This document shows, piece by piece, positions 1 through 64,000 of a stretch of 64,000 nucleotides of DNA; the stretch's first letter is position 1; every line of letters starts with the position of its first letter. The position numbers were made by a program, and so were the translations under genes. The notes beneath the pieces are model-generated. The model was given only the letters and a program-made list of their open reading frames with translations. It did not search any database and was not told the origin of the DNA. The DNA comes from Archangium gephyra (lineage in GTDB: Bacteria; Myxococcota; Myxococcia; Myxococcales; Myxococcaceae). The stretch covers positions 9,076,501-9,140,500 of the forward strand of contig NZ_CP011509.1 of assembly GCF_001027285.1 (NCBI RefSeq), given 5' to 3'.

Positions 1-1226
1 TGATCCTTCAGCCGCAGCAGCGTCCGCTCGCGGCGCTCCGAGCCCGGCGCCCCGAAGACGAGCTTCGTCATCTCCTCGGGCGGCATGGACACCATCAGCG
101 CGGCGATGGGCCCCGCCGGGGCCTTGCCCAGCAGCTCCGAGCCCGGCCCGCTCTTGCCCGCGAAGAGCGACTTGTCCGAGGCCACCCAGCCCTCCAGCTC
201 CGCCTTCCCCTCCTCCACCCGCAGCGCCGCCCAGAGACCCCGGATGCCCTCGGACTCCTCCCCCTCCGCCGCCCGCGCGAAGATGTGCACGTTGCCCGCG
301 CCCACCTTCGGCCTCAGCTCCGTGAGCAGCGGCTGCTCCGACAGCCCCGGTCCGCTCATCCCCACGATCCGCGCCCGGATCGCCTCCTCCTCCGCGGCCT
401 GCGTCCCGCCCTCCTGGGCCAGCACCTTCTCGATGCGCCCGCTCGCCTGTTCCTCGCCGTCCTCCTCGCCCTCCTCCTCCGGCGAGTCCGGCACCACCAG
501 GTACAGGTAGCCCCGGTCCGCGAAGAGCAGCATCGGCGTCCCGTTCTCCCGCTCGAAGCGCACGCTGCCCCCGGGCTCGCGTCCCACGACACGCGCGCCT
601 CCGGAGCGCAGCTCCTCCACCACCGCCTCCAGCGCGGCCTCGCTGTCCGTCACGCCCAGCAGCGCCACGGTGCCCTCGAAGCCGGGCAGCGAGAAGAAGC
701 CCACGCCCTCCTCCGGGTCCACCAGCCGGGGCTCGCCCCGCAGCTCACGCAGCACCAGCGACAAGAGCGGCGCCTCCTCCAGCGCCTGCCGCGTCTGCGC
801 CTGGCCCAGCATCCGCGCGAAGAAGCCCACCAGCGGCTCCACGTTGCCGCGCAGCTGGGGGAAGAAGAGCGCGATCTCCGCGTCGGCGGGCATGGCGCGC
901 AGCACCGGCCGCGGCACCACCGTCACCGTGGCGCTGGCCACCACCTCGTCCTTCTCCAGCGCGCGCACCTGGAAGCTGCCCGCGCGTGGGAAGGCATGGG
1001 ACACCCGCGCGCCCTGCTGGGGCGGCGAGCCGTCTCCGAAGTCCCACCTCACCTCCGGCGCGTCCCGGGCCTCGGAGCCGAAGCCCACCGGCACGCCGGC
1101 CTCCACCGTGCGATCTCCCCCCGCCTCCGGTTTCACCGCCCTCCGGCAGCCGGGACCCACCAGGGCCACGGCCACCAACACGAGGACTGTCAGGGCTCGA
1201 GGGGAGGCTCGCACATGCGCTTTCAT
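1..1226 (-). CDS. PKD-domain lipoprotein, partial (C-terminus outside window)
   Basis: The frame is open from an ATG at 1226 to the window edge without a stop, so about 408 residues are seen and the C-terminus is missing. The N-terminus is a lipoprotein signal: basic start, hydrophobic run, and a lipobox ending VGPGC with Cys near residue 27. A PKD-like fold follows, marked by WDFGDGS around residues 50-60. The rest is a long mixed alpha/beta region with acidic patches and no recognised domain. It lies 7 bp after the beta-barrel gene and is the last seen gene of a three-gene minus-strand operon with the MXYO-CTERM protein. I infer a cell-envelope role; the biochemical function is unknown. Confidence 0.8.
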   Translation of the reverse strand, partial: MKAHVRASPRALTVLVLVAVALVGPGCRRAVKPEAGGDRTVEAGVPVGFGSEARDAPEVRWDFGDGSPPQQGARVSHAFPRAGSFQVRALEKDEVVASATVTVVPRPVLRAMPADAEIALFFPQLRGNVEPLVGFFARMLGQAQTRQALEEAPLLSLVLRELRGEPRLVDPEEGVGFFSLPGFEGTVALLGVTDSEAALEAVVEELRSGGARVVGREPGGSVRFERENGTPMLLFADRGYLYLVVPDSPEEEGEEDGEEQASGRIEKVLAQEGGTQAAEEEAIRARIVGMSGPGLSEQPLLTELRPKVGAGNVHIFARAAEGEESEGIRGLWAALRVEEGKAELEGWVASDKSLFAGKSGPGSELLGKAPAGPIAALMVSMPPEEMTKLVFGAPGSERRERTLLRLKD

Positions 1227-1233
1227 GTACGGG

Positions 1234-1956
1234 CTAGTAATCCAGCGCCAGTCCGAACATCCAGTACCCGTCGGAGAGATCGAATCCCTTGCCGCCGAAG
1301 TTGTTCACTTTCGCGTACGTGTACTCGGCGAAGAGATAGCTGTGATTCACCCCGAGGTCCGAGTCGAAGTCGCGCGCCAGCCGCGGCTCCAGCACGTCCA
1401 GCAGGAAGGCGACACCACCGGCCACCTCCCAGCCGAACCTCAACCCCTTGCCCGTGCCACCCAACTCCGGCGTCTCGATCTCCCCGCCCTTGGTGGACCA
1501 CCACGGCATGAAGACGAGGCCCGGCTTGATGTAGGGCACCAGCGGAATGCCCCAGCGGAACGCGGGGTAGTCGAACCGGTAGACGCCGCGCACGCGGATG
1601 GGCAGCACGTGCAAGCCGGTGCGCTCCGCGGACGGCACGTCCGCCTCCGTCAGGGCGGCCGCATACTTCTCCGCGTACCCCAGCGACACGCTCACGCCCG
1701 CCGTGCCGATGTCCTGGTAGAAGAAGCGCTGCATCTCCAGCTCGACGAGCAACATGCTGGAGCCGCCGAACGTCTCCGAGTACGGCCGGTCCCCCTCCAG
1801 GGCCTCCTCCGAGTCGAGCGCCGGCTTGTAGCCTCCGAGCCGGATCTCCACGGCACCGCTGCGAGGCGTCTGGGTGGGCACATCGGACATCTCCTGCGCC
1901 TCGCCTGGGAGCGCGGTGAGCACCACCGCGATGCCGAGGGCCACTGCTCGAGTCAT
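1234..1956 (-). CDS. Outer-membrane beta-barrel protein (MXAN_2562-like)
   Basis: This 240-residue protein begins MTRAVALGIAVVLTALPGEA, a clear Sec signal peptide, followed by alternating polar/aromatic strands and a final aromatic residue (LALDY), typical of an outer-membrane barrel. The ATG at 1956 is chosen over upstream in-frame codons because AAGGAG lies about 9 bases before it. The start overlaps the stop of the upstream MXYO-CTERM gene as ATGA, so the two are probably translationally coupled. The pair matches the order of the Myxococcus MXAN_2561/MXAN_2562 families as I recall them. It is likely a structural or transport barrel of the outer membrane; no substrate can be deduced. Confidence 0.8.
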   Translation of the reverse strand: MTRAVALGIAVVLTALPGEAQEMSDVPTQTPRSGAVEIRLGGYKPALDSEEALEGDRPYSETFGGSSMLLVELEMQRFFYQDIGTAGVSVSLGYAEKYAAALTEADVPSAERTGLHVLPIRVRGVYRFDYPAFRWGIPLVPYIKPGLVFMPWWSTKGGEIETPELGGTGKGLRFGWEVAGGVAFLLDVLEPRLARDFDSDLGVNHSYLFAEYTYAKVNNFGGKGFDLSDGYWMFGLALDY

Positions 1957-2870
1957 GAACGATTTCTCCTTGAGAACAGCCAGAAACCCAGGGCGGCCAG
2001 CATGCCTCCGCCCGCGAAACCTCCGCCCGTGGCACCGCACCCCGTCTCCTCGCCGCCCGCCTCGCGGTACCGCTCGTAGAATCCAAACGTCCGGGTAGGC
2101 GTGCCCTCGCTCGCGGCCGACGCCAGGCTCTGGTTGCCCGCCGCGTCAATGGCATAGGCCTCGAGCTGATACGTCACGTCGTTCTGCAGTTTCTCCACCC
2201 GCACCGCCCCCACGTCCACCCCCTGCTGCTCCTCGGAGACCACGACGCCCTCGAGCAACGCCACCACCTTCACCTGGAGGGCGTCCTCCGGCGCATCCAC
2301 CGTCACCTTCAGCGCCTTGTCCAGCGAGGACACGTCCTTGATGGAGGGCGCATCGGGACTCTTCGTGTCGTAGGTGATCTCCAGCGGCGTAGCCGCCTTC
2401 GTCACGGTGGAGCTGCACGAGCCCAGCGCATCGTACCCCTTCGTCGCCGCGCACAGCCGCATCGTGGACTCGAGCCCCGGATCGCCGCACGACACCCCCG
2501 CTCCACCGTCCGTGGGCGTGGTGGTGGAGAAGATGGGCAGGTTGGACACCTGGAAGGTCGCCGTCGCGCTGCCACCCGACGTGGTGATGGTGGAGACCGG
2601 GATGGAGGTCAGGGTGCGGAACGACCCCGCCGTCTGCGCGGAGGCCGACTCCCGGCAGTCCGTGTCGGTGGTGATCCAGAGGGAGAGCTCGGTACAGGGC
2701 GTACCGGCCACCCGCCAGATGAAGGAGCTCGTCGCGCCACATTGGCTCGGACCAACGCTCACGTTGTCCGTATTGGTCGGGGACTGGACCGTGATCTGGA
2801 CCTGGGTCCCGAACTGTCCAAACGCCGCGGACGACAGGAGGACCGCTGCGGAGAAGAGGAGGTTACGCAT
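1953..2870 (-). CDS. MXYO-CTERM-anchored surface protein (MXAN_2561-like)
   Basis: A 305-residue secreted protein. It has a signal peptide at residues 1-18 (MRNLLFSAAVLLSSAAFG), a Cys-containing beta-rich body, a fibronectin-like segment near residues 185-265 (DAPEDALQVKVV to YQLEAYAIDAAGN), and a C-terminal sorting signal. The tail has GCGATGGG, then a hydrophobic helix, then RRNR, as in the myxobacterial MXYO-CTERM class. Proteins of this class are thought to be processed and anchored at the outer surface. It is the first gene of the envelope operon and its TGA overlaps the next ATG. Ligand and role are unknown. Confidence 0.8.
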   Translation of the reverse strand: MRNLLFSAAVLLSSAAFGQFGTQVQITVQSPTNTDNVSVGPSQCGATSSFIWRVAGTPCTELSLWITTDTDCRESASAQTAGSFRTLTSIPVSTITTSGGSATATFQVSNLPIFSTTTPTDGGAGVSCGDPGLESTMRLCAATKGYDALGSCSSTVTKAATPLEITYDTKSPDAPSIKDVSSLDKALKVTVDAPEDALQVKVVALLEGVVVSEEQQGVDVGAVRVEKLQNDVTYQLEAYAIDAAGNQSLASAASEGTPTRTFGFYERYREAGGEETGCGATGGGFAGGGMLAALGFWLFSRRNRS

Positions 2871-2997
2871 GGGCGGGAAGCAGGGTAGCAAGCCCGAGGC
2901 CAGGAGAAACCCGGCCCTCCTCCCTGGGTTGAGAGGGGGACAGGCGCCCCTCCCCGGGTCAAATGGGCAGGAGCGGCCCGGCGGCGTTGCCAAATTG

Positions 2998-4026
2998 TCA
3001 GGAGTCGGACCCGGCGAGCCGCAAGCCCGCCTCCACCAGGTTGAGGGCGGCGCCCCGGCCGGCGTTGTCCACGGTGGCGAAGAGGGTGAGCCACTCGGGG
3101 GCCTGGGGGAAGGAGCGCAGGCGGCCCACATGGATGGTGGGGTCCGCAGTGACGAGGCTGGGCAGGGGGTAGACCTTCTCGGTGGGTGAATCCAGCACCT
3201 TGAGCGCGGGCGAGCCCTTGAGGGCGGCGCGCGCCTGGTCCACCGGGGCGGGCTTCTTCAGCCGCACGTGGAGGCTGAGCCCATGGCCGAAGAAGGTGGG
3301 CACCTGCACGGCGGTGCCGGCCACCACGGGCACCTCGCCCTTGCTGGCGAAGAGCCGGGCGCACTCCAGCGTCCAGCCGGCCTCCTCCTCCGTCCAGGGC
3401 GAGTTGGCCATGAAGGGGCCCACCTGGGGCACCAGGTTGAAGCCCACGCGGTGGGGGAAGACATGGGCCTCGGGCTCGCGGCCGGACAGCAGCGCGGACG
3501 TCTGCTGCTCCAGCTCCTTGAGGCCCCGCTGGCCCGAGGAGGACACGCCCATGAGGGCCGTCACCTGCACCTGGGCCACGCCAAAGGCCTGGCGCAGCGG
3601 CTCCACGAGGGTGGCCACGGCCGTCGTCACCGCCGAGGGCAGCGACACGATGCGGCCCTTGAAGGGGGTGCCCAGCGCCTCGGAGTTGAAGCCGGGGAGC
3701 ACCAGCGGGACGGTGCCATCGGCGCGGAAGGCGGAGCTCACGTCCACCACCCAGGCGCCCGCGGCCTGGGCCAGGGGGGCCAGCGTGCGCGAGGCGTCCG
3801 CCGGCGTGGCCAGCAGCACCAGGCCGATGCCCCGGAGCGTCTCGGCGGAGACGGGCTCCACCTCCAGCGTCTCCTCGCCATACGCCAGCTCCTCGCCCTC
3901 GGAGCGCTCCGAGGCCAGCACGCTGAGCTGCTCGGCGGGGAAGTCCCGCAGCAGGAGGGTGGAGAGCACCTCGGTGCCCACCACGCCCGTGGCGCCCACC
4001 ACGGCGATTCGCAGGTTCTCGTTCAT
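2998..4026 (-). CDS. Aspartate-semialdehyde dehydrogenase-like protein lacking the catalytic Cys (USG-1 type)
   Basis: 342 residues with an N-terminal Rossmann NADP site (GATGVVG, residues 11-17) and the ASADH C-terminal fold. In true ASADH the nucleophile sits in a PNC(S/T)T motif near residue 130. Here the same place reads LPSAVTTAV (residues 129-137), so Ser-Ala replaces the Cys. The substrate-binding Arg before the catalytic His is also changed (AVQVPTFFGHG, Gln for Arg) while His 248 remains. Such Cys-less paralogues are called USG-1 proteins. It probably does not make aspartate semialdehyde; a normal asd would be expected elsewhere. It stands alone, divergent from the sensor/chemoreceptor pair. 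Confidence 0.8.
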   Translation of the reverse strand: MNENLRIAVVGATGVVGTEVLSTLLLRDFPAEQLSVLASERSEGEELAYGEETLEVEPVSAETLRGIGLVLLATPADASRTLAPLAQAAGAWVVDVSSAFRADGTVPLVLPGFNSEALGTPFKGRIVSLPSAVTTAVATLVEPLRQAFGVAQVQVTALMGVSSSGQRGLKELEQQTSALLSGREPEAHVFPHRVGFNLVPQVGPFMANSPWTEEEAGWTLECARLFASKGEVPVVAGTAVQVPTFFGHGLSLHVRLKKPAPVDQARAALKGSPALKVLDSPTEKVYPLPSLVTADPTIHVGRLRSFPQAPEWLTLFATVDNAGRGAALNLVEAGLRLAGSDS

Positions 4027-4076
4027 GGCGGTCCCTTTACCCCAGCCCCCCGTCTGGCGCGCGGGCTTCCGTGGGC

Positions 4077-4125
4077 GACGTCTCCCATTGGGGTAGGACA
4101 AAATACGACATCACTGAGAGACGTC
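4077..4125. promoter_or_regulatory. Inverted repeat in divergent intergenic region
   Basis: GACGTCTC at 4077-4084 is mirrored by GAGACGTC at 4118-4125, with an AT-richer loop of 33 bases. It lies between the divergent ASADH-like gene and the 4243 gene. It could be an operator or a stem-loop in the ASADH-like mRNA leader; which one is not decidable by eye. Confidence 0.35.
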
Positions 4126-4242
4126 TACCACTGAAGCGCCCGCCTGGAGGCACTCCGGCCGTGTCCGCATGGAGGGGGAGCAGGGGCCCGGGCCCGGCAC
4201 GGGTCCCCGAGCCCCCTTCCGGTAGACTGGAGGGACATGTCG

Positions 4243-4782
4243 ATGTGGACCCTCGTCTCGTTGTTGCTGCTGGCGAACGTGCCGCCGGACGGCGCGGCGC
4301 AATTGAAGAAGGTGGACGGGCTGATGCCCGAGCTGCGGCGCATGGCCACGGACCCGGCGGTGGTGCGCGAGGTGAAGCGGCAGAACGCGCGGCGCGTATC
4401 CCTGGACAGCATCCGGCAGTGGGACGAGGAGTGGCGGGCGACCGCGGCGCTCACCCCCCTCAAGCGTCAGCTGCTGGGCAACCCGTGCGCGCGCATGCTC
4501 GAGCGTCACCGGGACCGGATGGGCCGGGTGGTGGCCGAGGCCTTCGTCATGGACAACCAGGGCGCGCTGGTGGGCGCCACGCGGCGCACGTCCGATTACT
4601 GGCAGGGCGATGAGCCCAAGTGGCGTGAGTCCTTCAAGGGAGGCCGGGGCGGGGAGCTGCGCGAGAAACCCTTCTTCGATGACTCCTCGCAGTCCTATGT
4701 CGTCCAGGTCTCCCTGCCGGTGAAGGATGGCGCCCGCGTCATCGGCGCCCTCACCGTGTCCATCTCCCTGCTCGAGCTCTGA
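4243..4782 (+). CDS. Small periplasmic PDC/Cache-like sensor protein
   Basis: About 179 residues: a short hydrophobic signal (MWTLVSLLLLANVPPDGAA) and a soluble region rich in features of PDC/Cache sensor folds (VMDNQGALVGATRRTSDYWQGDEPKW, then PVKDGARVIGALTVSISL). No transmitter domain follows, so it is probably a free periplasmic sensor or binding protein. The ATG at 4243 is preferred to the one at 4237 because GGAGGG at 4229-4234 then has normal spacing. The chemoreceptor starts only 5 bp after its stop, so the two are co-transcribed, and I infer that this protein feeds signals to that receptor. Confidence 0.7.
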   Translation: MWTLVSLLLLANVPPDGAAQLKKVDGLMPELRRMATDPAVVREVKRQNARRVSLDSIRQWDEEWRATAALTPLKRQLLGNPCARMLERHRDRMGRVVAEAFVMDNQGALVGATRRTSDYWQGDEPKWRESFKGGRGGELREKPFFDDSSQSYVVQVSLPVKDGARVIGALTVSISLLEL

Positions 4783-4786
4783 AACC

Positions 4787-6685
4787 ATGACCCTCCCCTC
4801 TTCGGGTGGCCTCAAGCTGCGCGCCCGCATCACGCTGTCGGTGGCGGTGCTGTCGGCCCTCGCCATCCTGTCCGTCACCGCCCTGGGCCTGTCCTTCACC
4901 CGGCGCACGCTGTCCAAGCAGATCCACGCCACGTTGAGGGCCGAGGCCGAGGGCCTGAAGGATCTGGTGGAGCGGATCCTCGCCGAGCGCGAGGCCAGTG
5001 TGCGCAGCTGGTCCGAGGACACCATCCTGCGCGGTGCGCTGCTCTTCGACACCTTCGACAAGAGCGACGCGGTGCTGGCGGGGCTGGCCAGGCACCACCC
5101 GTCCATCAGCGGCCTGGTGCTCTTCGATGAGCAGGGCCGCGCCGTGTCGGCCAGCTCGGAGGCGCTGCTCAAGAGCTTCCAGGGCCGTGAGCGGGAGGTG
5201 CGCGAGACGGCGTGGTACCGGGCGGCGCTCGAGGGGCGCTTCACCGCCGACGCGCTCGCGAAGGAGAAGGACGCGGCGTTTGGCAAGCGGGTGCTGCCGC
5301 TGGCCGCGCTGGTGAAGAGCCCGAGCAGTGGCGCCCGCATCGGCGTGCTGCTGGCCGCGTACGACTGGAGCCAGGTGAGGGACGTGGTGAAGGCCGCGAT
5401 GCAGCGGGCCCACGAGCGCGCCCAGGACAGCTTCGCCCTGGAGGTGCGGCGCGAGGACGGCTCGGTGCTCTTCAACTCGCGTCCCGCGGATGCGGAGCCC
5501 CTGGTGAAGCCCGTGTCCCAGGAGGCCATCAACGGCACGGACGTGCGGGACGTGGGAGACGGCTGGCACTTCGTGGCCACCCTGGACGCGCGGGAGGCCT
5601 ATGCCCCGCTGGCGCAGGCGGCCACGGTGGCGGCCGGGATGCTGGGGCTCTTCCTGGCGCTGGCCATCGCGGGCGCGTGGTGGCTGGCGCGCGGCATCGC
5701 CCGGCCCATCTCCGCGTTGAGCGCGGCGGTGACGCACGTGCTCGAGGAGGGAGACCTCTCGCACCGCGTGGAGGTGAACAGCGGGGATGAGGTGGGGGAG
5801 CTGGCCCACGCCTTCTCGCGGATGATGGAGCAGCTGCGCCAGACGACGGTGGGCCTGCAGCAGGGCTCGCGCGTGCTCACCGACGCCGTGGCGGAGCTGA
5901 GCCAGGCGGCGGAGCACCAGGAGCGCAACCTCTCGCGCCAGGCGGCGGCCATCCAGGAGACGCAGGTCACCGCGCAGGAGATCCAGCAGACGTCGAAGAT
6001 GGCGGAGGAGCGCTCGCGGGCCGTGCTCCAGGTGACGGAGCGGGCGGAAGAGGTGGGCCGCCTGGGCGAGGCGACGCTGGGCGCCAGCATCGAGGGGCTG
6101 CAGGAGCTGCACGAGAAGGTGGGACGCCTGGCCAGCACCATCCTGACGCTGGGCAACCGCACGCAGCAGATTGGAGAGATCGCCCAGACGGTGAAGGATC
6201 TGGCGGACCAGTCGAACATGCTGGCGCTCAACGCGGCCATCGAGGCGGTGCGCTCGGGCGAGCACGGCAAGGGCTTCGGCGTGGTGGCGCGAGAGATCCG
6301 CGCCCTGGCCGACCAGTCCATCGAGTCGACGGATCGGGTGCGCGAGCTGCTGGACGATATCGGCAAGTCCATCCAGGACACGGTGTCGATGACGGAGAAG
6401 GGGCAGCAGCAGATGCAGGGCGGGCTGTCGCAGATCAAGGCCAGCGGCGAGAGCCTCCGGGAGCTGACGTCGATCGTGAAGGACAACGCTGGAGCGGCGC
6501 GGCAGATCGCCGTGGCGGTGAACCAGCAGAACGCGGGCATCTCGCAGATCTTCACCGCGGTGACGGACCTGTCGTCGCTGATGGAGGAGACGATGCAGGG
6601 CGTGCAGGCCACCACGCGCGCCACGAGCACGCTGCGCGAGGCGGCCGAGCGCATGGAGTCGGTGGCGCGCACCTATCGGGCGTGA
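4787..6685 (+). CDS. Methyl-accepting chemotaxis protein
   Basis: 632 residues. A first membrane helix lies at about 14-37, then a roughly 240-residue periplasmic Cache-like sensor, a second helix at about 277-300, HAMP to about 355, then a long coiled-coil signalling domain. The conserved hairpin tip is plain (SNMLALNAAIEAVRSGEHGK near residues 472-491, followed by GFGVVAREIRALAD). Ala/Glu/Gln-rich methylation helices flank it. It should report a periplasmic ligand to a CheA/CheW array controlling motility. No che genes are seen here. The start at 4787 follows the 4243 gene directly; an earlier in-frame start would lie inside that gene. Confidence 0.9.
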   Translation: MTLPSSGGLKLRARITLSVAVLSALAILSVTALGLSFTRRTLSKQIHATLRAEAEGLKDLVERILAEREASVRSWSEDTILRGALLFDTFDKSDAVLAGLARHHPSISGLVLFDEQGRAVSASSEALLKSFQGREREVRETAWYRAALEGRFTADALAKEKDAAFGKRVLPLAALVKSPSSGARIGVLLAAYDWSQVRDVVKAAMQRAHERAQDSFALEVRREDGSVLFNSRPADAEPLVKPVSQEAINGTDVRDVGDGWHFVATLDAREAYAPLAQAATVAAGMLGLFLALAIAGAWWLARGIARPISALSAAVTHVLEEGDLSHRVEVNSGDEVGELAHAFSRMMEQLRQTTVGLQQGSRVLTDAVAELSQAAEHQERNLSRQAAAIQETQVTAQEIQQTSKMAEERSRAVLQVTERAEEVGRLGEATLGASIEGLQELHEKVGRLASTILTLGNRTQQIGEIAQTVKDLADQSNMLALNAAIEAVRSGEHGKGFGVVAREIRALADQSIESTDRVRELLDDIGKSIQDTVSMTEKGQQQMQGGLSQIKASGESLRELTSIVKDNAGAARQIAVAVNQQNAGISQIFTAVTDLSSLMEETMQGVQATTRATSTLREAAERMESVARTYRA

Positions 6686-6851
6686 TCGCTCCGGGAACTC
6701 CCGGCTGGTGACAGCAGTCACCAGGACAAACTGGAGTCACCAGGGTCCGGACATCCGTTGGACCCTGCAATCCCTCGCGGGCTCCCCGGCTCGCGAGCGT
6801 TTCCCGAGGGAAAACGAGCCTTTCGCTCGTTCCTGCCGGGCCGCGTAGGCG

Positions 6852-6868
6852 TTGGCATACCTCCTGCT
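6852..6868 (+). promoter_or_regulatory. Candidate sigma-54 promoter (-24/-12)
   Basis: TTGGCATACCTCCTGCT has GG and GC twelve bases apart, as in the TGGCACG-N4-TTGCW consensus, with first T of the -12 element replaced by C. Predicted start is near 6879, about 58 bases before the ATG at 6937. Three similar motifs occur in this window (31412, 52600, 60441). Confidence 0.4.
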
Positions 6869-6936
6869 CTGTATGGCGCACATCCACGGCGAACAGCCGC
6901 CGCGCCACACAAACCCAATCCTCGCAGGAGCCTTCC

Positions 6937-8118
6937 ATGACCACGCCCGTCGCCAGCAACAGCCCCTCGCTGCACCGCTCCAACTCGGCCCCCGTGCTCG
7001 GCGCCAGCGAGAAGCCGGCCCTGACCCGCACGAACTCGGCGCCCCACCTCACCACGCCGTACAAGAGCAACCCCGCGGCCACCAGGCCCCAGTCGATCCA
7101 CACGCAGGACTCCCTGGAGCCCGCCGCCAAGACGTCCGCCGCCGCCGCCAGGCAGAACCTGCTCGGCAAGTACGTGCAGAACGCCACCGACGCCGCTCAC
7201 GCCAATGGCGCCGCGGGCGCGTTCGGCAAGCTGAAGACGGGCGGAGGCATCGCCGCCAGTGTCGCCGGCATCGGCGCCAACGCCGCGGGCCTCGCCAGCG
7301 CCATCAAGAACGGTGACAGCAGCCAGGCCGTCGACAACGGCATCCTGCTGGGCAAGAGCGTGCTGAACACCGTCAAGGGTGGGCTCGACGCGGCCGCCAT
7401 GATCCAGTCGGGCAAGGAGTTCAAGAACCTGAAGGACGCGGCCCAGGCGGCCCTCGGCGCCAACGGCCAGGTGGGCAAGAACATCGCCGGCAAGGTCGCC
7501 GAGTCCGTCCTCTCCGGCAAGCCGCTGCGCGACGTGGACGTGCTGGGCGAGCTCGCGAAGTCGAAGGGCGCCGGGGCCAACATCGGCACCACCCTCAAGC
7601 AGGGCGCCGCCGACGTGCTCCGCGGCCTGGGTGGCGAAAAGCTGGCCGGGAAGCTCGAGGGCGGCATCTCCAAGGCGGGCCAGCAGATCGCCTCGGGCGG
7701 CGCCCACGGCCTGACCGACGCGGCGAAGAACGGCCTCAAGACGGGAGATGCCATCGTCGACGCCGCCAAGGGCGCCGAGGCCGCGGCGAAGCTGGGCGCC
7801 AAGGGCGCGGGCACGGCGGCCAAGGCGGCCGGCCGGTTCGCCCCGGGCCTCAACATCGGCATCGCCGCCCTCGACACGGCCCTCGCCGCCAAGACGATCG
7901 CCGATCCCAAGGCGAGCGTTGCCTCCAAGGTGACGTCCGGCATCACCGCCGCCGGCTCCATCGTCGCCGCCACCAACATCCCCATCGTCTCGCAGGTGGG
8001 CGCGGCCGTCTCCACCGCCTCCTCCGTGGCCGGCGCGGTCGTCGAGAACTTCGGCGCCATCAAGGAAGGCGCCAAGAAGGCCGCCGAGGGCGTCAAGAAC
8101 TTCTTCAGCGGCTGGTAG
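6937..8118 (+). CDS. Gly/Ala-rich protein with RSNSAP/RTNSAP motifs; possible secreted or effector protein
   Basis: 393 residues, not recognised as a known family. Residues 10-36 hold two near-identical motifs, LHRSNSAPVL and LTRTNSAPHL, which fit the eukaryotic 14-3-3 mode-1 pattern RSxSxP. Residues 75-390 are Gly/Ala-rich amphipathic segments with repeated glycine-zipper-like runs (GGGIAASVAGIGANAAGLAS, KGAGTAAKAAGRF), low in Cys and aromatics, ending in KNFFSGW. There is no Sec signal. Such helices suit membrane insertion, so a pore-forming or contact-delivered protein is possible. The next gene, 41 bp downstream, encodes a trigger-factor-like chaperone that may keep it soluble. This is inference only. 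Confidence 0.7.
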   Translation: MTTPVASNSPSLHRSNSAPVLGASEKPALTRTNSAPHLTTPYKSNPAATRPQSIHTQDSLEPAAKTSAAAARQNLLGKYVQNATDAAHANGAAGAFGKLKTGGGIAASVAGIGANAAGLASAIKNGDSSQAVDNGILLGKSVLNTVKGGLDAAAMIQSGKEFKNLKDAAQAALGANGQVGKNIAGKVAESVLSGKPLRDVDVLGELAKSKGAGANIGTTLKQGAADVLRGLGGEKLAGKLEGGISKAGQQIASGGAHGLTDAAKNGLKTGDAIVDAAKGAEAAAKLGAKGAGTAAKAAGRFAPGLNIGIAALDTALAAKTIADPKASVASKVTSGITAAGSIVAATNIPIVSQVGAAVSTASSVAGAVVENFGAIKEGAKKAAEGVKNFFSGW

Positions 8119-8159
8119 TCGTCCCCACCCACGGCCCCCACCTTGCACAGGCACGCACC

Positions 8160-9224
8160 ATGAGCTCCTCCTCCTCCAGTCCCCAGTCGTTCGGATTGCC
8201 CCGGAACTTCTCGCCCACCTGGCGGGACGAGCGGAGTCACCCCGTGGTGCTGCCCCAGGTGGAGGCCCCCTCCCTGGAGGGGCTGTCCGTCACCCTGCCC
8301 GCCCCCCAGGGCTTCAGCGCCGAGCAGGTCCAGGAGCGTTTCCTGGAGCTGGCGCGGCCCCACGCCACCGAGCGCTACCGCTACCCCACCGAGAAGATCG
8401 CCTGGGGCGACGAGGTCCTCCTCAACATCGCGGGCTACTCCCAGGGCCACCTCATCCCCTTCAGCCTGCGCACGGATGTCTGGCTCCCCGTGCGGCCCGA
8501 TCCGATGCTGCCCGGCCTGTATGAGGCGCTCGTCGGCCGCTCGCCCGGAGAGGGGCTGGTGGTGGAGGTCACCCTGCCCGCGGAGTACCCCGTCGAGTCG
8601 CTGCGCGGCACGCCGACCCGCTTCGTCCTCCAGCTCCAGGCCTCGCGCGAGGTGACGTACCCCGACTTCGAGAGCCAGGAGTTCCTCATGGCCTTCGGCC
8701 GTGGCCACACGCTGCGAGAGGTCATGCGCGACGTGGTGCGGCAGATGGAGGACGAGGCCGCGCAGTTGCTCCTGGTTCAGGCCCAGCAGCAGGTGCTCAA
8801 CCAGGTGGCCGCGCGCACCCAGGTGGAGCTTCCCCAGGAGCTGGTGGACGAGGAGATCCGCCGCCGCTGGAGCGCCAGCGAGGGCCGCTCCGCCAGCGAG
8901 CTCCAGTTCAACGGCCCGGAGAAGGAGGAGTCACTCGCCACGTGGCTGAAGGACGCGGACACCCGCGCCGAGGTGGAGCATCGGCTGCGCATCAGCCTCG
9001 CCCTGGGAGCCATCTGCAAGCGCGATGGCCTCACCCTCACGCCGCAGGTGGTGGAGAAGGTCCTCCGCGACCAGGCCAACGCCGCCGGGCTGACGATGGA
9101 CGAGATGGCGGACGCCCTGCGCGCCGAGCCGCGCCACCTGGCCCGGATCGATCAGGTGGCCTGGCACCTCATGGCGGTCGACCACGTCATGAGCAAGGCG
9201 CGGATCCAGCTCGAGGGCGCCTGA
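8160..9224 (+). CDS. Trigger factor-like chaperone lacking the ribosome-binding domain
   Basis: 354 residues. Residues ~75-165 resemble the FKBP-type PPIase domain of trigger factor (GDEVLLNIAGYSQGH, then MLPGLYEALVGRSPGE and LPAEYPVESLRGTP). Residues ~170-350 resemble its helical C-terminal chaperone arms (DEEIRRRWSASEG, LALGAICKRDGLTLTPQVVE). The N-terminal ribosome-docking domain with its GFRxGKxP signature is absent, replaced by a short Ser-rich start. Tig proteins are usually about 430 residues. It is therefore probably a dedicated, non-ribosomal chaperone, and its position right after the Gly/Ala-rich gene suggests that as its client. A standard tig is expected elsewhere. Confidence 0.75.
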   Translation: MSSSSSSPQSFGLPRNFSPTWRDERSHPVVLPQVEAPSLEGLSVTLPAPQGFSAEQVQERFLELARPHATERYRYPTEKIAWGDEVLLNIAGYSQGHLIPFSLRTDVWLPVRPDPMLPGLYEALVGRSPGEGLVVEVTLPAEYPVESLRGTPTRFVLQLQASREVTYPDFESQEFLMAFGRGHTLREVMRDVVRQMEDEAAQLLLVQAQQQVLNQVAARTQVELPQELVDEEIRRRWSASEGRSASELQFNGPEKEESLATWLKDADTRAEVEHRLRISLALGAICKRDGLTLTPQVVEKVLRDQANAAGLTMDEMADALRAEPRHLARIDQVAWHLMAVDHVMSKARIQLEGA

Positions 9225-9248
9225 GTCCGCGGCTCCCCTCCGTCCCGT

Positions 9249-11423
9249 TCAATCCTTCGACGCGGTCCCCGGGATGCGCCGCACGGTGCGCGCCTCCCAG
9301 TCGATCTGGAACCTCACGAGGGGCTCGGAGCGTGAGCCGACGCCCAGCACGCTGTACTGGCGCCCCACTGGCAACGGGAACTCCTTGCGGACACGGCTCG
9401 CCCCACGGCGCATCAGCCGGAAATACAGGTGCTCGTTCGCCAGCAGTTCCCCCGCCTCGTCCTCCAGGAAGACGGGGAGGCTCAGGTCGCACCGCGTGCG
9501 GGAGCTGAAGGTGAAGGTGGCGGCGAGCCGCGCCTCGAGCTCCATGACGGACTCCAGTTCCTCCAGCTGGAGCCGTGCGTCACGAAGACAACCCCCCGAG
9601 CCCCGCAGCCATTTCTGGTGCGCGGAGAGCGCGATGTCTCCGGGCTCCTCCATCCGCAGCGGCCCGGGAGACGCGGTGCTCACCTGGTCCAACGAGGCCG
9701 ACGCCGGGCCGGAGGGGCTCACGGGAGAGAAGACGCGGCCGGCACCCTCGAGGTCGCGGGCCTCCTGGGCCCAGGTCTCGGGAGGCAGTGAACCGGAACG
9801 CAGGCGCACCTCGTCCACGGCCATCGCCGGAGCCTGCTCCCCCGGAACCAGGGCATCCCAGCCGATGCGGAGCCCATCACCGGGCTCGCCCTCCGGCACG
9901 GGCGCCGCGTCCTCCGCCACGCGCTCCCCATCCACCCAGAGGCGCATGCCGGTGGAGCCCCACTCCAGCGCGACGTACACGAAGCGGCCCATCTCCAGGG
10001 GCTGGGGCGACGTCAGCTCGCGCGTGTCCACCGCGAAGCGCAGCCGTCCCGACTCGTCCAGCCGGAGCTGGAGCACGCGCTGGATGCCAGCGTACGCCGT
10101 CAGCACGGGGCCGGCCCCCGGACGCTCTCGACTGAGCCACAGGGACAGCGCCCCCTCGGACGGAATCGCGAGCCCCGGACTCCCTTCTTCCGGCTTCACC
10201 ACGAGCGAGCCCGTGCCGCCCAGGAGCACGGCCCGTCCCCTCACGCCCGGTACCGGGTCCACCTCCGAGGACCGCAGCGTGGGCCCTCCCCGAGCGCTCT
10301 TGAACAGGAGCTCCCTGCCCGAGTCCTCGAAGGACCAGTGGGCCAGCACCGTCACGGTCCCGGCAGGCGCGGACTCCTTCGCGGGCGGCTCCGGGGACTC
10401 CGAGGGCTTGGGAGGCGCCACGGGCTTCGGCGGCTCCGGCGCGGCGGCCACCACGGCCGGGGCGGGCGCGGGCTCGCGTCCCACCGACACGAAGGCCACG
10501 GCGCCCACGACCAGTGCGGCTCCGGCGGCGGCCAGGGGCCAGCGCGGAGCCGTTCGCGGCAGGGGCGCATCGAGTGCCAGCAAGGCATCGGCGGCACTGG
10601 GGAAGCGGTCCTCGGGCCTGCGCGCCACGAGCTTCCGGAGGAAGGCCCGGAACTGCGCGGACACGTGGATCTCCCGCGTGAAGGCCAGCTCCCAGTCTCC
10701 GCTGAGCAGCGTCTCCGGAGGCCGCCGGCTGAGCAGGTGCAGCAGCGAGGCCCCGAGTGCATACAGGTCGCTCACCGGCGAGACGCTGCCCCCGAGCTGC
10801 TCCGGGGCCATGTAGCCGAAGGTGCCGTTGAGCGTGGCCTCGTGCGTGCGGCCATCCCGGAGCGCCCGGGCCGAGCCGAAGTCCACCAGCACGATGTGGC
10901 CGTCCTCGCGCCGCAGGAGGTTGGCCGGCTTGACGTCGCGGTGCAGCACGGGCGGCTGGCGCGAGTGCAGGAAGCCGAGGATCCGCAGCACCTCGCGGGC
11001 GATCTTCCGCGCCTCGGCCTCGTCGAAGCGGTGGTGCTCCAGGCGCGCGGCCAGCGACTCACCGGAGACGTAGTCCTGCACCAGGTAGAAGCGGGCCTGG
11101 GCGCCCTCGCCCTCGGAGAAGGAGGCGTGGAGCCGGGGAATGTTCGGATGGGAGAGCGCCTCGAGCAGGCGGGACTCGCGCTCGAAGGCCTCCACCTTGT
11201 CCGCGTCCGGCGCGTGCGCGAAGACAAGCTCCTTGATGGCCACGGACCGGCCCTCGGCATCGAGCGCCAGGTACAGCCGGCCATGCACGCTCTGCGAGAG
11301 GACCCGCTGCACCCGCAGCCCGCCCGGAGACTGCGCGGCCCCACAGAAGGAGCAGCGAGGCTCCGTGCAGGAACGGGCACACGCCACACAAGAGCCGGGG
11401 GCCATACCCACTGGATCGCTCAC
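9249..11423 (-). CDS. Ser/Thr protein kinase with N-terminal zinc ribbon and C-terminal LamG-like domain
   Basis: 724 residues. A Cys cluster at residues 12-27 (CVAC, C, CSFC) looks like a zinc ribbon. A Hanks kinase covers about 35-290, with Lys64 (VAIKELVF), HRD at 161-163 (VLHRDVKPANLL), DFG at 181-183 and GTFGYMAPEQL. A single membrane helix (~305-325) and a Pro-rich linker lead to an extracytoplasmic concanavalin/LamG-like domain (AHWSFEDSG, LWLSRERPG, MRLWVDGERVAED). It begins 3 bp after the related kinase gene upstream and must share its transcript. It probably senses carbohydrate or cell-surface material outside and phosphorylates proteins inside. Catalytic residues look intact. Confidence 0.85.
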   Translation of the reverse strand: MSDPVGMAPGSCVACARSCTEPRCSFCGAAQSPGGLRVQRVLSQSVHGRLYLALDAEGRSVAIKELVFAHAPDADKVEAFERESRLLEALSHPNIPRLHASFSEGEGAQARFYLVQDYVSGESLAARLEHHRFDEAEARKIAREVLRILGFLHSRQPPVLHRDVKPANLLRREDGHIVLVDFGSARALRDGRTHEATLNGTFGYMAPEQLGGSVSPVSDLYALGASLLHLLSRRPPETLLSGDWELAFTREIHVSAQFRAFLRKLVARRPEDRFPSAADALLALDAPLPRTAPRWPLAAAGAALVVGAVAFVSVGREPAPAPAVVAAAPEPPKPVAPPKPSESPEPPAKESAPAGTVTVLAHWSFEDSGRELLFKSARGGPTLRSSEVDPVPGVRGRAVLLGGTGSLVVKPEEGSPGLAIPSEGALSLWLSRERPGAGPVLTAYAGIQRVLQLRLDESGRLRFAVDTRELTSPQPLEMGRFVYVALEWGSTGMRLWVDGERVAEDAAPVPEGEPGDGLRIGWDALVPGEQAPAMAVDEVRLRSGSLPPETWAQEARDLEGAGRVFSPVSPSGPASASLDQVSTASPGPLRMEEPGDIALSAHQKWLRGSGGCLRDARLQLEELESVMELEARLAATFTFSSRTRCDLSLPVFLEDEAGELLANEHLYFRLMRRGASRVRKEFPLPVGRQYSVLGVGSRSEPLVRFQIDWEARTVRRIPGTASKD

Positions 11424-11426
11424 GCC

Positions 11427-13787
11427 CTACTCCTCCACCAGGGAGACATTGTCGATGAACCCCTCGGCGCTCGTGCCATACCCGAGGATCGCGATGTTCT
11501 TCACGGCCCGGATGGGCCCCGCGTTGAGCGGGAAGAGCAGCTCGTTGAGCTCCACCTTCACGTGCTGCCACTTGCCCGGACTGGCGGACACGGCGTGCAC
11601 GACGGTGTCACGATTCCGGGAATCACGCTCCGGGAGGGAGCCGAGCTCCACGGAGACGGCCTTCGTTCCGGGGCTCGACTCCATATGGAAGCTCAGCCAG
11701 AGGGACAGGCCCGCGCCCGGCGCGTTCCGCGACAACCTCACGTCCATTTCGAGCCACAGGCGGCTCGCCCGGTACACGCCGTGCTCCCGGGGCTGCGTCA
11801 GCAGGAAGACGCCCCGCTCTCCCCCGGGCGCCTGATGGGAGAGCCACAGACGAGGGTTGCCCGCCTCCTCGAGGAGCCTGAACTCCTGCTCCACGGCCTC
11901 GGGGAGAGGCTGCGGCTCCCACCGGCGCAGTCCGCGAGAGAAGTCCTCGGAGAAGAGCGGCGGCTCCGGGGTGTACTCGCCCGCCGCGCCAGGACGCCCC
12001 TGCTCCAGGGCCGCGAGCGCCGTCACCGCCTCCTCGGGCAGCACACCGCGATAGAGGGTCAGGTCATCGAGGGACACCGGGGGTGGCGCGCTCGCATCGG
12101 GCTCCGTCGAGCTCCTGCCAAGCCAGAGCGTCTGACCCTGGCGGGAGGCCAGGACGGGCGTGGAATCCTCGGCCACGAGCCGGCCCCCCAGGTACAGGCG
12201 CGTCCCGTCCTTCCCCCAGGTGGCCACGACGTGGTGGAAGACATCCGGGGCGAGCCGCACGCGCGGTTTGAGCCACCGCGAGCCCGACGCGCTGAACTCC
12301 AGGTGGCCACCGTTGACGACGAGCTCGAGGTGGGCGCCAGCGGTGTCCCCTCCACCGGAGGCGGGCCTCGAGGCGAGCACCGTTCCCAACGTGTCCAGGA
12401 AGGCATTGCGCCGCAGCCAGACGGAGAGCGAGCCCTCCTCGAGCCCCTCCAGGACGGTGGGCGTCCCGGCGCCCGCGCTCGCGGGGTCCTGGACCACCTC
12501 CACCGGGAGCTGCTGCCCGAGCCGGAGCGCACTGCCCCGCAGGCCGGTGTCGCGCATGCCCACGGGCGTGGCGAGGTCGAAGCGCCGCTGGTCATCGCGT
12601 GCCAGGCGCGTCAGGGTGGGATCCTCGCCCTGCGTCTTGCGCAGCACGGGGTCGTCCTCGTCGAAGCGCCAGCGCGCGTGCGGAGGAAAGTCAGGCAGCA
12701 GGGGCAGGTGGGGCTCCCACGGAGCGGGACGGGGCGCCTCCACCTTCACGGGCTCGGTCACCGCGGGGCTCGCCTCCGGCTGAGGAGCGGGCTCGGGAGC
12801 GCGGGCCGACGGACGCACGGCCCACACGGCGATTCCCGCCACGACCCCCAGCGCGAGCACCGGGAGGGCGGCACGGCGCCAGAGGGGCACCGGCTGGTTG
12901 TCCCCCGAGGACGACTCCAACGCGAGCTGCGCATCGAGCGCGGAGCGGAAGCGTTCGGCCGGATCGCGCGCGATGAGCTTGAGGAGGAAGCGCTCCATGC
13001 GGGGGGACAGGAAGGCATGGGCCGCGACGTCCAGCGAGAGGTCCGACGCGAGCATCTCCTCGGGGGTCCTGCCGCTGAGCAGGTGCAGCAGCGAGGCACC
13101 CAGCGCGTAGAGATCGCACGTCTCGTCGAGCGTCCCGCCGAGCTGCTCCGGGGGCATGTACCCGAAGGTGCCCACCATGGTGGCGCCGGCCGTGCCCGAG
13201 CCGAACAGGTCCCTCGCGGCGCCGAAGTCGACGAGGAACACGGCCCCATCGTCGCGGCGCACGAGGTTCGCGGGCTTCACGTCGCGGTGGACGATGCGGG
13301 GCGACAGCTCGTGCAGGTAGCGCAGGACATCGAGCACCTGCCGGGCCACCTCGAAGGCCTCCTCGTCACGCAGGCGGCGCTTGCGGAGCAGGTCGCGCAG
13401 GGAGGTGCCCTGGATGAGCTCCTGGGCGAGGTAGAGGCGCGTGTGGACGCCACTGCCCTCCTGGAAGGAGTCCACGAAGCGCGGGATGCGCGGATGGGAG
13501 ATTTGACGCAGCAGACGGGCCTCGCGCTCGAAGTCCTCGAGCTGCCGCGCCTCGGGCACCAGCGAGAAGACGAGCTCCTTGAGGGCCACCTGCCCGCCGC
13601 CGGGCGCCTGGGCGACGTAGAGCCGCCCATGGGGGCTCTGGGAGAGGAGGCGCAGCACCCGGTAGCCCCCGGGCATGGCCGCGGCGCTGCAGCGCACGCA
13701 CCGGCCTTCCTCCAGCGCTCCTTCACAGAGCGAGCAGTGCGAGGGAAGAGGCGCGTCGGAGGCGGGACGGGGGGCGGAGGCGCTCAC
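11427..13787 (-). CDS. Ser/Thr protein kinase with N-terminal zinc ribbon and C-terminal LamG-like domains
   Basis: 786 residues and a clear paralogue of the next gene. The zinc ribbon has Cys 18, 21, 30 and 33. The kinase domain is at about 42-300, with Lys70 (VALKELVF), HRD at 167-169 (IVHRDVKPANLV), DFG at 187-189 and GTFGYMPPEQL. A membrane helix follows (LPVLALGVVAGIAVWAV), then a long outer region with one LamG-like module (LSVWLRRNAFLD, RLYLGGRLVAEDS) and a second jelly-roll-like end (LRRWEPQPLPEAV, NVSLVEE). It lies 50 bp after tsaB's stop would be read on this strand's opposite end, i.e. it is first of the kinase pair. Likely a cell-surface-sensing receptor kinase. Confidence 0.85.
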   Translation of the reverse strand: MSASAPRPASDAPLPSHCSLCEGALEEGRCVRCSAAAMPGGYRVLRLLSQSPHGRLYVAQAPGGGQVALKELVFSLVPEARQLEDFEREARLLRQISHPRIPRFVDSFQEGSGVHTRLYLAQELIQGTSLRDLLRKRRLRDEEAFEVARQVLDVLRYLHELSPRIVHRDVKPANLVRRDDGAVFLVDFGAARDLFGSGTAGATMVGTFGYMPPEQLGGTLDETCDLYALGASLLHLLSGRTPEEMLASDLSLDVAAHAFLSPRMERFLLKLIARDPAERFRSALDAQLALESSSGDNQPVPLWRRAALPVLALGVVAGIAVWAVRPSARAPEPAPQPEASPAVTEPVKVEAPRPAPWEPHLPLLPDFPPHARWRFDEDDPVLRKTQGEDPTLTRLARDDQRRFDLATPVGMRDTGLRGSALRLGQQLPVEVVQDPASAGAGTPTVLEGLEEGSLSVWLRRNAFLDTLGTVLASRPASGGGDTAGAHLELVVNGGHLEFSASGSRWLKPRVRLAPDVFHHVVATWGKDGTRLYLGGRLVAEDSTPVLASRQGQTLWLGRSSTEPDASAPPPVSLDDLTLYRGVLPEEAVTALAALEQGRPGAAGEYTPEPPLFSEDFSRGLRRWEPQPLPEAVEQEFRLLEEAGNPRLWLSHQAPGGERGVFLLTQPREHGVYRASRLWLEMDVRLSRNAPGAGLSLWLSFHMESSPGTKAVSVELGSLPERDSRNRDTVVHAVSASPGKWQHVKVELNELLFPLNAGPIRAVKNIAILGYGTSAEGFIDNVSLVEE

Positions 13788-13837
13788 GGCCGGGGAAGTC
13801 TACCCCGCCGGCGCGGTGACCCCCCGCGGTTACACCC

Positions 13838-14572
13838 TCAGTCTTCCTTGAGGCGCGCGGTGGGCGGAGGCCCGGGCAGCGGGGGGAACTTGGGATTGCG
13901 CTCGGGCTCGGAGGCGCGGACGTAGTGCGGCTCCAGGGCGAAGAGTGCCTCCAGCGTCTGGGCCTCGGGGAAGCGCACCAGCGAGGCCAGCGCCACCGCC
14001 GAGGGGAACGAGGGCGCACTCAGCAGCCGCGAGGGCGCCACTCCCTGGGCCTCCAGCGCCGCGCGGTACTCGGGCAGTGCGGGTCCCAACGCGAGCGCCT
14101 GGGGCTCGGCGGCCATGCGCGCGGCCACCTCCTCCGGACTCATCGCCTCCTCGGGCCCCAGCGCCTCCACCCGCTGGCCCACGCGCCGGTAGGGCCCCAG
14201 GTAGAGGTCATCCTTGCGCGCCACCGCGAGGGCGAAGAGCGGAGGCCCCTCGGGGCCCTCCAGGGCCACGGCCGCGAGCGAGGAGGCGCCGGCCACCTTG
14301 AGGCCCGCCGCGTAGGCCAGCCCCTTCAGGCAGGACAGGCCGATGCGCAGGCCGGTGAAGGAGCCCGGGCCGAGGCCGATGGCCATGCCCTCCAGGGACT
14401 TGAGCGCCACGCCGTGCCGGGCGAGCAGCTCACCGACGATGCCGGGCAGCACCTCGCTCTGCTTCTTGGGAGGGCCCACCACCACGTGTTCGAGGACACG
14501 CACGCCCTCGCCTTCCCGCTCCACGAGGGCCAGCGACAGCGTGAGGGTGGAGGTGTCGAGCGCGAGGAACAT
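13838..14572 (-). CDS. tsaB: tRNA N6-threonylcarbamoyladenosine complex dimerisation subunit TsaB
   Basis: 244 residues of the ASKHA fold: MFLALDTSTLTLSLAL at the N-terminus, then the family signature GLGPGSFTGLRIGLSCLKGL at about 87-106. TsaB partners with TsaD and TsaE to make t6A37 in ANN-decoding tRNAs; it has no catalytic activity alone. The C-terminus (residues ~215-244) is a Pro-rich tail typical of myxobacterial versions. It starts 10 bp after rlpA stops and belongs to the uppS-cdsA-rseP-rlpA-tsaB series on this strand. Confidence 0.92.
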   Translation of the reverse strand: MFLALDTSTLTLSLALVEREGEGVRVLEHVVVGPPKKQSEVLPGIVGELLARHGVALKSLEGMAIGLGPGSFTGLRIGLSCLKGLAYAAGLKVAGASSLAAVALEGPEGPPLFALAVARKDDLYLGPYRRVGQRVEALGPEEAMSPEEVAARMAAEPQALALGPALPEYRAALEAQGVAPSRLLSAPSFPSAVALASLVRFPEAQTLEALFALEPHYVRASEPERNPKFPPLPGPPPTARLKED

Positions 14573-14582
14573 GGGGAGGCTT

Positions 14583-15026
14583 CTACCCGGTCTTGTCGGC
14601 GCAGCGGTAGAGGCGAACCCGGGCGAGCCCCTTGTCCAGCATGCCGAGCTGCTTCGCGGCGGCGAGCGACACGTCCACCACGCGGCCTTTGACGAAGGGC
14701 CCCCGATCGTTGACGCGCACCTCCACCGAGCGCCCGTTCTCCATGTTCACCACCCGGAGGCAGGCGCCGAAGGGCAGCTTCTTGTGGGCGGCGGTGAGCT
14801 TCTGGGGGTTGAACTTCTCGCCACTGGCGGTGGGCCGGCCGGCGAGGCCCGGGCCGTAATACGAGGCGAGCCCCTCCTCCAACCAGCCCCGCGCCGGGGG
14901 CGACTTGTCGGGCCGCACCACCTCGCGGTCCGGCTTCTCGTCATCCGCGGTGGGCCGGGTGGCACGCGGTGCACAGCCCGCCAGCAACCCCAACCCCACC
15001 GTCAACGCCACGAGCAGTTGCCGCAT
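14583..15026 (-). CDS. rlpA: RlpA-family septal lytic transglycosylase lipoprotein
   Basis: 147 residues. The lipobox is LLAGC with Cys18. A double-psi beta-barrel follows, with the family blocks LASYYGPGLAGRPTASGE, LPFGACLRVVN, VRVNDRGPF and DVSLAAAKQLGM. RlpA cleaves naked glycan strands at division septa in some bacteria. The usual C-terminal SPOR domain is missing, so septal targeting must rely on something else. It is 10 bp upstream of tsaB. Upstream towards rseP there is a 208-bp gap holding two REP-like palindromes, so it may have its own promoter there. Confidence 0.9.
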   Translation of the reverse strand: MRQLLVALTVGLGLLAGCAPRATRPTADDEKPDREVVRPDKSPPARGWLEEGLASYYGPGLAGRPTASGEKFNPQKLTAAHKKLPFGACLRVVNMENGRSVEVRVNDRGPFVKGRVVDVSLAAAKQLGMLDKGLARVRLYRCADKTG

Positions 15027-15061
15027 CGCACCTCACGAATCCTTTTCAGGAATGTGACCGA

Positions 15062-15103
15062 TATCCCCTCTCCCCTCGGGAGAGGGTCAGGGTGAGGGTA
15101 TCT
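15062..15103 (+). repeat. REP-like palindromic element, copy 1
   Basis: CCCTCTCCCCTCGGGAGAGG stem followed by GTCAGGGTGAGGGTATC. The same unit recurs at 15166 (inverted), 20944 and 26175. It lies between rlpA and rseP and forms a strong hairpin that could attenuate read-through. Confidence 0.7.
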
Positions 15104-15165
15104 GTCCCCGTTCTTCAACCCGTGGCCCCAGTGTGGACAGGGGGTTCAACCCGAGATGCGTGGCA

Positions 15166-15200
15166 CCCTCACCCCGTCCCTCTCCCGGAGGGCGAGGGGA
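15166..15200 (-). repeat. REP-like palindromic element, copy 2 (inverted)
   Basis: CCCTCACCCCGTCCCTCTCC then CGGAGGGCGAGGGGA is the reverse complement of the unit seen at 20944 and 26175. Together with 15062-15103 it makes a head-to-head pair 62 bp apart, like a BIME. Confidence 0.65.
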
Positions 15201-15234
15201 AATGGCCGCGTTGTCAGCGCTTTTTCGCAGGGGA

Positions 15235-16866
15235 TTAGCGGGTGATGTCGTTGATCAACGCCATGCCCATCAGCGCCATCAGCAGCACGAGGCCGACGAC
15301 GTTGGCCACCTCGCGCACGCGCACCGGAATGGGGCGGCGGCGGATGCCTTCCCAGAAGGCGGACAGCAGGTGGAAGCCATCGAGGATGGGGATGGGCAGC
15401 AGGTTCATCACGCCCAGGTTGATGGAGATGATGGCCATCAGGTTGAGGAAGTAATCCAGCCCCTGGTCCACGCTCCGGGAGGCCAGCTGGTACATCATCA
15501 CCGGGCCGCCCAGCGTCTTGTGCGACACCTGGCCGGTGACGAGCCCGCCGATCACCTTCACCATCTGCCCGACGATCTTGGGCACCACGGTGGCGGCCTC
15601 GCGCAGCGCCTCGCCCACGCCGAGCGTCACCGTCACCTTGTCCGTGGGCAGCAGCTCCGCCGAGGAGGGCAGCCAGGGCCGCAGGCCCAGCTCGAGCCGC
15701 GAGGACTCCTGGCCCATCTCGTCCTTGCTGGTGTGGTGGGCCTGGGCAATCGTCTCCGTGCGCTGCTGGCCGTCCGCGGAGCGCCAGCCGAGCTGGAAGG
15801 ACTGCTCCTTCAGGGTGCTGAGCTTGCCCGCCAGGACGTTGAAGGAGTTGAGGGGCTCGCTGTTGAAGGACACGAGCTGATCCCCCCTCCGCAGGCCGGC
15901 CTTCTCCGCCGGGCTGCCCGGGAACACGGTGCCCACGTACATGTCCGAGGGCTGCGCCCCCAGGGCGGCGAAGCCCTCGGCGCCCGGCTGCTTCTGCACC
16001 GTCACCTTGTGCACGGAGGGCGCGTGTCCCGTCACCACGCCAGCCGGCACCGGCTCCAGCCGCTGCACGGTCAGCTCCAGCGTCCCCTCCATCTTCGCCA
16101 GCTGCTCGTTGAGCGCGGCCTCGTCGGGGATGGCCACCCCGTTGATGGACAGGATGCGGTCAAAGGTCTTCAGCCCAGCCTGCGCGGCCGGCGAGCCCGG
16201 GGGCACGCCCAGCACGGCGGGCCGGTTGGTATGCGCCACGCCAATCTGCCCCCGCTCCACGGAGTCCACCGGAGAGGACTCGACGATGCGGTTGGGCGTC
16301 AGGTTGACGATCTGCTGCTTGCCATCGCGCTCGATGGTGATGGGGATGGAGCGCTCGAAGCGGCCGACGAAGGCCTCGCGCATCTCCTCGAAGGTCCGCA
16401 CCTTCTCTCCGTCCACCGCGACGATGCGGTCTCCGGGCCGGATGCCGGCGGCCGCCGCGGGCATGGCCGGGTCCACGTACCCCACGCGGGTGGAGATGGT
16501 CTCGTGCGGCCCGAAGAAGACGAAGAAGTAGATGAGGACGGGGAAGACCAGGTTGAAGACGGGCCCGGCCACCACGATGAGGGCGCGCTTCCACGGCGCG
16601 GCGTTGAGGAAGCCTCGCTGGGCGTCCTCGGGGCTCAGCTCCTCGTGGGGCGTGTCCCCGGCCATCTTCACGTAGCCGCCCAGGGGCAGCAGGGCCACCT
16701 GGTACTCCGTCTCCCCCTTGGTGAAGCCGAACAACTTCGGCCCGAACCCGATGGAGAAGCGGATGACCTTCACCCCGCAGGCCTTGGCCACGAGGAAGTG
16801 GCCCAGCTCATGAACCGTGATGAGCACGCCGAGCAGGACGATGAACAGACCGGGACCTTGAAGCAT
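15235..16866 (-). CDS. rseP: Site-2 protease RseP (membrane zinc metalloprotease)
   Basis: 543 residues. The first helix carries the zinc motif HELGH (VLITVHELGHFLVAKACGV) and the last region the third ligand motif (NLLPIPILDGFHLL). Between them are two clear PDZ domains (GYVDPAMPAAAAGIRPGDRI and LGVPPGSPAAQAGLKTFDRI) and a third PDZ-like module (GTVFPGSPAEKAGLRRGDQL), one more than the two in E. coli RseP. It cuts transmembrane substrates such as anti-sigma factors. The ATG at 16866 (MLQGPGLF) is chosen because family members begin there; an ATG at 16893 is possible. No strong ribosome site precedes either. Located between cdsA and rlpA. Confidence 0.9.
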   Translation of the reverse strand: MLQGPGLFIVLLGVLITVHELGHFLVAKACGVKVIRFSIGFGPKLFGFTKGETEYQVALLPLGGYVKMAGDTPHEELSPEDAQRGFLNAAPWKRALIVVAGPVFNLVFPVLIYFFVFFGPHETISTRVGYVDPAMPAAAAGIRPGDRIVAVDGEKVRTFEEMREAFVGRFERSIPITIERDGKQQIVNLTPNRIVESSPVDSVERGQIGVAHTNRPAVLGVPPGSPAAQAGLKTFDRILSINGVAIPDEAALNEQLAKMEGTLELTVQRLEPVPAGVVTGHAPSVHKVTVQKQPGAEGFAALGAQPSDMYVGTVFPGSPAEKAGLRRGDQLVSFNSEPLNSFNVLAGKLSTLKEQSFQLGWRSADGQQRTETIAQAHHTSKDEMGQESSRLELGLRPWLPSSAELLPTDKVTVTLGVGEALREAATVVPKIVGQMVKVIGGLVTGQVSHKTLGGPVMMYQLASRSVDQGLDYFLNLMAIISINLGVMNLLPIPILDGFHLLSAFWEGIRRRPIPVRVREVANVVGLVLLMALMGMALINDITR

Positions 16867-16948
16867 GGTGCCAACACTAACCGTGGGACTCATGCCCGAC
16901 AATGCGCATCGCGGCCCGCGGCCCTGCCGACCGGACAATCGGCGGCCG

Positions 16949-17772
16949 CTACGGAAGCAGCCCGCGCACGAAGGTCACGTAGACGAACACCAGCGGCGCG
17001 TTGAAGAGCAGCGCGTCGATCCGGTCCAGGATGCCGCCATGCCCGGGGATGGCCACACCGGAATCCTTCACCCCGTAGGCCCGCTTGAGCATGGACTCGC
17101 ACAGGTCCCCGATGGGCCCGAGAATGCCGCCGAAAATTCCCAGCACCAGACAGTCCGTCACCGTGAGCATGGGATAGAAGAAACCCCGGGTGATGAACAT
17201 GCCCACCACCGAGCCCACCATGCCGCCGAAGAAGCCCTCCCAGGTCTTGTTGGGGCTCACCTCCGGGTAGAGCTTGTGGCGGCCCAGGAAGCGGCCGGCG
17301 AAGTAGGCGGACGTGTCGTTGGACCAGGTGATGACGAGCGCGGAGATGGACCACGCCATGCCGTCCGGCATCAGCCGCAGGGCGGCCACGGACGTCAGTC
17401 CCACCGAGCCGTACAGCAAGCCCGTCACCAGGTGGGCCACCCGCATGGGCGCGTCCTGCAGCGGGCCCCGGATGAGGTGATAGGTGAAGCAGAAGATGAG
17501 ATAGAAGACCAGGATCCAGAAGGCGCCCGCCCCCGTGCGCTCGGGTTCCTTGAGCGTCAACACGGGCAACACGCCCGCGAGCACGATCCCCACCCAGGCC
17601 GCCGGTGAGAGCGTCTTCTGGGTGATGAGGTAGTACTCGCTGGCGCAAATGGCGGCGGCCACGCTCAGCAGGGCCGCGCTGTACAGGCCTCCCTTGAACA
17701 ACAGGAAGATGACCAGCGGCAGCAGGGTGAGCGCCGATACAGTCCGGATGACGAGGTTCTTGTTCTTCTCGT

Positions 17773-17776
<4 letters not shown>
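16949..17776 (-). CDS. cdsA: Phosphatidate cytidylyltransferase CdsA
   Basis: 275 residues with about eight membrane helices. The CDP-diglyceride synthase signature is complete near the C-terminus (MLKRAYGVKDSG, then IPGHGGILDRIDALLFNAPL), and PNKTWEGFFGG lies in the middle. It makes CDP-diacylglycerol from phosphatidate and CTP at the inner membrane. The start is a GTG at 17776 overlapping the uppS stop (GTGA), so translation is coupled to uppS. rseP follows 82 bp downstream. Confidence 0.93.
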
Positions 17777-18570
<794 letters not shown>

Positions 18571-18844
18571 GAGGCTGCGCAATGTAGAGGCACCACCCCT
18601 CCACGTCCACGGGCGTGTGCAGGAGTGGTCGCACCTGTGGCCCCAGCGGTCGCGCCGCCGGGTGGAACGGCACGGGTCCGCCCCGCCGCAACTCCCCGGG
18701 TGTCAGTGAGTTCCGGACCTACCCCACCCTGGCTACCCGGCCCCATGAGGAGATGGAATGCCCGGGTGACCGCCATCCAACACCCGTCTCATCCAGGCGG
18801 GCGTTTGACCCTGACCCGACAGGGTATCTAGGATCGACGACTTG

Positions 18845-20026
18845 ATGCGTCCCAAGCTCATCGGTCCCTATCGCGTCCTCGAGACGCTCGGAAGTGGTGG
18901 AATCGGGACCGTCTTCCGGGCCCTGGATGACAGGACGAACGAGGCGGTGGCCCTCAAGCTGCTCTCGGGCGGTCCGGCGATGGACTCGCGGGCGGCGAAG
19001 CGGCTGGTGCGCGAGTTCGAGGCCCTGGAGGACCTGTCCCACCCCAACGTGGTGAAGGTGTACGACACCGGGGTGTACCAGAGCTCGCCCTACCTGGTGA
19101 TGGAGCTCATCGAGGGGCTGACGCTGCGCGACTACCTGTCGCTGCGGGGCGAGCAGCTGCTGTCGTCCGCGAGCGGCACTTCGGACTCCCACCCGGGCTC
19201 GGGCTCCGGCTCGTTCCGGCGCACCCAGGCTCCGGCCTCGGCGAGCCGGGAGGCGGGCTCGCAGGACGGAGACGGCGGGCTGTTCGACCTGTCGGCCTTC
19301 GCCGAGGAGGCGCCGAGCGAGGAGATGATCTCGGGCGGCTCGGGTGGGATGCGCTTTGGCACCTCCGGCTCGGCGGCGCGGCTGCCCGTGCCGATGGACC
19401 CGTGGCTGGGCTCGGACTCGGACGAGATGGACTCGATGGAGTTCGACCTGCCCTACGACATGGGGGCGCCCGAGACGGTGATGGTGAAGCGGGAGACGGC
19501 GGCGCGGCTGGAGGAGCTGAACCGGCCGGAGCGGGTGGGCCGCCTGAAGGACGCGCTGCTGCAGGTGTGCGAGGCGCTGGCGTACATCCACGCGCACGGG
19601 CTGGTGCACCGGGACCTGAAGCCGTCCAACATCATGGTGGACGAGGACCGGCAAGTGCGGCTGATGGACTTCGGCCTGGCGAAGTTCCTGGCGGACGACG
19701 CGGGGATGACGCTGGACGGGAGGATGGTGGGGACGTTCCGCTACATGCCGCCGGAGCAGATATTGGGCGAGCCCCTGGACGGACGGGCGGACCTCTACAG
19801 CCTGGGCGTCATCCTCTACGAGCTGATGACGGGCCGGCCGCCTTTTGACGCGAAGTCGCCGGTCGACTTGTGGCACAAGGTGTTGGAAACCGAGCCCCCG
19901 CCCGTGCTGGCCATCAACCAGAGGGGAGATCCCCAGCTGGCGCGGGTGGCGCATCGCCTCATCCGGAAGGAACCGGACGACCGGATCCAGACGGCGGAGG
20001 AAGTGTACGAGGCACTGTCCGAGTGA
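18845..20026 (+). CDS. Ser/Thr protein kinase with large acidic insert in the catalytic domain
   Basis: 393 residues. The N-lobe ([10 protein letters not shown] at 15-24, Lys38) and C-lobe ([13 protein letters not shown] with HRD 255-257, DFG 275-277, [11 protein letters not shown], then a normal end) form one complete Hanks kinase. They are separated by an insert of about 120 residues (103-225) between hinge and helix E. The insert is Ser/Gly/Asp/Glu-rich, low complexity, with many possible autophosphorylation sites. There is no membrane helix, so the enzyme is cytoplasmic. Start: an in-frame TTG lies just before, but the ATG at 18845 is used. It overlaps the pseudouridine synthase gene as GTGA. 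Confidence 0.85.
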
Positions 20027-20997
20027 ACGAAACAGGGACGACGCACACGCTGGTGGTGGAGGAAGGCAAGGCGGGGCAGCGGGTGGACCTCTTCATTGGA
20101 GAGGCGCTGGGGCTGTCGCGAGCGAAGCTGAAGAAGCTCTTCGACGCGGGCGCGGTGAAGGTGGGAGGCCGGGCGGCGAAGAAGGGGCTGCTGGTGGCCG
20201 TGGGGCAGCGGATCACGGTGGTGGTGCCGGAGGAGCGGCGCGAGGTGGTGCCGGAGCCGGAGGCGCCGCTGACGGTGCTGCACACGGACGAGGCGCTGGT
20301 GTTCGTGGACAAGCCCGCGGGCAAGCCCTCGCACCCGCTGCAACCGGGAGAGACGGGCACGGTGGCCAACGCGCTGGTGGCGCGGCATCCCGAGTGCGCG
20401 GAGGCCTCCGAGGACGAGCGTGAGGGCGGGCTGTGCCACCGGCTGGACATCGAGACGTCCGGGGTGATGGTGGCGGCGCGCACGCGCGAGGCGTGGAGCG
20501 CGGTGCGGGAGGCGTTCGGCGGGCGCGAGGTGGACAAGCGCTACTGGGCGCTGGTGACGGGGCCGCTGGCGGACGAGGGGGAGATCGACCTGCCGCTGCG
20601 GCACCACCCGAGACACCCGGACCGGGTGGAGCCAGCGCTGGACGGAGGCGAGGGAGCGCGCGAGGCGAGCTCGGAGTTCCAGGTGCTGGGGCGCGCGGGG
20701 GAGTACAGCCTGGTGGAGGTGCGAATCCACACGGGGGTGCTGCACCAGGTGCGAGCCCACCTGGCGGCGGTGGGAGCGCCGATCGTGGGAGACACCCTCT
20801 ACGGAGGGCGAGAGCAACCCGGACTGGCTCGCTTCTTCCTGCACGCGAAGGCGCTGGGAGTCACCCACCCCGTCACGAAGCAACAGGTGCGAGTCGAGAG
20901 CCCCCTCCCCCTGGAGCTCCTCGAGGTGCTCAAGAGCCATCAAATCCCTCTCCCCCCGGGAGAGGGACGGGGTGAGGGTATCCGGCCCCCGGGTTGA
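20023..20997 (+). CDS. RluA-family 23S/tRNA pseudouridine synthase
   Basis: 324 residues. An S4 RNA-binding domain (residues ~12-75, [20 protein letters not shown]) is followed by the RluA catalytic domain with the signature [14 protein letters not shown], whose Asp is the nucleophile, and [20 protein letters not shown]. It isomerises uridines in rRNA or tRNA; the exact site cannot be told (RluC/RluD-like layout). The GTG start overlaps the kinase stop. The last ~17 residues ([11 protein letters not shown] then IRPPG) are encoded by a REP-like repeat, so the C-terminus was extended or replaced when the repeat inserted. Confidence 0.88.
20944..20984 (+). repeat. REP-like palindromic element, copy 3 (inside a CDS end)
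   Basis: The unit (stem CCCTCTCCCCCCGGGAGAGG, then GACGGGGTGAGGGTATC) lies within the last codons of the pseudouridine synthase gene. It encodes the [11 protein letters not shown] tail and may also act as a hairpin before dinB. Confidence 0.7.
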
Positions 20998-21027
20998 TCC
21001 CCGCGAGCGTCAGAGGGGTCCAATACA

Positions 21028-22251
21028 GTGAATCCAATGAGGGCCATCATCCACGTGGACATGGACGCCTTCTACGCGTCCGTGGAGCAGCGGGACCACC
21101 CGGAGCTGCGGGGCAAGCCGCTGATCGTCGGCGGGGACGTGCGGCGCGGGGTGGTGGTGGCGGCCTCGTACGAGGTGCGCAAGTACGGGGTGCGCAGCGC
21201 GATGCCCATGGCGAGGGCGATGAAGCAGGCGCCGCACGCGATCGTGGTGAAGCCCCGCTTCAACGCGTACAGCGAGGCGAGCGAGCAGGTGTTCTCCATC
21301 TTCGAGCGGTACACGCCGCTCATCGAGCCGCTGTCGCTGGACGAGGCCTTCCTGGACGTGACGGCGTCGGTGGGGCTGTTCGGAGCCCCAGCGGACATGG
21401 CGAGGCGGATCCGCAAGGAGATCGCGGCGGAGACGGGCCTGCCGTCGTCGGCGGGAATCGCCGCGGTGAAGTTCGTGGCGAAGATCGCCTCGGACGTGGC
21501 GAAGCCGAATGGCCAGCGGGAGGTGCGGGCGGAGGAGACGGTGGCGTTCCTCGCGGGGCTGCCGGTGGGCCGGCTGTGGGGAGTGGGGCCCAAGACGGAG
21601 GAGGCGCTGAAGCGCTCGGGGCTGGAGACGATCGGCGACGTCGCGAAGCGGGACGTGTCGTGGATGGAGGCGAAGTGGGGCGCGAGCGGACGCCAACTGT
21701 GGGAGCTGGCGCAGGGAATCGACCCCCGCGAGGTGGTGCCGGACCGCGAGGCCAAGAGCGTGGGCGCCGAGGACACCTTCGACGAGGACCTGACGGGCAT
21801 GGAGGCCTTGAGCCCGCACGTGCACTCGCAGGCCCTGCGGGTGGGCCGTCGGCTGCGGCGCGCGGGCGTGAAGGGCCGGGTGGTGCAGCTCAAGCTGAAG
21901 TTCTCGGACTTCACGCTCATCACCCGGCGGCTCACCCTGCCCTCCGCGACGGATGACGGGCAGACGCTCTACCGGGTGGCCCGGGAGCTGCTGGAGAAGG
22001 CGCACGAGGACAGGCCGGTGCGGCTGACCGGCGTCTCGATGCAGGAGCTGGGAACGGGCGGAGGCGAGACGCGGCAGCTGGGGCTCTTCTCCGAGCCGGA
22101 GAAGCCGAAGAAGAGCGACAAGCTGAACGCGGCGTTGGATCGGATCGCCGAGCGCTTCGGCACCAAGGCGGTGACGACGGCGGACATCGCGGGCAACGAG
22201 GAAGTCGAGCCGGAGCCCACGCGCCCCCAGAAGCCCAAGCGCCCCAACTAG
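21028..22251 (+). CDS. dinB: DNA polymerase IV (Y-family translesion polymerase)
   Basis: 407 residues. The catalytic palm has IIHVDMDAFYASVEQRD and SLDEAFLDVT, the finger motif VVVAASYEVRKYGV, a helix-hairpin-helix (LWGVGPKTEEALKRSG) and the little-finger domain to about 350. A beta-clamp binding motif QLGLF follows at about residue 350 (ETRQLGLFSEPEK). The tail is basic and extended. The GTG at 21028 has AGAGGGG about 9 bases upstream; an ATG at 21037 is the alternative. Its TAG stop shares three bases with the opposite-strand gene's stop (CTAG at 22248-22251). Confidence 0.92.
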   Translation: MNPMRAIIHVDMDAFYASVEQRDHPELRGKPLIVGGDVRRGVVVAASYEVRKYGVRSAMPMARAMKQAPHAIVVKPRFNAYSEASEQVFSIFERYTPLIEPLSLDEAFLDVTASVGLFGAPADMARRIRKEIAAETGLPSSAGIAAVKFVAKIASDVAKPNGQREVRAEETVAFLAGLPVGRLWGVGPKTEEALKRSGLETIGDVAKRDVSWMEAKWGASGRQLWELAQGIDPREVVPDREAKSVGAEDTFDEDLTGMEALSPHVHSQALRVGRRLRRAGVKGRVVQLKLKFSDFTLITRRLTLPSATDDGQTLYRVARELLEKAHEDRPVRLTGVSMQELGTGGGETRQLGLFSEPEKPKKSDKLNAALDRIAERFGTKAVTTADIAGNEEVEPEPTRPQKPKRPN

Positions 22252-23279
22252 AACGAGCCCATGCCCACCAGGCCGAAGGTGCGCGCCACGTTGCCCTGGA
22301 TGCCCATGAAGAGCCCGGACAACACGGGGCCCGTGCGCAGCGTGGCCGTGGCCAGCGAGCGGAAGCGCGCCGTCTCCCACTGACGGCTGAACACGGCCCG
22401 CACGCTGAAGCCCTCGCGCTGCACACTCGTCTCCAGGTCCGTCCAGAGCTGCGGCTCGGCGTGGGTGGAGTGGATGCCCATGGACAGCTCGAGCCAGGAC
22501 ACCCGGCTGCGCAGGGTGGCCCAGCGCGTGTCGAGCAGGAGCCCCTCCGGGGTGCGCGCGGCCGCGCCTCCCACTTCAATCTGCTCGAAGCGGATGGAGG
22601 GCAGCGGCAGCTCCGGCAACCGGAAGCGCGCCGACATGTCCGCGCGCGCGTTCTGGAACCGGGGCTCCGAGTGCAGCTGGATGGAGCCGTTCAGGGTGCC
22701 CCCGAGCGTGGTGGCACTCACGGAGGTGGGGATGCCGAGGCTGTTGGCCTGGGCGGTGCCGAACTGGTGCACGAGCCCGAGCACCGCCACGCCCGCGGTG
22801 ACCATCGCCGCCGGCTTGGGAACGTGGAAGTAGTCGAGCGCCGATTGGAAACCCTTCTGGAGCGGGCTGTCCGGTCCCCGCAGCCTCGGGCCCAGGTCGC
22901 GCACCCGGATTTGCCCGCCATCGGGGCCCAGGGCGAGCAGGGAGACGAGGTGTCGCCCCGCCGGCAGCTCCGACAGGGTCAGGTCCTGCGCGGGCTGCGA
23001 GAGCGTGTCCAGGGCGTCCCGCTGCTCGTACTGCCTGGAGGGCATGAAGACCCAGGCCCGCGAGCGCACGGCGAGAGAGAGCGAGGGAACGGAGAAGCCC
23101 CCTTGGAGGGCACGATCCGGATCCGCGAAGGAGAACAGCAGCTCCTCGAACGCGGGGCGCTCCGGCATGCTGGGAGGGGGAGCGAGCGGCCGATACAGCT
23201 CGAGGACCTGGGCGCCGGACGGGAGCCCCCAGAGTGCCACGATGAACAGCACCGCCTTTGTGAAGGCGCCTCGGCCCAT
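22248..23279 (-). CDS. Exported protein of unknown function
   Basis: 343 residues from MGRGAFTKAVLF (ATG 23279; one at 23288 is possible). A signal peptide ends near PSGAQ. The body is beta-rich with a PEGA-like or Ig-like stretch (LSELPAGRHLVSLLALGPDG), a hydrophobic segment near residues 155-170 (AAMVTAGVAVLGLVHQFG), and a C-terminal half of alternating strands (RADMSARFRLPELPLPS, FRSLATATLRTGPVL) ending in Phe. This suggests an outer-membrane or periplasmic protein. No known family is recognised. It is convergent with dinB with overlapping stops. Confidence 0.7.
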   Translation of the reverse strand: MGRGAFTKAVLFIVALWGLPSGAQVLELYRPLAPPPSMPERPAFEELLFSFADPDRALQGGFSVPSLSLAVRSRAWVFMPSRQYEQRDALDTLSQPAQDLTLSELPAGRHLVSLLALGPDGGQIRVRDLGPRLRGPDSPLQKGFQSALDYFHVPKPAAMVTAGVAVLGLVHQFGTAQANSLGIPTSVSATTLGGTLNGSIQLHSEPRFQNARADMSARFRLPELPLPSIRFEQIEVGGAAARTPEGLLLDTRWATLRSRVSWLELSMGIHSTHAEPQLWTDLETSVQREGFSVRAVFSRQWETARFRSLATATLRTGPVLSGLFMGIQGNVARTFGLVGMGSF

Positions 23280-23386
23280 TGAGGGCAAAGGTGGGTAGAC
23301 CTCCGCTCGCTCGCAAGGAAGGCGCGGGGAGCCCGCTCGGCTGATCGTTCAGCCCCGCACGTCCCCCAGGCCCTTCTGGCCGGGGG

Positions 23387-25075
23387 TCAACCCTCGTCGG
23401 ACTCGGAATCGCCGTCGGAGTCCGGGCCGGAATCGGCGTCGTCCCCCTCGTCGTCACCCGGGTCCGCGGCCTCCGCGCCCGGGCTCACCGGCGCCCCGGC
23501 GGCGGAGGCGGAAGCCCCCTCCCCTGCCCCGACCTTGCGCCCACCCCGGCGGCGGCGGCGGCGGCGCTTGCGCGGGGCCTCGCCCGCCTCGGGGGTGGAG
23601 CCCTCGGAAGGCTTGAGGGGAGGCAGCTCGCCCCGCTTCCACGCCTCGAGCGCCTCGCGGTACTGGCCGGTGGCCTCGACGGAGATCTCGAAGACGATGA
23701 GCGCGTCGTTGAAGAGCGGGTGACGGCGGAAGGCACCGGTGCGGCGGCGGCGCTCGCCCGTGAGGGTGCGCTGGGCGATGAGCAGCAGCCGGCAGCGCTC
23801 GGCGATGCGGCGCGGCAGGCGCGCGCTCTGAACGAACTCGGCGAGCAGCTCCTCGATGGACTGGGCCACCGAGGGACGCTCCGCCGGATCCTGGCTCTCC
23901 ACGACGGGGGCCGTCTGGGCGATGGGGACGAGCAGCGCGGCGAGCAGGATGGCGTCATCCAGCGGCTCGCCGGAGGAGACGCGCCGGTCGAGCGCCTCGG
24001 CGTAGGCGTAGAAGGTGTCCTGGCCGCGGCGGCCATTCTCCTTGAAGTACGCGGCCACGGGGGGCAGCAGCACCTTGAGCGCATCCAGCGCGGCGAGCAG
24101 CCGCAGGGTGGGAGCGGCCACCCCGCCGCGGATGAGGCGGAAGGTCTCCTCCAGCAGGCGCGCGGGGGCGCAGCGCGGGAGATCCTCGACGGCGCCCTCC
24201 ATGGCGGCGTAGGTGCGCGACTCGATGTCCAGGCCCAGCTTGGCGGCGAAACGCACGGCGCGGAGGATGCGGACGGGGTCCTCGCGCATGCGGATTTCGG
24301 GGTCGCCGATGGTGCGGATGTAGCGCTCGTCGATGTCGCGCCGGCCCCGGACGTAGTCGATCACCTGGCCCTCGGCGACGTCGTAGAACAGGCCGTTCAT
24401 GGTGAAGTCGCGGCGGCGGGCGTCCTGCTCGGCGGTCCCGAAGACGTTGTCGTGGGTGATGAGGAGATCCTGCGACTCCTCGGCCTCGTTGCCCTCCTCC
24501 TCGCCGTTCTCGGCGCCGGTATCGGCCGCGGCCACGCCGTTGGAGGCGTCGAGCTCGGTGGGGTTGGCGCGGAAGGTGGAGACCTCGATGATCTTCCCGC
24601 CCTTGAAGTAGATGTGGGCGAGCCGGAAGCGCCGGCCGATGAGGCGGCAGTTGCGGAAGATGGCGCGCACCTCGCCCGGATGGGCGCTGGTGGCGATATC
24701 GAAGTCCTTGGGCTTCCGTCCCAGCATCAAGTCCCGCACACAGCCGCCCACGAAGTAGGCCTGGTGGCCATGGGACAGGAGGCGGTGGATGACCTTGAGG
24801 GCATCCGGGTCGAGCTTGTCGGGATCGATCTCCGCGGGCCGGCCGGAACGGGTGGCGTTGGAGAGGAAATCGGTCTCGGAGAGGGTGTCCTCGGGAAGTG
24901 TCTCCGTGAAAGCGGACATGGCTATGGGGTTCTCCTCCGCGGCTTCGGGGACCGGCAGCACCTCGAGGGGGTCCAGGGACCCATCCTCGGAGGCAGCAAC
25001 CTCGCGCGCGTCATCGGGCGCAGGCTGGAGCGTCGGTCCGCCGGCTGGCGGTGTTTCAGTGGAGTCTCGCGTCAT
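23387..25075 (-). CDS. pcnB: Poly(A) polymerase / CCA-adding family nucleotidyltransferase
   Basis: About 562 residues. The class II nucleotidyltransferase core has GGCVRDLMLGRKPKDFDIAT with its catalytic Asp pair, EQDARRRDFTMNGLFYD, and EDPVRILRAVRFAAKLGL. It is preceded by a ~90-residue acidic extension and carries a Glu-rich insert (TGAENGEEEGNEAEES) in the head domain. The C-terminus has an Arg block (RKRRRRRRRGGRK) that should bind RNA, then an acidic Asp/Ser tail. The length, N-terminal extension and basic tail suit PcnB, which adds poly(A) to mRNA and marks it for decay, more than a CCA enzyme. Neither candidate ATG (25075, 25105) has a good ribosome site. Confidence 0.88.
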   Translation of the reverse strand: MTRDSTETPPAGGPTLQPAPDDAREVAASEDGSLDPLEVLPVPEAAEENPIAMSAFTETLPEDTLSETDFLSNATRSGRPAEIDPDKLDPDALKVIHRLLSHGHQAYFVGGCVRDLMLGRKPKDFDIATSAHPGEVRAIFRNCRLIGRRFRLAHIYFKGGKIIEVSTFRANPTELDASNGVAAADTGAENGEEEGNEAEESQDLLITHDNVFGTAEQDARRRDFTMNGLFYDVAEGQVIDYVRGRRDIDERYIRTIGDPEIRMREDPVRILRAVRFAAKLGLDIESRTYAAMEGAVEDLPRCAPARLLEETFRLIRGGVAAPTLRLLAALDALKVLLPPVAAYFKENGRRGQDTFYAYAEALDRRVSSGEPLDDAILLAALLVPIAQTAPVVESQDPAERPSVAQSIEELLAEFVQSARLPRRIAERCRLLLIAQRTLTGERRRRTGAFRRHPLFNDALIVFEISVEATGQYREALEAWKRGELPPLKPSEGSTPEAGEAPRKRRRRRRRGGRKVGAGEGASASAAGAPVSPGAEAADPGDDEGDDADSGPDSDGDSESDEG

Positions 25076-25150
25076 CTCGCGGTTGACGCCCCGTTGGGGG
25101 CGCATCTAAGGGGCGACCTATACCGCATCCGCCCCGGAAGGGAGTAGCGC

Positions 25151-26170
25151 ATGAAGACATTGTTGACGGGAGCGACAGGGCTGATCGGGGCCAACCTCGC
25201 CCACCTGCTGTGTGAGCAGGGGGAACGCCCCCGGCTGCTCGTCCGGGTGCGGAGTGACCGCCGGGGGTTGCGCGGGCTGCGCTATGACGAAGTGCTCGGC
25301 GACGTACTGGACGCAGATTCGCTCCGGGGGGCACTAAAAGGTGTAAATCAGGTCTACCACGTCGCGGGCATCGTCCGGTTCGATCCCTTCACGCGGGAGG
25401 ACGTCACCCGCATCAACGCCCAGGGGACGAAGAACGTTCTGGAGGTTGCACGGGCGGCGGGCGTGCGGCGGGTCGTGGTGGTGTCGAGCGTGGCAGCGGT
25501 CGGCCATGGGACGCTGGCCGAGCCGGCGACCGAGGAGAGCGCGTACAACTACGCGGGAGACAACCCGTATCACGAGTCCAAGCGGGAAGCGGAGCGGCTG
25601 GCGCTGGAGGCCTCGGGGCGGGGCCTGGAGGTGCTGGCGGGCAACCCGGGCTTCGTGCTCGGCCCCTACGACGTGAGGCCCTCGACGGGGGAGTTGCTGC
25701 TGCTGGTGGCCAAGGGGCTCGTGGCGGCGTACCCGAGCGGGGGCATCAACGGGGTGAATGCGCAGGACGTGGCGCGAGGGCTGAAGCTCATCATGGACAA
25801 GGGCCGCCCGGGGGAGCGCTACATCCTGGGGGGAGAGAACCTCACCTACCGCGAGCTGCTGACGATCTGCGCGGAGGAGGCGGGGGTGCCGCCGCCGAGG
25901 CTTCCGCTGCCGGACGGGGTGGTGAAGGCGGTGGGGAGGCTGGGGGACGTGGTGGGCCGGCTGTCACCGGAGCTTTTCAAACATGTGAACACGGCGTTCC
26001 TGCAGGCGCTGCCGTTGCCGGCGTACCAGTCCTCGGCGAAGGCGATGCGGGAGCTGGGGTATCAACCGAGACCCATACGGCTCGGCATCCGAGAAGCACT
26101 GAGGTGGTTCCAGGAGGAAGGAATGCTCCCGAGGGACCGCCCGCTCACGCCGCGAGGCATCGTGGGTTGA
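25151..26170 (+). CDS. NAD-dependent epimerase/reductase (extended SDR)
   Basis: 339 residues. Rossmann motif GATGLIGANL (residues 7-16), NAD-binding VAGIVRF, SSVAAVG, and the catalytic YHESK (Tyr-x-x-x-Lys, with Ser upstream). It resembles dihydroflavonol-4-reductase-like and hopanoid-associated sugar epimerase proteins. Likely acts on a sugar or isoprenoid-linked substrate; specificity is unknown. It is divergent from pcnB over 75 bp and is followed by a REP-like element and yjjX. Confidence 0.82.
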   Translation: MKTLLTGATGLIGANLAHLLCEQGERPRLLVRVRSDRRGLRGLRYDEVLGDVLDADSLRGALKGVNQVYHVAGIVRFDPFTREDVTRINAQGTKNVLEVARAAGVRRVVVVSSVAAVGHGTLAEPATEESAYNYAGDNPYHESKREAERLALEASGRGLEVLAGNPGFVLGPYDVRPSTGELLLLVAKGLVAAYPSGGINGVNAQDVARGLKLIMDKGRPGERYILGGENLTYRELLTICAEEAGVPPPRLPLPDGVVKAVGRLGDVVGRLSPELFKHVNTAFLQALPLPAYQSSAKAMRELGYQPRPIRLGIREALRWFQEEGMLPRDRPLTPRGIVG

Positions 26171-26174
26171 CCCA

Positions 26175-26215
26175 CATCCCCTCTCCCCCCGGGAGAGGGA
26201 CGGGGTGAGGGTATC
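26175..26215 (+). repeat. REP-like palindromic element, copy 4
   Basis: Nearly identical to the copy at 20944 (stem CCCTCTCCCCCCGGGAGAGG, then GACGGGGTGAGGGTATC), placed between the reductase stop and yjjX. Confidence 0.7.
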
Positions 26216-26251
26216 CGCCCCCGTATTTCCCTCTGTGGAGAACCGAGTCCC

Positions 26252-26788
26252 ATGTCCTTCACCATCGCCGTAGGCTCGACGAACCCGGCCAAGACGACGG
26301 CAGCGAGAACCATCTGCGAGCGGGCCTTCCCGGGCTGCACCGTGGCCACGGTCGACGTCCCCAGCGGAGTGCCCGAGCAACCCATCGGCCCAGGCCAGAC
26401 CTCCACGGGAGCGCGAAACCGGGCGCGAGCGGCGCTCGCGGCGGTGCCAGGGGCGCGGATGGGGATGGGGCTCGAGGGGGGAGTGGACGAGGAAGGCAAC
26501 CTCATCAACTGCGTGGCCGTGGTGGAGGCCGGAGGCCGGGAGAACCTCACGTGGGGCGTGTGCTTCCCCCTGCCGCCCGCGGTCGTGGCGCGGGTGCTGC
26601 GAGGCGAGGAGCTGAGCCGGGTGATGGACGAGGTCACCGGCCGCACCGAGAGCAAGAAGCAGCAGGGAGCGGTGGGAATCCTGACCAACGGCCTCTTCAC
26701 GCGGGCCGAGATGTGGCAGGGGCCGCTGGCCTGCGCGCTGATGCCCTTCCTGCACCCGGAGCTCTACCCCGCTCCGGTTGCGGGTTGA
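26252..26788 (+). CDS. yjjX: Inosine/xanthosine triphosphatase (YjjX family)
   Basis: 178 residues. MSFTIAVGSTNPAKTTAART at the start is the phosphate-binding TNPxK motif, and the centre has GARNRA and GLEGGVDEEGN, as in the YjjX/ITPase-like fold. It removes inosine and xanthosine triphosphates from the nucleotide pool. Its last ~72 codons lie within a 343-bp segment repeated 3.6 kb downstream, where only the gene's 3' end is present. This marks yjjX as the left border of an accessory insertion. Confidence 0.88.
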   Translation: MSFTIAVGSTNPAKTTAARTICERAFPGCTVATVDVPSGVPEQPIGPGQTSTGARNRARAALAAVPGARMGMGLEGGVDEEGNLINCVAVVEAGGRENLTWGVCFPLPPAVVARVLRGEELSRVMDEVTGRTESKKQQGAVGILTNGLFTRAEMWQGPLACALMPFLHPELYPAPVAG

Positions 26789-26912
26789 TGAGTGAGAACC
26801 AGTCGGACAGCCGGAACACATCCAGGGCCTCGGGAAGTGCCCGGCCACTGAGGGCCGTGCCGAGTCTCAAGGGGTGGAGCGCCCACCGATCTCCGGGAAG
26901 CGCTCGTAGGCC
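26570..26912 (+). repeat. 343-bp direct repeat, left copy
   Basis: It matches 30147-30489 without gaps and with 7 substitutions by eye (about 98%). It covers the 3' part of yjjX, its stop, and on the other strand the last 46 bases (26867-26912) of the gene found intact at 30444-31202. Before the insertion yjjX and that gene must have been convergent neighbours. Confidence 0.92.
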
Positions 26913-27005
26913 AGTACGAGGTGTTTGACACCGTTCCGCCCCCACACTGAGCGCAGGCGAACACGTCCACGACGAGAGTACCGCGCAGCAGCCCCCTTCT
27001 GGTTC
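26913..27005 (-). pseudogene. Remnant resembling the C-terminal zinc motif of an IS91-type transposase
   Basis: One minus-strand frame reads RRGLLRGTLVVDVFACAQCG followed by GG. This resembles the RVFDIDxxxCPxCGG segment of IS91/IS801-like rolling-circle transposases. It is cut by a stop upstream and runs into the 343-bp repeat. Only about 25 residues support this, so it is tentative. Confidence 0.35.
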
Positions 27006-27171
27006 AGCTGAGGCTTGCGCCCTTCCTAAGCTCCTCCACCCTCGCGGCCGAGGACGGGCTCTCCTCCTCCAGCCTCGACTCCATCCTTGTTGAATGGAGT
27101 GCAGCAGACTGCGTCGACAATCCCGGCGATCACGTCAACCAAGCAACATATTAACGAGCGCCACCAATCTC

Positions 27172-27201
27172 TTGGGGATTACGGAGTACAAGCAGTATGC
27201 T
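27172..27201 (+). promoter_or_regulatory. Possible sigma-70-type promoter of the DUF262 cassette
   Basis: TTGGGG (27172-27177) and TATGCT (27196-27201) are 18 bases apart in an AT-richer stretch about 70 bases before the GTG at 27274. Both boxes are imperfect. Confidence 0.3.
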
Positions 27202-27273
27202 CGAGCCACGCATTTTGCAGGAGCCAATAACTCCTGGTGTGCGCGCTGACATCCGACTCCTGCGGAGACTCCC

Positions 27274-28434
27274 GTGAAGATACAGATAACAGAGCCGGAC
27301 ATCCAAACTCTAGTTACAAGAATCAACGACAATGTCCTTTCACTACAGCCCGATTTTCAGCGAGGCGAGGTATGGCCAGAGTCAAAGCAGCAAAAGCTCA
27401 TAGATTCGATATTGCGCGCATGGCAGATTCCTCCAGTCCACGTAATCGTTCTTCCAGAGAACGAAACACAAGAGGTGCTGGATGGACAGCAAAGATTGGC
27501 CGCAATAAGAAACTTCGTTCGCGGGGAGTTTTCCGTCGATGGATACATCCATCCTCACGACCCGGAACTACAGAATCTAGATGGCTTGAAGTTCAACGAA
27601 CTGCCACTGCGCCATCGGAACCAATTTCTTCGCTACGCAATACGTGTAGTACTTGTCACAGATTATGCACCAGAAGAGCCGGGGGAACTCTTCTATCGGC
27701 TTAACCAGCCGACAGCGCTTACTACAGCAGAGCAGCGAAACGCGCTCTATGGAGAGGCTCGAAAACAGATTAAAGGCCTAGTTGCAGCAATGTCGGTATG
27801 CGGCCTTAATGAGGAGACACTTGGATTTTCGAATGCGCGAATGGCATATGACGATGTGCTTTCCCGTGTGTGCGCAACACTGCAGAGTGGGACGCTTAGG
27901 GACAAGGTGACATCGCGCGTAATCGCAGACATCTACAGGATGCCCAGAGGGTTTGGTCGATCGGTTGTAAAGTCAGTTGAGCGTAGCATTTTTGCATTGG
28001 GACAGGCATTATCCAGTGTGGGCTTTCGAGTCCGCTTCAACAAAGCCACGCTCTATAGCTGGCTAATCTTTTTCGATGCGGCTTTGCGCATGGGTTGCTC
28101 TTCGGAGCAATTGGGGCAGTTTATCGAAAGCTTCGAAGCAGATCGGCACTCAAGCAGTACAAATTCCGGCATGGGCGCTCTATTCTATGTGTACCTAGAT
28201 CGAGCAAGCTCGCGCGTGGCCGACACCAGTTCCGTATTGGCCCGTGATGCTGTTATTTGGATTTCCTTGGCGCGATTCTCCGCAAACGCCAACCTTTCCT
28301 TTGGCAAAGATGCCTCCAAGCTCCTCACCGCCTCAACTCTGTTGAAGTCTCTTCCAAAAAGATCATCACCTTCGTCGATCGAGGCTTGGCTTTTCGAGAA
28401 ACTCGATGAGTGCCAGTGGGGGACGTCGCTATGA
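27274..28434 (+). CDS. DUF262 (GmrS-like ParB/Srx-fold) protein
   Basis: 386 residues. The N-terminal half is a DUF262 domain: LQPDFQRGEVWPESKQQKLI (residues 24-43) and the nucleotide-pocket motif EVLDGQQRLAAI (~68-79), with FYRLNQPTALTTAEQRNA near 145-162. The C-terminal half is all-helical. The DUF1524 HNH-like nuclease domain of GmrSD is absent, so this is probably the sensing or NTP-hydrolysing half only. GTG start with GGAG 8 bases upstream. Its stop overlaps the ATPase gene (ATGA), so the two work as a pair. Codon use is unlike the host's. I infer an anti-phage role. Confidence 0.85.
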   Translation: MKIQITEPDIQTLVTRINDNVLSLQPDFQRGEVWPESKQQKLIDSILRAWQIPPVHVIVLPENETQEVLDGQQRLAAIRNFVRGEFSVDGYIHPHDPELQNLDGLKFNELPLRHRNQFLRYAIRVVLVTDYAPEEPGELFYRLNQPTALTTAEQRNALYGEARKQIKGLVAAMSVCGLNEETLGFSNARMAYDDVLSRVCATLQSGTLRDKVTSRVIADIYRMPRGFGRSVVKSVERSIFALGQALSSVGFRVRFNKATLYSWLIFFDAALRMGCSSEQLGQFIESFEADRHSSSTNSGMGALFYVYLDRASSRVADTSSVLARDAVIWISLARFSANANLSFGKDASKLLTASTLLKSLPKRSSPSSIEAWLFEKLDECQWGTSL

Positions 28435-29978
28435 GACAGGCCCGCCGAGGTGATTATTGGAGACGTCTCTCGGAGCGTCCCGGCAAGTCTCGAGTCCACA
28501 CCACAACAGCTAAGGGACTGGATGAACTGCCGGAACTTTCCTTTCAATGCTCTCCGCGAATGACGATTCTCTGCGGACCCAACGGAGCAGGCAAGTCAAC
28601 AGTCATTCGGGGGCTTGCTCGCGCAATCGCAGGAGGCACCCAATTTCAAAACTTTGATCTCCGAGAGATTGCTCCGCCTGGGATATTTAGCGTTGAACTG
28701 ACGATCAACGAGACCAAGCACACACTCAGCACGCACGGAGATCAGGGTCCAAGCGCAGTTGTTCATGTGATCAATCCAGGTGATGCGGCAAGCGCGATTC
28801 GCCAGTTCTTCCAGTCACGCGCTGACATAGGAGCGCTCCTGACCGGAATCGGCCCCCGGAACTTGTCAGACGACGAGCTTGAAGATACCTCATATGTACT
28901 TGGTCGGAAATATAACGAGATCGAGACATACGAAATTGATATTGAATTTGAGGCAAGCGAACACGACCGCGTACTTCGTAGTATTGTACGGCAGTTTGAA
29001 GTGCTGCCCTATTTTAGAGTTTGTGGAGCAAAACCTTATGGTGTCGAGAGCATGGGGCAAGGAGAGATTGCATGCTTGTTCCTGCTTTGGGCTGCGCGAC
29101 GAGCTCAGAATGCATTCGTATTGCTCGAAGAGCCGGAGGCGTATCTTGCCCCTCGCGCCCAAAGAGCCCTGATGGATGTTCTTGCAAAGAGGGCGCTTGC
29201 GAGCGACTTGCAAATAATTCTCGCGACACATTCAGAGTCAATACTGAGACAGGCTCCCTTGGAAAATGTGCGCGTCCTCCATCGTGCGTTGGATGGCTCG
29301 GTCTCGATTAGCCAACCAAACATTCGCAATGAGTCACTCAAAAGCCTTGGTGTTTCAATCCAGGCGGATCTTGTCTTGGTGGTAGAGGATGAAATGGCCA
29401 AGCGTATCTTGGTTTCAATTCTTGGCCATTTAGCGCCAGAAATCCTTACTGCCTCTGAGGTCTTTGCTGCTGGTGACAATTCCAAGATTGGACGGGCGCT
29501 TGAGTTCCCCAGGGGGGAGAGGTTTGGTGTTCTTGGTGTATTCGATGGCGACCAGCGAGAAAATGTTGCAGTGCTAGAGAAGCCTAAGAGGAGTACACGC
29601 ACATCTAAACCCACGAAGGTAACGCCTGCGCAGCCTCCCAAGAAGGCGGATATCCGTCTCCCTGCAGATGCTTGGCCATTTGCATTTCTGCCTGGAACAC
29701 GGAGCCCTGAGGTGGAACTCTTAGAGATACTGCAGAAGCATGAAGCCAGGGCAGCCAAAGCGCTGGGGCGGAGCAAGCAACAGTTAAGTCAGGCTCTTGC
29801 GTCGCTTCAAGGGGGCGACCCGCATGATTTGTTCCCTGATGTCGCTCGAGCGCTCGGCATGGACGTAGGTGCATTAGTTGATGCTGCTGTTGGACTCGCA
29901 TTGAAGGAAAAGGGATTTGCGGCCGACGTGCGTCAGCTACTTGAACAGATCAAGAGTGCCGATGTTCTGCGCCGCTAA
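28431..29978 (+). CDS. ABC-type ATPase with OLD-like TOPRIM domain
   Basis: 515 residues from the ATG overlapping the DUF262 stop. Residues ~40-290 form an SMC/OLD-type ATPase: Walker A GPNGAGKST (about 50-58), signature SMGQGE, Walker B FVLLEEPEAYLAP and switch ATHSESIL. A TOPRIM-like part follows, with VVEDEMAKRIL and a DxD in FGVLGVFDGDQRE, the metal-binding set used by OLD-family nucleases. A Lys/Pro-rich linker and a helical C-terminus (EVELLEILQKHEARAAKALG) end it. A second protein such as UvrD (Gabija) or HNH PtuB (Septu) is not present; DUF262 takes that place. Likely the nuclease effector of the pair. Confidence 0.85.
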   Translation: MRQARRGDYWRRLSERPGKSRVHTTTAKGLDELPELSFQCSPRMTILCGPNGAGKSTVIRGLARAIAGGTQFQNFDLREIAPPGIFSVELTINETKHTLSTHGDQGPSAVVHVINPGDAASAIRQFFQSRADIGALLTGIGPRNLSDDELEDTSYVLGRKYNEIETYEIDIEFEASEHDRVLRSIVRQFEVLPYFRVCGAKPYGVESMGQGEIACLFLLWAARRAQNAFVLLEEPEAYLAPRAQRALMDVLAKRALASDLQIILATHSESILRQAPLENVRVLHRALDGSVSISQPNIRNESLKSLGVSIQADLVLVVEDEMAKRILVSILGHLAPEILTASEVFAAGDNSKIGRALEFPRGERFGVLGVFDGDQRENVAVLEKPKRSTRTSKPTKVTPAQPPKKADIRLPADAWPFAFLPGTRSPEVELLEILQKHEARAAKALGRSKQQLSQALASLQGGDPHDLFPDVARALGMDVGALVDAAVGLALKEKGFAADVRQLLEQIKSADVLRR

Positions 29979-30146
29979 ACGCCTATTTCGGCAGGAGCGA
30001 GTGGAACCAAGTGATATGCGCACCGTCACGGCCCGGGTCTGCCTCTCCGCACCCACCTCGCTCAAGCTGCTCGCGTGGTGGAAGCGGCGAGCGGCCGTGG
30101 CCCCGAGTCAGGGCGGCATATTGTCGGGCCGAACGGTGAGTACCTG

Positions 30147-30365
30147 CTGCCTCCCGCAGTGGTGGCGCGGGTGCTGCGAGGCGAGGAGCTGAGCCGGGTG
30201 ATGGACGAGGTCACCGGCCGCACCGAGAGCAAGAAGCAGCAGGGAGCGGTGGGAATCCTGACCAACGGCCTCTTCACGCGGGCCGAGATGTGGCAGGGGC
30301 CGCTGGCCTGCGCGCTGATGCCCTTCCTGCACCCGGAGCTCTACCCCTCCCCGGTTACGGGTTGA
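30147..30365 (+). pseudogene. Truncated second copy of the yjjX 3' end
   Basis: It encodes the last ~72 residues of YjjX (from PPAVVARVLRG to LYPSPVTG) without the NTP-binding N-terminus. The sequence just upstream (29979-30146) is unrelated. It is a by-product of the segment duplication and not a working gene. Confidence 0.8.
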
Positions 30366-30489
30366 TGAGTGAGAACCAGTCGGACAGCCGGAACACATCC
30401 AGGGCCTCGGGAAGTGCCCGGCCACTGAGGGCCGTGCCGAGCCTCAAGGGGTGGAGCGCCCACCGATCTCCGGGAAGCGCTCGTAGGCC
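30147..30489 (+). repeat. 343-bp direct repeat, right copy
   Basis: Right copy of the segment at 26570-26912. It joins the intact 30444-31202 gene on its right but carries only the 3' end of yjjX on its left. The substitutions change the yjjX tail from APVAG to SPVTG. Confidence 0.92.
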
Positions 30490-31202
30490 TGTTTGAGCGC
30501 GTCCAGGTGGGCGGGGTTGTCCAGGTCGAGCAGCGCATCGGTGAGCCGGACAACCCACCCGCCTGTCGCGGTACGCCGCGCTCGTGAGAGCAGGTCCGCG
30601 TCGCGGGCAGGGTCCGGAAACCCGATGGCTCGTGCGGCCGCAGCCGACCAGTAGTTCAGCCAGCCGAGGTGATGCGGAATCTCGGGCGCGAGGATGTAGT
30701 CTGGGAACCTGAGCGCTGGCAGCCCTCGTGGCGGAACTCCTGGCTTACGCACCGGATCGGTCGTCTGCCGCGAAATCTCCACGGTCGCGTTGGAGGGCGT
30801 GGCGTGCCCCCAGTACGCACGTGCGCCATCCCCTACGGCCGCCAGCACATCCGCTGCCGCCGCAAGGCCGGCTGCATGCGCTGGCAGCGACGCATGCACT
30901 TCAAAATGCGGCGGGCCTTCCGCGGAAAGACCGTTCGGGTTTTCGAGCCCGAAAATCGTCACGGGGTGGGCGTCGTCATCGTTGCAAAGGAATGGAAACC
31001 CTCCGTCCGTCCTGTCGGACGCGACCCACGCATCGCGGTGGGGTACGGTGATGAGTTCGTCCTTCTCCGAGGTCGTCCACCACAAGCGCAATCCAGGAAA
31101 CGCACGCTCCATTCCATGAACGATGGCAAGCGGGCGCCCATCATCACCTACGAGCGCGGGCGCATACACGCTGACGGTCATGTCATAGAGAGAAAATTCC
31201 AT
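30444..31202 (-). CDS. Unknown protein, possibly DUF5953/immunity-type
   Basis: 252 residues, no signal peptide or membrane helix. It starts MEFSLYDMTVSVYAPALVGD and contains GLRLWWTTSEKDELITVPHR, HAAGLAAAADVLAAVGDGA and a C-terminal LTDALLDLDNPAHLDALKQA. The composition (soluble, Trp-rich, acidic) recalls the polymorphic-toxin immunity-like proteins common in Archangium relatives; this is an impression, not an identification. GGAGTGG about 10 bases upstream supports the ATG at 31202. Its last 46 bases are also found at 26867-26912. Originally convergent with yjjX. Confidence 0.7.
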   Translation of the reverse strand: MEFSLYDMTVSVYAPALVGDDGRPLAIVHGMERAFPGLRLWWTTSEKDELITVPHRDAWVASDRTDGGFPFLCNDDDAHPVTIFGLENPNGLSAEGPPHFEVHASLPAHAAGLAAAADVLAAVGDGARAYWGHATPSNATVEISRQTTDPVRKPGVPPRGLPALRFPDYILAPEIPHHLGWLNYWSAAAARAIGFPDPARDADLLSRARRTATGGWVVRLTDALLDLDNPAHLDALKQAYERFPEIGGRSTP

Positions 31203-31308
31203 ATCAACACCACTCCATCACGACAATCGTGAGGGTTTTATCCAATTTCTCAAGTGCTTCTTTGTGTGCGGCGCTTTTGACACCAACGACGAAGTCATAG
31301 CCACACAC

Positions 31309-31364
31309 GGTGGCACAGTGGCACAGGCCGGCCTGTGCCATGCGCGCTCCGCAGCTGTGCCACC
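31309..31364. promoter_or_regulatory. Nested palindromes before the trypsin-like gene
   Basis: A perfect 20-bp palindrome, GGCACAGGCCGGCCTGTGCC, at 31320-31339 is enclosed by GGTGGCACAG (31309-31318) and its complement CTGTGCCACC (31355-31364). The GGCACAG/CTGTGCC core recurs four times. It could be a multi-site operator or a cruciform/terminator of the 30444 gene's upstream region. Confidence 0.5.
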
Positions 31365-31411
31365 TGCGCTGTGCCTCCGTGCATCCCCGCGAAATCGCTG
31401 CCGTGAGCGCC

Positions 31412-31427
31412 TGGCCTGGCGCTTGCT
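31412..31427 (+). promoter_or_regulatory. Candidate sigma-54 promoter (-24/-12)
   Basis: TGGCCTGGCGCTTGCT carries GG and GC at the required spacing with an exact TTGCT -12 element. Predicted start near 31438, 37 bases before the protease ATG. Confidence 0.4.
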
Positions 31428-31474
31428 CAAGTCACTCGTGTCTCGGGAATGAACCCCGAGCAGGAGAGACCCTG

Positions 31475-32680
31475 ATGAAGCCCATGATGATCAAGCGGTA
31501 TGGCCTGGCCGTCCTCGCATCGCTCGGCCTGAGCGCGTGCGGCGCCCAGGAGCTCGAGCCTGGCGCGAGCGAGCCCGTCACCTCCACCCAGGAGCAGACG
31601 CTGGAGGTGCCCGCCGACTGGGTCGGCCACCAGCTGGGCCTGAGCGCGCCCCGCCTCCGCCCGCTGGAGAAGGTCACCCGCTTCGCCCAGCCCGAGCCTG
31701 GGGAGCTGCCCTCCATCCGGAAGATCGAGCCCCAGAACGGGCCGGAGAAGCCGGGTGGCCAGGTGCGCGCGATGGGCCCGGATGGAACCATCTACGAAGT
31801 GCTCATGCCGCAAACCGATGCCGAGAAGGTGGGGAGCGCGCTGCGGGAGCGAGGCCTCAGCGGCAGCAGCCTTCCCTCGGAGCAGCCGCGCAGTGAGAGC
31901 GGGTGGTCCAATGGCATCGACAGCCGGGCGCGGTGGACCAACTCGGGCACCGACTGGCCGCGGGACACCATTGGCGTCGTGTCGCCCAACGGCTCGAGCT
32001 GGTGCACGGGGACCTTGTTCGAGGGCCGGCTCGTGCTGACCGCGTTCCACTGCCTGTGGGACGGCTACGGCAACTGGGTGAACCCGCAGTTCCGCGCGGG
32101 ACAGGACGGCACCACGCAGCCCTACGCCGCCGTCAACCACACGTGGAAGTACTGGGACCAGGGCTTCGTGGACAACAACTGCCACAAGTGGAAGACCACG
32201 GGCTACCGCCAGGTCTGCGAGCAGTATGACTGGGCCGTGCTGGTGCTCGCGGAGACGCCCACCAGCTCGACGGGCGTCACCCCGGGTTACATGGGTGTCT
32301 TCTACAACGGCTCGGACAGCGGGCTCGCCGCGTACTCGACGTACCACTACGGCTACCCGGGCTGTGGCTCGGGCGGGGCTCCGGCGGGCTGCGTGGACAA
32401 CTCCATGTGGGGCCAGAGCTTCACCTGCGACATCGGCTCGTTCTTCAACCCGGTGAACGGCTGGAACCGGAACTTCTACCACGGCTGCGACATGTCCGGT
32501 GGGCACAGCGGCGGCCCGCTCTACTCGTGGAGCCCGGGCTCCAACGGGCCCTACCTCCTGGCCACCAACATCGCCGAGTCGTGCACGGGCTCGGCCTGCA
32601 GCGGGACCACGCCGAACATCGCGTTCCGCATCGACAAGTGGCTGGCGGATCAGATGATGTACTGGCGCTCCATCTACTGA
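31475..32680 (+). CDS. Trypsin-like serine protease lipoprotein
   Basis: 401 residues. Signal ending LASLGLSACGAQ with a lipobox Cys, then a ~110-residue propeptide-like segment, then a chymotrypsin-fold domain. The catalytic triad is visible: His in VLTAFHCLWDG, Asp in QYDWAVLVLAE and Ser in MSGGHSGGPLYS. Several Cys pairs (WCTGTLF/FHC, CHKW/QVCEQ) suggest disulphides. AGGAGAG about 8 bases upstream sets the ATG at 31475. It likely degrades or processes proteins at the cell surface, fitting a predatory lifestyle. A sigma-54-like motif lies just upstream. Confidence 0.88.
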   Translation: MKPMMIKRYGLAVLASLGLSACGAQELEPGASEPVTSTQEQTLEVPADWVGHQLGLSAPRLRPLEKVTRFAQPEPGELPSIRKIEPQNGPEKPGGQVRAMGPDGTIYEVLMPQTDAEKVGSALRERGLSGSSLPSEQPRSESGWSNGIDSRARWTNSGTDWPRDTIGVVSPNGSSWCTGTLFEGRLVLTAFHCLWDGYGNWVNPQFRAGQDGTTQPYAAVNHTWKYWDQGFVDNNCHKWKTTGYRQVCEQYDWAVLVLAETPTSSTGVTPGYMGVFYNGSDSGLAAYSTYHYGYPGCGSGGAPAGCVDNSMWGQSFTCDIGSFFNPVNGWNRNFYHGCDMSGGHSGGPLYSWSPGSNGPYLLATNIAESCTGSACSGTTPNIAFRIDKWLADQMMYWRSIY

Positions 32681-32820
32681 GCGTCCTCGCCGCCCATGAG
32701 GAGCAGGGACAGCGCGTGCCCGGTGTCGTGCGCGCTGTCCCCTGCCGGGACATGTCGATTGTCGAATCGAGTTTTCGGCCCGTGAGCGGCTCATTACAAA
32801 TTGCGTCGGAGGGCACGAAC

Positions 32821-33921
32821 ATGGGCACGACGCAAACGGCTGTGCATGCAGGGCTCGAAGGCGTGGTGGTAGCCGAGACACGGTTGAGCGAAGTGGACGG
32901 TGAGCGCGGGCGGCTGGTGATTGCCGGTGACGACGTGGAGTCACTCGCCGGAGCCAGCTCATTCGAGCAGGTGTGCGCGCGGCTCTGGGCCCCCTACGCG
33001 AAGCAGCCGCTCCCGGACTCGCTCCAGGCGGCGCTGGGCGAGGCTCGGGTGCGTGCCTTCGGGCTGCTCGATGGGCTGGGAGATGCGCTCTCGGCGAAGG
33101 ACGGCATGGACGCACTGCGGGCCGCGGCGGCCCACGTGCCGGAGCACCCCGAGGGAGAGCTGGCGACGCACCTCCTGTTGACGGGGGCCCTCGCCGTCTT
33201 CGCGGGAGCGTGGGCGCGGCGCGGACGCGGGCTGGCGCCCATACGGCCGGACCCGACGCTGTCCCACGCGGCGGACCTGCTGCGCATGGTGACCGGTGAG
33301 CACCATCCCGAGCGCGCCGCCGGACTCGACGCCTATCTGGTCACCGTCTCCGATCACGGGCTGAATGCGTCCACGTTCACCGCGCGGGTGATCGCCTCGA
33401 CGGGCTCGGACTCCGTGTCGGCGGTGGTAGGGGCCATTGGCGCGTTGAAGGGGCCGCTGCACGGCGGCGCACCCGGGCCGGTGCTGGACATGCTCGACGG
33501 CATTGCCCACCCGGAGCGGGCCACGTCCTGGCTCGAGGAGGAGCTGGGGGCCGGGCGCCGCATCATGGGCATGGGCCATCGCATCTACCGCGTGAGGGAT
33601 CCCCGCGCGGCGGTGCTGGAGCGTGCCCTCGAGCGGCTCGAGCGCGGGGGGCTGCGGACCGAGCGGCTCGCCCTCGCCCGAGCGGTGGAGCGCGCGGCCG
33701 AGGAGCTCCTGCGCCAGCGCTACCCGGACCGTCCCCTGCGCGCGAACGTGGAGTTCTACACCGCCGTGCTGCTCGACGCGGTGGGCCTCGACCGCACGAT
33801 GTTCTCGCCCACCTTCGCCTGTGGCCGCGTCGCCGGGTGGCTCGGACACATCTCCGAGCAGCGGGTGACGGGACGCCTCATCCGGCCCGCGTCGCACTAC
33901 GTGGGGCCGATGCCGGGATGA
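32821..33921 (+). CDS. Citrate synthase (short form)
   Basis: 366 residues, ATG at 32821 with GGAGG 8-9 bases before. Family blocks: SDHGLNASTFTARVIAS with one catalytic His, LKGPLHGGAPG, and MGMGHRIYRVRDPRAAVL with the second His. The catalytic Asp motif NVDFY reads NVEFYTA here, a Glu replacement that I recall in some short citrate/methylcitrate synthases. It condenses oxaloacetate with acetyl- or propionyl-CoA. At this length it is likelier a secondary or methylcitrate-type isozyme than the main TCA enzyme. Convergent with the P450 gene. Confidence 0.88.
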   Translation: MGTTQTAVHAGLEGVVVAETRLSEVDGERGRLVIAGDDVESLAGASSFEQVCARLWAPYAKQPLPDSLQAALGEARVRAFGLLDGLGDALSAKDGMDALRAAAAHVPEHPEGELATHLLLTGALAVFAGAWARRGRGLAPIRPDPTLSHAADLLRMVTGEHHPERAAGLDAYLVTVSDHGLNASTFTARVIASTGSDSVSAVVGAIGALKGPLHGGAPGPVLDMLDGIAHPERATSWLEEELGAGRRIMGMGHRIYRVRDPRAAVLERALERLERGGLRTERLALARAVERAAEELLRQRYPDRPLRANVEFYTAVLLDAVGLDRTMFSPTFACGRVAGWLGHISEQRVTGRLIRPASHYVGPMPG

Positions 33922-33935
33922 GGGGGTGCTCCCCC
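33922..33935. terminator. Short GC hairpin between convergent genes
   Basis: GGGGG-TGCT-CCCCC directly follows the citrate synthase stop, 11 bp before the P450 stop. No T-run follows, so termination is only plausible. Confidence 0.3.
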
Positions 33936-33945
33936 ACTCCCGCCG

Positions 33946-35343
33946 TCAGTTCCGTGACTCGACGATGACGGGCACTCCCCCGCGAGGTGCCAGGGTGACG
34001 CCTCGCCGCGACACCTGGAACGAGTAGGGGGTGGCGGGCCGGAGCTTCACCCGGCGGAGCACCTCGGCGAAGACAATCCGCATCTCATACGTGGCGAAGG
34101 CCATGCCGAGGCAGCGCCGGGCCCCGCCACCGAAGGGAAAGTATTCGTAGGGGCTGGGGCGCTTGCCCAGGAAGCGCTCCGGGTTGAAACGCTCGGGCTC
34201 GGGCCACAGGTCCGGGCGGCGATGGGTGAGGTAGGCGCACGCCATCACCCCCATGCCGGCGGGCAGGTCCCACCCGCCCACCTTCATGGGCCGCTGCAGC
34301 ACCCGGCCCACCGCGGGAGCCACCGGCACCAGCCGCAACGTCTCCTTCAACGTCGCGTCCAGGTACTCCAGGCGGTTCACCTGCTCGGGGGAGAGCGGCC
34401 CCGTTCCCGCGACCTGCCGCAGCTCCGCCCGGAGCTTCTCCTCCACCTCGGGGTGCTGGAGGACGAAATGGAAGGCCCACGCGAGCGTGGTCGCGGTGGT
34501 CTCGTGTCCGGCCGCGAGCAGGGTGATGGCCTCGTCGCGCAGTTCCTGGCCGGACATGGGCTGGCCCTGCTCGTCATGGGCCTGCATGAGCAGGGAGAGG
34601 ACGTCCTCGCGCTTCTCGACTCCCTCGGCGCGCCGCCGGGCAATCTCCGCGAAGAGGTACGCGTCCACCTCCTGCATGAGGCGGCTGAGCTGGGTCCACG
34701 GCAGGGCGCGGCTCACGTTGACCTTCCAGGGCCCGAGCTGAACCGGGTCCCTCCCCACCGCGAGCAGCTTGAGCATCCGCTCCGCCGGGAGCAGGGCGCT
34801 CATGTACAGCACGGCATTGTGCGAGCCCATGTCGAGCATCCGCGCGAACAGCTCGTGGAAGTGCGTGAACGTCTCGCCCTCGGCGAGCCCGAAGACCGTC
34901 TCGAGGATGATGTCCAGGGTGATGTCCTGGAACACCTCGTGGAGGGTGAAGGCCTTGCCCTGTGGCCACCCGTCGATGGAGCGGCTGGCGGCCTCGCGCA
35001 TGGACCGCCCGTAGGACAGCATCCGCTCGCCGTGGAAGGGCGGCGTCATCATCCGCCGCTCGCGGATGTGCTCCTGGTCATCGAGCAGCAGCAGGGAGTT
35101 CTTCCCCACCACGGATTCCAGCACCCGGTTCACCGGCCCCACGTAGAGGTCCTCCGGCTTGCCCGTGAAGAGCTGGCGCACCATCTCCACGTCGCGGGTG
35201 AAGAAGAACGGCGGGGTGTTGGGGAACTGCATCACGAAGCTGTCGCCGTGGCGTTGGACCGACTCCTCCATGAACCGCAGCGGATGGGCGACCCATTGGT
35301 GGAGCTGGAGGAAGGGCGGCAGCTGGATACGAGGAGGTTGCAT
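33946..35343 (-). CDS. Cytochrome P450
   Basis: 465 residues with all P450 hallmarks: I-helix LLAAGHETTATTLAW, ETLR (ExxR) in the K-helix, ERFNPERFL, and the haem loop FPFGGGARRCLGMAFA with the axial Cys. The layout is that of CYP102/CYP4-like class II enzymes, without a fused reductase or membrane anchor. Substrate is unknown; fatty acids or steroids/terpenes are common for this subgroup. The ATG at 35343 has CGGAG about 9 bases upstream; the open frame continues upstream but lacks P450 character. No ferredoxin or reductase gene is adjacent. Confidence 0.92.
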   Translation of the reverse strand: MQPPRIQLPPFLQLHQWVAHPLRFMEESVQRHGDSFVMQFPNTPPFFFTRDVEMVRQLFTGKPEDLYVGPVNRVLESVVGKNSLLLLDDQEHIRERRMMTPPFHGERMLSYGRSMREAASRSIDGWPQGKAFTLHEVFQDITLDIILETVFGLAEGETFTHFHELFARMLDMGSHNAVLYMSALLPAERMLKLLAVGRDPVQLGPWKVNVSRALPWTQLSRLMQEVDAYLFAEIARRRAEGVEKREDVLSLLMQAHDEQGQPMSGQELRDEAITLLAAGHETTATTLAWAFHFVLQHPEVEEKLRAELRQVAGTGPLSPEQVNRLEYLDATLKETLRLVPVAPAVGRVLQRPMKVGGWDLPAGMGVMACAYLTHRRPDLWPEPERFNPERFLGKRPSPYEYFPFGGGARRCLGMAFATYEMRIVFAEVLRRVKLRPATPYSFQVSRRGVTLAPRGGVPVIVESRN

Positions 35344-35437
35344 GACTGGAGGCTCCGGAAAGGGAGAGAGTCTAGGAGCCTGGTTTCGTCGAGGCCACTG
35401 GCTCGGGATTGGCCGAGCTGCCGGACAGGCTCCCCGC

Positions 35438-35569
35438 ATGCGCGTCATCGTCACCAAGGTGAAGAAGCTGCCCGGCCTGCGTCTTGCGCCGGGCCGCTCC
35501 ATCACGTACCTGCCCAACTTCCTGCACCGGGGACCCCGGACGCTCCAGGTGGAGTGGGACCCGGCCTGA
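35438..35569 (+). CDS. Possible 43-residue basic small protein
   Basis: MRVIVTKVKKLPGLRLAPGR followed by SITYLPNFLHRGPRTLQVEWDPA. The composition is protein-like, but no ribosome site is evident and the stretch is short. It sits in the gap between the P450 start and the end of the kelch/Ig gene. Could be chance. Confidence 0.3.
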   Translation: MRVIVTKVKKLPGLRLAPGRSITYLPNFLHRGPRTLQVEWDPA

Positions 35570-35575
35570 GTCCTC

Positions 35576-38500
35576 CTACCGCGACGAGAGGCGGCCGCGG
35601 CGCCCCATCCGCGCCAGGGCCAGCAGACCCAGGAGGGAGGCCACCCCTCCCGTGGGGGACGAGGAGCAACCGCAACCCGGGGGATCATCCTCTTCCGGGG
35701 GCTCCATCACCGTGAAGGAGAGCGGAGCCGAAGCCTCGCTGACGTTGCCCGCCCCATCGCGGGCCGTGGCGCTCACGGTGTGCGGGCCCCGGGCCAGTTG
35801 ATAGAGCGAGTTGACGCTCCACGCCGACGAGGCATCCGCGCGCGTCACCCCCACGACGAGCCCATCCACCATCACCGTCACCGTGCTGTTCGCTTCGGCG
35901 CGCCCCGAGAAGCTCAGCTCGTTGGGATTCACGGTCGCGCCAGCGGTGGGCGTCAGCACCTCGGGCGGAGCCGGGGCCACACTGTCCACCACGAAGTCGC
36001 GGGGTGAAGAGACGGGGCTGGTGTTGCCCGCGGCATCCGTGGCGGTGGCCGTGACCGTGTGCGCGCCCTGGGCCAGCGGGGAGGCCACGGTGAACGTCCA
36101 GGCCCCGGAATCATTGGCCCTCACCGTCCCCGCTACGGTGCCATCCAGCCTCACAGTCACCATGCTGCCGGCCTCCGCGGTGCCCGAGATCGCTGGCGTC
36201 GCGGTGGTGACGACCGCCGCCGGCGCCGTGAGCACGGGGGATGCCGGCGCCACCGTGTCCTCCACGTCCACCGAGAAGCCACGGGTCGCGGAGGGCACGC
36301 TGATATTGCCCGCCGCATCCGTGGCGGTGGCCGTGACCGTGTGCGCTCCCCGAGCCAGCGGAGAGGCCGGTGTGAAGCTCCAGTCCCCGGAGGCATTGGC
36401 CGTCGCCGTCCCCGCCACGGTGCCATCCAGCCTCACGGTCACCGTGCTGCCTGCCTCCGCCATCCCCGAGATCTCTGGCATCGCGGTGCTGACACTCGCC
36501 GCCGGAGCCGTGAGCACCGGCGCTGCCGGGGCCACCGTGTCCACCGTGAAGCCGCGAGCCGCGGAAGGCACGCTGGTATTGCCCGCCGCATCCGTGGCGG
36601 TGGCGGTGACCGTATGCTCCCCCTGCGCCAGCGGGAAGGAGGGCGTGAAGCTCCAGGTTCCCGAGGTATTGGCCGTGGCCGTCCCTACCTTGGTCCCATC
36701 CACCGTCACGCTCACCGAGCTGCCCGCCTCGGCGGTGCCGGAGATGATCGGCGTCGTGGTGCGGACGACGGCGGCTGGAGCCGTGAGCACGGGAGCCGCC
36801 GGCGCCACCATGTCCACCGTGAAGCCGCGCGACGCGGAAGCGGAGCTGGTATTGCCCGCCGCATCCGTGGCGGTGGCGCTGGCCGCGTGCGCTCCCTGTG
36901 CCAGGGGCGTGGCCACGGTCAAGCTCCAGGTCCCCGAGGGACTGGCCGTCACCGTCCCCACCTTGGCCCCATCCAACGTCACGCTCACCGTACTGTTCGC
37001 CTCGGCGGTGCCAGAGATGACCGGTGTCGGGGTGTTGACGAAGGCGGCTGGCCCCATGAGCACCGGGGCCGACGGCGCCAACGAGTCCACGGTGAAGCCG
37101 CGGGCCGCGGAAGGTGCGCTGGTGTTGCCCGCCGCGTCCATGGCGGTGGCGGTGACCGTGTGCGCCCCCTGCGTCAGCGAGGAGGTCAGGGCCAGGCTCC
37201 AGTCCCCGGAGGCATTGGCCGTCACGGTCCTCGCGCTTCCTCCATCCACCCGTACCGCCACCGTGCTGCCCGCCTCCGCGGTACCCGAGATGATCGGCAT
37301 CGTGGTGCCAATGAGCGCGGCCGGAGCCGTGATCGTGGGTGACGGCGGGGCCACCGTGTCCACGGTGAAGGTGTAGACCGCGGAAGGCGTGCTGGTGTTG
37401 CCCGCCACATCCGTGGCGGTGGCGGTGACCGTGTGCGCCCCCTGCGTCAGCGGTGACGCCGGGATGAAACTCCAGGCTCCCGAGGCATTCGCCTTCACCG
37501 TCCCCACCCCGGTCCCGTCCAGGGTCACCGTCACCGTACTCCCCACCTCCGCCGTGCCCGAGATGGCCGGCGTCACGTTGTTGACCAAGGCGGCCGGAGC
37601 GGTGATCACGGGGGCCGCTGGAGCCACCGTGTCCACGGTGAAGGCTCGCGGCGCGGAGGCGGGGCTGGTGTTGCCCGCCGCATCCGTGGCGGTGGCCGTG
37701 GCGGTGTAGGGCCCCTGCCCGAGTGGAGCGGTCAGGGTGAGGCTCCAGGCCCCCACGGCATCGGCCTTCGCCGTCCCGATGGCGGCTCCATCCAGCATGA
37801 CCGTGACCGTGCTTCCCGCCTCCGCCGTCCCCGCGAGGGTGGGCATGGCGGTGTTGACGAGCGCCACCGGGGCCGTCAGCACCGGCGCGGGCGGTGGGCC
37901 ATCGACGAAGACCACCGCGCCCCCGGGAATCGCGTTGGCCGTCACGCTCATCAGGTAGTAGCCATCCATCACGGCCGGCACCCGCATCACCACCGAGGTG
38001 CTCGAGAAGTCCTGCAAGACCACGGAGGTCCGCTGCCCGCCTTCCAACGCCAGGAGGGAGACGAGCGGGAAGTTGGCGCCGGAGTTCTGGGTGTTGCCAC
38101 TGTGGGCCTCGGAGATGCCGCGCAGGCCGCTCCCGTTCACGGTGAGCGTCCATCCCGACTGGAGGGAGGCCGGGGGAGTCACGATGGGCCGCCACGCATC
38201 GACAGTACCCGTGTCCTCGTACACCTCCGCGCTGTCCAGGGCGCCCGTCGCCGCGCTCCCTCCCACCGCGAGCACCTTGCCCGCCGGCAGCAGCGTCGCG
38301 GTGGCGTCGGCGCGGGCGGCCCCCAACACACCGACGGCACTGAAGGTCCCCGTGGACGGCGCGTAGACCTCCACGCTGGCCAGGCGGCCCGCGGTTCCCA
38401 GGCCCGAGGCCACCACGACCCTGCCCGAGGGCAACGCCAACGCCAGGTGGCGGGAGCGAGCGGTGATCAACGCACCCGCGGCACGGAAGGTGCCGGCCAC

Positions 38501-39094
38501 CGGGTCATACAGCTCGGCCGAGGCCACGGCGCCCGAGGAGCCGCTTCCTCCCACCAGCAGCACCTTGCCCGAGGGCAGGAGCGTCGCCGTGTGGTCGGCC
38601 CGCGCGCCCGACAGCGTGCCGGTTCCACTGAAGGTGCCCGTCACCGGGTCATACAGCTCCGCGCCGGCCAGTGGCGCCGAGGAGGACTGACCGCCGGCCA
38701 CGAGCACCTTGCCCGTGTTCAGCAACGTCGCCGTGTGGCCGGAGCGCGCCGTGGACAGCGAGCCCGTGGAGAGCCAGGTGCCCGCGGCGGGAGCGTACAG
38801 CTCGGCGCTGAGCAGCGGACCCGAGGCGCCAATGCCTCCCGCCACCAGCACCAGGCCTCCCGGCAGCAGCGTCGCCGTGTGCCGGGCGCGAGCCGTACTC
38901 AGCACGCCCGCGCTGCTCCAGGTCCCCGCCGCCGGGTCATACAGCTCCGCGCTGGTGAGCGGGCCGCTCGCCCCCTCTCCGCCCGTCACGAGCACCTTGC
39001 CCGAGGGCAGCAGCGTCGCCGTGTGCCGGGCGCGAGCCGTCCCCAGCGCGCCCGTGGTGCTCCAGGTCCCCGCCGCCGGGTCATACAGCTCCAC
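35576..39094 (-). CDS. C-terminal fragment: kelch repeats, eight Ig-like repeats, MYXO-CTERM
   Basis: 1172 residues readable as one frame. It opens with about five kelch-like units (ELYDPAAGTW, ARARHTATLLPSGKVLVTGG), then an IPT-like linker. Eight tandem Ig-like repeats of about 91 residues follow (PVLTAPAAxV, ISGTAEAGSTVTV, ATATDAAGNTS). The end is PPGCGCSSSPTGGVASLLG, a hydrophobic stretch and RMGRRGR, the MYXO-CTERM signal. The apparent GTG start at 39094 is internal to a kelch unit (VELYDP), so this is the tail of the longer gene. Confidence 0.75.
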   Translation of the reverse strand: MELYDPAAGTWSTTGALGTARARHTATLLPSGKVLVTGGEGASGPLTSAELYDPAAGTWSSAGVLSTARARHTATLLPGGLVLVAGGIGASGPLLSAELYAPAAGTWLSTGSLSTARSGHTATLLNTGKVLVAGGQSSSAPLAGAELYDPVTGTFSGTGTLSGARADHTATLLPSGKVLLVGGSGSSGAVASAELYDPVAGTFRAAGALITARSRHLALALPSGRVVVASGLGTAGRLASVEVYAPSTGTFSAVGVLGAARADATATLLPAGKVLAVGGSAATGALDSAEVYEDTGTVDAWRPIVTPPASLQSGWTLTVNGSGLRGISEAHSGNTQNSGANFPLVSLLALEGGQRTSVVLQDFSSTSVVMRVPAVMDGYYLMSVTANAIPGGAVVFVDGPPPAPVLTAPVALVNTAMPTLAGTAEAGSTVTVMLDGAAIGTAKADAVGAWSLTLTAPLGQGPYTATATATDAAGNTSPASAPRAFTVDTVAPAAPVITAPAALVNNVTPAISGTAEVGSTVTVTLDGTGVGTVKANASGAWSFIPASPLTQGAHTVTATATDVAGNTSTPSAVYTFTVDTVAPPSPTITAPAALIGTTMPIISGTAEAGSTVAVRVDGGSARTVTANASGDWSLALTSSLTQGAHTVTATAMDAAGNTSAPSAARGFTVDSLAPSAPVLMGPAAFVNTPTPVISGTAEANSTVSVTLDGAKVGTVTASPSGTWSLTVATPLAQGAHAASATATDAAGNTSSASASRGFTVDMVAPAAPVLTAPAAVVRTTTPIISGTAEAGSSVSVTVDGTKVGTATANTSGTWSFTPSFPLAQGEHTVTATATDAAGNTSVPSAARGFTVDTVAPAAPVLTAPAASVSTAMPEISGMAEAGSTVTVRLDGTVAGTATANASGDWSFTPASPLARGAHTVTATATDAAGNISVPSATRGFSVDVEDTVAPASPVLTAPAAVVTTATPAISGTAEAGSMVTVRLDGTVAGTVRANDSGAWTFTVASPLAQGAHTVTATATDAAGNTSPVSSPRDFVVDSVAPAPPEVLTPTAGATVNPNELSFSGRAEANSTVTVMVDGLVVGVTRADASSAWSVNSLYQLARGPHTVSATARDGAGNVSEASAPLSFTVMEPPEEDDPPGCGCSSSPTGGVASLLGLLALARMGRRGRLSSR
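35715..37900 (-). repeat. Eight tandem ~273-bp repeats encoding Ig-like modules
   Basis: Successive units share long near-identical stretches (for example the codons for TATATDAAGNTS) with enough divergence to be old. They could recombine and change the number of modules. Confidence 0.75.
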
Positions 39095-39099
39095 ACGGG

Positions 39100-40705
39100 T
39101 CAGGAGCCCCGAGGCCCCTGCCCTCCCACGACGAGCACCTTGCCCGAGGGCAGCAGCGTCGTCGTGTGCGAGAAGCGGGCCGCCGTCAGCGAGCCGGTGG
39201 TGCTCCAGGTCCCCGCCACCGGGGAGTAGAGCTCCGCGGCCGCGGTGGGGCCCGAATAGCCTCCAGCCACCATCACCGAGCCATCGGGCAGCAGCGTCGC
39301 CGAGTAGTTGTCACGGAGCTCCTCCAGGGAGCCGGTGGTGCTCCAGGTGCCCGCGGCCGGGTCATACACCTCCGGGTTGACGAGGTAGGCCCCGCCGCTG
39401 GAGGAGGTGTACATGTACCCGGGCCCCACCAGCACCTTGCCCGAAGGCAGCAGCGCCGCCCCATGGAACTGGTGCGGTTTGGCCATCGAGCCGGTGGGGT
39501 TCCAGGTCCCCGTCTGCGGATCGTACAACTCCGCGCTCGCGAGGGTGTTGACGGTGTAGCTTCCATTGGAGCCTCCGGCCACCAGCACCTGGCCGTTGGG
39601 CAGCAACGTCGCCGTGTGGTCGTCGCGCGAGGAGAGCAGCGAGTTGGTGCTGCTCCAGGAGCCCGTGGCCGGATCGTACAGCTGCGAGACGGCGGTGACG
39701 CTGTAGCTTCCCGCGTAGCCTCCCGCGACGAGCACCTTGCCCGTACGCAGCTGCGTCGCCGTGTGGGAGACCACGGCCTTCACCATGGAGCCGGTGGAGC
39801 TCCAGGTGCCCGTCGCCGGGTCATACAGCTCCGCGGTGGTGGTGGGTTCGCTCGTCCCATCCACCCCTCCCGCGACGAGCACCTTGCCATTGCTCAGCAG
39901 CGTCGCCGTGTGGCCGAAACGCGAGGTGTCCATCGAGCCGGTGAGACTCCAGATGCCCGTCACCGGATCGTACAGCTCCACACTCCGGGTCGCGCCAGGC
40001 GTGTAGCCTCCGGCGATCAGCACCCGGCCATTGGGCAGCAGGGTCGCCGTATGGTGTTCCCGCGCGTTGGCCAGGGTCCCCGCGGAGCTCCAGGTGCCCG
40101 TCGCCGGATCGTACAGCTCCGTGCTGGCCATCTGAACGCCCCGGCCGCCCTCACTGTCCCCGCCCGCCACGAGCACCTTGCCGGTGGGCAGCAGCGTCGC
40201 CGTCTGCCGGTAGCGGGCCGCCACCATCGAGCCCGTGGAGCTCCAGCCCGGATCCACCACCACGGGGCCCTCCAATCCCTCCAGCCCCACCTCCATCTCC
40301 ACCTTCAGGGTCCGCCCCACCAACGCCAGCCGAGGCAGGTTCCCCGGCCCACCGCGGCCCGCGGGCAGGACGCCCCCCAGCCTCACCGGGCCCTGGCGGC
40401 TGCGCCCCGCCGCGTCCCGAGCCACCGCGTAGTGAAACCGCACCACCGGCACGTCCGCCCCGTCCAGGAACTCCAGGTACTCGCCCGCGTCCCTCACCAC
40501 CTGGATGCCCTCGGGCACCTCCACCTCATAGGTGGCCCGGTACGGCCTCCCTCCGGCCTCCATCACCACGAACTCTTCCGCCCGCTGCGTCAGCGTCAGC
40601 CCCCGCGCCTCCAACCCCTGCGCTCCCTCCACCGACCAGAAGTGCCCCGTTCCGTAGAAGGCCGCTCCCGCGACGGGCTTCGACGCCGCCCCCCGCTGGA
40701 GCCCT
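39100..40705 (-). CDS. Middle fragment: kelch-like propeller repeats
   Basis: Reads from AFYGTGHFWSVEGAQGLEAR through a beta-rich domain (YRATYEVEVPEGIQVVRD) into at least eight kelch-like repeats (ATLLPTGKVLVAGG, TELYDPATGTWSSAG). It ends at a premature stop one base out of frame from the next kelch unit. Middle part of the gene described at 35576-41174; no start codon of its own is credible. Confidence 0.7.
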
Positions 40706-41174
40706 GGGGCCGCGCCCGGAAGACGTAGCCCCGCGTGGCCACCTCCAGCTCGCCGTTCTCCGTGGCCGGCAACTTCACCCGCAGCGCGGCTTCGGGATTG
40801 ACGGGCACTCGCCGGGACTCGGGCTCCGGGCTGCCCACGAGCTCCGGAAAGTACGCCCGCGCCAACAGGAGCGCGTGCTCCTCGCTCGGAGCCTCCTGCC
40901 ACGCCCGCGCCGAAGGTGCTCGCGCCGGAGCCTGGAGGCGGGAGACGCGAGGCGCCTTCTCCGACGGCAGGACATTCCGCGCGGCCTCCACCCGAAGTTC
41001 CTGGGGGCGCCCCACCGCCACCCAGCCCCCCTCGGCGGTGCGAGCCTTGAGCGCCTCCTGCTCCTCGCTCTGGCTGCAGCCCAGCCATGCACACAGCAGG
41101 GCCAGCCACGTCAGGCTCCTGCGTGCAACCCTCGTGGAGCCCACGCTCCGGCCACTCCCCTGCTCTGGTCTCAT
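40706..41174 (-). CDS. N-terminal fragment: lipoprotein signal and pro-region
   Basis: About 156 in-frame residues from MRPEQGSGRSVGSTRVARRS; the hydrophobic core LTWLALLCAWLGC gives a lipobox Cys. The rest (LPSEKAPRVSRLQAPARAPS, HALLLARAYFPELV) has no known domain. The frame is lost at about 40706, after which unrelated Arg/Ser residues are read. It is the start of the gene at 35576-41174. Confidence 0.7.
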
Positions 41175-41279
41175 GGCGTCCCCCCTCCTGGGTATCGCAT
41201 CCGCGGGTCCACATGCAGGCCCCCGGGAGGTTTGAGACGATGACATGGGAAATGATGCAAAAAAACTCGCGGGCCCGGG

Positions 41280-42389
41280 TCAGTCCTGCGTCCTGGGGCC
41301 TCGCGGGGTGACGAGCTCGACGCGCTCGTCCTCCGTGAGGTCCGGCGTCTGCTCGCGTCCGCTCTCCGCGGCGCGCACCGCCGCCTCCATCACCGAGACC
41401 ACCGCCAGCGCCTGCGTGGCCGTCACCGGACTGCGCCCCGGCCCCGTCAGCCCCTCTCGCAGTGCGCTGTAGTAGTGGAGGTAGTCCCCCGGAGGCGCCA
41501 CCGTCGGCGTCCCGTTCCGGGAGTCCCCGGTCCACAGCAGACCGGGAGAAGGGTCCACCCCCCAGCCCGCGGCCCCCGGACGCTTTCCCGCGCGCAGTTG
41601 TTCCTCCTGCGAGTCCATCCCGTACTTGAGCCACGAGCCCTTCGTCCCGTGGACCGCGAACCGGGGCATACCTCCCGCCACGAGCATGGACGCCTGGAGC
41701 ACGACATGCCGGCGCGGGTACACGAGGGTGACCTGGCACCAGTCATCCACCTGCGCCCCGTCGCGGTGCCGGGCCAGCAGCGCGTGGACCTTGTCCGGCA
41801 GGCCGAACAACTGCAGCGCCTGATCGACGAGGTGCGGTCCCAGGTCCTGCCAGACGCCCGCGCCCGGCAGCGCCTGCTCGCGCCAACGCTGGCGGACCTC
41901 CGGGCGGAAGCGATCGAACCGCGACTCCACATGCGTGACGTGCCCCAGCAGGCCCTCGGCCACCACGGTCCGCAGTGCGAGGAAGTCACTGTCCCACCGC
42001 CGGTTGTGGAACACGGACAGCGTGCGCCCACACTCCAGTGCGAGCGCCCGTAGCGCGCGGGCCTCCGCCAGCGTGACGGTGAAGGGCTTGTCCACGACGA
42101 CATGCTTGCCAGCCCGGAGCGCGGCCTCGGCCAGGGGAGCATGGCTCGCGTTGGGCGTGGCGATGACCACGAGCTCCACGTCCGGATGCGTGGCGGCCTC
42201 CTGTGCGGACGCCACCACCGTGGCCCCCGGAAGCCAGGTCCGCACGGCCTCTGCCTGGCTGGAGGCGACGACGCGGAGCTCCAGTCCGTCGGTGGCCTGG
42301 ATCAGCGGAGCATGGAAGGTCCTGCCCGCGAAGCCGAAGCCGAGAAGCGCGACACGGACGGGAGCACGTCCCACGGAAGGCGGAGTCAT
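41280..42389 (-). CDS. Gfo/Idh/MocA-family oxidoreductase
   Basis: 369 residues. N-terminal Rossmann fold with VALLGFGFAGRTFHAPLI, VVIATPNASHAPLAEAALRA and the family Lys motif VVDKPFTV. The C-terminal alpha/beta domain has QDLGPHLVDQALQLFGLP. It oxidises or reduces a sugar or cyclitol using NAD(P). The GxGFAGRxFHAP start is typical of the YvaA/scyllo-inositol-dehydrogenase-like branch (substrate not provable). The ATG at 42389 is set by homology; the open frame runs further upstream. Divergent from the HSP90-like gene over 212 bp. Confidence 0.88.
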   Translation of the reverse strand: MTPPSVGRAPVRVALLGFGFAGRTFHAPLIQATDGLELRVVASSQAEAVRTWLPGATVVASAQEAATHPDVELVVIATPNASHAPLAEAALRAGKHVVVDKPFTVTLAEARALRALALECGRTLSVFHNRRWDSDFLALRTVVAEGLLGHVTHVESRFDRFRPEVRQRWREQALPGAGVWQDLGPHLVDQALQLFGLPDKVHALLARHRDGAQVDDWCQVTLVYPRRHVVLQASMLVAGGMPRFAVHGTKGSWLKYGMDSQEEQLRAGKRPGAAGWGVDPSPGLLWTGDSRNGTPTVAPPGDYLHYYSALREGLTGPGRSPVTATQALAVVSVMEAAVRAAESGREQTPDLTEDERVELVTPRGPRTQD

Positions 42390-42601
42390 GGCCGGCGGAT
42401 TGGAGCACACCGCACCGGCCGGTGCGACGCCCTCAGTGTAGGCACGTGTCGGAAAACACGGACTCGGAGTGCATCGGTCAGGCGAGCCACCCCGCCGCGT
42501 CCATCGTGGCGCGGAGCGCGTGCGGAAGAGGCCTTCCAACGCGTTCCCCTCCCCCGCCGGGCTCGCTTACCGTGCGGGCTTCGTTCCTTGCCGGAGAGCG
42601 C

Positions 42602-44419
42602 GTGAGTCCTGTTGCCGAGTTGGTGCGCACCCAGGTGGACCTGGGTGGCTTGATGCGGGTGCTGGCCAACAACATGTACTCCACCCCCGAGGTGGTGGTC
42701 CGTGAGCTCGTGCAGAACGCGCACGACAGCTGCACGCGCCGGCGGCTGGAGGACACCTCCGCTCCGGAAGCCCGCATCCTCGTGGTGCCGGACGCGGCCG
42801 CGGGCACGCTGTCCATCGTGGACAACGGGGCGGGCCTCACCCGCGAGGAGATCGACCGCTACCTGGCCACCGTGGGCGCGGGCTACACCGGGCGCCTCCG
42901 GGCCGCGGGCGCGGACGCGGGGCTCATCGGCCAGTTCGGCATCGGCTTCCTCTCCGCCTACGTGGTCAGCACGCGGGTGGACCTCTACACCACCTCCTTC
43001 CAGACGCCCCAGGAGGGCTGGCACTTCTCCAGCGCCGGGGGCGAGCGCTACACGGTGGCCCCGCACGCCGCGCACGAGGTGGGCACGCGCGTGGTGCTCC
43101 ACCTCTCCGAGCGCTTCCGGCCCCTGTGTGACGCGCCCACGCTGGAGGCGCTGCTGCAGCGCTACTGCTGCCTGCTGCCCATGGCCATTCACGTGAGCAG
43201 CCCGGAGCGGCCCGCCATCAACCGACCCCCGCCGCCGTGGCGCGAGACGGAGGCACACTCGCCCCTGCGGCGGCGCTCACTCGAGCGTGCCTTCGCCGCG
43301 CGCTTCGAGCAGCGCTTCGAGCCGCTGTGCACCCTCCCCGTCTCCCCGGGCAACGGGGGCAGTGCGAGCGGCCTGTTGTGGCTGCATGACGGCTCCACGT
43401 ACGGCACCTCCGACAACCGCAACCTGTCCGTCTTCGTGCGCGGCATGCTGGTGAGCCGCGACGCGCGCGAGCTGCTCCCGGAGTGGGCCGGCTTCGTGGG
43501 GGGCGTGCTCGAAGCGGACGCGCTCACCCCCACGGCGAGCCGCGAGGACGTCCAGCGCGACGCGGCCTTCGACGTCACCGCGGAGCAGGTGCGCGAGTGC
43601 CTCATCGACGGGCTGTCGCGCCTGGCCCGCGAGGACGACACCACCTGGCGGCGGCTGCTGCAGCGGCACAACGAGGCCCTGCTCGGCGCGGCCCTGTGCG
43701 ACGAGCGGCTCTTCACCCTGCTGGCGGACGCACTCAAGGTGCCCACCACCGAGGGAGACCTCACCCTGCCCGCGGTGCACCGGCGCAGCGGCGGACGGCT
43801 GCATGCCTCCACCGGAGAGAGCGGAGGGCCCGAGGAGGTGCTCTGCCGCGCGCTCGGCGTTCCGGTGGTGGACTCGGGCCGCTACGCCGCGCTGCCCTTC
43901 ACCCGGAGGTGGGCCGAGCGGAAGGGACTGCCCGTGCTGCAGCTGGGCACGCGCGAGGGCAACGCGGCCCTCTTCCCCCGCGTGCAACTGGAGCCCGCGC
44001 AGGAGGAGCGGCTGCGCGCCCTCTTCGCGGAGGACGGCGTGGAGCTGGTGCCGAGCCGCTTCTCTCCGCCCGCCCTGCCGCTGGTGCTGGTGCCGGACCG
44101 CGAGGCCGAGCTGAAGGCCCGGCTCGAGGCGGACGCGGCGGACAAGCGAATCGGCGCCGCGGTGCTGTCGCTGGCGCGCGGCTTCACCGCCACCATCGCC
44201 TCCCGCGCCCAGGCACGCCTCTACCTCAACGTGGACGCCCCCACGCTGCGGACCCTGCTCGCGGCCCCCGAGGACCGGGCACGCTCCGCCGCTCGGCTCC
44301 TCTCCGGCCTGTGCACGCTCCTCTCCCACCGCGATGAGCGCGCTGGCGCGCCGAGCGTGGCCTCCGCCCTGGAAGGCATCTCCGCGGCCCTGTGCGCGCT
44401 GCTGCCGCCCTCCGCCTGA
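42602..44419 (+). CDS. HSP90-family ATPase (divergent HtpG-like protein)
   Basis: 605 residues from a GTG with GGAG 6 bases upstream. The GHKL ATP site is intact: VRELVQNAHDSC (Glu35, Asn39, Asp42), VDNGAGL (74-80) and GQFGIGFLSAYVV (~107-119). The middle domain keeps the catalytic-loop region, with LTPTASREDVQRD where HtpG has LPLNISRE. The C-terminal dimerisation part is short and divergent, and no MEEVD-like tail is present (ends LPPSA). It is a chaperone-type ATPase distinct from canonical HtpG. A TPR protein follows 36 bp downstream and is probably its partner. Confidence 0.87.
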   Translation: MSPVAELVRTQVDLGGLMRVLANNMYSTPEVVVRELVQNAHDSCTRRRLEDTSAPEARILVVPDAAAGTLSIVDNGAGLTREEIDRYLATVGAGYTGRLRAAGADAGLIGQFGIGFLSAYVVSTRVDLYTTSFQTPQEGWHFSSAGGERYTVAPHAAHEVGTRVVLHLSERFRPLCDAPTLEALLQRYCCLLPMAIHVSSPERPAINRPPPPWRETEAHSPLRRRSLERAFAARFEQRFEPLCTLPVSPGNGGSASGLLWLHDGSTYGTSDNRNLSVFVRGMLVSRDARELLPEWAGFVGGVLEADALTPTASREDVQRDAAFDVTAEQVRECLIDGLSRLAREDDTTWRRLLQRHNEALLGAALCDERLFTLLADALKVPTTEGDLTLPAVHRRSGGRLHASTGESGGPEEVLCRALGVPVVDSGRYAALPFTRRWAERKGLPVLQLGTREGNAALFPRVQLEPAQEERLRALFAEDGVELVPSRFSPPALPLVLVPDREAELKARLEADAADKRIGAAVLSLARGFTATIASRAQARLYLNVDAPTLRTLLAAPEDRARSAARLLSGLCTLLSHRDERAGAPSVASALEGISAALCALLPPSA

Positions 44420-44455
44420 TTCATCCCCGAACCTCCGCGAGGAAACACGCCCGTC

Positions 44456-46756
44456 ATGGATATCTGGAAGTGGGTGTACGAAGCCGAAGCCGAAGCACGC
44501 CGCCTGGGGAACGTCCGCCTCGCCGAGCTCATCGACCGGCTGCCCACCGTCGTCACCGAGGACGCCCACACGCAGGTGGACGCACTCTTCCCCGAGGCGC
44601 TCGCGCTCGCCCGCCAGGCGAAGAGCCCGTGGCTGGAGGTCTTCTTCCGGCACTGGAACCTGCAGAGCCGCATCTTCCACCGCTCCGAGCCGGGGGAGTG
44701 GCTCTCCGAGTCCATCTCGCTCCTGGAGTTCGCCCACCGCGAGGAGACGCGCGAGTGCCCCCAGAGCGTCTGCACCACTCAGGACGTGGCCGGTTGCTAT
44801 GGGCGCGCGGACGGCCCGGGCTGGGCCTCGGAGCGCAAGGCGGTCGTCCTCGAGACACTCGGGCGCATCGACCCCAGCTGGCCGTGCTTCACGTGTCTCT
44901 CCACCGAGTACTTCCTGGGCCTGATGGACGAGGAGCGCCACGAGGAGGCGCTCGCGTGGCTCGAGAAGCAGGAGGCGGCCCTGGTGGCCGCTGGACAGGC
45001 GCACAAACGCAAGTACCTCCTGGGCGAGCGCGCCGACGTGCTCCTGGCCCTGGGCCGGTTGCCGGAGGCACTCGCGGCGGCGGAGGAGTGTGAGGAGAGC
45101 ACTCCGTCGGACCACACCCGCCTGGAGGCGCGCATCCTTCAAGCGCGGGTGCTCGCGCGCATGGGGCGCACCTCCGAGGCCCTCGAACTGCTGCCCTCCC
45201 TGTCCGCGGTGCGCGCCACGCCCAGCCACTACGGTCACTGGGCGGACGCGCTCGTGCAGCTGAGGAAGGCGGGGGCCGTCGGCAACGACGCGAACCTGGA
45301 GCGCACGCTGCTGGAGCTCGCCGGGCGGCTCGCGAGCACGGGGGCCATCCGTGGTGCGGTCCGCCTCGAGGTGCAGCGTGCCGAGGCCGCCCTGGAGCGA
45401 GGCCAGCCCCAGTCCGCCCTGCACGCGTGCGCGAGGCTCGAGGCGCTCGTCCCCCGCCTGCGCAAGCCCCTGGGCGCGGACGAGACGCTGCGCCGTCTGC
45501 GGGCGCGGGCGGAGGCCCTCGCGTCCGAGCGCCCGCCCGAGCCGCCGGAGTCAGCCGCGGCACTGCTCGACAAGGCGGAGGAGGCCCCCGAGGACGTGCT
45601 CCAGCTGCTCGACGTCGCGAGGACGCGCTGGCCCGGGGAGCGGGCGACGCTCGTGCGCGCCCAGGCGAAGGCGCTGGAGCGGCTGGGCCGCGGCGAGGAG
45701 GCGGAGGTGGCGCTGCGCTCGCTGCTGGACGCGGACGCGCACCCCACGCCCGACGTCGTGCACGAGCTCGGCATGAACCTGCTCGAGCGGAGGCGCTTCA
45801 CGGAGCTGCACGCTCTCGTCGACTCGGTTCTGGCCGCGTCCAGCGACACGCCCCTGCGCGTGGAGGCGTACCGGCTGCGGGCCCGGGCCGCGCTCGAGTC
45901 GGGCGAGAAGGCCGCGGCCAAGGCGCCCATGCGCGCGATGCTGGAGCTCGACCCGGAGCTGAGAGGGACCACCCTGATGCTCGCGGCGGTGGAGCGCGAC
46001 ACGGGCGAGCGGGAACAGGCCCTGGCGCGGCTGGACGCGGCCGTGGCCCGCTGGCCGGAGCCCGGGCCGCACGACTGGGACCGGGTGCTCGTGGCCACCC
46101 TGCTCGGGCGCTGGGACGTGGTGCGTGCTTCCGCTGAACGGCTGGGCTTCAAGCTGTCCGGGGAGCCGGGCCCGGTGGAGGAGGAGTGGGAGGCGTGCCG
46201 GCTGCGCTACACCGAGCCGGACGGCACCTTCACGGAGGTATGGGCGCGGCGCACCGGCCCCGTCACCGCGCGCGTGGTCTCCATCGCCATGCCCGATGCC
46301 GCCCAGCACGTGGGGGACGTCGTGGCCTTCGACGCCACGCCGCTCAACGAGGGCCCCGCCGAGGGACAGGAGGAGGAGCACTCCTGGCTGTACCCCGTCG
46401 TGGAGGTGCTCCGTCCGGGCAGGTACAGCGTCTTCGCGCTGGACGGCGTGGGTCCGGGCGATGAGGTCATCGAGCGGATGTACGAGACGCTGACGGCGTG
46501 CGGGGCGCGGCTGTCGGTGCGCACCTCGGAGACGTACCAGTTGATGACGCCGGACGGTGAGGAGGTGCCCGGCTTCTACGCGCTGCTGGCCGTGCCGCCG
46601 GAGGTGGAGCTGGGTGAGGTGGAGGCGGGCCTGCGCCGGTGCGCGGAGGGGCTGCCGCATCCACTGCTGTGGCCCACGCTGCTGGAGAAGCTGGGGCGGG
46701 AGCAGGAGGCGCAGGCGCAGCGCGCGGTGGCGGAGGAGTGGGAGATCTCGCTGTGA
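44456..46756 (+). CDS. Large TPR-repeat protein, partner of the HSP90-like ATPase
   Basis: 766 residues, cytoplasmic. Residues ~1-560 are helical hairpins with TPR-like spacing (ALAWLEKQEAALVAAGQAHK, ADVLLALGRLPEALAAAEEC, ARVLARMGRTSEALELL). The last ~190 residues are different and beta-rich (WEACRLRYTEPDGTFTEVWA, VEVLRPGRYSVFALDGVGPG). This C-terminal part is not recognised and may bind a client or modify it. Being co-transcribed with an HSP90-family gene, it invites comparison with eukaryotic TPR co-chaperones, though the usual MEEVD docking tail is missing from the ATPase. Confidence 0.82.
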   Translation: MDIWKWVYEAEAEARRLGNVRLAELIDRLPTVVTEDAHTQVDALFPEALALARQAKSPWLEVFFRHWNLQSRIFHRSEPGEWLSESISLLEFAHREETRECPQSVCTTQDVAGCYGRADGPGWASERKAVVLETLGRIDPSWPCFTCLSTEYFLGLMDEERHEEALAWLEKQEAALVAAGQAHKRKYLLGERADVLLALGRLPEALAAAEECEESTPSDHTRLEARILQARVLARMGRTSEALELLPSLSAVRATPSHYGHWADALVQLRKAGAVGNDANLERTLLELAGRLASTGAIRGAVRLEVQRAEAALERGQPQSALHACARLEALVPRLRKPLGADETLRRLRARAEALASERPPEPPESAAALLDKAEEAPEDVLQLLDVARTRWPGERATLVRAQAKALERLGRGEEAEVALRSLLDADAHPTPDVVHELGMNLLERRRFTELHALVDSVLAASSDTPLRVEAYRLRARAALESGEKAAAKAPMRAMLELDPELRGTTLMLAAVERDTGEREQALARLDAAVARWPEPGPHDWDRVLVATLLGRWDVVRASAERLGFKLSGEPGPVEEEWEACRLRYTEPDGTFTEVWARRTGPVTARVVSIAMPDAAQHVGDVVAFDATPLNEGPAEGQEEEHSWLYPVVEVLRPGRYSVFALDGVGPGDEVIERMYETLTACGARLSVRTSETYQLMTPDGEEVPGFYALLAVPPEVELGEVEAGLRRCAEGLPHPLLWPTLLEKLGREQEAQAQRAVAEEWEISL

Positions 46757-46810
46757 CGAGGACGCGGCTGCGCGTCTGGATGTCCAGCCGCTGAAGGTGG
46801 CATCCAGGGC

Positions 46811-47356
46811 TCAAAAGGGCATGTCGGTTGTCTCGACGACGAGCTCTCCACGGTTGATGCTGGCGGCGAGCTTCTGCGCCAGCTTCTGCTGCTGGGTAGC
46901 TGTCATTTCAGCGAACAACCCGCGCAACGTAGCAACCTGCGCATCTCCCCAACGTCCTGCGCGAAGGGCATCCTCGATCAAACGCTGCCCGCGCTCCTGT
47001 GCGGCGAGGCTTGTGGGCGATACCCCTTCATGGACAATGGCAGGCGGAGTGGCTTTCGACGATTCGGAATTCACCATGGACGTGGTGAGCTCCTCACGGA
47101 GGATTCTCCTGAACTCCGCGTTCGAGGACGCAACGTCCAGGGCCGCCGCGGTCGTGCCTCCCTGGCATCGCACCTGTGATTGGAGTGTGCTCAGTTGAGC
47201 GGAAAGAGACTCGATTCGAGCACTCAAATCCTCGAACGCCTGCGCTGATGACTCCGAGGCGCGCGCAGGGGAACTCATGACCAGTGATGTGCCATGGCCC
47301 AGCGCCCATCCCGTAACGAGCGTGAAGGGAATCCACAACTTGAGGGACGAAGTCAT
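46811..47356 (-). CDS. Exported or membrane-anchored coiled-coil protein, unknown
   Basis: 181 residues; ATG at 47356 with AAGGAG 8 bases upstream. An N-terminal hydrophobic helix (LWIPFTLVTGWALGHGTSLV) acts as signal or anchor. A short coiled coil follows (EDLSARIESLSAQLSTLQSQ) and then helical segments, with EMTATQQQKLAQKLAASINR near the end. It is the second of two small minus-strand genes. GC is slightly below neighbours. No family recognised. Confidence 0.65.
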   Translation of the reverse strand: MTSSLKLWIPFTLVTGWALGHGTSLVMSSPARASESSAQAFEDLSARIESLSAQLSTLQSQVRCQGGTTAAALDVASSNAEFRRILREELTTSMVNSESSKATPPAIVHEGVSPTSLAAQERGQRLIEDALRAGRWGDAQVATLRGLFAEMTATQQQKLAQKLAASINRGELVVETTDMPF

Positions 47357-47446
47357 CGGGAAGCGCTCCTTGATGCGAAACGCTGACGCCGGGCAACAGA
47401 CCCGGCGCATGCACGAACTGACGCTTTCGGTTGGTTTGGAACCGGC

Positions 47447-47854
47447 TCAGACTTCCTTCGGCTTGTATCGCGAGTCGGGACGAACGCTCAGGCCAATGCA
47501 GGAGCCCTGTGCATCCCAACTGAACGCGATATGCGCATCCGAAGTCACTGCATCCATCACCTGGACGATTTCAGGCTCCGCCGAGGAGCAAGTAACGGTG
47601 ACATTGCTGGAATTGCGCGCCGAACACCACACCGCTCGAGAAGAGCCTGCAGTGGCACTCACGGTACAACCAATATACTGAAGGGTGTCCGAGCTACCCC
47701 TGACAGTCCCCATCGTTCCCGAGGCAGTACCATTGTCGCCCGAAAACACGATGGAGACTCCCGAGCCACCCTTGGCACCTGCCCACGCGGCAGTGCTCAA
47801 ATTCATCGCTGCCATCAGAGCAACAAGGGCTGGAATTCTCGTGTATCGACTCAT
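47447..47854 (-). CDS. Small secreted protein, unknown
   Basis: 135 residues from MSRYTRIPALVALMAAMNLS, a signal peptide ending near AWA. The mature part has Gly/Ser-rich strands (GSGVSIVFSGDNGTASG) and four Cys (IGCTV, VWCSA, VTCSS, GSCIG) that could form two disulphides. GGGAG about 9 bases upstream supports the ATG at 47854. Probably co-transcribed with the coiled-coil gene 90 bp downstream. Function unknown. Upstream, 47855-48151 holds nothing I can identify. Confidence 0.65.
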   Translation of the reverse strand: MSRYTRIPALVALMAAMNLSTAAWAGAKGGSGVSIVFSGDNGTASGTMGTVRGSSDTLQYIGCTVSATAGSSRAVWCSARNSSNVTVTCSSAEPEIVQVMDAVTSDAHIAFSWDAQGSCIGLSVRPDSRYKPKEV

Positions 47855-48151
47855 GAGCATCATCTCCCAAGAAGGGGACGCCGGTTTTCCAGAGTGGAAG
47901 ACCAGGCACCTCTGGATACAAACACACAGGTCCCGAAAAACAGTCTCAGGCGCCTGTGACTGGGAGTGTGGCAAATGAGCTGGAACGAATCAAGAACTGT
48001 CATTGATTGACCCAGCACTCGACTCGCGGGCGATGCGCATGCGTGAGAAACAGTGGGTTCGCCCTGTTTGCGTGGACCGCAAACCTTGTCAATTCTTGAG
48101 AATGCAGAACCTTCTCCGCTAAATCCGGACGAAGTGCGGTACCTGCGGGCG

Positions 48152-48487
48152 CTACCCCCCGAGCCGGTGCTCGATGCGAATCAAGCGAACACCCCGGGGG
48201 GTGTGCATCAGCGTGTCCCACCAGTTCGCGCCCTCATACCAGTAGCGGATCTGCACACCGGCCACGCGCTTCTCCCGGAGCGCCAGCTCGGCCTCGGGAA
48301 GCGGGACGGACTTCTCGGAGGCCATCAACGCGGCGCTGCCCTTGAGCAACACCTCGTCCACCACGGCACAGCGCTGGATGTCCCGAAACAACTGCTCCAG
48401 GGTCTCCGGGCCGAGGATCGCGTCCTGCAACCGCGGGAGCGCGGCGTTCTCGGCGGAGACATTCGTGAGGCGGATACCTGTCGTCAT
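48152..48487 (-). CDS. Small Nap-operon protein of unknown function
   Basis: 111 residues beginning MTTGIRLTNVSAENAALPRL; contains RDIQRCAVVDEVLLKGSAAL and ends IRYWYEGANWWDTLMHTPRG followed by VRLIRIEHRLGG. It has no signal peptide or metal motif. Its ATG overlaps the ferredoxin stop (ATGA), so it is the fifth and last gene of the nap operon. It may serve maturation or regulation of the reductase. Not a known Nap subunit to my knowledge. Confidence 0.75.
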   Translation of the reverse strand: MTTGIRLTNVSAENAALPRLQDAILGPETLEQLFRDIQRCAVVDEVLLKGSAALMASEKSVPLPEAELALREKRVAGVQIRYWYEGANWWDTLMHTPRGVRLIRIEHRLGG

Positions 48488-48966
48488 GGACCTGGGGCCT
48501 GCTGGCGGGGAGGAAGGAACTCGAGGGCGTTGAGCGGAGCCGGGCACGCCTGGACGCAGAGGCCACAGCCGTTGCACCGTGACTCCACGACGCTCGGACG
48601 GCCCGACTCGATGGCGATGGCCCCCTCGACGGGGCAGCGCTCGGAACAGGTACCGCAGAACGAGCCCTGCCATGCGAGGCAGAGCTGGGGACGCACCCGC
48701 ACGGTCATCCCGGCCACAGGCACTCCCATTCGGCGGGTGCTCTCTTGCGGAACGGCGAGCCCCTCGCGCAAGGAGAACACCGGCAGCTCCCGGCCGGTCA
48801 CCTCACCCGAGCGGGCACGGGAGGAATAGAACGCCTCGAGCGAGAAGCCGGGCTCGGGCGTGGCGGGAGCGGACACGGGAGCCGGTGCAGCCGGAGGACG
48901 GGGCTGCGCCTCGTGCCGGCGCAACCCGAGGAACGCACGGCGGCTGAGGGTGCTCTGGGAGCTCAT
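48484..48966 (-). CDS. 4Fe-4S ferredoxin of the nap operon (NapF/NapG-like)
   Basis: 160 residues. A twin-Arg segment (STLSRRAFLGLRR) at the N-terminus suggests Tat export or NapF-type handling. The C-terminal half binds two [4Fe-4S] clusters: CLAWQGSFCGTCSERCP and CNGCGLCVQACP. NapF has three to four such motifs, so this is a reduced form. It overlaps napB upstream and the 111-residue gene downstream, each by ATGA. It probably helps electron transfer to, or cluster insertion into, NapA. Confidence 0.8.
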   Translation of the reverse strand: MSSQSTLSRRAFLGLRRHEAQPRPPAAPAPVSAPATPEPGFSLEAFYSSRARSGEVTGRELPVFSLREGLAVPQESTRRMGVPVAGMTVRVRPQLCLAWQGSFCGTCSERCPVEGAIAIESGRPSVVESRCNGCGLCVQACPAPLNALEFLPPRQQAPGP

Positions 48967-49751
48967 GGCCGCGCCTCCAAGGCCAGACCGGGCCCCCCTG
49001 CCCCATTGACGCGCTGGTCGAGCCGCGCCGAGGAGCCATGGCACTGCTGGCAGTTCTGCCGCTCGGGGTGCGAGGTGCGCAGCCCGAGGAGGCCGCGCGG
49101 GCCGTGGCAGCTCGCGCAATCGTCCCGCATGAGCGTCGGGTGGGGCATGGTCGGCGGAGCCCCTGGCCACGCCCGCTCGCCCTTTCCAGCCGAGGCCAAA
49201 CCGACGAAGCGATTGCCCGGACCCTCCTTGTACTGAGCCAACGGACGAGGCGACTCCCCCACCACGTGGCACTGCGTGCAGCTCTGGTACGGCGGATGGC
49301 TGATCTTCGGAGCCACCCGGTTGCCCAGCTTCATGCCCTCGCCATGGCAGGCCAGACAGCCGGGGACTTCGCGCTGGTCGATCTCATGCGGAATGGTCGG
49401 CGGCGCCCCGTCATAGGCCCGGTGGTCCTGTCGTTGCGCCACGGCCCGTGCGCGCTGCTCGGCGGTAGCCACCGGCAGGGGCTTCACCGGGAACGGCTCT
49501 TCCGCCAGCGCGTCGATGGCTCCCTCGTACATGCGCGCATTGGCCCCCCGCCGCTGCTCGCGCAGCTCGCTGTAGCTCGGAGCACGCTCGGCCCGTTGCG
49601 CATGGGGATCCGAGGCAACCGGCCTCTCCGGCATCTCCGGCGCGCGGAGGCCGGCGAAGTAACCGGTGGCCGCGAGCGCCACCGCCACGGCGGCGCCCAC
49701 CTGAAGCCAGCGCGCGCCGAGCCCGCTGCCCTGTCCACCCTCGGGGCTCAT
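48963..49751 (-). CDS. napB: NapB-like cytochrome c with duplicated di-haem module (four haems)
   Basis: 262 residues. N-terminal membrane anchor or uncleaved signal at ~16-34. NapB normally has two CxxCH haem sites. Here are four: CLACH (132-136), CTQCH (158-162), CASCH (212-216) and CQQCH (234-238). The second pair repeats the layout of the first, including PP(T)IPH / PPTMPH lead-ins and a SHP before the second haem. It therefore looks like an internal duplication of the NapB fold. Function: electron transfer to NapA in the periplasm. Starts overlapping napA (ATGA). Confidence 0.85.
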   Translation of the reverse strand: MSPEGGQGSGLGARWLQVGAAVAVALAATGYFAGLRAPEMPERPVASDPHAQRAERAPSYSELREQRRGANARMYEGAIDALAEEPFPVKPLPVATAEQRARAVAQRQDHRAYDGAPPTIPHEIDQREVPGCLACHGEGMKLGNRVAPKISHPPYQSCTQCHVVGESPRPLAQYKEGPGNRFVGLASAGKGERAWPGAPPTMPHPTLMRDDCASCHGPRGLLGLRTSHPERQNCQQCHGSSARLDQRVNGAGGPGLALEARP

Positions 49752-52168
49752 CCCTGCTTCTCCGCGACGAGCTCACGCCGTCGCACACGTGCCGCGCACT
49801 TCTTGTAATCGGGCTGCTTGGAGAACGGGTCATGCTCGTCGAGGGTGAGCCAGTTGATGAGCAGCCGCTCGTCGAAGAATGGGACGAAGAGCGAGCCCTC
49901 CGGCGGCTCACCCCGGCCGCCAATCCACACGGGCAGGTCCAACTTCCCGCGCCGCGTCTCCACCGTCACCTGGTCCCCGTTGCCCACTCCGAGCCGCCGC
50001 GCATCCGCGCGGTTCATCTCCACATAGGCCTGGGGCATGGCGCGCTGGAGCTGAGGAATCCGCATGGTCATCGTGCCCGAGTGCCAGTGCTCGATGACAC
50101 GGCCGGTGCACAGCCAGAAGGGGAACTCGGCGTCGGGGGACTCGGGAGGAGGCTCGTAGGGGCTGAACCAGATCTGCGCCCGGTCATCGTGCGTGGTCGA
50201 GTGGTAGAACTGGATGTCGCGCCCCTTCTTCACATAGGGGTCATCGAAGCCAGCGAAGCGGAAGCGCGTCTCGCGCCAGCTGCCGTCCGGCTGCTGCACC
50301 ACGGGCCAGCGCAGGCCGCGCGCCTTCACGTACTCCTGATAGGGCGCCAGGTCCTTGTGCTTGATGCGGGTCGTCTTCCGGTACTCCTCGAAGAGGTGCT
50401 CATCCACGTTGACGTCGTAGTAGTGGGCGAAGTCCCAGAGGGGCACGGGCTTGCCGTCCTTGCCCTTCACCTCGAAGAGGAAGCGGCCGTCCTTGTCCTT
50501 CATCCCCTCGAAGCCAAGCTCGAGGAGCCGGTGGGCCACGGCGATGAGTTGCCAGGCGTCATCACGGGCCTGACCGGGAGGCTTCACCATCTTGAACCAC
50601 TGCTGGGTGCGGCGCTCGGAGTTGCCCACCATGCCGTTCTTCTCCACCCACATGGCCGAGGGAAGGATGAGGTCCGCGATGCGCGCGGTGGCCGAGGGAT
50701 AGACATCCGAGACGATGAGGAACTTGTCGGCGAGCTTGCGGCTGGGGTCCACCAGCTTGTGGGTGTTGGGCAGCGTCTGGGCGGGGTTGGTGACCTGGAC
50801 CCAGATGGTGTGGATGTCCCCGCCCTGCTCGGTGGGCGTGGAGAAGCGCTTCCACATCTCCAGGGTGTGGTAGCCGGGCTTGTCGTGGAGGCGGCCCTTG
50901 GGGACGTTCCAGATCTCCTCCATCTGGGCGCGGTGCTCGGCCTTGGCCACCACGCGTCCGCCGGGGAGTGCATGGGCGAGCGTGCCCACCTCGCGCACGG
51001 TGCCGCACGCGGAGGGCTGGCCGGTGAGACTGGTGGGCGCGTCTCCTGGCTTGCCGAAGTGCCCGCTGAGCAGGTGGAGCCCGTGGACCAGGTTGTTGAT
51101 GGCCGTGCCCCGGGTGTGCTGGTTCATCCCCATGCACCACAGGCTGGTGATGCGCACGTCGCGCCGGCCGAACAGGTCCGCGAGCATCCGCAGGTCCTTC
51201 GCCGGAACGCCCGAGAGCTCCTCCACCTTCTCCGGGGTGTAGGGCTCGAGCAGCTCGCGGTACTCCTCGAAGGTGATGGCCTTGCCCTCGAGCGCCGCGG
51301 GCTCGCTGGGGGCGCGGAAGGCACAGTTGGCCTCGACGAAGGCCTTGTCGTAGGTGCCGTTCTCCACCAGCAGGTGGGCGATGCCACACGCGATGGCCAG
51401 GTCCGTGTTCGGCTTGAAGCGCAGCGAGTGGTCGCAGAAACCGCTGGTGCGTGTCTTGCGCGTGCCGATGTCGATGAGCGTCACCTTCTCCCCGCGCGAG
51501 CGGCGGTCGATGACACGCGAGAAGAGGACCGGGTGCATCTCGGCGGGGTTGTTGCCCCACATGATGAGCACGTCGCAGGCATCGAGGTCGTCGTAGCAAC
51601 CGGCGGGCTCGTCCACGCCGTAGGTGGCGAGGAAGCCCGTCACCGCCGAGGCCATGCACAGCCGCGCGTTGGCATCCAGCTGGTTGGAGCCCAGGCCGCC
51701 CTTGACGAACTTCGAGGCGGCATAGCCCTCGGGGATGGTCCACTGGCCGCTGCCGTAGAGGCCGAAGCCCTTGGGGTCCTTCAGCACACGGCGGGCGACG
51801 ATGTCGATCGCCTCCTCCCAGGAGATGGGCACGTGCGTGTCGCCCTTCTTGAGGAGCGGCGTGGTGAGCCGGTCGCTCCCATAGAGGGCGAGCCCCACGT
51901 GGTAGCCCTTCACGCACAGCAGGCCCTTGTTCACCGGCGCCTGCTGATCCCCCGCGATGGCCACCACCTTGCCGTTCTGCACGCCCACCTGCACGTGACA
52001 GCCGGTGCCGCAAAAACGGCAGGGGGCCTTGTTCCACTGCACGCCCTGTCCAGCGGGAGCAGCGGCTGGCGGAGTTCCGGCAGCCTTGTCCTGGCCATAC
52101 GCGAGGCGGCTCGCGGCCAGCGTCGCCGCCGTCATGGCCGTGCCCTTGAGGAAGTCCCGGCGATCCAT
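49748..52168 (-). CDS. napA: Periplasmic nitrate reductase catalytic subunit NapA
   Basis: 806 residues. A Tat signal (RRDFLKGT) is followed by the [4Fe-4S] ligands Cys50, Cys53, Cys57 and Cys85 (PCRFCGTGC; LLCVKG), and the molybdenum ligand Cys171 (ANARLCMASAV). The Mo-bisMGD domains run to the end. It reduces nitrate to nitrite in the periplasm with electrons from NapB. Length fits the family (~800-830). It follows napD by 2 bp and overlaps napB. NapC, the usual quinol-oxidising cytochrome, is absent from the operon; the divergent operon may replace it. Confidence 0.92.
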   Translation of the reverse strand: MDRRDFLKGTAMTAATLAASRLAYGQDKAAGTPPAAAPAGQGVQWNKAPCRFCGTGCHVQVGVQNGKVVAIAGDQQAPVNKGLLCVKGYHVGLALYGSDRLTTPLLKKGDTHVPISWEEAIDIVARRVLKDPKGFGLYGSGQWTIPEGYAASKFVKGGLGSNQLDANARLCMASAVTGFLATYGVDEPAGCYDDLDACDVLIMWGNNPAEMHPVLFSRVIDRRSRGEKVTLIDIGTRKTRTSGFCDHSLRFKPNTDLAIACGIAHLLVENGTYDKAFVEANCAFRAPSEPAALEGKAITFEEYRELLEPYTPEKVEELSGVPAKDLRMLADLFGRRDVRITSLWCMGMNQHTRGTAINNLVHGLHLLSGHFGKPGDAPTSLTGQPSACGTVREVGTLAHALPGGRVVAKAEHRAQMEEIWNVPKGRLHDKPGYHTLEMWKRFSTPTEQGGDIHTIWVQVTNPAQTLPNTHKLVDPSRKLADKFLIVSDVYPSATARIADLILPSAMWVEKNGMVGNSERRTQQWFKMVKPPGQARDDAWQLIAVAHRLLELGFEGMKDKDGRFLFEVKGKDGKPVPLWDFAHYYDVNVDEHLFEEYRKTTRIKHKDLAPYQEYVKARGLRWPVVQQPDGSWRETRFRFAGFDDPYVKKGRDIQFYHSTTHDDRAQIWFSPYEPPPESPDAEFPFWLCTGRVIEHWHSGTMTMRIPQLQRAMPQAYVEMNRADARRLGVGNGDQVTVETRRGKLDLPVWIGGRGEPPEGSLFVPFFDERLLINWLTLDEHDPFSKQPDYKKCAARVRRRELVAEKQG

Positions 52169-52170
52169 GG

Positions 52171-52416
52171 TCAGCGCTCCTCCTCGGAGAAATCCACCAT
52201 CACGACGTCCACGAAGCTCACTCCCGGGAGGTCCCTCAAGGACTCGGCGAGCGCCTCCCCTTCGGGAAGGCTGCCGGTCTCCGTCACCACCGGCAGCCAG
52301 CGCTCCTCCAGGGGGGGCCCCAGGGTGATGCGCGGATCGCGAGCGACTTCACGAAGCACGCTCGCCCTCAGTTCGGGAGAAGCGTCGAGGGTGAGTACCA
52401 GGCTGCTGATGGGCAT
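52171..52416 (-). CDS. napD: NapD, chaperone for NapA maturation
   Basis: 81 residues starting MPISSLVLTLDASPELRASV, a ferredoxin-like fold typical of NapD, which binds the Tat signal of NapA and holds back export until the cofactor is in. GGAG just upstream supports the ATG at 52416. First gene of the minus-strand nap operon, 2 bp before napA. Confidence 0.85.
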   Translation of the reverse strand: MPISSLVLTLDASPELRASVLREVARDPRITLGPPLEERWLPVVTETGSLPEGEALAESLRDLPGVSFVDVVMVDFSEEER

Positions 52417-52598
52417 ACAGGCTCCGTCCATTCGGGCAGGACCCCCAGGAGCAAGAGGCGGACCACCCGGGCGCGCGAGGGGCGACGGCGGAGGCGACGC
52501 AAAGCCTGCGCCCAAATCTGTTTTTCTGATGCAGGTTTTTCGCGCTCGAGCGGGCAGCTCGGCACCTCTTCACGGCGGGCGCACAGGGAAGAGCCGTG

Positions 52599-52615
52599 CT
52601 GGCACGGACACTGCT
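52599..52615 (+). promoter_or_regulatory. Candidate sigma-54 promoter of the cytochrome c/ferredoxin/NrfD operon
   Basis: CTGGCACGGACACTGCT matches TGGCACG-N4-YTGCW almost perfectly, the best such site in the window. The predicted start near 52625 argues against the GTG at 52630 as initiator and for the ATG at 52654. No FNR-type box was seen in this divergent region. Confidence 0.5.
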
Positions 52616-52653
52616 TTGCGCAAGCCTCCGTGGAGAACCCTCTCGACAGATGG

Positions 52654-53250
52654 ATGCGCCCGGCCCTGGCCGCCGTGCTGCTCGCGTTCGGCGGCTGCGG
52701 GAAGGATCAGCCCGCTCGCTTCCAACCGCCCCCGGGGGCGCCCACCGGCAAGGAGACGCTCCACCAGCCGGCGAAGCTCACCTCCGTGGAGAGCGGCCAG
52801 ACGGACGCACTGGGCCGGCCGCTTCGCGTGTCGTGCGAGAGCTGCCACTCGCTGCGTGAGACGAAGCCCATGCCCTCGCGGCCCGAGGAGCTGAAGGAGT
52901 TCCACCAGGGCCTCCAGTTCCGCCATGGCGAGCTCGCCTGCACCTCCTGCCACCAGGCCAACCAGCCGCGCACGCTGCACCTGGCCACGGGCGAGCCGCT
53001 GCCGATGCCGGAGGCGGTGACGCTGTGCGCGCAGTGCCACGGGCCGCAGTACCGCGACTTCAAGGCGGGGGCGCACGGCGGCATGACGGGCTACTGGGAT
53101 CTGTCGAGGGGAGACCGCACGCGGAACCACTGCGTGAGCTGCCACGATCCGCACTCGCCGAAATACGCGGGCGGGCATCCGGTGATGCCTCCGCGCCACC
53201 CGTCCACCCAGGGCGAGCCGGACAACAAGGAGGCCCGAGGCCATGAGTGA
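52654..53250 (+). CDS. Tetra-haem cytochrome c lipoprotein
   Basis: About 198 residues from ATG 52654 (MRPALAAVLLAFGGC, a tidy lipoprotein signal with the lipobox Cys); a GTG at 52630 is also in frame. Four haem-binding sites are visible: CESCH, CTSCH, CAQCH and CVSCH, each with spare His residues for bis-His ligation. It resembles the DsrJ/NrfB-type small multihaem cytochromes. Its end overlaps the ferredoxin gene by 8 bases. As part of a cytochrome/ferredoxin/NrfD operon divergent from nap, it probably carries electrons to the periplasmic NapAB. Confidence 0.82.
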   Translation: MRPALAAVLLAFGGCGKDQPARFQPPPGAPTGKETLHQPAKLTSVESGQTDALGRPLRVSCESCHSLRETKPMPSRPEELKEFHQGLQFRHGELACTSCHQANQPRTLHLATGEPLPMPEAVTLCAQCHGPQYRDFKAGAHGGMTGYWDLSRGDRTRNHCVSCHDPHSPKYAGGHPVMPPRHPSTQGEPDNKEARGHE

Positions 53251-54148
53251 CATCCTCTCCCGCCGCACCGTGATGAAGGGCGCAGGGGCCACGCTCGGGG
53301 CCGCGGCCTTCGCGCACGCGATGGCTCCGCTCACCGAGTGGACGCAGGACCTGAGCGTCGATGAATTCCTCCAGAAGCACTACAAGGAGCTGACGCGCGA
53401 CGAGATGGCGCGAATCCTGGTCCACCTGAAGGCCGAGGCGAAAAAGACATACGGCCGGGACGTGGACATCCAGGACCTGCCGCCGCAGGAGGGCGTGTCG
53501 TTCGGCTACGCGCTGAACCTGAGCGTGTGCATCGGCTGCCGCCGGTGCGCCGAGGCGTGCCACCAGGAGAACAACCACGACCGGAGCACGGGCAACTCGT
53601 ACATCCGGGTGCTGGAGATGCAGCAGGGCAGCCTGGATCTGGAGCACGGCAACGCGAACTACGACCACCCGGTGCCGGCCGAGGGGAAGTACTACCTGCC
53701 AGTGCAGTGCCACCAGTGCGACAACGCGCCGTGCGTGAAGGTGTGCCCGGTGCAGGCGACGTGGAAGGAGTCGGACGGCATCGTGGTGGTGGACTACAAC
53801 TGGTGCATCGGCTGCCGGTACTGCGAGGCGGCGTGCCCCTACCACGCGCGGCGCTTCAACTGGACGAAGCCGGAGATTCCGCCCGAGGAGCTCAACCCGG
53901 ACCAGGGCTACCTCTCCAACCGCGTGCGTCCGCAGGGCGTGGTGGAGAAATGCACCTTCTGCCTGCACCGCACGCGGGCGGGCCGGCTGCCGGCGTGCCT
54001 GGAGGCGTGCCCCACGGGGGCGCGGGTGTTCGGCAACCTGTTGGACCCGAAGAGCCCCATCCGCTGGGTGCTCGAGAACAAACGCGTCTTCGTGCTCAAG
54101 GAAGAGCTCGGGACGCGGCCCCGCTTCTTCTACTTCTTCGACAAGTGA
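53243..54148 (+). CDS. NrfC/DsrO-like 4Fe-4S ferredoxin subunit
   Basis: 301 residues. A Tat signal (LSRRTVMKGAGA) means the protein works in the periplasm. Four cluster motifs follow: CIGCRRCAEACH, CHQCDNAPCVKVCP, CIGCRYCEAACPY and CTFCLHRT with CLEACP. This is the usual arrangement of NrfC/PsrB/DsrO proteins that sit between an NrfD-type membrane quinol oxidase and a terminal acceptor. It overlaps the cytochrome gene and ends 3 bp before nrfD. The third component is a cytochrome, as in DsrJOP. Confidence 0.88.
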   Translation: MSDILSRRTVMKGAGATLGAAAFAHAMAPLTEWTQDLSVDEFLQKHYKELTRDEMARILVHLKAEAKKTYGRDVDIQDLPPQEGVSFGYALNLSVCIGCRRCAEACHQENNHDRSTGNSYIRVLEMQQGSLDLEHGNANYDHPVPAEGKYYLPVQCHQCDNAPCVKVCPVQATWKESDGIVVVDYNWCIGCRYCEAACPYHARRFNWTKPEIPPEELNPDQGYLSNRVRPQGVVEKCTFCLHRTRAGRLPACLEACPTGARVFGNLLDPKSPIRWVLENKRVFVLKEELGTRPRFFYFFDK

Positions 54149-54151
54149 GCC

Positions 54152-55420
54152 ATGGCCGCCACCCGACACCTGCTCGACTACCCGCGGTTCCTGGGCCGCC
54201 TCCTGTGGATGAGCACGGACGGGAGCTGGCGCTTCTACACGTGGATGACGGTGCTCACCGCGATTGCCCTGGTGGGTGCCAATGCCTGGGCGCACCAGCT
54301 GGCCGGGGGCATGGCCCTCACGGGGATGAGTGACCACGTCTCCTGGGGCCTGTACATCGCCAACTTCACCTTCGGGGTGGGCCTGGCGGCGGGCGCGGTG
54401 ATGATGGTCATCCCCGCGTACCTGTACCACGACCACGAGATGCACGACGTCACGCTGATCGGCGAGCTCCTGGCGATCGCGGCGATCTCCATCTGTCTGC
54501 TGTTCATCGTGGTGGACCTGGGGCGTCCGGACCGCTTCTGGCACATCATGCCAGGGATTGGCCGGTTCAACTGGCCGGTGTCCATGCTCTCCTGGGACGT
54601 GGTGGTGCTCAATGGCTATCTGCTCATCAACCTGCACATCTGCGGCTATCTCCTCTACATGCGGTTCCTGGGCCGCAAGCCGCGCAAGCAGTGGTACCTG
54701 CCGTTCGTCTTCCTCTCCATCTTCTGGGCCATCAGCATCCACAGCGTGACGGCGTTCCTCTACAGCGGGCTCGGAGGGAGGCCCTTCTGGAACTCGGCGC
54801 TGCTGGCGCCACGGTTCATCGCGTCCGCGTTCATCACGGGCCCGGCGTTCGTCATCGTGCTGTTGCAGGTCATCCGCCGCTTCACGGGGCTGCCCATCGG
54901 CGAGGGCCCGCTGCGCACGCTGACGTCGGTGATGCGGGTGACGGTGCTGCTCAACCTGTTCATGCTGGGCTCGGAGCTGTTCACCGCCTTCTACACGGGC
55001 GGCTCGCACGCCACGGCGGTGCGCTACCTGTTCTTCGGCTCGCACGGGCACCATGCGCTGGTGCCGTGGATCTGGACGGCGGTGGCGCTCAACATCGCCT
55101 CGGCGGTGCTGGTGCACCTGCCGGCCACGCGGCGGCACGTGGGGTTGCTCAACCTGGCGTGCGCGCTGGCCTTCGCGGGTGTGTGGATTGAAAAGGGCAT
55201 GGGCCTCATCATCCCCGGCTTCGTCCCGAGCACCCTGCACGAGGTGGTGGAGTACGTACCCACCCTTACGGAGTGGAAGATCACCGCCGGCATCTGGGCC
55301 GTCGGGCTGATGGTACTGACGGTGGCGGTGAAGGTGGCACTGCCAGTGCTGAGCGGCCAGCTCGCGGCCTCGCACGGGCATGGAAGTGAGGAGACCACGG
55401 AGGCACGGCGAGCTGCCTGA
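54152..55420 (+). CDS. nrfD: NrfD/DsrP-like membrane quinol-oxidising subunit
   Basis: 422 residues with about ten membrane helices. It starts MAATRHLLDYPRFLGRLLWM and has the NrfD-family GLYIANFTFGVGLAAGAVMM, then IVVDLGRPDRFWHIM. Ten helices point to the DsrP-like long branch rather than eight-helix NrfD. It exchanges electrons between membrane quinol and the ferredoxin. The final 25 residues (from LSGQLAASHGHG) overlap a 34-bp repeat also found at 60295-60328, where the frame would read LSGQPAASHAASHPTRESGN. This suggests that its original 3' end was displaced by an insertion. Confidence 0.87.
   Translation: MAATRHLLDYPRFLGRLLWMSTDGSWRFYTWMTVLTAIALVGANAWAHQLAGGMALTGMSDHVSWGLYIANFTFGVGLAAGAVMMVIPAYLYHDHEMHDVTLIGELLAIAAISICLLFIVVDLGRPDRFWHIMPGIGRFNWPVSMLSWDVVVLNGYLLINLHICGYLLYMRFLGRKPRKQWYLPFVFLSIFWAISIHSVTAFLYSGLGGRPFWNSALLAPRFIASAFITGPAFVIVLLQVIRRFTGLPIGEGPLRTLTSVMRVTVLLNLFMLGSELFTAFYTGGSHATAVRYLFFGSHGHHALVPWIWTAVALNIASAVLVHLPATRRHVGLLNLACALAFAGVWIEKGMGLIIPGFVPSTLHEVVEYVPTLTEWKITAGIWAVGLMVLTVAVKVALPVLSGQLAASHGHGSEETTEARRAA
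55343..55376 (+). repeat. 34-bp direct repeat, left copy (end of nrfD)
   Basis: CTGAGCGGCCAG then YCGCGGCCTCGCACG, preceded by CCAG. It matches 60295-60328 at 31 of 34 positions. It lies in the nrfD 3' coding end and marks the left border of the luxI-containing segment. Confidence 0.75.
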
Positions 55421-55530
55421 GCCCACACGGGTTCGAAGCTCGAAGCTGAACTCTTCTGATGTGCTGGCTTATCCTCCGGAAGCTCACCTTCCGTCCTCTC
55501 CAGTGGGGAGGCACTTTCAAATCCGGGGTT

Positions 55531-56163
55531 ATGTTCCAGGTTCACATCATTCATGCCGGAAACCGGCATCTCTACGAAGACACCATCGAGCAGCACTTTC
55601 GCATTCGTCATGACATTTGTGTCGGCGAGATGCGGTGGATGGAGCTGGAACGGCCTGATGGCCGCGATGTGGATCAGTTCGATACGGACAAAGCCGTCTA
55701 CCTGTTGGGGCTGGAGCCAGAACGAGGGGTTGTAGCTGGTTCACGGTTGTTGCCAACGCTGGAGCCGCACCTGCTCGGCAACGTCTTCCCAGAACTCGCG
55801 AACATCCGAGGGGTACCACACGCACCCGATATTTTCGAATGGACACGATTCTTCGTCCATCCGGCGAGACGCGAATCCAACCGGCCCAGCAAGGCCGCTG
55901 GAATCATCCAATGCGCCATCGTCGAATTTTGTTTGTCGCAGAATATCCGGAAGATCAGCGGAGTATGTGAAGCCCACTGGCTCCCTCGTCTCCAGGCCCT
56001 GGGCTGGAATCCATGCCTCCTGGGAGAGCCGATGCGCAAGGACAGCATGACAATCGTCGGGCTTTCCACGGACATGACCACGGAAGCCCTCGAGAGAACA
56101 CGCTCGGCCTACGGAATCATTGGAAGCGTCATTGCACCCGTATCCATTCCCTTCAACCGGTAG
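55531..56163 (+). CDS. LuxI-type acyl-homoserine-lactone synthase
   Basis: 210 residues from MFQVHIIHAG. All invariant LuxI-family positions can be placed: FRIRHD (Arg24/26), Trp36, DQFD (Asp48, Asp51), GSRLLPT (Arg72) and FEWTRFFV (Glu103, Arg106), followed by FVHPARR. These enzymes make acyl-homoserine lactones from SAM and acyl-ACP or acyl-CoA. No luxR-type receptor is in the window, so it would be an orphan. LuxI is rare in myxobacteria, though orphan examples have been described in Archangium/Vitiosangium relatives (from memory). Base composition is less GC-rich than its neighbours, pointing to transfer. Confidence 0.85.
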   Translation: MFQVHIIHAGNRHLYEDTIEQHFRIRHDICVGEMRWMELERPDGRDVDQFDTDKAVYLLGLEPERGVVAGSRLLPTLEPHLLGNVFPELANIRGVPHAPDIFEWTRFFVHPARRESNRPSKAAGIIQCAIVEFCLSQNIRKISGVCEAHWLPRLQALGWNPCLLGEPMRKDSMTIVGLSTDMTTEALERTRSAYGIIGSVIAPVSIPFNR

Positions 56164-56319
56164 GGATGGCAACCCCTCCCAGTGCATCCCTTCGAACCAA
56201 CCTGGAGCACGGGGACCCCGAGATTATCGCATCGGTAACAGGCCAGGCCTGTCGAGGCCTCCCTGCCATACACCCGTTCACTCTTCCATGTTACCCAGAC
56301 ATGGGGGGGAACGACACCC

Positions 56320-57447
56320 GTGCGGATTGTCGAGAATCGTTTCACGGACGCAGGCCCGGTAGAATCCACCATCCAGAACGTCGCTCACCTCGAATTATGG
56401 GTAGGGAACGCTCGACAGGCAGCGCACTACTACTGCAGGGGATTTGGGTTTTCCCTGGTGGCGTACGCCGGACCTGAGACAGGAGTGCGTGACAGGGCGT
56501 CCTATGTGGTGCGGCAGGGACGGTGTTGCCTCGTCCTCACCGCCGCGCTTCTCCCGGACTCCTGCATCGCGGAGCACGTCCACCTCCACGGTGATGGCAT
56601 TCGAGACGTCGCCTTCATGGTCACGGACGCCGCGAAAGCCTTCCGGCACGCCGTCGAACGCGGCGCTGTTCCCGTCGCCGAGCCGTGGGAGGAAACGGAC
56701 GCTCACGGAACCCTACGAAAGGCCAGCATTGCCTCGTATGGCGGCTTGATTCACACCTTCGTCGAGCACCGCGACTACAAGGGCTGCTTTGCTCCGCGAT
56801 TCCTGGCGGCAGTTCCAGCCGATGACCCTCTGCTACCCGTCGGGCTGTTCGCCATCGATCATGTCGTGGGCAATGTCGAGCGGGGCCAGCTGGAATTCTG
56901 GACCCGTTACTATGAGGAGACCCTCGGACTCGCCAGGCGCCAGCATTTCGATGACGAGACCATTTCCACTCCCCTCACCGCCCTCACGAACACGGTGCTG
57001 TCCTCGACGGACGAGCAGGTGAAATTGCTGCTCAATGAGCCAGGCCGTGGAACGAAGCGCTCGCAGATCGAGGAGTACCTGCTCTTCAACGGAGGTCCTG
57101 GTGTGCAGCACGTTGCGTTCGCAACCCGTGACATCCGGAGGTCCGTGCGGGCTCTCCGCGCACGCGGAATTGAGTTCATCCACGTCCCAGCCACCTACCA
57201 TGAGGCGCTGCGTCCGCCGCTCTCCGACAACAGCCTCGACCTCGAGGAGTTCCAGGAACTCGGCATCCTGGCCGATCGCGATGCTCACGGCCACCTTCTC
57301 CAGATCTTCACCCGCCTGCCCCAGGACCGGCCCACCCTCTTCTTCGAACTCATCGAACGTCGTGGATGCAACGGGTTTGGAGCGGGGAACGTGAGGGCGT
57401 TGTTCGCCGCGTTCGAACGAGAACAAGCTCAGCGCGGCAATCTCTAG
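56320..57447 (+). CDS. 4-hydroxyphenylpyruvate dioxygenase-like enzyme
   Basis: 375 residues, GTG start. Two vicinal-oxygen-chelate domains; the iron ligands are His181 (AIDHVVGN), His264 (VQHVAFAT) and Glu343 (LFFELIERR). The C-terminal GCNGFGAGNVRALFAAFERE is the HPPD signature helix. It would turn 4-hydroxyphenylpyruvate into homogentisate. The related hydroxymandelate synthase has the same ligands and cannot be excluded by eye. No homogentisate dioxygenase (hmgA) follows, so the product is probably passed to the FAD monooxygenase, hinting at secondary metabolism or pigment rather than tyrosine breakdown. Confidence 0.85.
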   Translation: MRIVENRFTDAGPVESTIQNVAHLELWVGNARQAAHYYCRGFGFSLVAYAGPETGVRDRASYVVRQGRCCLVLTAALLPDSCIAEHVHLHGDGIRDVAFMVTDAAKAFRHAVERGAVPVAEPWEETDAHGTLRKASIASYGGLIHTFVEHRDYKGCFAPRFLAAVPADDPLLPVGLFAIDHVVGNVERGQLEFWTRYYEETLGLARRQHFDDETISTPLTALTNTVLSSTDEQVKLLLNEPGRGTKRSQIEEYLLFNGGPGVQHVAFATRDIRRSVRALRARGIEFIHVPATYHEALRPPLSDNSLDLEEFQELGILADRDAHGHLLQIFTRLPQDRPTLFFELIERRGCNGFGAGNVRALFAAFEREQAQRGNL

Positions 57448-57464
57448 CGCCCACGACAACGCCT

Positions 57465-59120
57465 ATGACGAGGCCGCATACCGGGCATCCCGTCGTTATC
57501 GTCGGCGCCGGGCCAGTCGGGCTCACCCTCGCGTCATTCCTGGCCAGGTTCGCGGTTCCTACCATGCTGCTCGAAGCCGGGGCACCTCATCGGCGCATCG
57601 GCTCCAGAGCCATCTTCGTACAACGTGACGTGCTCGAGATTCTCGAACGGATCGGCTGTGGCCGTGCGCTCACGGACGGCGCCTTGTCGATCCAGCGAGG
57701 ACATACCTACTTCCAGGAGCGCCTGCTCTATACGACCGGGTTCTCCCGTGATGAGAACGACGTCTTCCCTCCCTTCGTCAGCGTCCCTCAGACACGGACC
57801 GAAGAAGTGTTGCTCGCGCAGCTCCAGCGACATGGAGGGGTCGACATCCGCTGGGGCCACGAGGTGCAACCGGGTCTCATCGAAGACGAGGAGGGCGTCA
57901 CCCTCACGGTGTCCGGCCCCTCCGGCGTCGAGACCCTGCGTGCCGCCTATGTCGTGGGCTGTGACGGACCTGGCTCCGTCATCCGCAAATCGATGGGAGT
58001 GGGCTACGAGGGACAGAGCCATGGCGACAAGTTCTTGATCGTCGATCTGGAGCTCCACGGGGAACTGATGTCGCTCGAGCGGCACTTCCACTTCGATCCG
58101 AGCTTCAACCCCGGGCGCCAGGTGCTCCTCATTCCCCAACCGGGTGGGGTGTGGCGCATCGACTTCCAAGTACCGTTCGAGACAGAGCTCGCCTCGGAGA
58201 GGGCCTCGGGAAAGCTCGACGAGCGCATTCAAAAGGTGCTGGGAGACCGTCGCTATGAGCTCCGATGGGTCTCGCTCTATCAGTTCCACCAGCTCGTGGC
58301 CCGGAACTTCCAGCGGGGTCGAGTGTTCATCGCAGGCGACGCCGCCCACCTGATGAGCCCATTCGGTGCGAGGGGCATGAATTCAGGCATCGCCGACGCC
58401 GAGAACCTGGCCTGGAAGCTGTGGCGGGTACTCTCTGGACAGGCCTCCGCGGCGCTGCTTGGCACCTACGAACACGAGAGGCGGGCAGCCGCGCTCGAGA
58501 ACATCCGAATCACCACCCGCACGATGCGTTTCATGGTTCCCCCGACGCCCGAAGAGCGGGTGGAGCGCGACCAGATCTTGCGCCGCAGCGTCGAAAGCCC
58601 CGAGGCGCGAGCCCTCGTGGACTCGGGCAAGCTCTACACGCCGTTCACGTACGAGGACTCCCCCATCGTCCTGCGTGCCGGGGCGAGCGCGGCTGTCACA
58701 TCACGGCTCGGGGCTATTGCGCCAGACGCTCCCTGCCGTGTGCACGGGAATGACAGCGTTACCCGGCTTCGCGACCTCGTAGGTAATGGATTCGTGGGGC
58801 TGTATCTGGCCCGAGACGCGGAGGAGGCACGTTTCTGGGTGAGAACGGTGCGCCAGGAGGCCGCGGGCACAGCAATCTTTTTCGCCGTCGTCGTGGACAC
58901 GAACATCGAAGCAAGGGATCTCGAAGGGTGCGCAGTCATCGACACCGCCGGCCGCATTCGAGAGGCATACGGCCCCCGGGGAACACTCTCCATCTTGCGC
59001 CCGGATGGACACATCGCCGCTGTGCGCTCCGAGGCAAGGCCAGAAAATCTCCGCGCGTTGGTCGACTTCGCCTCGGGTGCTGACCTTGGAACTCCTACAC
59101 GAACGAAGGAAGGCATTTGA
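57465..59120 (+). CDS. FAD-dependent aromatic-ring monooxygenase (PheA/TfdB type)
   Basis: 551 residues. FAD-binding GxGxxG (VIVGAGPVGLTLASFLARF, residues ~10-28), the DG motif (VVGCDGPGSVIRK) and the second FAD motif RVFIAGDAAHLMSPFGARGM match group A flavin hydroxylases. The C-terminal ~170 residues have the thioredoxin-like fold of phenol/polyketide hydroxylases (LVGNGFVGLYLARD), without catalytic Cys. It hydroxylates a phenolic ring with NAD(P)H and oxygen. Starts 17 bp after the dioxygenase; the TGA overlaps the next ATG. Substrate could be homogentisate or a related phenol. It is the obvious partner of the dioxygenase. Confidence 0.87.
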   Translation: MTRPHTGHPVVIVGAGPVGLTLASFLARFAVPTMLLEAGAPHRRIGSRAIFVQRDVLEILERIGCGRALTDGALSIQRGHTYFQERLLYTTGFSRDENDVFPPFVSVPQTRTEEVLLAQLQRHGGVDIRWGHEVQPGLIEDEEGVTLTVSGPSGVETLRAAYVVGCDGPGSVIRKSMGVGYEGQSHGDKFLIVDLELHGELMSLERHFHFDPSFNPGRQVLLIPQPGGVWRIDFQVPFETELASERASGKLDERIQKVLGDRRYELRWVSLYQFHQLVARNFQRGRVFIAGDAAHLMSPFGARGMNSGIADAENLAWKLWRVLSGQASAALLGTYEHERRAAALENIRITTRTMRFMVPPTPEERVERDQILRRSVESPEARALVDSGKLYTPFTYEDSPIVLRAGASAAVTSRLGAIAPDAPCRVHGNDSVTRLRDLVGNGFVGLYLARDAEEARFWVRTVRQEAAGTAIFFAVVVDTNIEARDLEGCAVIDTAGRIREAYGPRGTLSILRPDGHIAAVRSEARPENLRALVDFASGADLGTPTRTKEGI

Positions 59121-60304
59121 TGCGAACGGACCGCAAGGGCATCGCGGCGTTGACACTCGTGTTGCAGATGGCGGGCTGCGCCGACGTGGACGAGGGAGGA
59201 GAATCCTTCAGGGAGGAGCGCTTCGAAACAAGTGAGACAGCGGTGCGCGACACGCCTGGGCGCGCGCTGTTCAACGACGCGACGTTCGGCGGCAATGGAC
59301 GGACATGCCGCACGTGTCACTCTTCAGGCACTGGCACCGTCTCGCCCGAGGAGGCACGGCTGCGCTTCTCTCGCAATCCGAACGACCCTCTCTTCCTCCA
59401 TGATGGGCTCGACGATGGCGTGAGGGGTGTCACGCGGATGCTGGAGCGCGCGACGTTCCGGATCCAACTGCCACTGCCACCCAATGTCGTACTGGCACAC
59501 TCGCCAGCGCGCAGCGTCGTGGTGCTCCGCGCCAGCCTGAGTACCAACAACGTCGCGCTCGAGAACACGCTGATGAACGACGGGCGCGAAGCCACACTCG
59601 AGACACAGGCTCTCGGAGCCATCCACGGACATGCGCAGAACACCCTCGCACCCACGCCCGGACAGCTCGAGGCCATCGCCGAATTCGAGCGCTCCCGCGA
59701 GTTCTTCACCTCGGCCCGGTTGTGGGCGTACGCCAACGGAGGTGCCGAACCCGGGCTTCCGGTGGGCCGCACCCAGGCGGAGCGCCGCGGCCGGCGCTTC
59801 TTCGAGAACATCCCTTTCGCACCGAACGCGGCCGGGACACACATGAGCCTCGACGGCATCTGTGCGCACTGTCATTCAGGCCCGATGCTCAACACGGCGA
59901 ACGGACACGGGCCCTTCCCGGTGAACACTCGCTTCACGACAGCGGGAGTCTCGGAGCTCAATCGGTCCGGCAATACGGTCCGCACGTTCGTGTTCACCCT
60001 CGCCGACGGCACGTCCACCGAGGTGACCTCGCCCGATCCTGGCCGCGCACTGATCACCGGAAAGGCCGCCGACGCCAACCTGTTCAAGACGCCTTCGCTC
60101 TGGGGCATCAATCGAACAGCGCCGTACTTCCACGACCACTCGGCACGCGACTTCGACGAGTTGCTCGACCACTACCAGGCATTCTTCGACACCGCCCCGA
60201 CACCGGTGCCCGTCGCGCATTTCACCCACCAGGATCGCGAAGACCTCAAGGCCTTCCTCCGCCTGCTCGATCAGCCTCCATCGGCCCATTCAGACCAGCC
60301 CTGA
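59120..60304 (+). CDS. Di-haem cytochrome c peroxidase/MauG-like lipoprotein
   Basis: 394 residues; ATG at 59120 overlaps the monooxygenase stop. The signal ends LVLQMAGCADVDE with a lipobox Cys. Two haem sites: CRTCHSS (N-terminal) and CAHCHSGPM (C-terminal), the two-domain layout of bacterial cytochrome c peroxidase/MauG. A conserved LFKTPSLWGINRTAPYFHDH lies near the end. It may reduce peroxide or oxidise a small molecule outside the membrane. The unusual pairing with HPPD, a flavin hydroxylase and LuxI suggests it finishes oxidation of an aromatic product. The stop lies in the 34-bp repeat (60302-60304). Confidence 0.85.
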   Translation: MRTDRKGIAALTLVLQMAGCADVDEGGESFREERFETSETAVRDTPGRALFNDATFGGNGRTCRTCHSSGTGTVSPEEARLRFSRNPNDPLFLHDGLDDGVRGVTRMLERATFRIQLPLPPNVVLAHSPARSVVVLRASLSTNNVALENTLMNDGREATLETQALGAIHGHAQNTLAPTPGQLEAIAEFERSREFFTSARLWAYANGGAEPGLPVGRTQAERRGRRFFENIPFAPNAAGTHMSLDGICAHCHSGPMLNTANGHGPFPVNTRFTTAGVSELNRSGNTVRTFVFTLADGTSTEVTSPDPGRALITGKAADANLFKTPSLWGINRTAPYFHDHSARDFDELLDHYQAFFDTAPTPVPVAHFTHQDREDLKAFLRLLDQPPSAHSDQP

Positions 60305-60328
60305 GCGGCCAGCCCGCGGCCTCGCACG
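60295..60328 (+). repeat. 34-bp direct repeat, right copy
   Basis: Right partner of 55343-55376 (31 of 34 identical). Reading on in the nrfD frame gives LSGQPAASHAASHPTRESGN and a stop at 60382-60384. This looks like the displaced ancestral nrfD C-terminus. Confidence 0.75.
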
Positions 60329-60439
60329 CCGCGTCGCACCCCACACGTGAATCGGGAAACAACATCTCCGCCCCCGGTTTGTAGCACTTGGGGCAACAAA
60401 GGACGCCCGGACTTCACCAGTCTCAGAGGAAAGCCCGGT

Positions 60440-60456
60440 TTGGCCCGGTTCCTGCT
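60440..60456 (+). promoter_or_regulatory. Candidate sigma-54 promoter (-24/-12)
   Basis: TTGGCCCGGTTCCTGCT has GG and GC at the sigma-54 spacing; predicted start near 60467, about 73 bases before the lipoprotein ATG. GC-rich background makes chance likely. Confidence 0.3.
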
Positions 60457-60539
60457 CTTGAGAGGGACACGCTCGGCGAGTTCGCCCAGCCACCGTGACG
60501 CTCTGGCTTCACGGTCCCCCCACAAGAAGAGGACCCCCC

Positions 60540-61430
60540 ATGCTTCGCACCCTGTTCCGTCCCTCCCTTCTTCTCGCCTGCGTCCTCGCGTCCGGTTGTG
60601 GCCCCAGCGCGGTGGAGCCCAAGCCCACCGCGAACCAGGACACCCAGGCCCAGGCCCTCCGGATCCGGATTCCGAGGTGGCTCAAGATCGTCGTCTCGGA
60701 CATGGTGGGTGCCGCTTCGGGGGCGCAGACGGGCGCCGAAATTGGCGGCATCCTCGGTCCCGAGGGCGCCGCTGCCGGAGCGGTCATCGGTGGGATCATC
60801 GGTGGAGTCCAGGCCTCCACCGAAGCCGCTGCCCGGCAGACCACCACCCTGGGCGTGAGCGCGGGCAGCAAGCCGTCGAGCGATCCGGCCAACGCCCGCA
60901 ACCCGTTCGATCACATCGGGCAGCACCACAACGCGGTGCTGGACACCTCGGTGGGCATCATCGGCCCGGGGGGCTGCATTCCCAACCCCTTCCCGTTCCC
61001 CTTCCCGCGCGATCGCACCCAGGGCCCTCTCTGGGATTACTCCCTCAAGACGCTGAACGCCCCGCCGGAGCTCATGAAGCTGCCCGAGCTCGAGGCGTCC
61101 TGGCATAAGACGCTCGACTTCGTCGTCTCGGTCGAGCAGGCGGAGGATCTCGAGCTCGCCATCGCCGATGGCGTGAAGAGCGGACTGCTGACGCCGCCCG
61201 TGGGCGAGCGGCTCATCAGCTACGTCAACACCGTCGCGCCGCTCGACACCGACAAGCTGCTCGAGGTCACGAAGGCCATCGAGGAGGAGACGTTGGCGGA
61301 CAAGGAGCTGGGGGAGCAGGATCGCCAGAGCCTGCTGAGCGCCTACTCCGTCGCTCGTCACAGCGCGGCGTACTGGGGCGAGCAGGCCGCCCAGCAGGAG
61401 TCCTCGCCCTGGTGCGGCTGCAGCAAGTAA
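60540..61430 (+). CDS. Lipoprotein with glycine-zipper segment, unknown
   Basis: 296 residues. MLRTLFRPSLLLACVLASGC gives a lipobox Cys20. Residues ~50-90 contain a glycine-zipper-like stretch (GAEIGGILGPEGAAAGAVIG) of the kind found in 17-kDa antigen/OmpA-associated proteins, after an acidic/His region. The C-terminal half is helical (HKTLDFVVSVEQAEDLELAI) and ends CGCSK. AGAGGA about 8 bases upstream supports the ATG at 60540. Alone between the luxI segment and the bicupin gene; function unknown. Confidence 0.75.
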   Translation: MLRTLFRPSLLLACVLASGCGPSAVEPKPTANQDTQAQALRIRIPRWLKIVVSDMVGAASGAQTGAEIGGILGPEGAAAGAVIGGIIGGVQASTEAAARQTTTLGVSAGSKPSSDPANARNPFDHIGQHHNAVLDTSVGIIGPGGCIPNPFPFPFPRDRTQGPLWDYSLKTLNAPPELMKLPELEASWHKTLDFVVSVEQAEDLELAIADGVKSGLLTPPVGERLISYVNTVAPLDTDKLLEVTKAIEEETLADKELGEQDRQSLLSAYSVARHSAAYWGEQAAQQESSPWCGCSK

Positions 61431-61436
61431 CCCCCT

Positions 61437-62624
61437 CTACACCCCGAGCCTGCCTCCACACCGGGGGCAGGCCCGGTCACTTCGTGGGGGCGCTCCGACG
61501 AGCTTCAAATCCAGCTCGTTCAGCTTCGAGAGGACCCGGTCGAACCTGAAGGGCGGAGGTGTCTGGGGATAGACGTACCCGGCGTAGGGATCGCCCAGCG
61601 TGCGGAAGAACGGCTCGAAGAGCCCCGGGGTCAGCAGGCCGACCATGCGCGTGTAGTGGCTCTTGAGTTGGTAGGCGTGAATCGTGCGCGCGGGCGCATG
61701 GACGAAGTCTCCCGGAGCCAGCGTCAGCTGCTCGCCATTGACTCGCATGTTCATGGAGCCATCGAGGCAGAAGAAGGTCTCCGTGTGCTTCTCGTGGAAG
61801 TGGGCCGGGATCATCTCTCCCGCCGGGCCCTCGGTCATGACGATGAGGAACCTGCCGCCCGTGGTCTGCTGATCACCGAGGAAGGAGAAGAGCTGCTCAC
61901 CCGCGACCAGCCGCTCGCCTTCACCGGAGGCGAGGACATAGGGAATCTTCTTGTCGGGGAGCTTGCCATTGCTCACGCGCTGGGGCGTGCTCCTGCCCGG
62001 CGCCTTGCGCTCGAAACGGACGTCGGCGCTGGCTTCCGCCTTCTTCAGCAACTCGCCTGAGAGCTCGGGGTTGACCTCCGGCGGCTGCACATGGCCCGCG
62101 TAGGGCTGGCCGAGCGCCATGTAGAACGGGCTCATCTCCTTGCCCGTGGACCAGGAGATCAACTGGGTCCGGTGGCTCCGCATCTTCAAGGCATGCGGCG
62201 TCCCTTCCGGGATGCTCGCGAAATCGCCCCGGATCAGCAGGTGGTGCTCCTTCCCGAGCCAGAGCTCGACCTCTCCGTCCAGGACGAGCAGGGCCTCGTG
62301 CGTGCGAGCGTGGGTGTGCAGCGGAAGGTTCGCGTCCCGGCCTCCTGTCAGCACGGCGGTCTCGAAGAGGTCCTGGGTGTCCTCTCCTCTCGCGACCAGG
62401 TCCGCGACGAGCCCTCCCACGAGGTACCGCTCGCCCTCGCCGTTGCGAATGTAATAGGGCACGGCCTTGCCTGGCAGCTTGCCCTCCGGCGTGACCTTCT
62501 GGATGTCGATGCCACTGTCTGTTTTGGGAAGCGCCTGACCTTGGGCCCCCTGGCCCGAGCCGAGAACGAACATCCCCAGCGCCGCACCCAGCACGGCCAT
62601 CCTCGTCTTCAATGCGTGTCTCAT
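61437..62624 (-). CDS. Exported bicupin (quercetin 2,3-dioxygenase-like)
   Basis: 395 residues. A signal peptide (MAVLGAALGMFVLGSGQGAQ) leads to two cupin domains, each with the His/Glu metal set: LPLHTHARTHEALLVLDGEV and IPAHFHEKHTETFFCLDGSM. Flanking repeats (YIRNGEGERYLVGG and YVLASGEGERLVAG; PFYMALGQPYAGHV and PFFRTLGDPYAGYV) show that one half duplicated. This layout matches bacterial quercetinase-like bicupins. Each domain can bind Fe/Mn/Ni. The short end CPRCGGRLGV adds a CxxC. Start at ATG 62624; divergent from a LysR regulator that probably controls it. Confidence 0.83.
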   Translation of the reverse strand: MRHALKTRMAVLGAALGMFVLGSGQGAQGQALPKTDSGIDIQKVTPEGKLPGKAVPYYIRNGEGERYLVGGLVADLVARGEDTQDLFETAVLTGGRDANLPLHTHARTHEALLVLDGEVELWLGKEHHLLIRGDFASIPEGTPHALKMRSHRTQLISWSTGKEMSPFYMALGQPYAGHVQPPEVNPELSGELLKKAEASADVRFERKAPGRSTPQRVSNGKLPDKKIPYVLASGEGERLVAGEQLFSFLGDQQTTGGRFLIVMTEGPAGEMIPAHFHEKHTETFFCLDGSMNMRVNGEQLTLAPGDFVHAPARTIHAYQLKSHYTRMVGLLTPGLFEPFFRTLGDPYAGYVYPQTPPPFRFDRVLSKLNELDLKLVGAPPRSDRACPRCGGRLGV

Positions 62625-62674
62625 TCGATTCCGCCTTTGCGTTCGGGGATGAAGATGGTTGGGACGGCTTGAGA

Positions 62675-62687
62675 AATCCAATAGATT
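62675..62687. promoter_or_regulatory. Possible LysR operator
   Basis: AATC-CAATA-GATT is a short dyad of the T-N11-A class in the 95-bp divergent gap between the bicupin and lysR genes. Confidence 0.35.
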
Positions 62688-62719
62688 GAAACTCCGCTTT
62701 TAATCATCGGGAGTGATGA

Positions 62720-63604
62720 ATGGAGCTGCGCCATCTCCGCTACTTCGTCGCCGTGGCCGAGGAGCTGCACTTCGCTCGCGCGGCCAGACGGCTGAGCATC
62801 GTGCAGCCCGCGCTGAGCATGCAGATCAAGTCACTCGAGGAGGAGTTGGGGACACGGCTCCTGGAGCGCACCCGGCGCCATGTCGAGCTCACCGAGGCCG
62901 GCAGGCTCTTCCTGGAGGAGGCACGCCGGACCCTGGAGCAGGCGGAGCGGGCGAAGCGGGTCGCGACACGGGCGGGACAGGGTGAGCTGGGGCGTCTCGG
63001 GATCGGCTACTCCGTCAATGCCGCCTACTCGGGCGTGCTGGCCAGGACGCTCAAGGCCTTCCGACAACGTGCGCCGGACATCGAGCTGCTGCTCCATGAG
63101 TTGCACCCGTTCGACCAGCTCGAGGCCCTGCTGGAGGGACGCATCCAGCTCGGCTTCCTCACGGCCCCCGCCCTTCCAATCCCTCCCGAGTTGGTCACGG
63201 TGCAGGTAGGTGCCTGGCCGTTGATGGTGGCCCTGCCCTCCGACCACCCGCTGTGCGCACGAGCCCGCGTCCCGGTTGAGCTGCTGGTGGAGGAGTCCTT
63301 CGTCGACTACACCGGCTCGAAGGGGGAGCAAGGGCTTCCCGCCATGCAACGGATTGGGGGCTTCGTTCCCCGCATTCGCTATCACAGCACCAACATCATG
63401 GCGGTCATCAGTCTGGTGGCCGCGGGCCTTGGCGTGGCGCTGGTCCCCTCGTCCATCGTGTCGCTCAACATCGGCGGCAACGTCGTCTACCGTCCGCTCA
63501 CCGGTGTGAGCGGGTTGATGGAGATGTCCGTCGCGTACCGCCGCAATGAGAAGGCTCCCGCCGTGAGAGCCTTCCTGAAGGTCATTCAAGAGCAGTCCGG
63601 CTGA
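62720..63604 (+). CDS. LysR-family transcriptional regulator
   Basis: 294 residues. The N-terminal winged helix reads MELRHLRYFVAVAEELHFAR followed by AARRLSIVQPALSMQIKSLE. The C-terminal effector-binding domain (from ~residue 92) has LGIGYSVNAAYSGVL and the late-family block ISLVAAGLGVALVPSSIV. It likely binds the dyad at 62675 and regulates the divergent bicupin gene in response to an aromatic or similar ligand. GGGAG 6 bases upstream marks the ATG at 62720. Confidence 0.9.
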   Translation: MELRHLRYFVAVAEELHFARAARRLSIVQPALSMQIKSLEEELGTRLLERTRRHVELTEAGRLFLEEARRTLEQAERAKRVATRAGQGELGRLGIGYSVNAAYSGVLARTLKAFRQRAPDIELLLHELHPFDQLEALLEGRIQLGFLTAPALPIPPELVTVQVGAWPLMVALPSDHPLCARARVPVELLVEESFVDYTGSKGEQGLPAMQRIGGFVPRIRYHSTNIMAVISLVAAGLGVALVPSSIVSLNIGGNVVYRPLTGVSGLMEMSVAYRRNEKAPAVRAFLKVIQEQSG

Positions 63605-63673
63605 ACAGCCACCCGCGCCACCCCCCTGAGCGGGCTATCCTCCCTGGAACTTCCGCTGGAGGATGCCTCGAAC

Positions 63674-64000
63674 ATGAGTCCGACTCGCTGGTGGCACCGC
63701 CTGTGGGGCCAGGAGCCGAAGCCCCCGGAGCCATCGAAGACACCAGAGCCGCCCCAGACGCCGCGGACCCCGAGGACGCCCCAGACGCTGGAGGTCGCAC
63801 CGCTTCCGGGCTGGTCTCGCAGCAAGGAGGTCGAGCGGATGTTGCGTGACCGCATCATCATGATCGGCACGCCCATCGACGACGCAATCGCCAATGTCGT
63901 CGTCGCGCAGCTCCTCTTCCTCGAGAGCGAGGACCCTGAGGCGGGCATCTCGCTGTACCTCAACTCTCCGGGGGGCTCCGTCACCGCGTCGCTCGCCATC
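63674..64000 (+). CDS. ClpP-type serine protease with Pro/Thr-rich N-terminal extension, partial
   Basis: 109 residues seen, then cut by the window edge. From residue ~52 it follows Clp[39 protein letters not shown] and the SPGGS block that precedes the catalytic Ser domain. Before this is a ~45-residue extension with repeated PP/TP ([20 protein letters not shown]), which is not in housekeeping ClpP and may be a flexible linker or target signal. Catalytic Ser, His and Asp lie outside the window. Probably one of several ClpP paralogues found in myxobacteria. Confidence 0.8.

Follow-up and report, generated by a model that had tools for sequence, protein, structure and literature searches.

Does a predatory bacterium send out a signal to which it is itself deaf? 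This puzzle, already in print, is posed by a LuxI-type gene of the myxobacterium Archangium gephyra. LuxI-family enzymes convert S-adenosylmethionine (SAM) and an acyl thioester into an acyl-homoserine lactone (AHL), a chemistry that is well established. The gene lies in a 64,000-bp stretch (positions 9076501-9140500, the window) of the single-contig genome, of which a preliminary description made from the letters alone had read it as an orphan synthase whose AHLs might act on prey rather than on the producer. Interference with prey by its product has in fact been proposed before (PMC7862692, PMC7694542). The questions taken up here are what kind of synthase this is, where it came from, and whether the host has anything with which to sense its product.

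The agpI Gene and Its Product

The gene occupies positions 55531..56163 of the plus strand, from an ATG at 55531 to a TAG at 56163, and encodes 210 aa, exactly the span that had been given to it as a LuxI-type synthase. The open reading frame list opens the frame earlier, at 55459 (234 aa); the Met at 55531 was taken as the start because the alignment of the homologues begins there. GC content is 57.0% and GC at third codon positions (GC3) is 66.8%. The profile search gave 63.8 bits against PF00765 (cut-off 24, E 2e-17) and comparison with the solved AHL synthase 6wns gave E 2.9e-54, values that exclude chance as the source of the family match. The best solved relatives were 6wns, 5w8c/5w8a and 6wn0 (a 4-coumaroyl-HSL synthase), LasI (1ro5) being a much weaker match (E 3.6e-7).

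Across the whole genome of 12,489,432 bp, this is the sole PF00765 match above the cut-off. A synthase of 210 aa and 57% GC has already been described from A. gephyra as AgpI (Albataineh 2021, PMC7862692). Length, GC content, the presence of a single synthase and the lack of a receptor all agree, and on these properties, rather than by a letter-by-letter comparison, the gene is very probably agpI of A. gephyra DSM 2261 (AgpI, WP_047862734.1). The gene is thus real, correctly placed and already published, and the details given here refine its description rather than introduce a new kind of system.

The preliminary description had proposed expressing the gene in E. coli, and the published work had already answered that point: AgpI made there yielded C8-AHL, C9-AHL and a probable unsaturated C8-AHL. 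Axenic plates of A. gephyra itself gave no detectable AHL, and deuterated C4- or C6-AHL did not induce AHL production (PMC7862692). VitI of Vitiosangium sp. GDMCC 1.1324, reported to be 68% identical to AgpI and to give the same three AHLs in E. coli, differs in its gene neighbourhood and in that its genome reportedly has a LuxR homologue (PMC7862692); VitI was not met among the 96 family genomes searched here.

The statement that all key LuxI residues are present held for the seven invariant columns of a 17-row alignment (R26, W36, D48, D51, R72, E103 and R106), all of which AgpI keeps, but not for position 30. There AgpI has Cys (codon TGT, 55618..55620, plus strand), alone among the 24 synthases compared, the remaining 23 having Phe or Tyr. 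The authors of PMC7862692 found AgpI to carry each of the eight residues conserved in their reference domain, and PMC11674143 counts Arg24, Phe28 and Trp34 among the highly conserved residues of the LuxI-type family; by our reading, Cys30 aligns with Phe28 of that list. Another unusual Cys was met in a relative of AgpI on a Methylobacterium aquaticum plasmid (L081, match 4001-4627), at the otherwise invariant Trp column and together with a Gly where a nearby Glu is usual. That relative is perhaps a decaying synthase.

The Search for a Receptor

No LuxR-type receptor was found in a genome-wide search with the PF03472 profile, which returned 12 matches at E ≤ 1, none of them in the window. The top match, at 24.3 bits, is formally above the cut-off of 23 and was considered as a hidden LuxR. 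It maps to the GAF part of a histidine kinase, which scores 21.4 bits when that protein is scanned singly, and was rejected; the other 11 all fall under the cut-off. PMC7862692 likewise reports A. gephyra to be without a LuxR, AinR or LuxN homologue. The orphan status first read from the window, where no luxR was seen, therefore extends to the full genome that the preliminary description had wanted searched, with no linked LuxR elsewhere, and it was already a published result.

In the gap of 110 bp between the stop of the preceding NrfD-family gene and the agpI start (55421..55530, plus strand), neither a luxR remnant nor a clear lux-box palindrome was seen. Six-frame translations of 55376-55531, read by eye, bore no likeness to the LuxR C-termini of six relatives. 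The best ungapped 20-bp palindrome in the gap has 6 of 10 pairs and was matched by 85% of 500 single-base shuffles. Among 12 comparison sequences put through the same procedure, six had palindromes reached by ≤3% of shuffles and six did not, and for this reason the absence of a lux box at agpI is weak evidence. The consensus lux box was matched at ≤2 mismatches 17 times in the window, where 42 matches would be expected; the nearest lies at 52066, and none was taken as a lux box of agpI.

A Strain-Specific Block around agpI

The NrfD-family gene (54152..55420, plus strand) scores 141.7 bits against PF03916 and 429.3 bits against the NCBIfam model DsrP (cut-off 350). It is a native gene, the last one common to all five congeners ahead of DNA specific to this strain. 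It closes a group at 49748-55420 in which a molybdopterin oxidoreductase gene on the minus strand is accompanied on the plus strand by genes for a multihaem-cytochrome-like protein, a 4Fe-4S protein and the NrfD-family protein, the last above the DsrP equivalog cut-off; to judge by its gene content, the group looks like a respiratory complex common to the congeners.

In all five congeners, DNA similarity continues along the NrfD-family gene only as far as 55374-55376, the protein tail being alignable by eye to the stop at 55420 in some of them. This 3′ end recurs as a 34-bp direct repeat. Its left copy (55343..55376, plus strand) falls within the terminal part of that gene and its right copy (60295..60328, plus strand) 4952 bp downstream, with 31 of 34 positions identical and an E of 4.6e-5 in the genome. 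The right copy also matches the nrfD ends of three congeners (G003, G004 and G006), extending to 60331 for G003 and G006; none was listed for G002 or G005.

Between the copies lie agpI and three further genes, all on the plus strand. The first, at 56320..57447, belongs to the 4-hydroxyphenylpyruvate dioxygenase family (TIGR01263, 391.1 bits, cut-off 277; GC3 73.9%), and its true start may lie further in. The second encodes an FAD-dependent monooxygenase (57465..59120; PF01494, 226 bits; NF006002, 487.9 bits, cut-off 416; GC3 75.9%), for which the start at 57465 was chosen by us inside the listed frame 57366-59120. The third, at 59120..60304, resembles MauG/di-haem cytochrome c peroxidases (PF03150, 30.7 bits, cut-off 25.6; GC3 79.7%); it has two CxxCH motifs, and its NCBIfam matches are all under their cut-offs. 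Among the matches listed from 96 family genomes, self excluded, the best relatives were about 41-43% identical for the dioxygenase and 49% for the MauG-like protein; for the monooxygenase the best listed identity was 37% across most of the protein or 40% across a part of it. Plasmid relatives, from mixed taxa, reached ≤48.6% for the dioxygenase and ≤42.8% for the monooxygenase among the matches listed. GC3 across the four genes (66.8, 73.9, 75.9 and 79.7%) is low against the 92.9% of the NrfD-family gene; the two genes past the right repeat have 87.5 and 84.1%.

None of the five congeners gave a PF00765 match in the profile search. In G004, the nrfD end is followed by about a dozen bases and then by sequence equal to the window from 61458 onward, a difference of about 6.1 kb that reaches to 61457 and so past the right repeat. 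The other four gave no match above 150 bp to the 13 kb compared behind the NrfD-family gene. Some congeners resemble one another here: of the 13 kb compared, nearly 12 kb is common to G003 and G006, and G004 has 5 kb in common with either of these two and 1.5 kb with G002. From window position 55421 on, then, different Archangium genomes hold different genes (comparison with loci L039-L043), which marks the site as variable in the genus.

Thus agpI sits in a strain-specific block of about 5 kb, which looks foreign from the end of congener similarity at 55374-55376, the bracketing repeat and the low GC3. We read the repeat as the putative trace of an insertion or exchange at the nrfD 3′ end, and the four genes may have arrived in more than one step. 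PMC7862692 found no obvious island at agpI. Taken as a whole, the account that serves best is that of a horizontally acquired AHL synthase, and we consider it likely.

The strongest competing account makes agpI a silent passenger, recently acquired, intact and unused by its host. The low-GC3, strain-specific block, the missing receptor and the unusual Cys30 are all in keeping with it, as are the absence of AHL from axenic plates and after labelled C4- or C6-AHL, and the authors of PMC7862692 kept it open themselves. Against it stand the intact frame with its seven invariant residues, the activity of the enzyme in E. coli (PMC7862692), and synthases >90% identical to AgpI in two Archangium metagenome-assembled genomes, reported in a 2026 preprint (PMC12919014). 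We give it somewhat less than an even chance.

Relatives on Plasmids

A tblastn search of 72,556 plasmid records found 614 that matched AgpI, all at <60% identity. Neighbourhoods were compared in 17 records, 14 of them annotated and three without annotation (L081, L083, L089). In 11 records (L076-L080, L082, L084, L086 and L090-L092) a luxR or autoinducer-binding gene immediately precedes the synthase gene in the same orientation, and in two (L085, L087) it is adjacent in another arrangement; it is absent from the short stretch displayed of L088. All five of the nearest plasmid relatives (L076-L080) belong to the first group, with a luxR-luxI gap of 66-74 bp when the AgpI-matching start is used (81 bp if the start annotated for L080 is taken). 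The nearest plasmid relatives of agpI are thus alphaproteobacterial luxR-luxI pairs, and the single GTDB locus found (L029) has an upstream gene for a LuxR protein (PF03472, 101.6 bits, plus GerE). At agpI this upstream place is taken by the NrfD-family gene, 110 bp away.

Two of these plasmids, from Sphingobium and Sphingomonas (L086, L091), have luxI followed by a phytanoyl-CoA dioxygenase-family gene, an arrangement also mentioned in PMC4288048. The same source describes LuxI solos in Ruegeria sp. KLH11 and Sphingobium KK2/IP26, which like agpI have no adjacent luxR, but these strains hold other luxI/luxR pairs, unlike A. gephyra, in whose genome no LuxR was found. The LuxI solos of Actinomycetota (PMC13136126) resemble agpI in the same lack of an adjacent luxR.

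The Acyl Donor of AgpI

The LuxI family draws its acyl groups from either acyl-acyl carrier protein (ACP) or acyl-CoA. In a tree of 24 rows, of which four PDB rows are partial stretches, AgpI joins 6wns and the synthases of Paracoccus saliphilus, Mesorhizobium sp. B1-1-8, M. japonicum pMLb, Aminobacter and Bosea (support 89/93). AgpI and these six nest in a 13-row group with RpaI and BjaI (support 94/95); neither branch receives the star of the program, the latter falling just under. Two TraI-like rows, TofI and the protein of a second myxobacterium (G035, below) fall outside the 13-row group. Identities run the same way: AgpI has 44-46% with 6wns, BjaI and RpaI, falling to 25-26% with TofI and both TraI-like rows. 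The acyl-CoA-dependent BjaI (5w8c) and RpaI (6wn0) are each 44% identical to AgpI, which in E. coli gave C8- and C9-AHL and not isovaleryl- or coumaroyl-HSL (PMC7862692); 6wns, which we take to be MesI, and the pMLb synthase, at 44-46%, share its branch. The pMLb gene has luxR directly upstream, and agpI does not.

Acyl-CoA-type synthases have been described as one clade without the conserved basic residues of a surface helix that binds ACP (PMC4234381). In the proposed helix, Lys and Arg number 3 in AgpI, 3 in 6wns, 3 in RpaI, 1 in BjaI, 5-6 in the TraI-like rows and 4 in TofI; the region of AgpI resembles the CoA type, although this count separates the types weakly. In the main text of PMC7862692, a term search meets neither BjaI nor RpaI, and CoA once, as a possibility. 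On tree position and identity, the acyl donor of AgpI would probably be acyl-CoA rather than acyl-ACP.

That AgpI is instead an ordinary acyl-ACP-type synthase, drawing C8- and C9-AHL from fatty-acid synthesis so that the E. coli signal is the native one, seems unlikely to us. C9-AHL from E. coli was confirmed with standards (PMC7862692), the two AHLs would suit an ACP-type enzyme as well, and the helix discriminates poorly. The tree and the identities nevertheless favour the BjaI/RpaI side, and recombinant E. coli can yield the wrong signal for CoA-type synthases (PMC10470506). Since AgpI clusters with BjaI and RpaI, the preferred CoA-type assignment suggests that its native signal may differ from the AHLs made in E. 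coli.

A bolder extension would make AgpI a CoA-type synthase in a LuxR-less lineage, producing a branched, aryl or unsaturated acyl-HSL from a myxobacterial CoA thioester such as isovaleryl-CoA, and only in contact with other bacteria. We hold it to be speculative and rather improbable; if true, E. coli expression would miss the native product, and the signal of the predator would be inaudible to itself by any known receptor. The neighbouring dioxygenase was considered as a supplier of aryl-CoA and set aside: none of the 14 annotated plasmid records shows such neighbours in the stretch displayed. Homogentisate, the product expected of a 4-hydroxyphenylpyruvate dioxygenase, is not a CoA thioester.

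AHL Synthases in Other Myxococcota

AHL signalling had been called exceptional in this group, and the survey bears this out. Only three of 195 Myxococcota genomes gave a PF00765 match above the cut-off: A. gephyra itself (G000), G035 and G166. The protein of G166 (L094:1432-2145), which sits behind two genes, is better described as an N-acyl amino acid synthase (FeeM, 71.6 bits, against 43.6 for PF00765) and was rejected as a third myxococcotal AHL synthase, leaving two likely ones in the 195 genomes.

The gene of G035 (L044:9620-10276; PF00765, 108.2 bits), from another genus of the same family, is a second, unrelated LuxI-type gene, its protein grouping with TofI (support 95/90, 24-row tree). 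A perfect 20-bp palindrome ends 85 bp before its start, a quality reached by none of 500 shuffles. The search of the same genome with PF03472 gave nothing at E ≤ 0.001, and the gene is likely a second solo synthase in the family.

PF03472 was found at E ≤ 0.001 in 20 of the 195 genomes and above the cut-off in 14, the GAF match of A. gephyra included. By our reading of the table, near-full-length matches occur in six (G046, G057, G058, G118, G138 and G164), none of which carries PF00765, numbers so small that chance alone would give no overlap. According to PMC7694542, almost all of the Myxococcus and Corallococcus genomes surveyed there contain one or more LuxR homologues; differing definitions probably account for the distance between those counts and ours.

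What the Product of agpI May Do

Most likely, AgpI joins an acyl thioester, probably of CoA, to the amino group of SAM and lactonises the product to an acyl-homoserine lactone. No LuxR-type receptor that could sense it was found in the A. gephyra genome, and classical autoinduction by this product is therefore very improbable. Should the product have any use, it may act on other bacteria or through another receptor, a proposal to which we give about even weight; otherwise agpI would be a silent acquisition.

That the signal addresses a stable bacterial partner, and not prey, is quite improbable: PMC12919014 describes Archangium-Microvirga consortia with LuxI homologues in both members, and takes 73.24% identity with a Microvirga protein as grounds for proposing Microvirga as the donor, but the homologues of the two members are only 43.55% and 45.76% identical within each consortium, so the present partners share no one recent gene.

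The placement of AgpI on the acyl-CoA side guides the choice of substrates and assay for further work. The likely limits of the acquired DNA, which PMC7862692 had not found, are given by the repeat-bracketed block, and the five congeners, which lack it, lend themselves to comparison with this strain.
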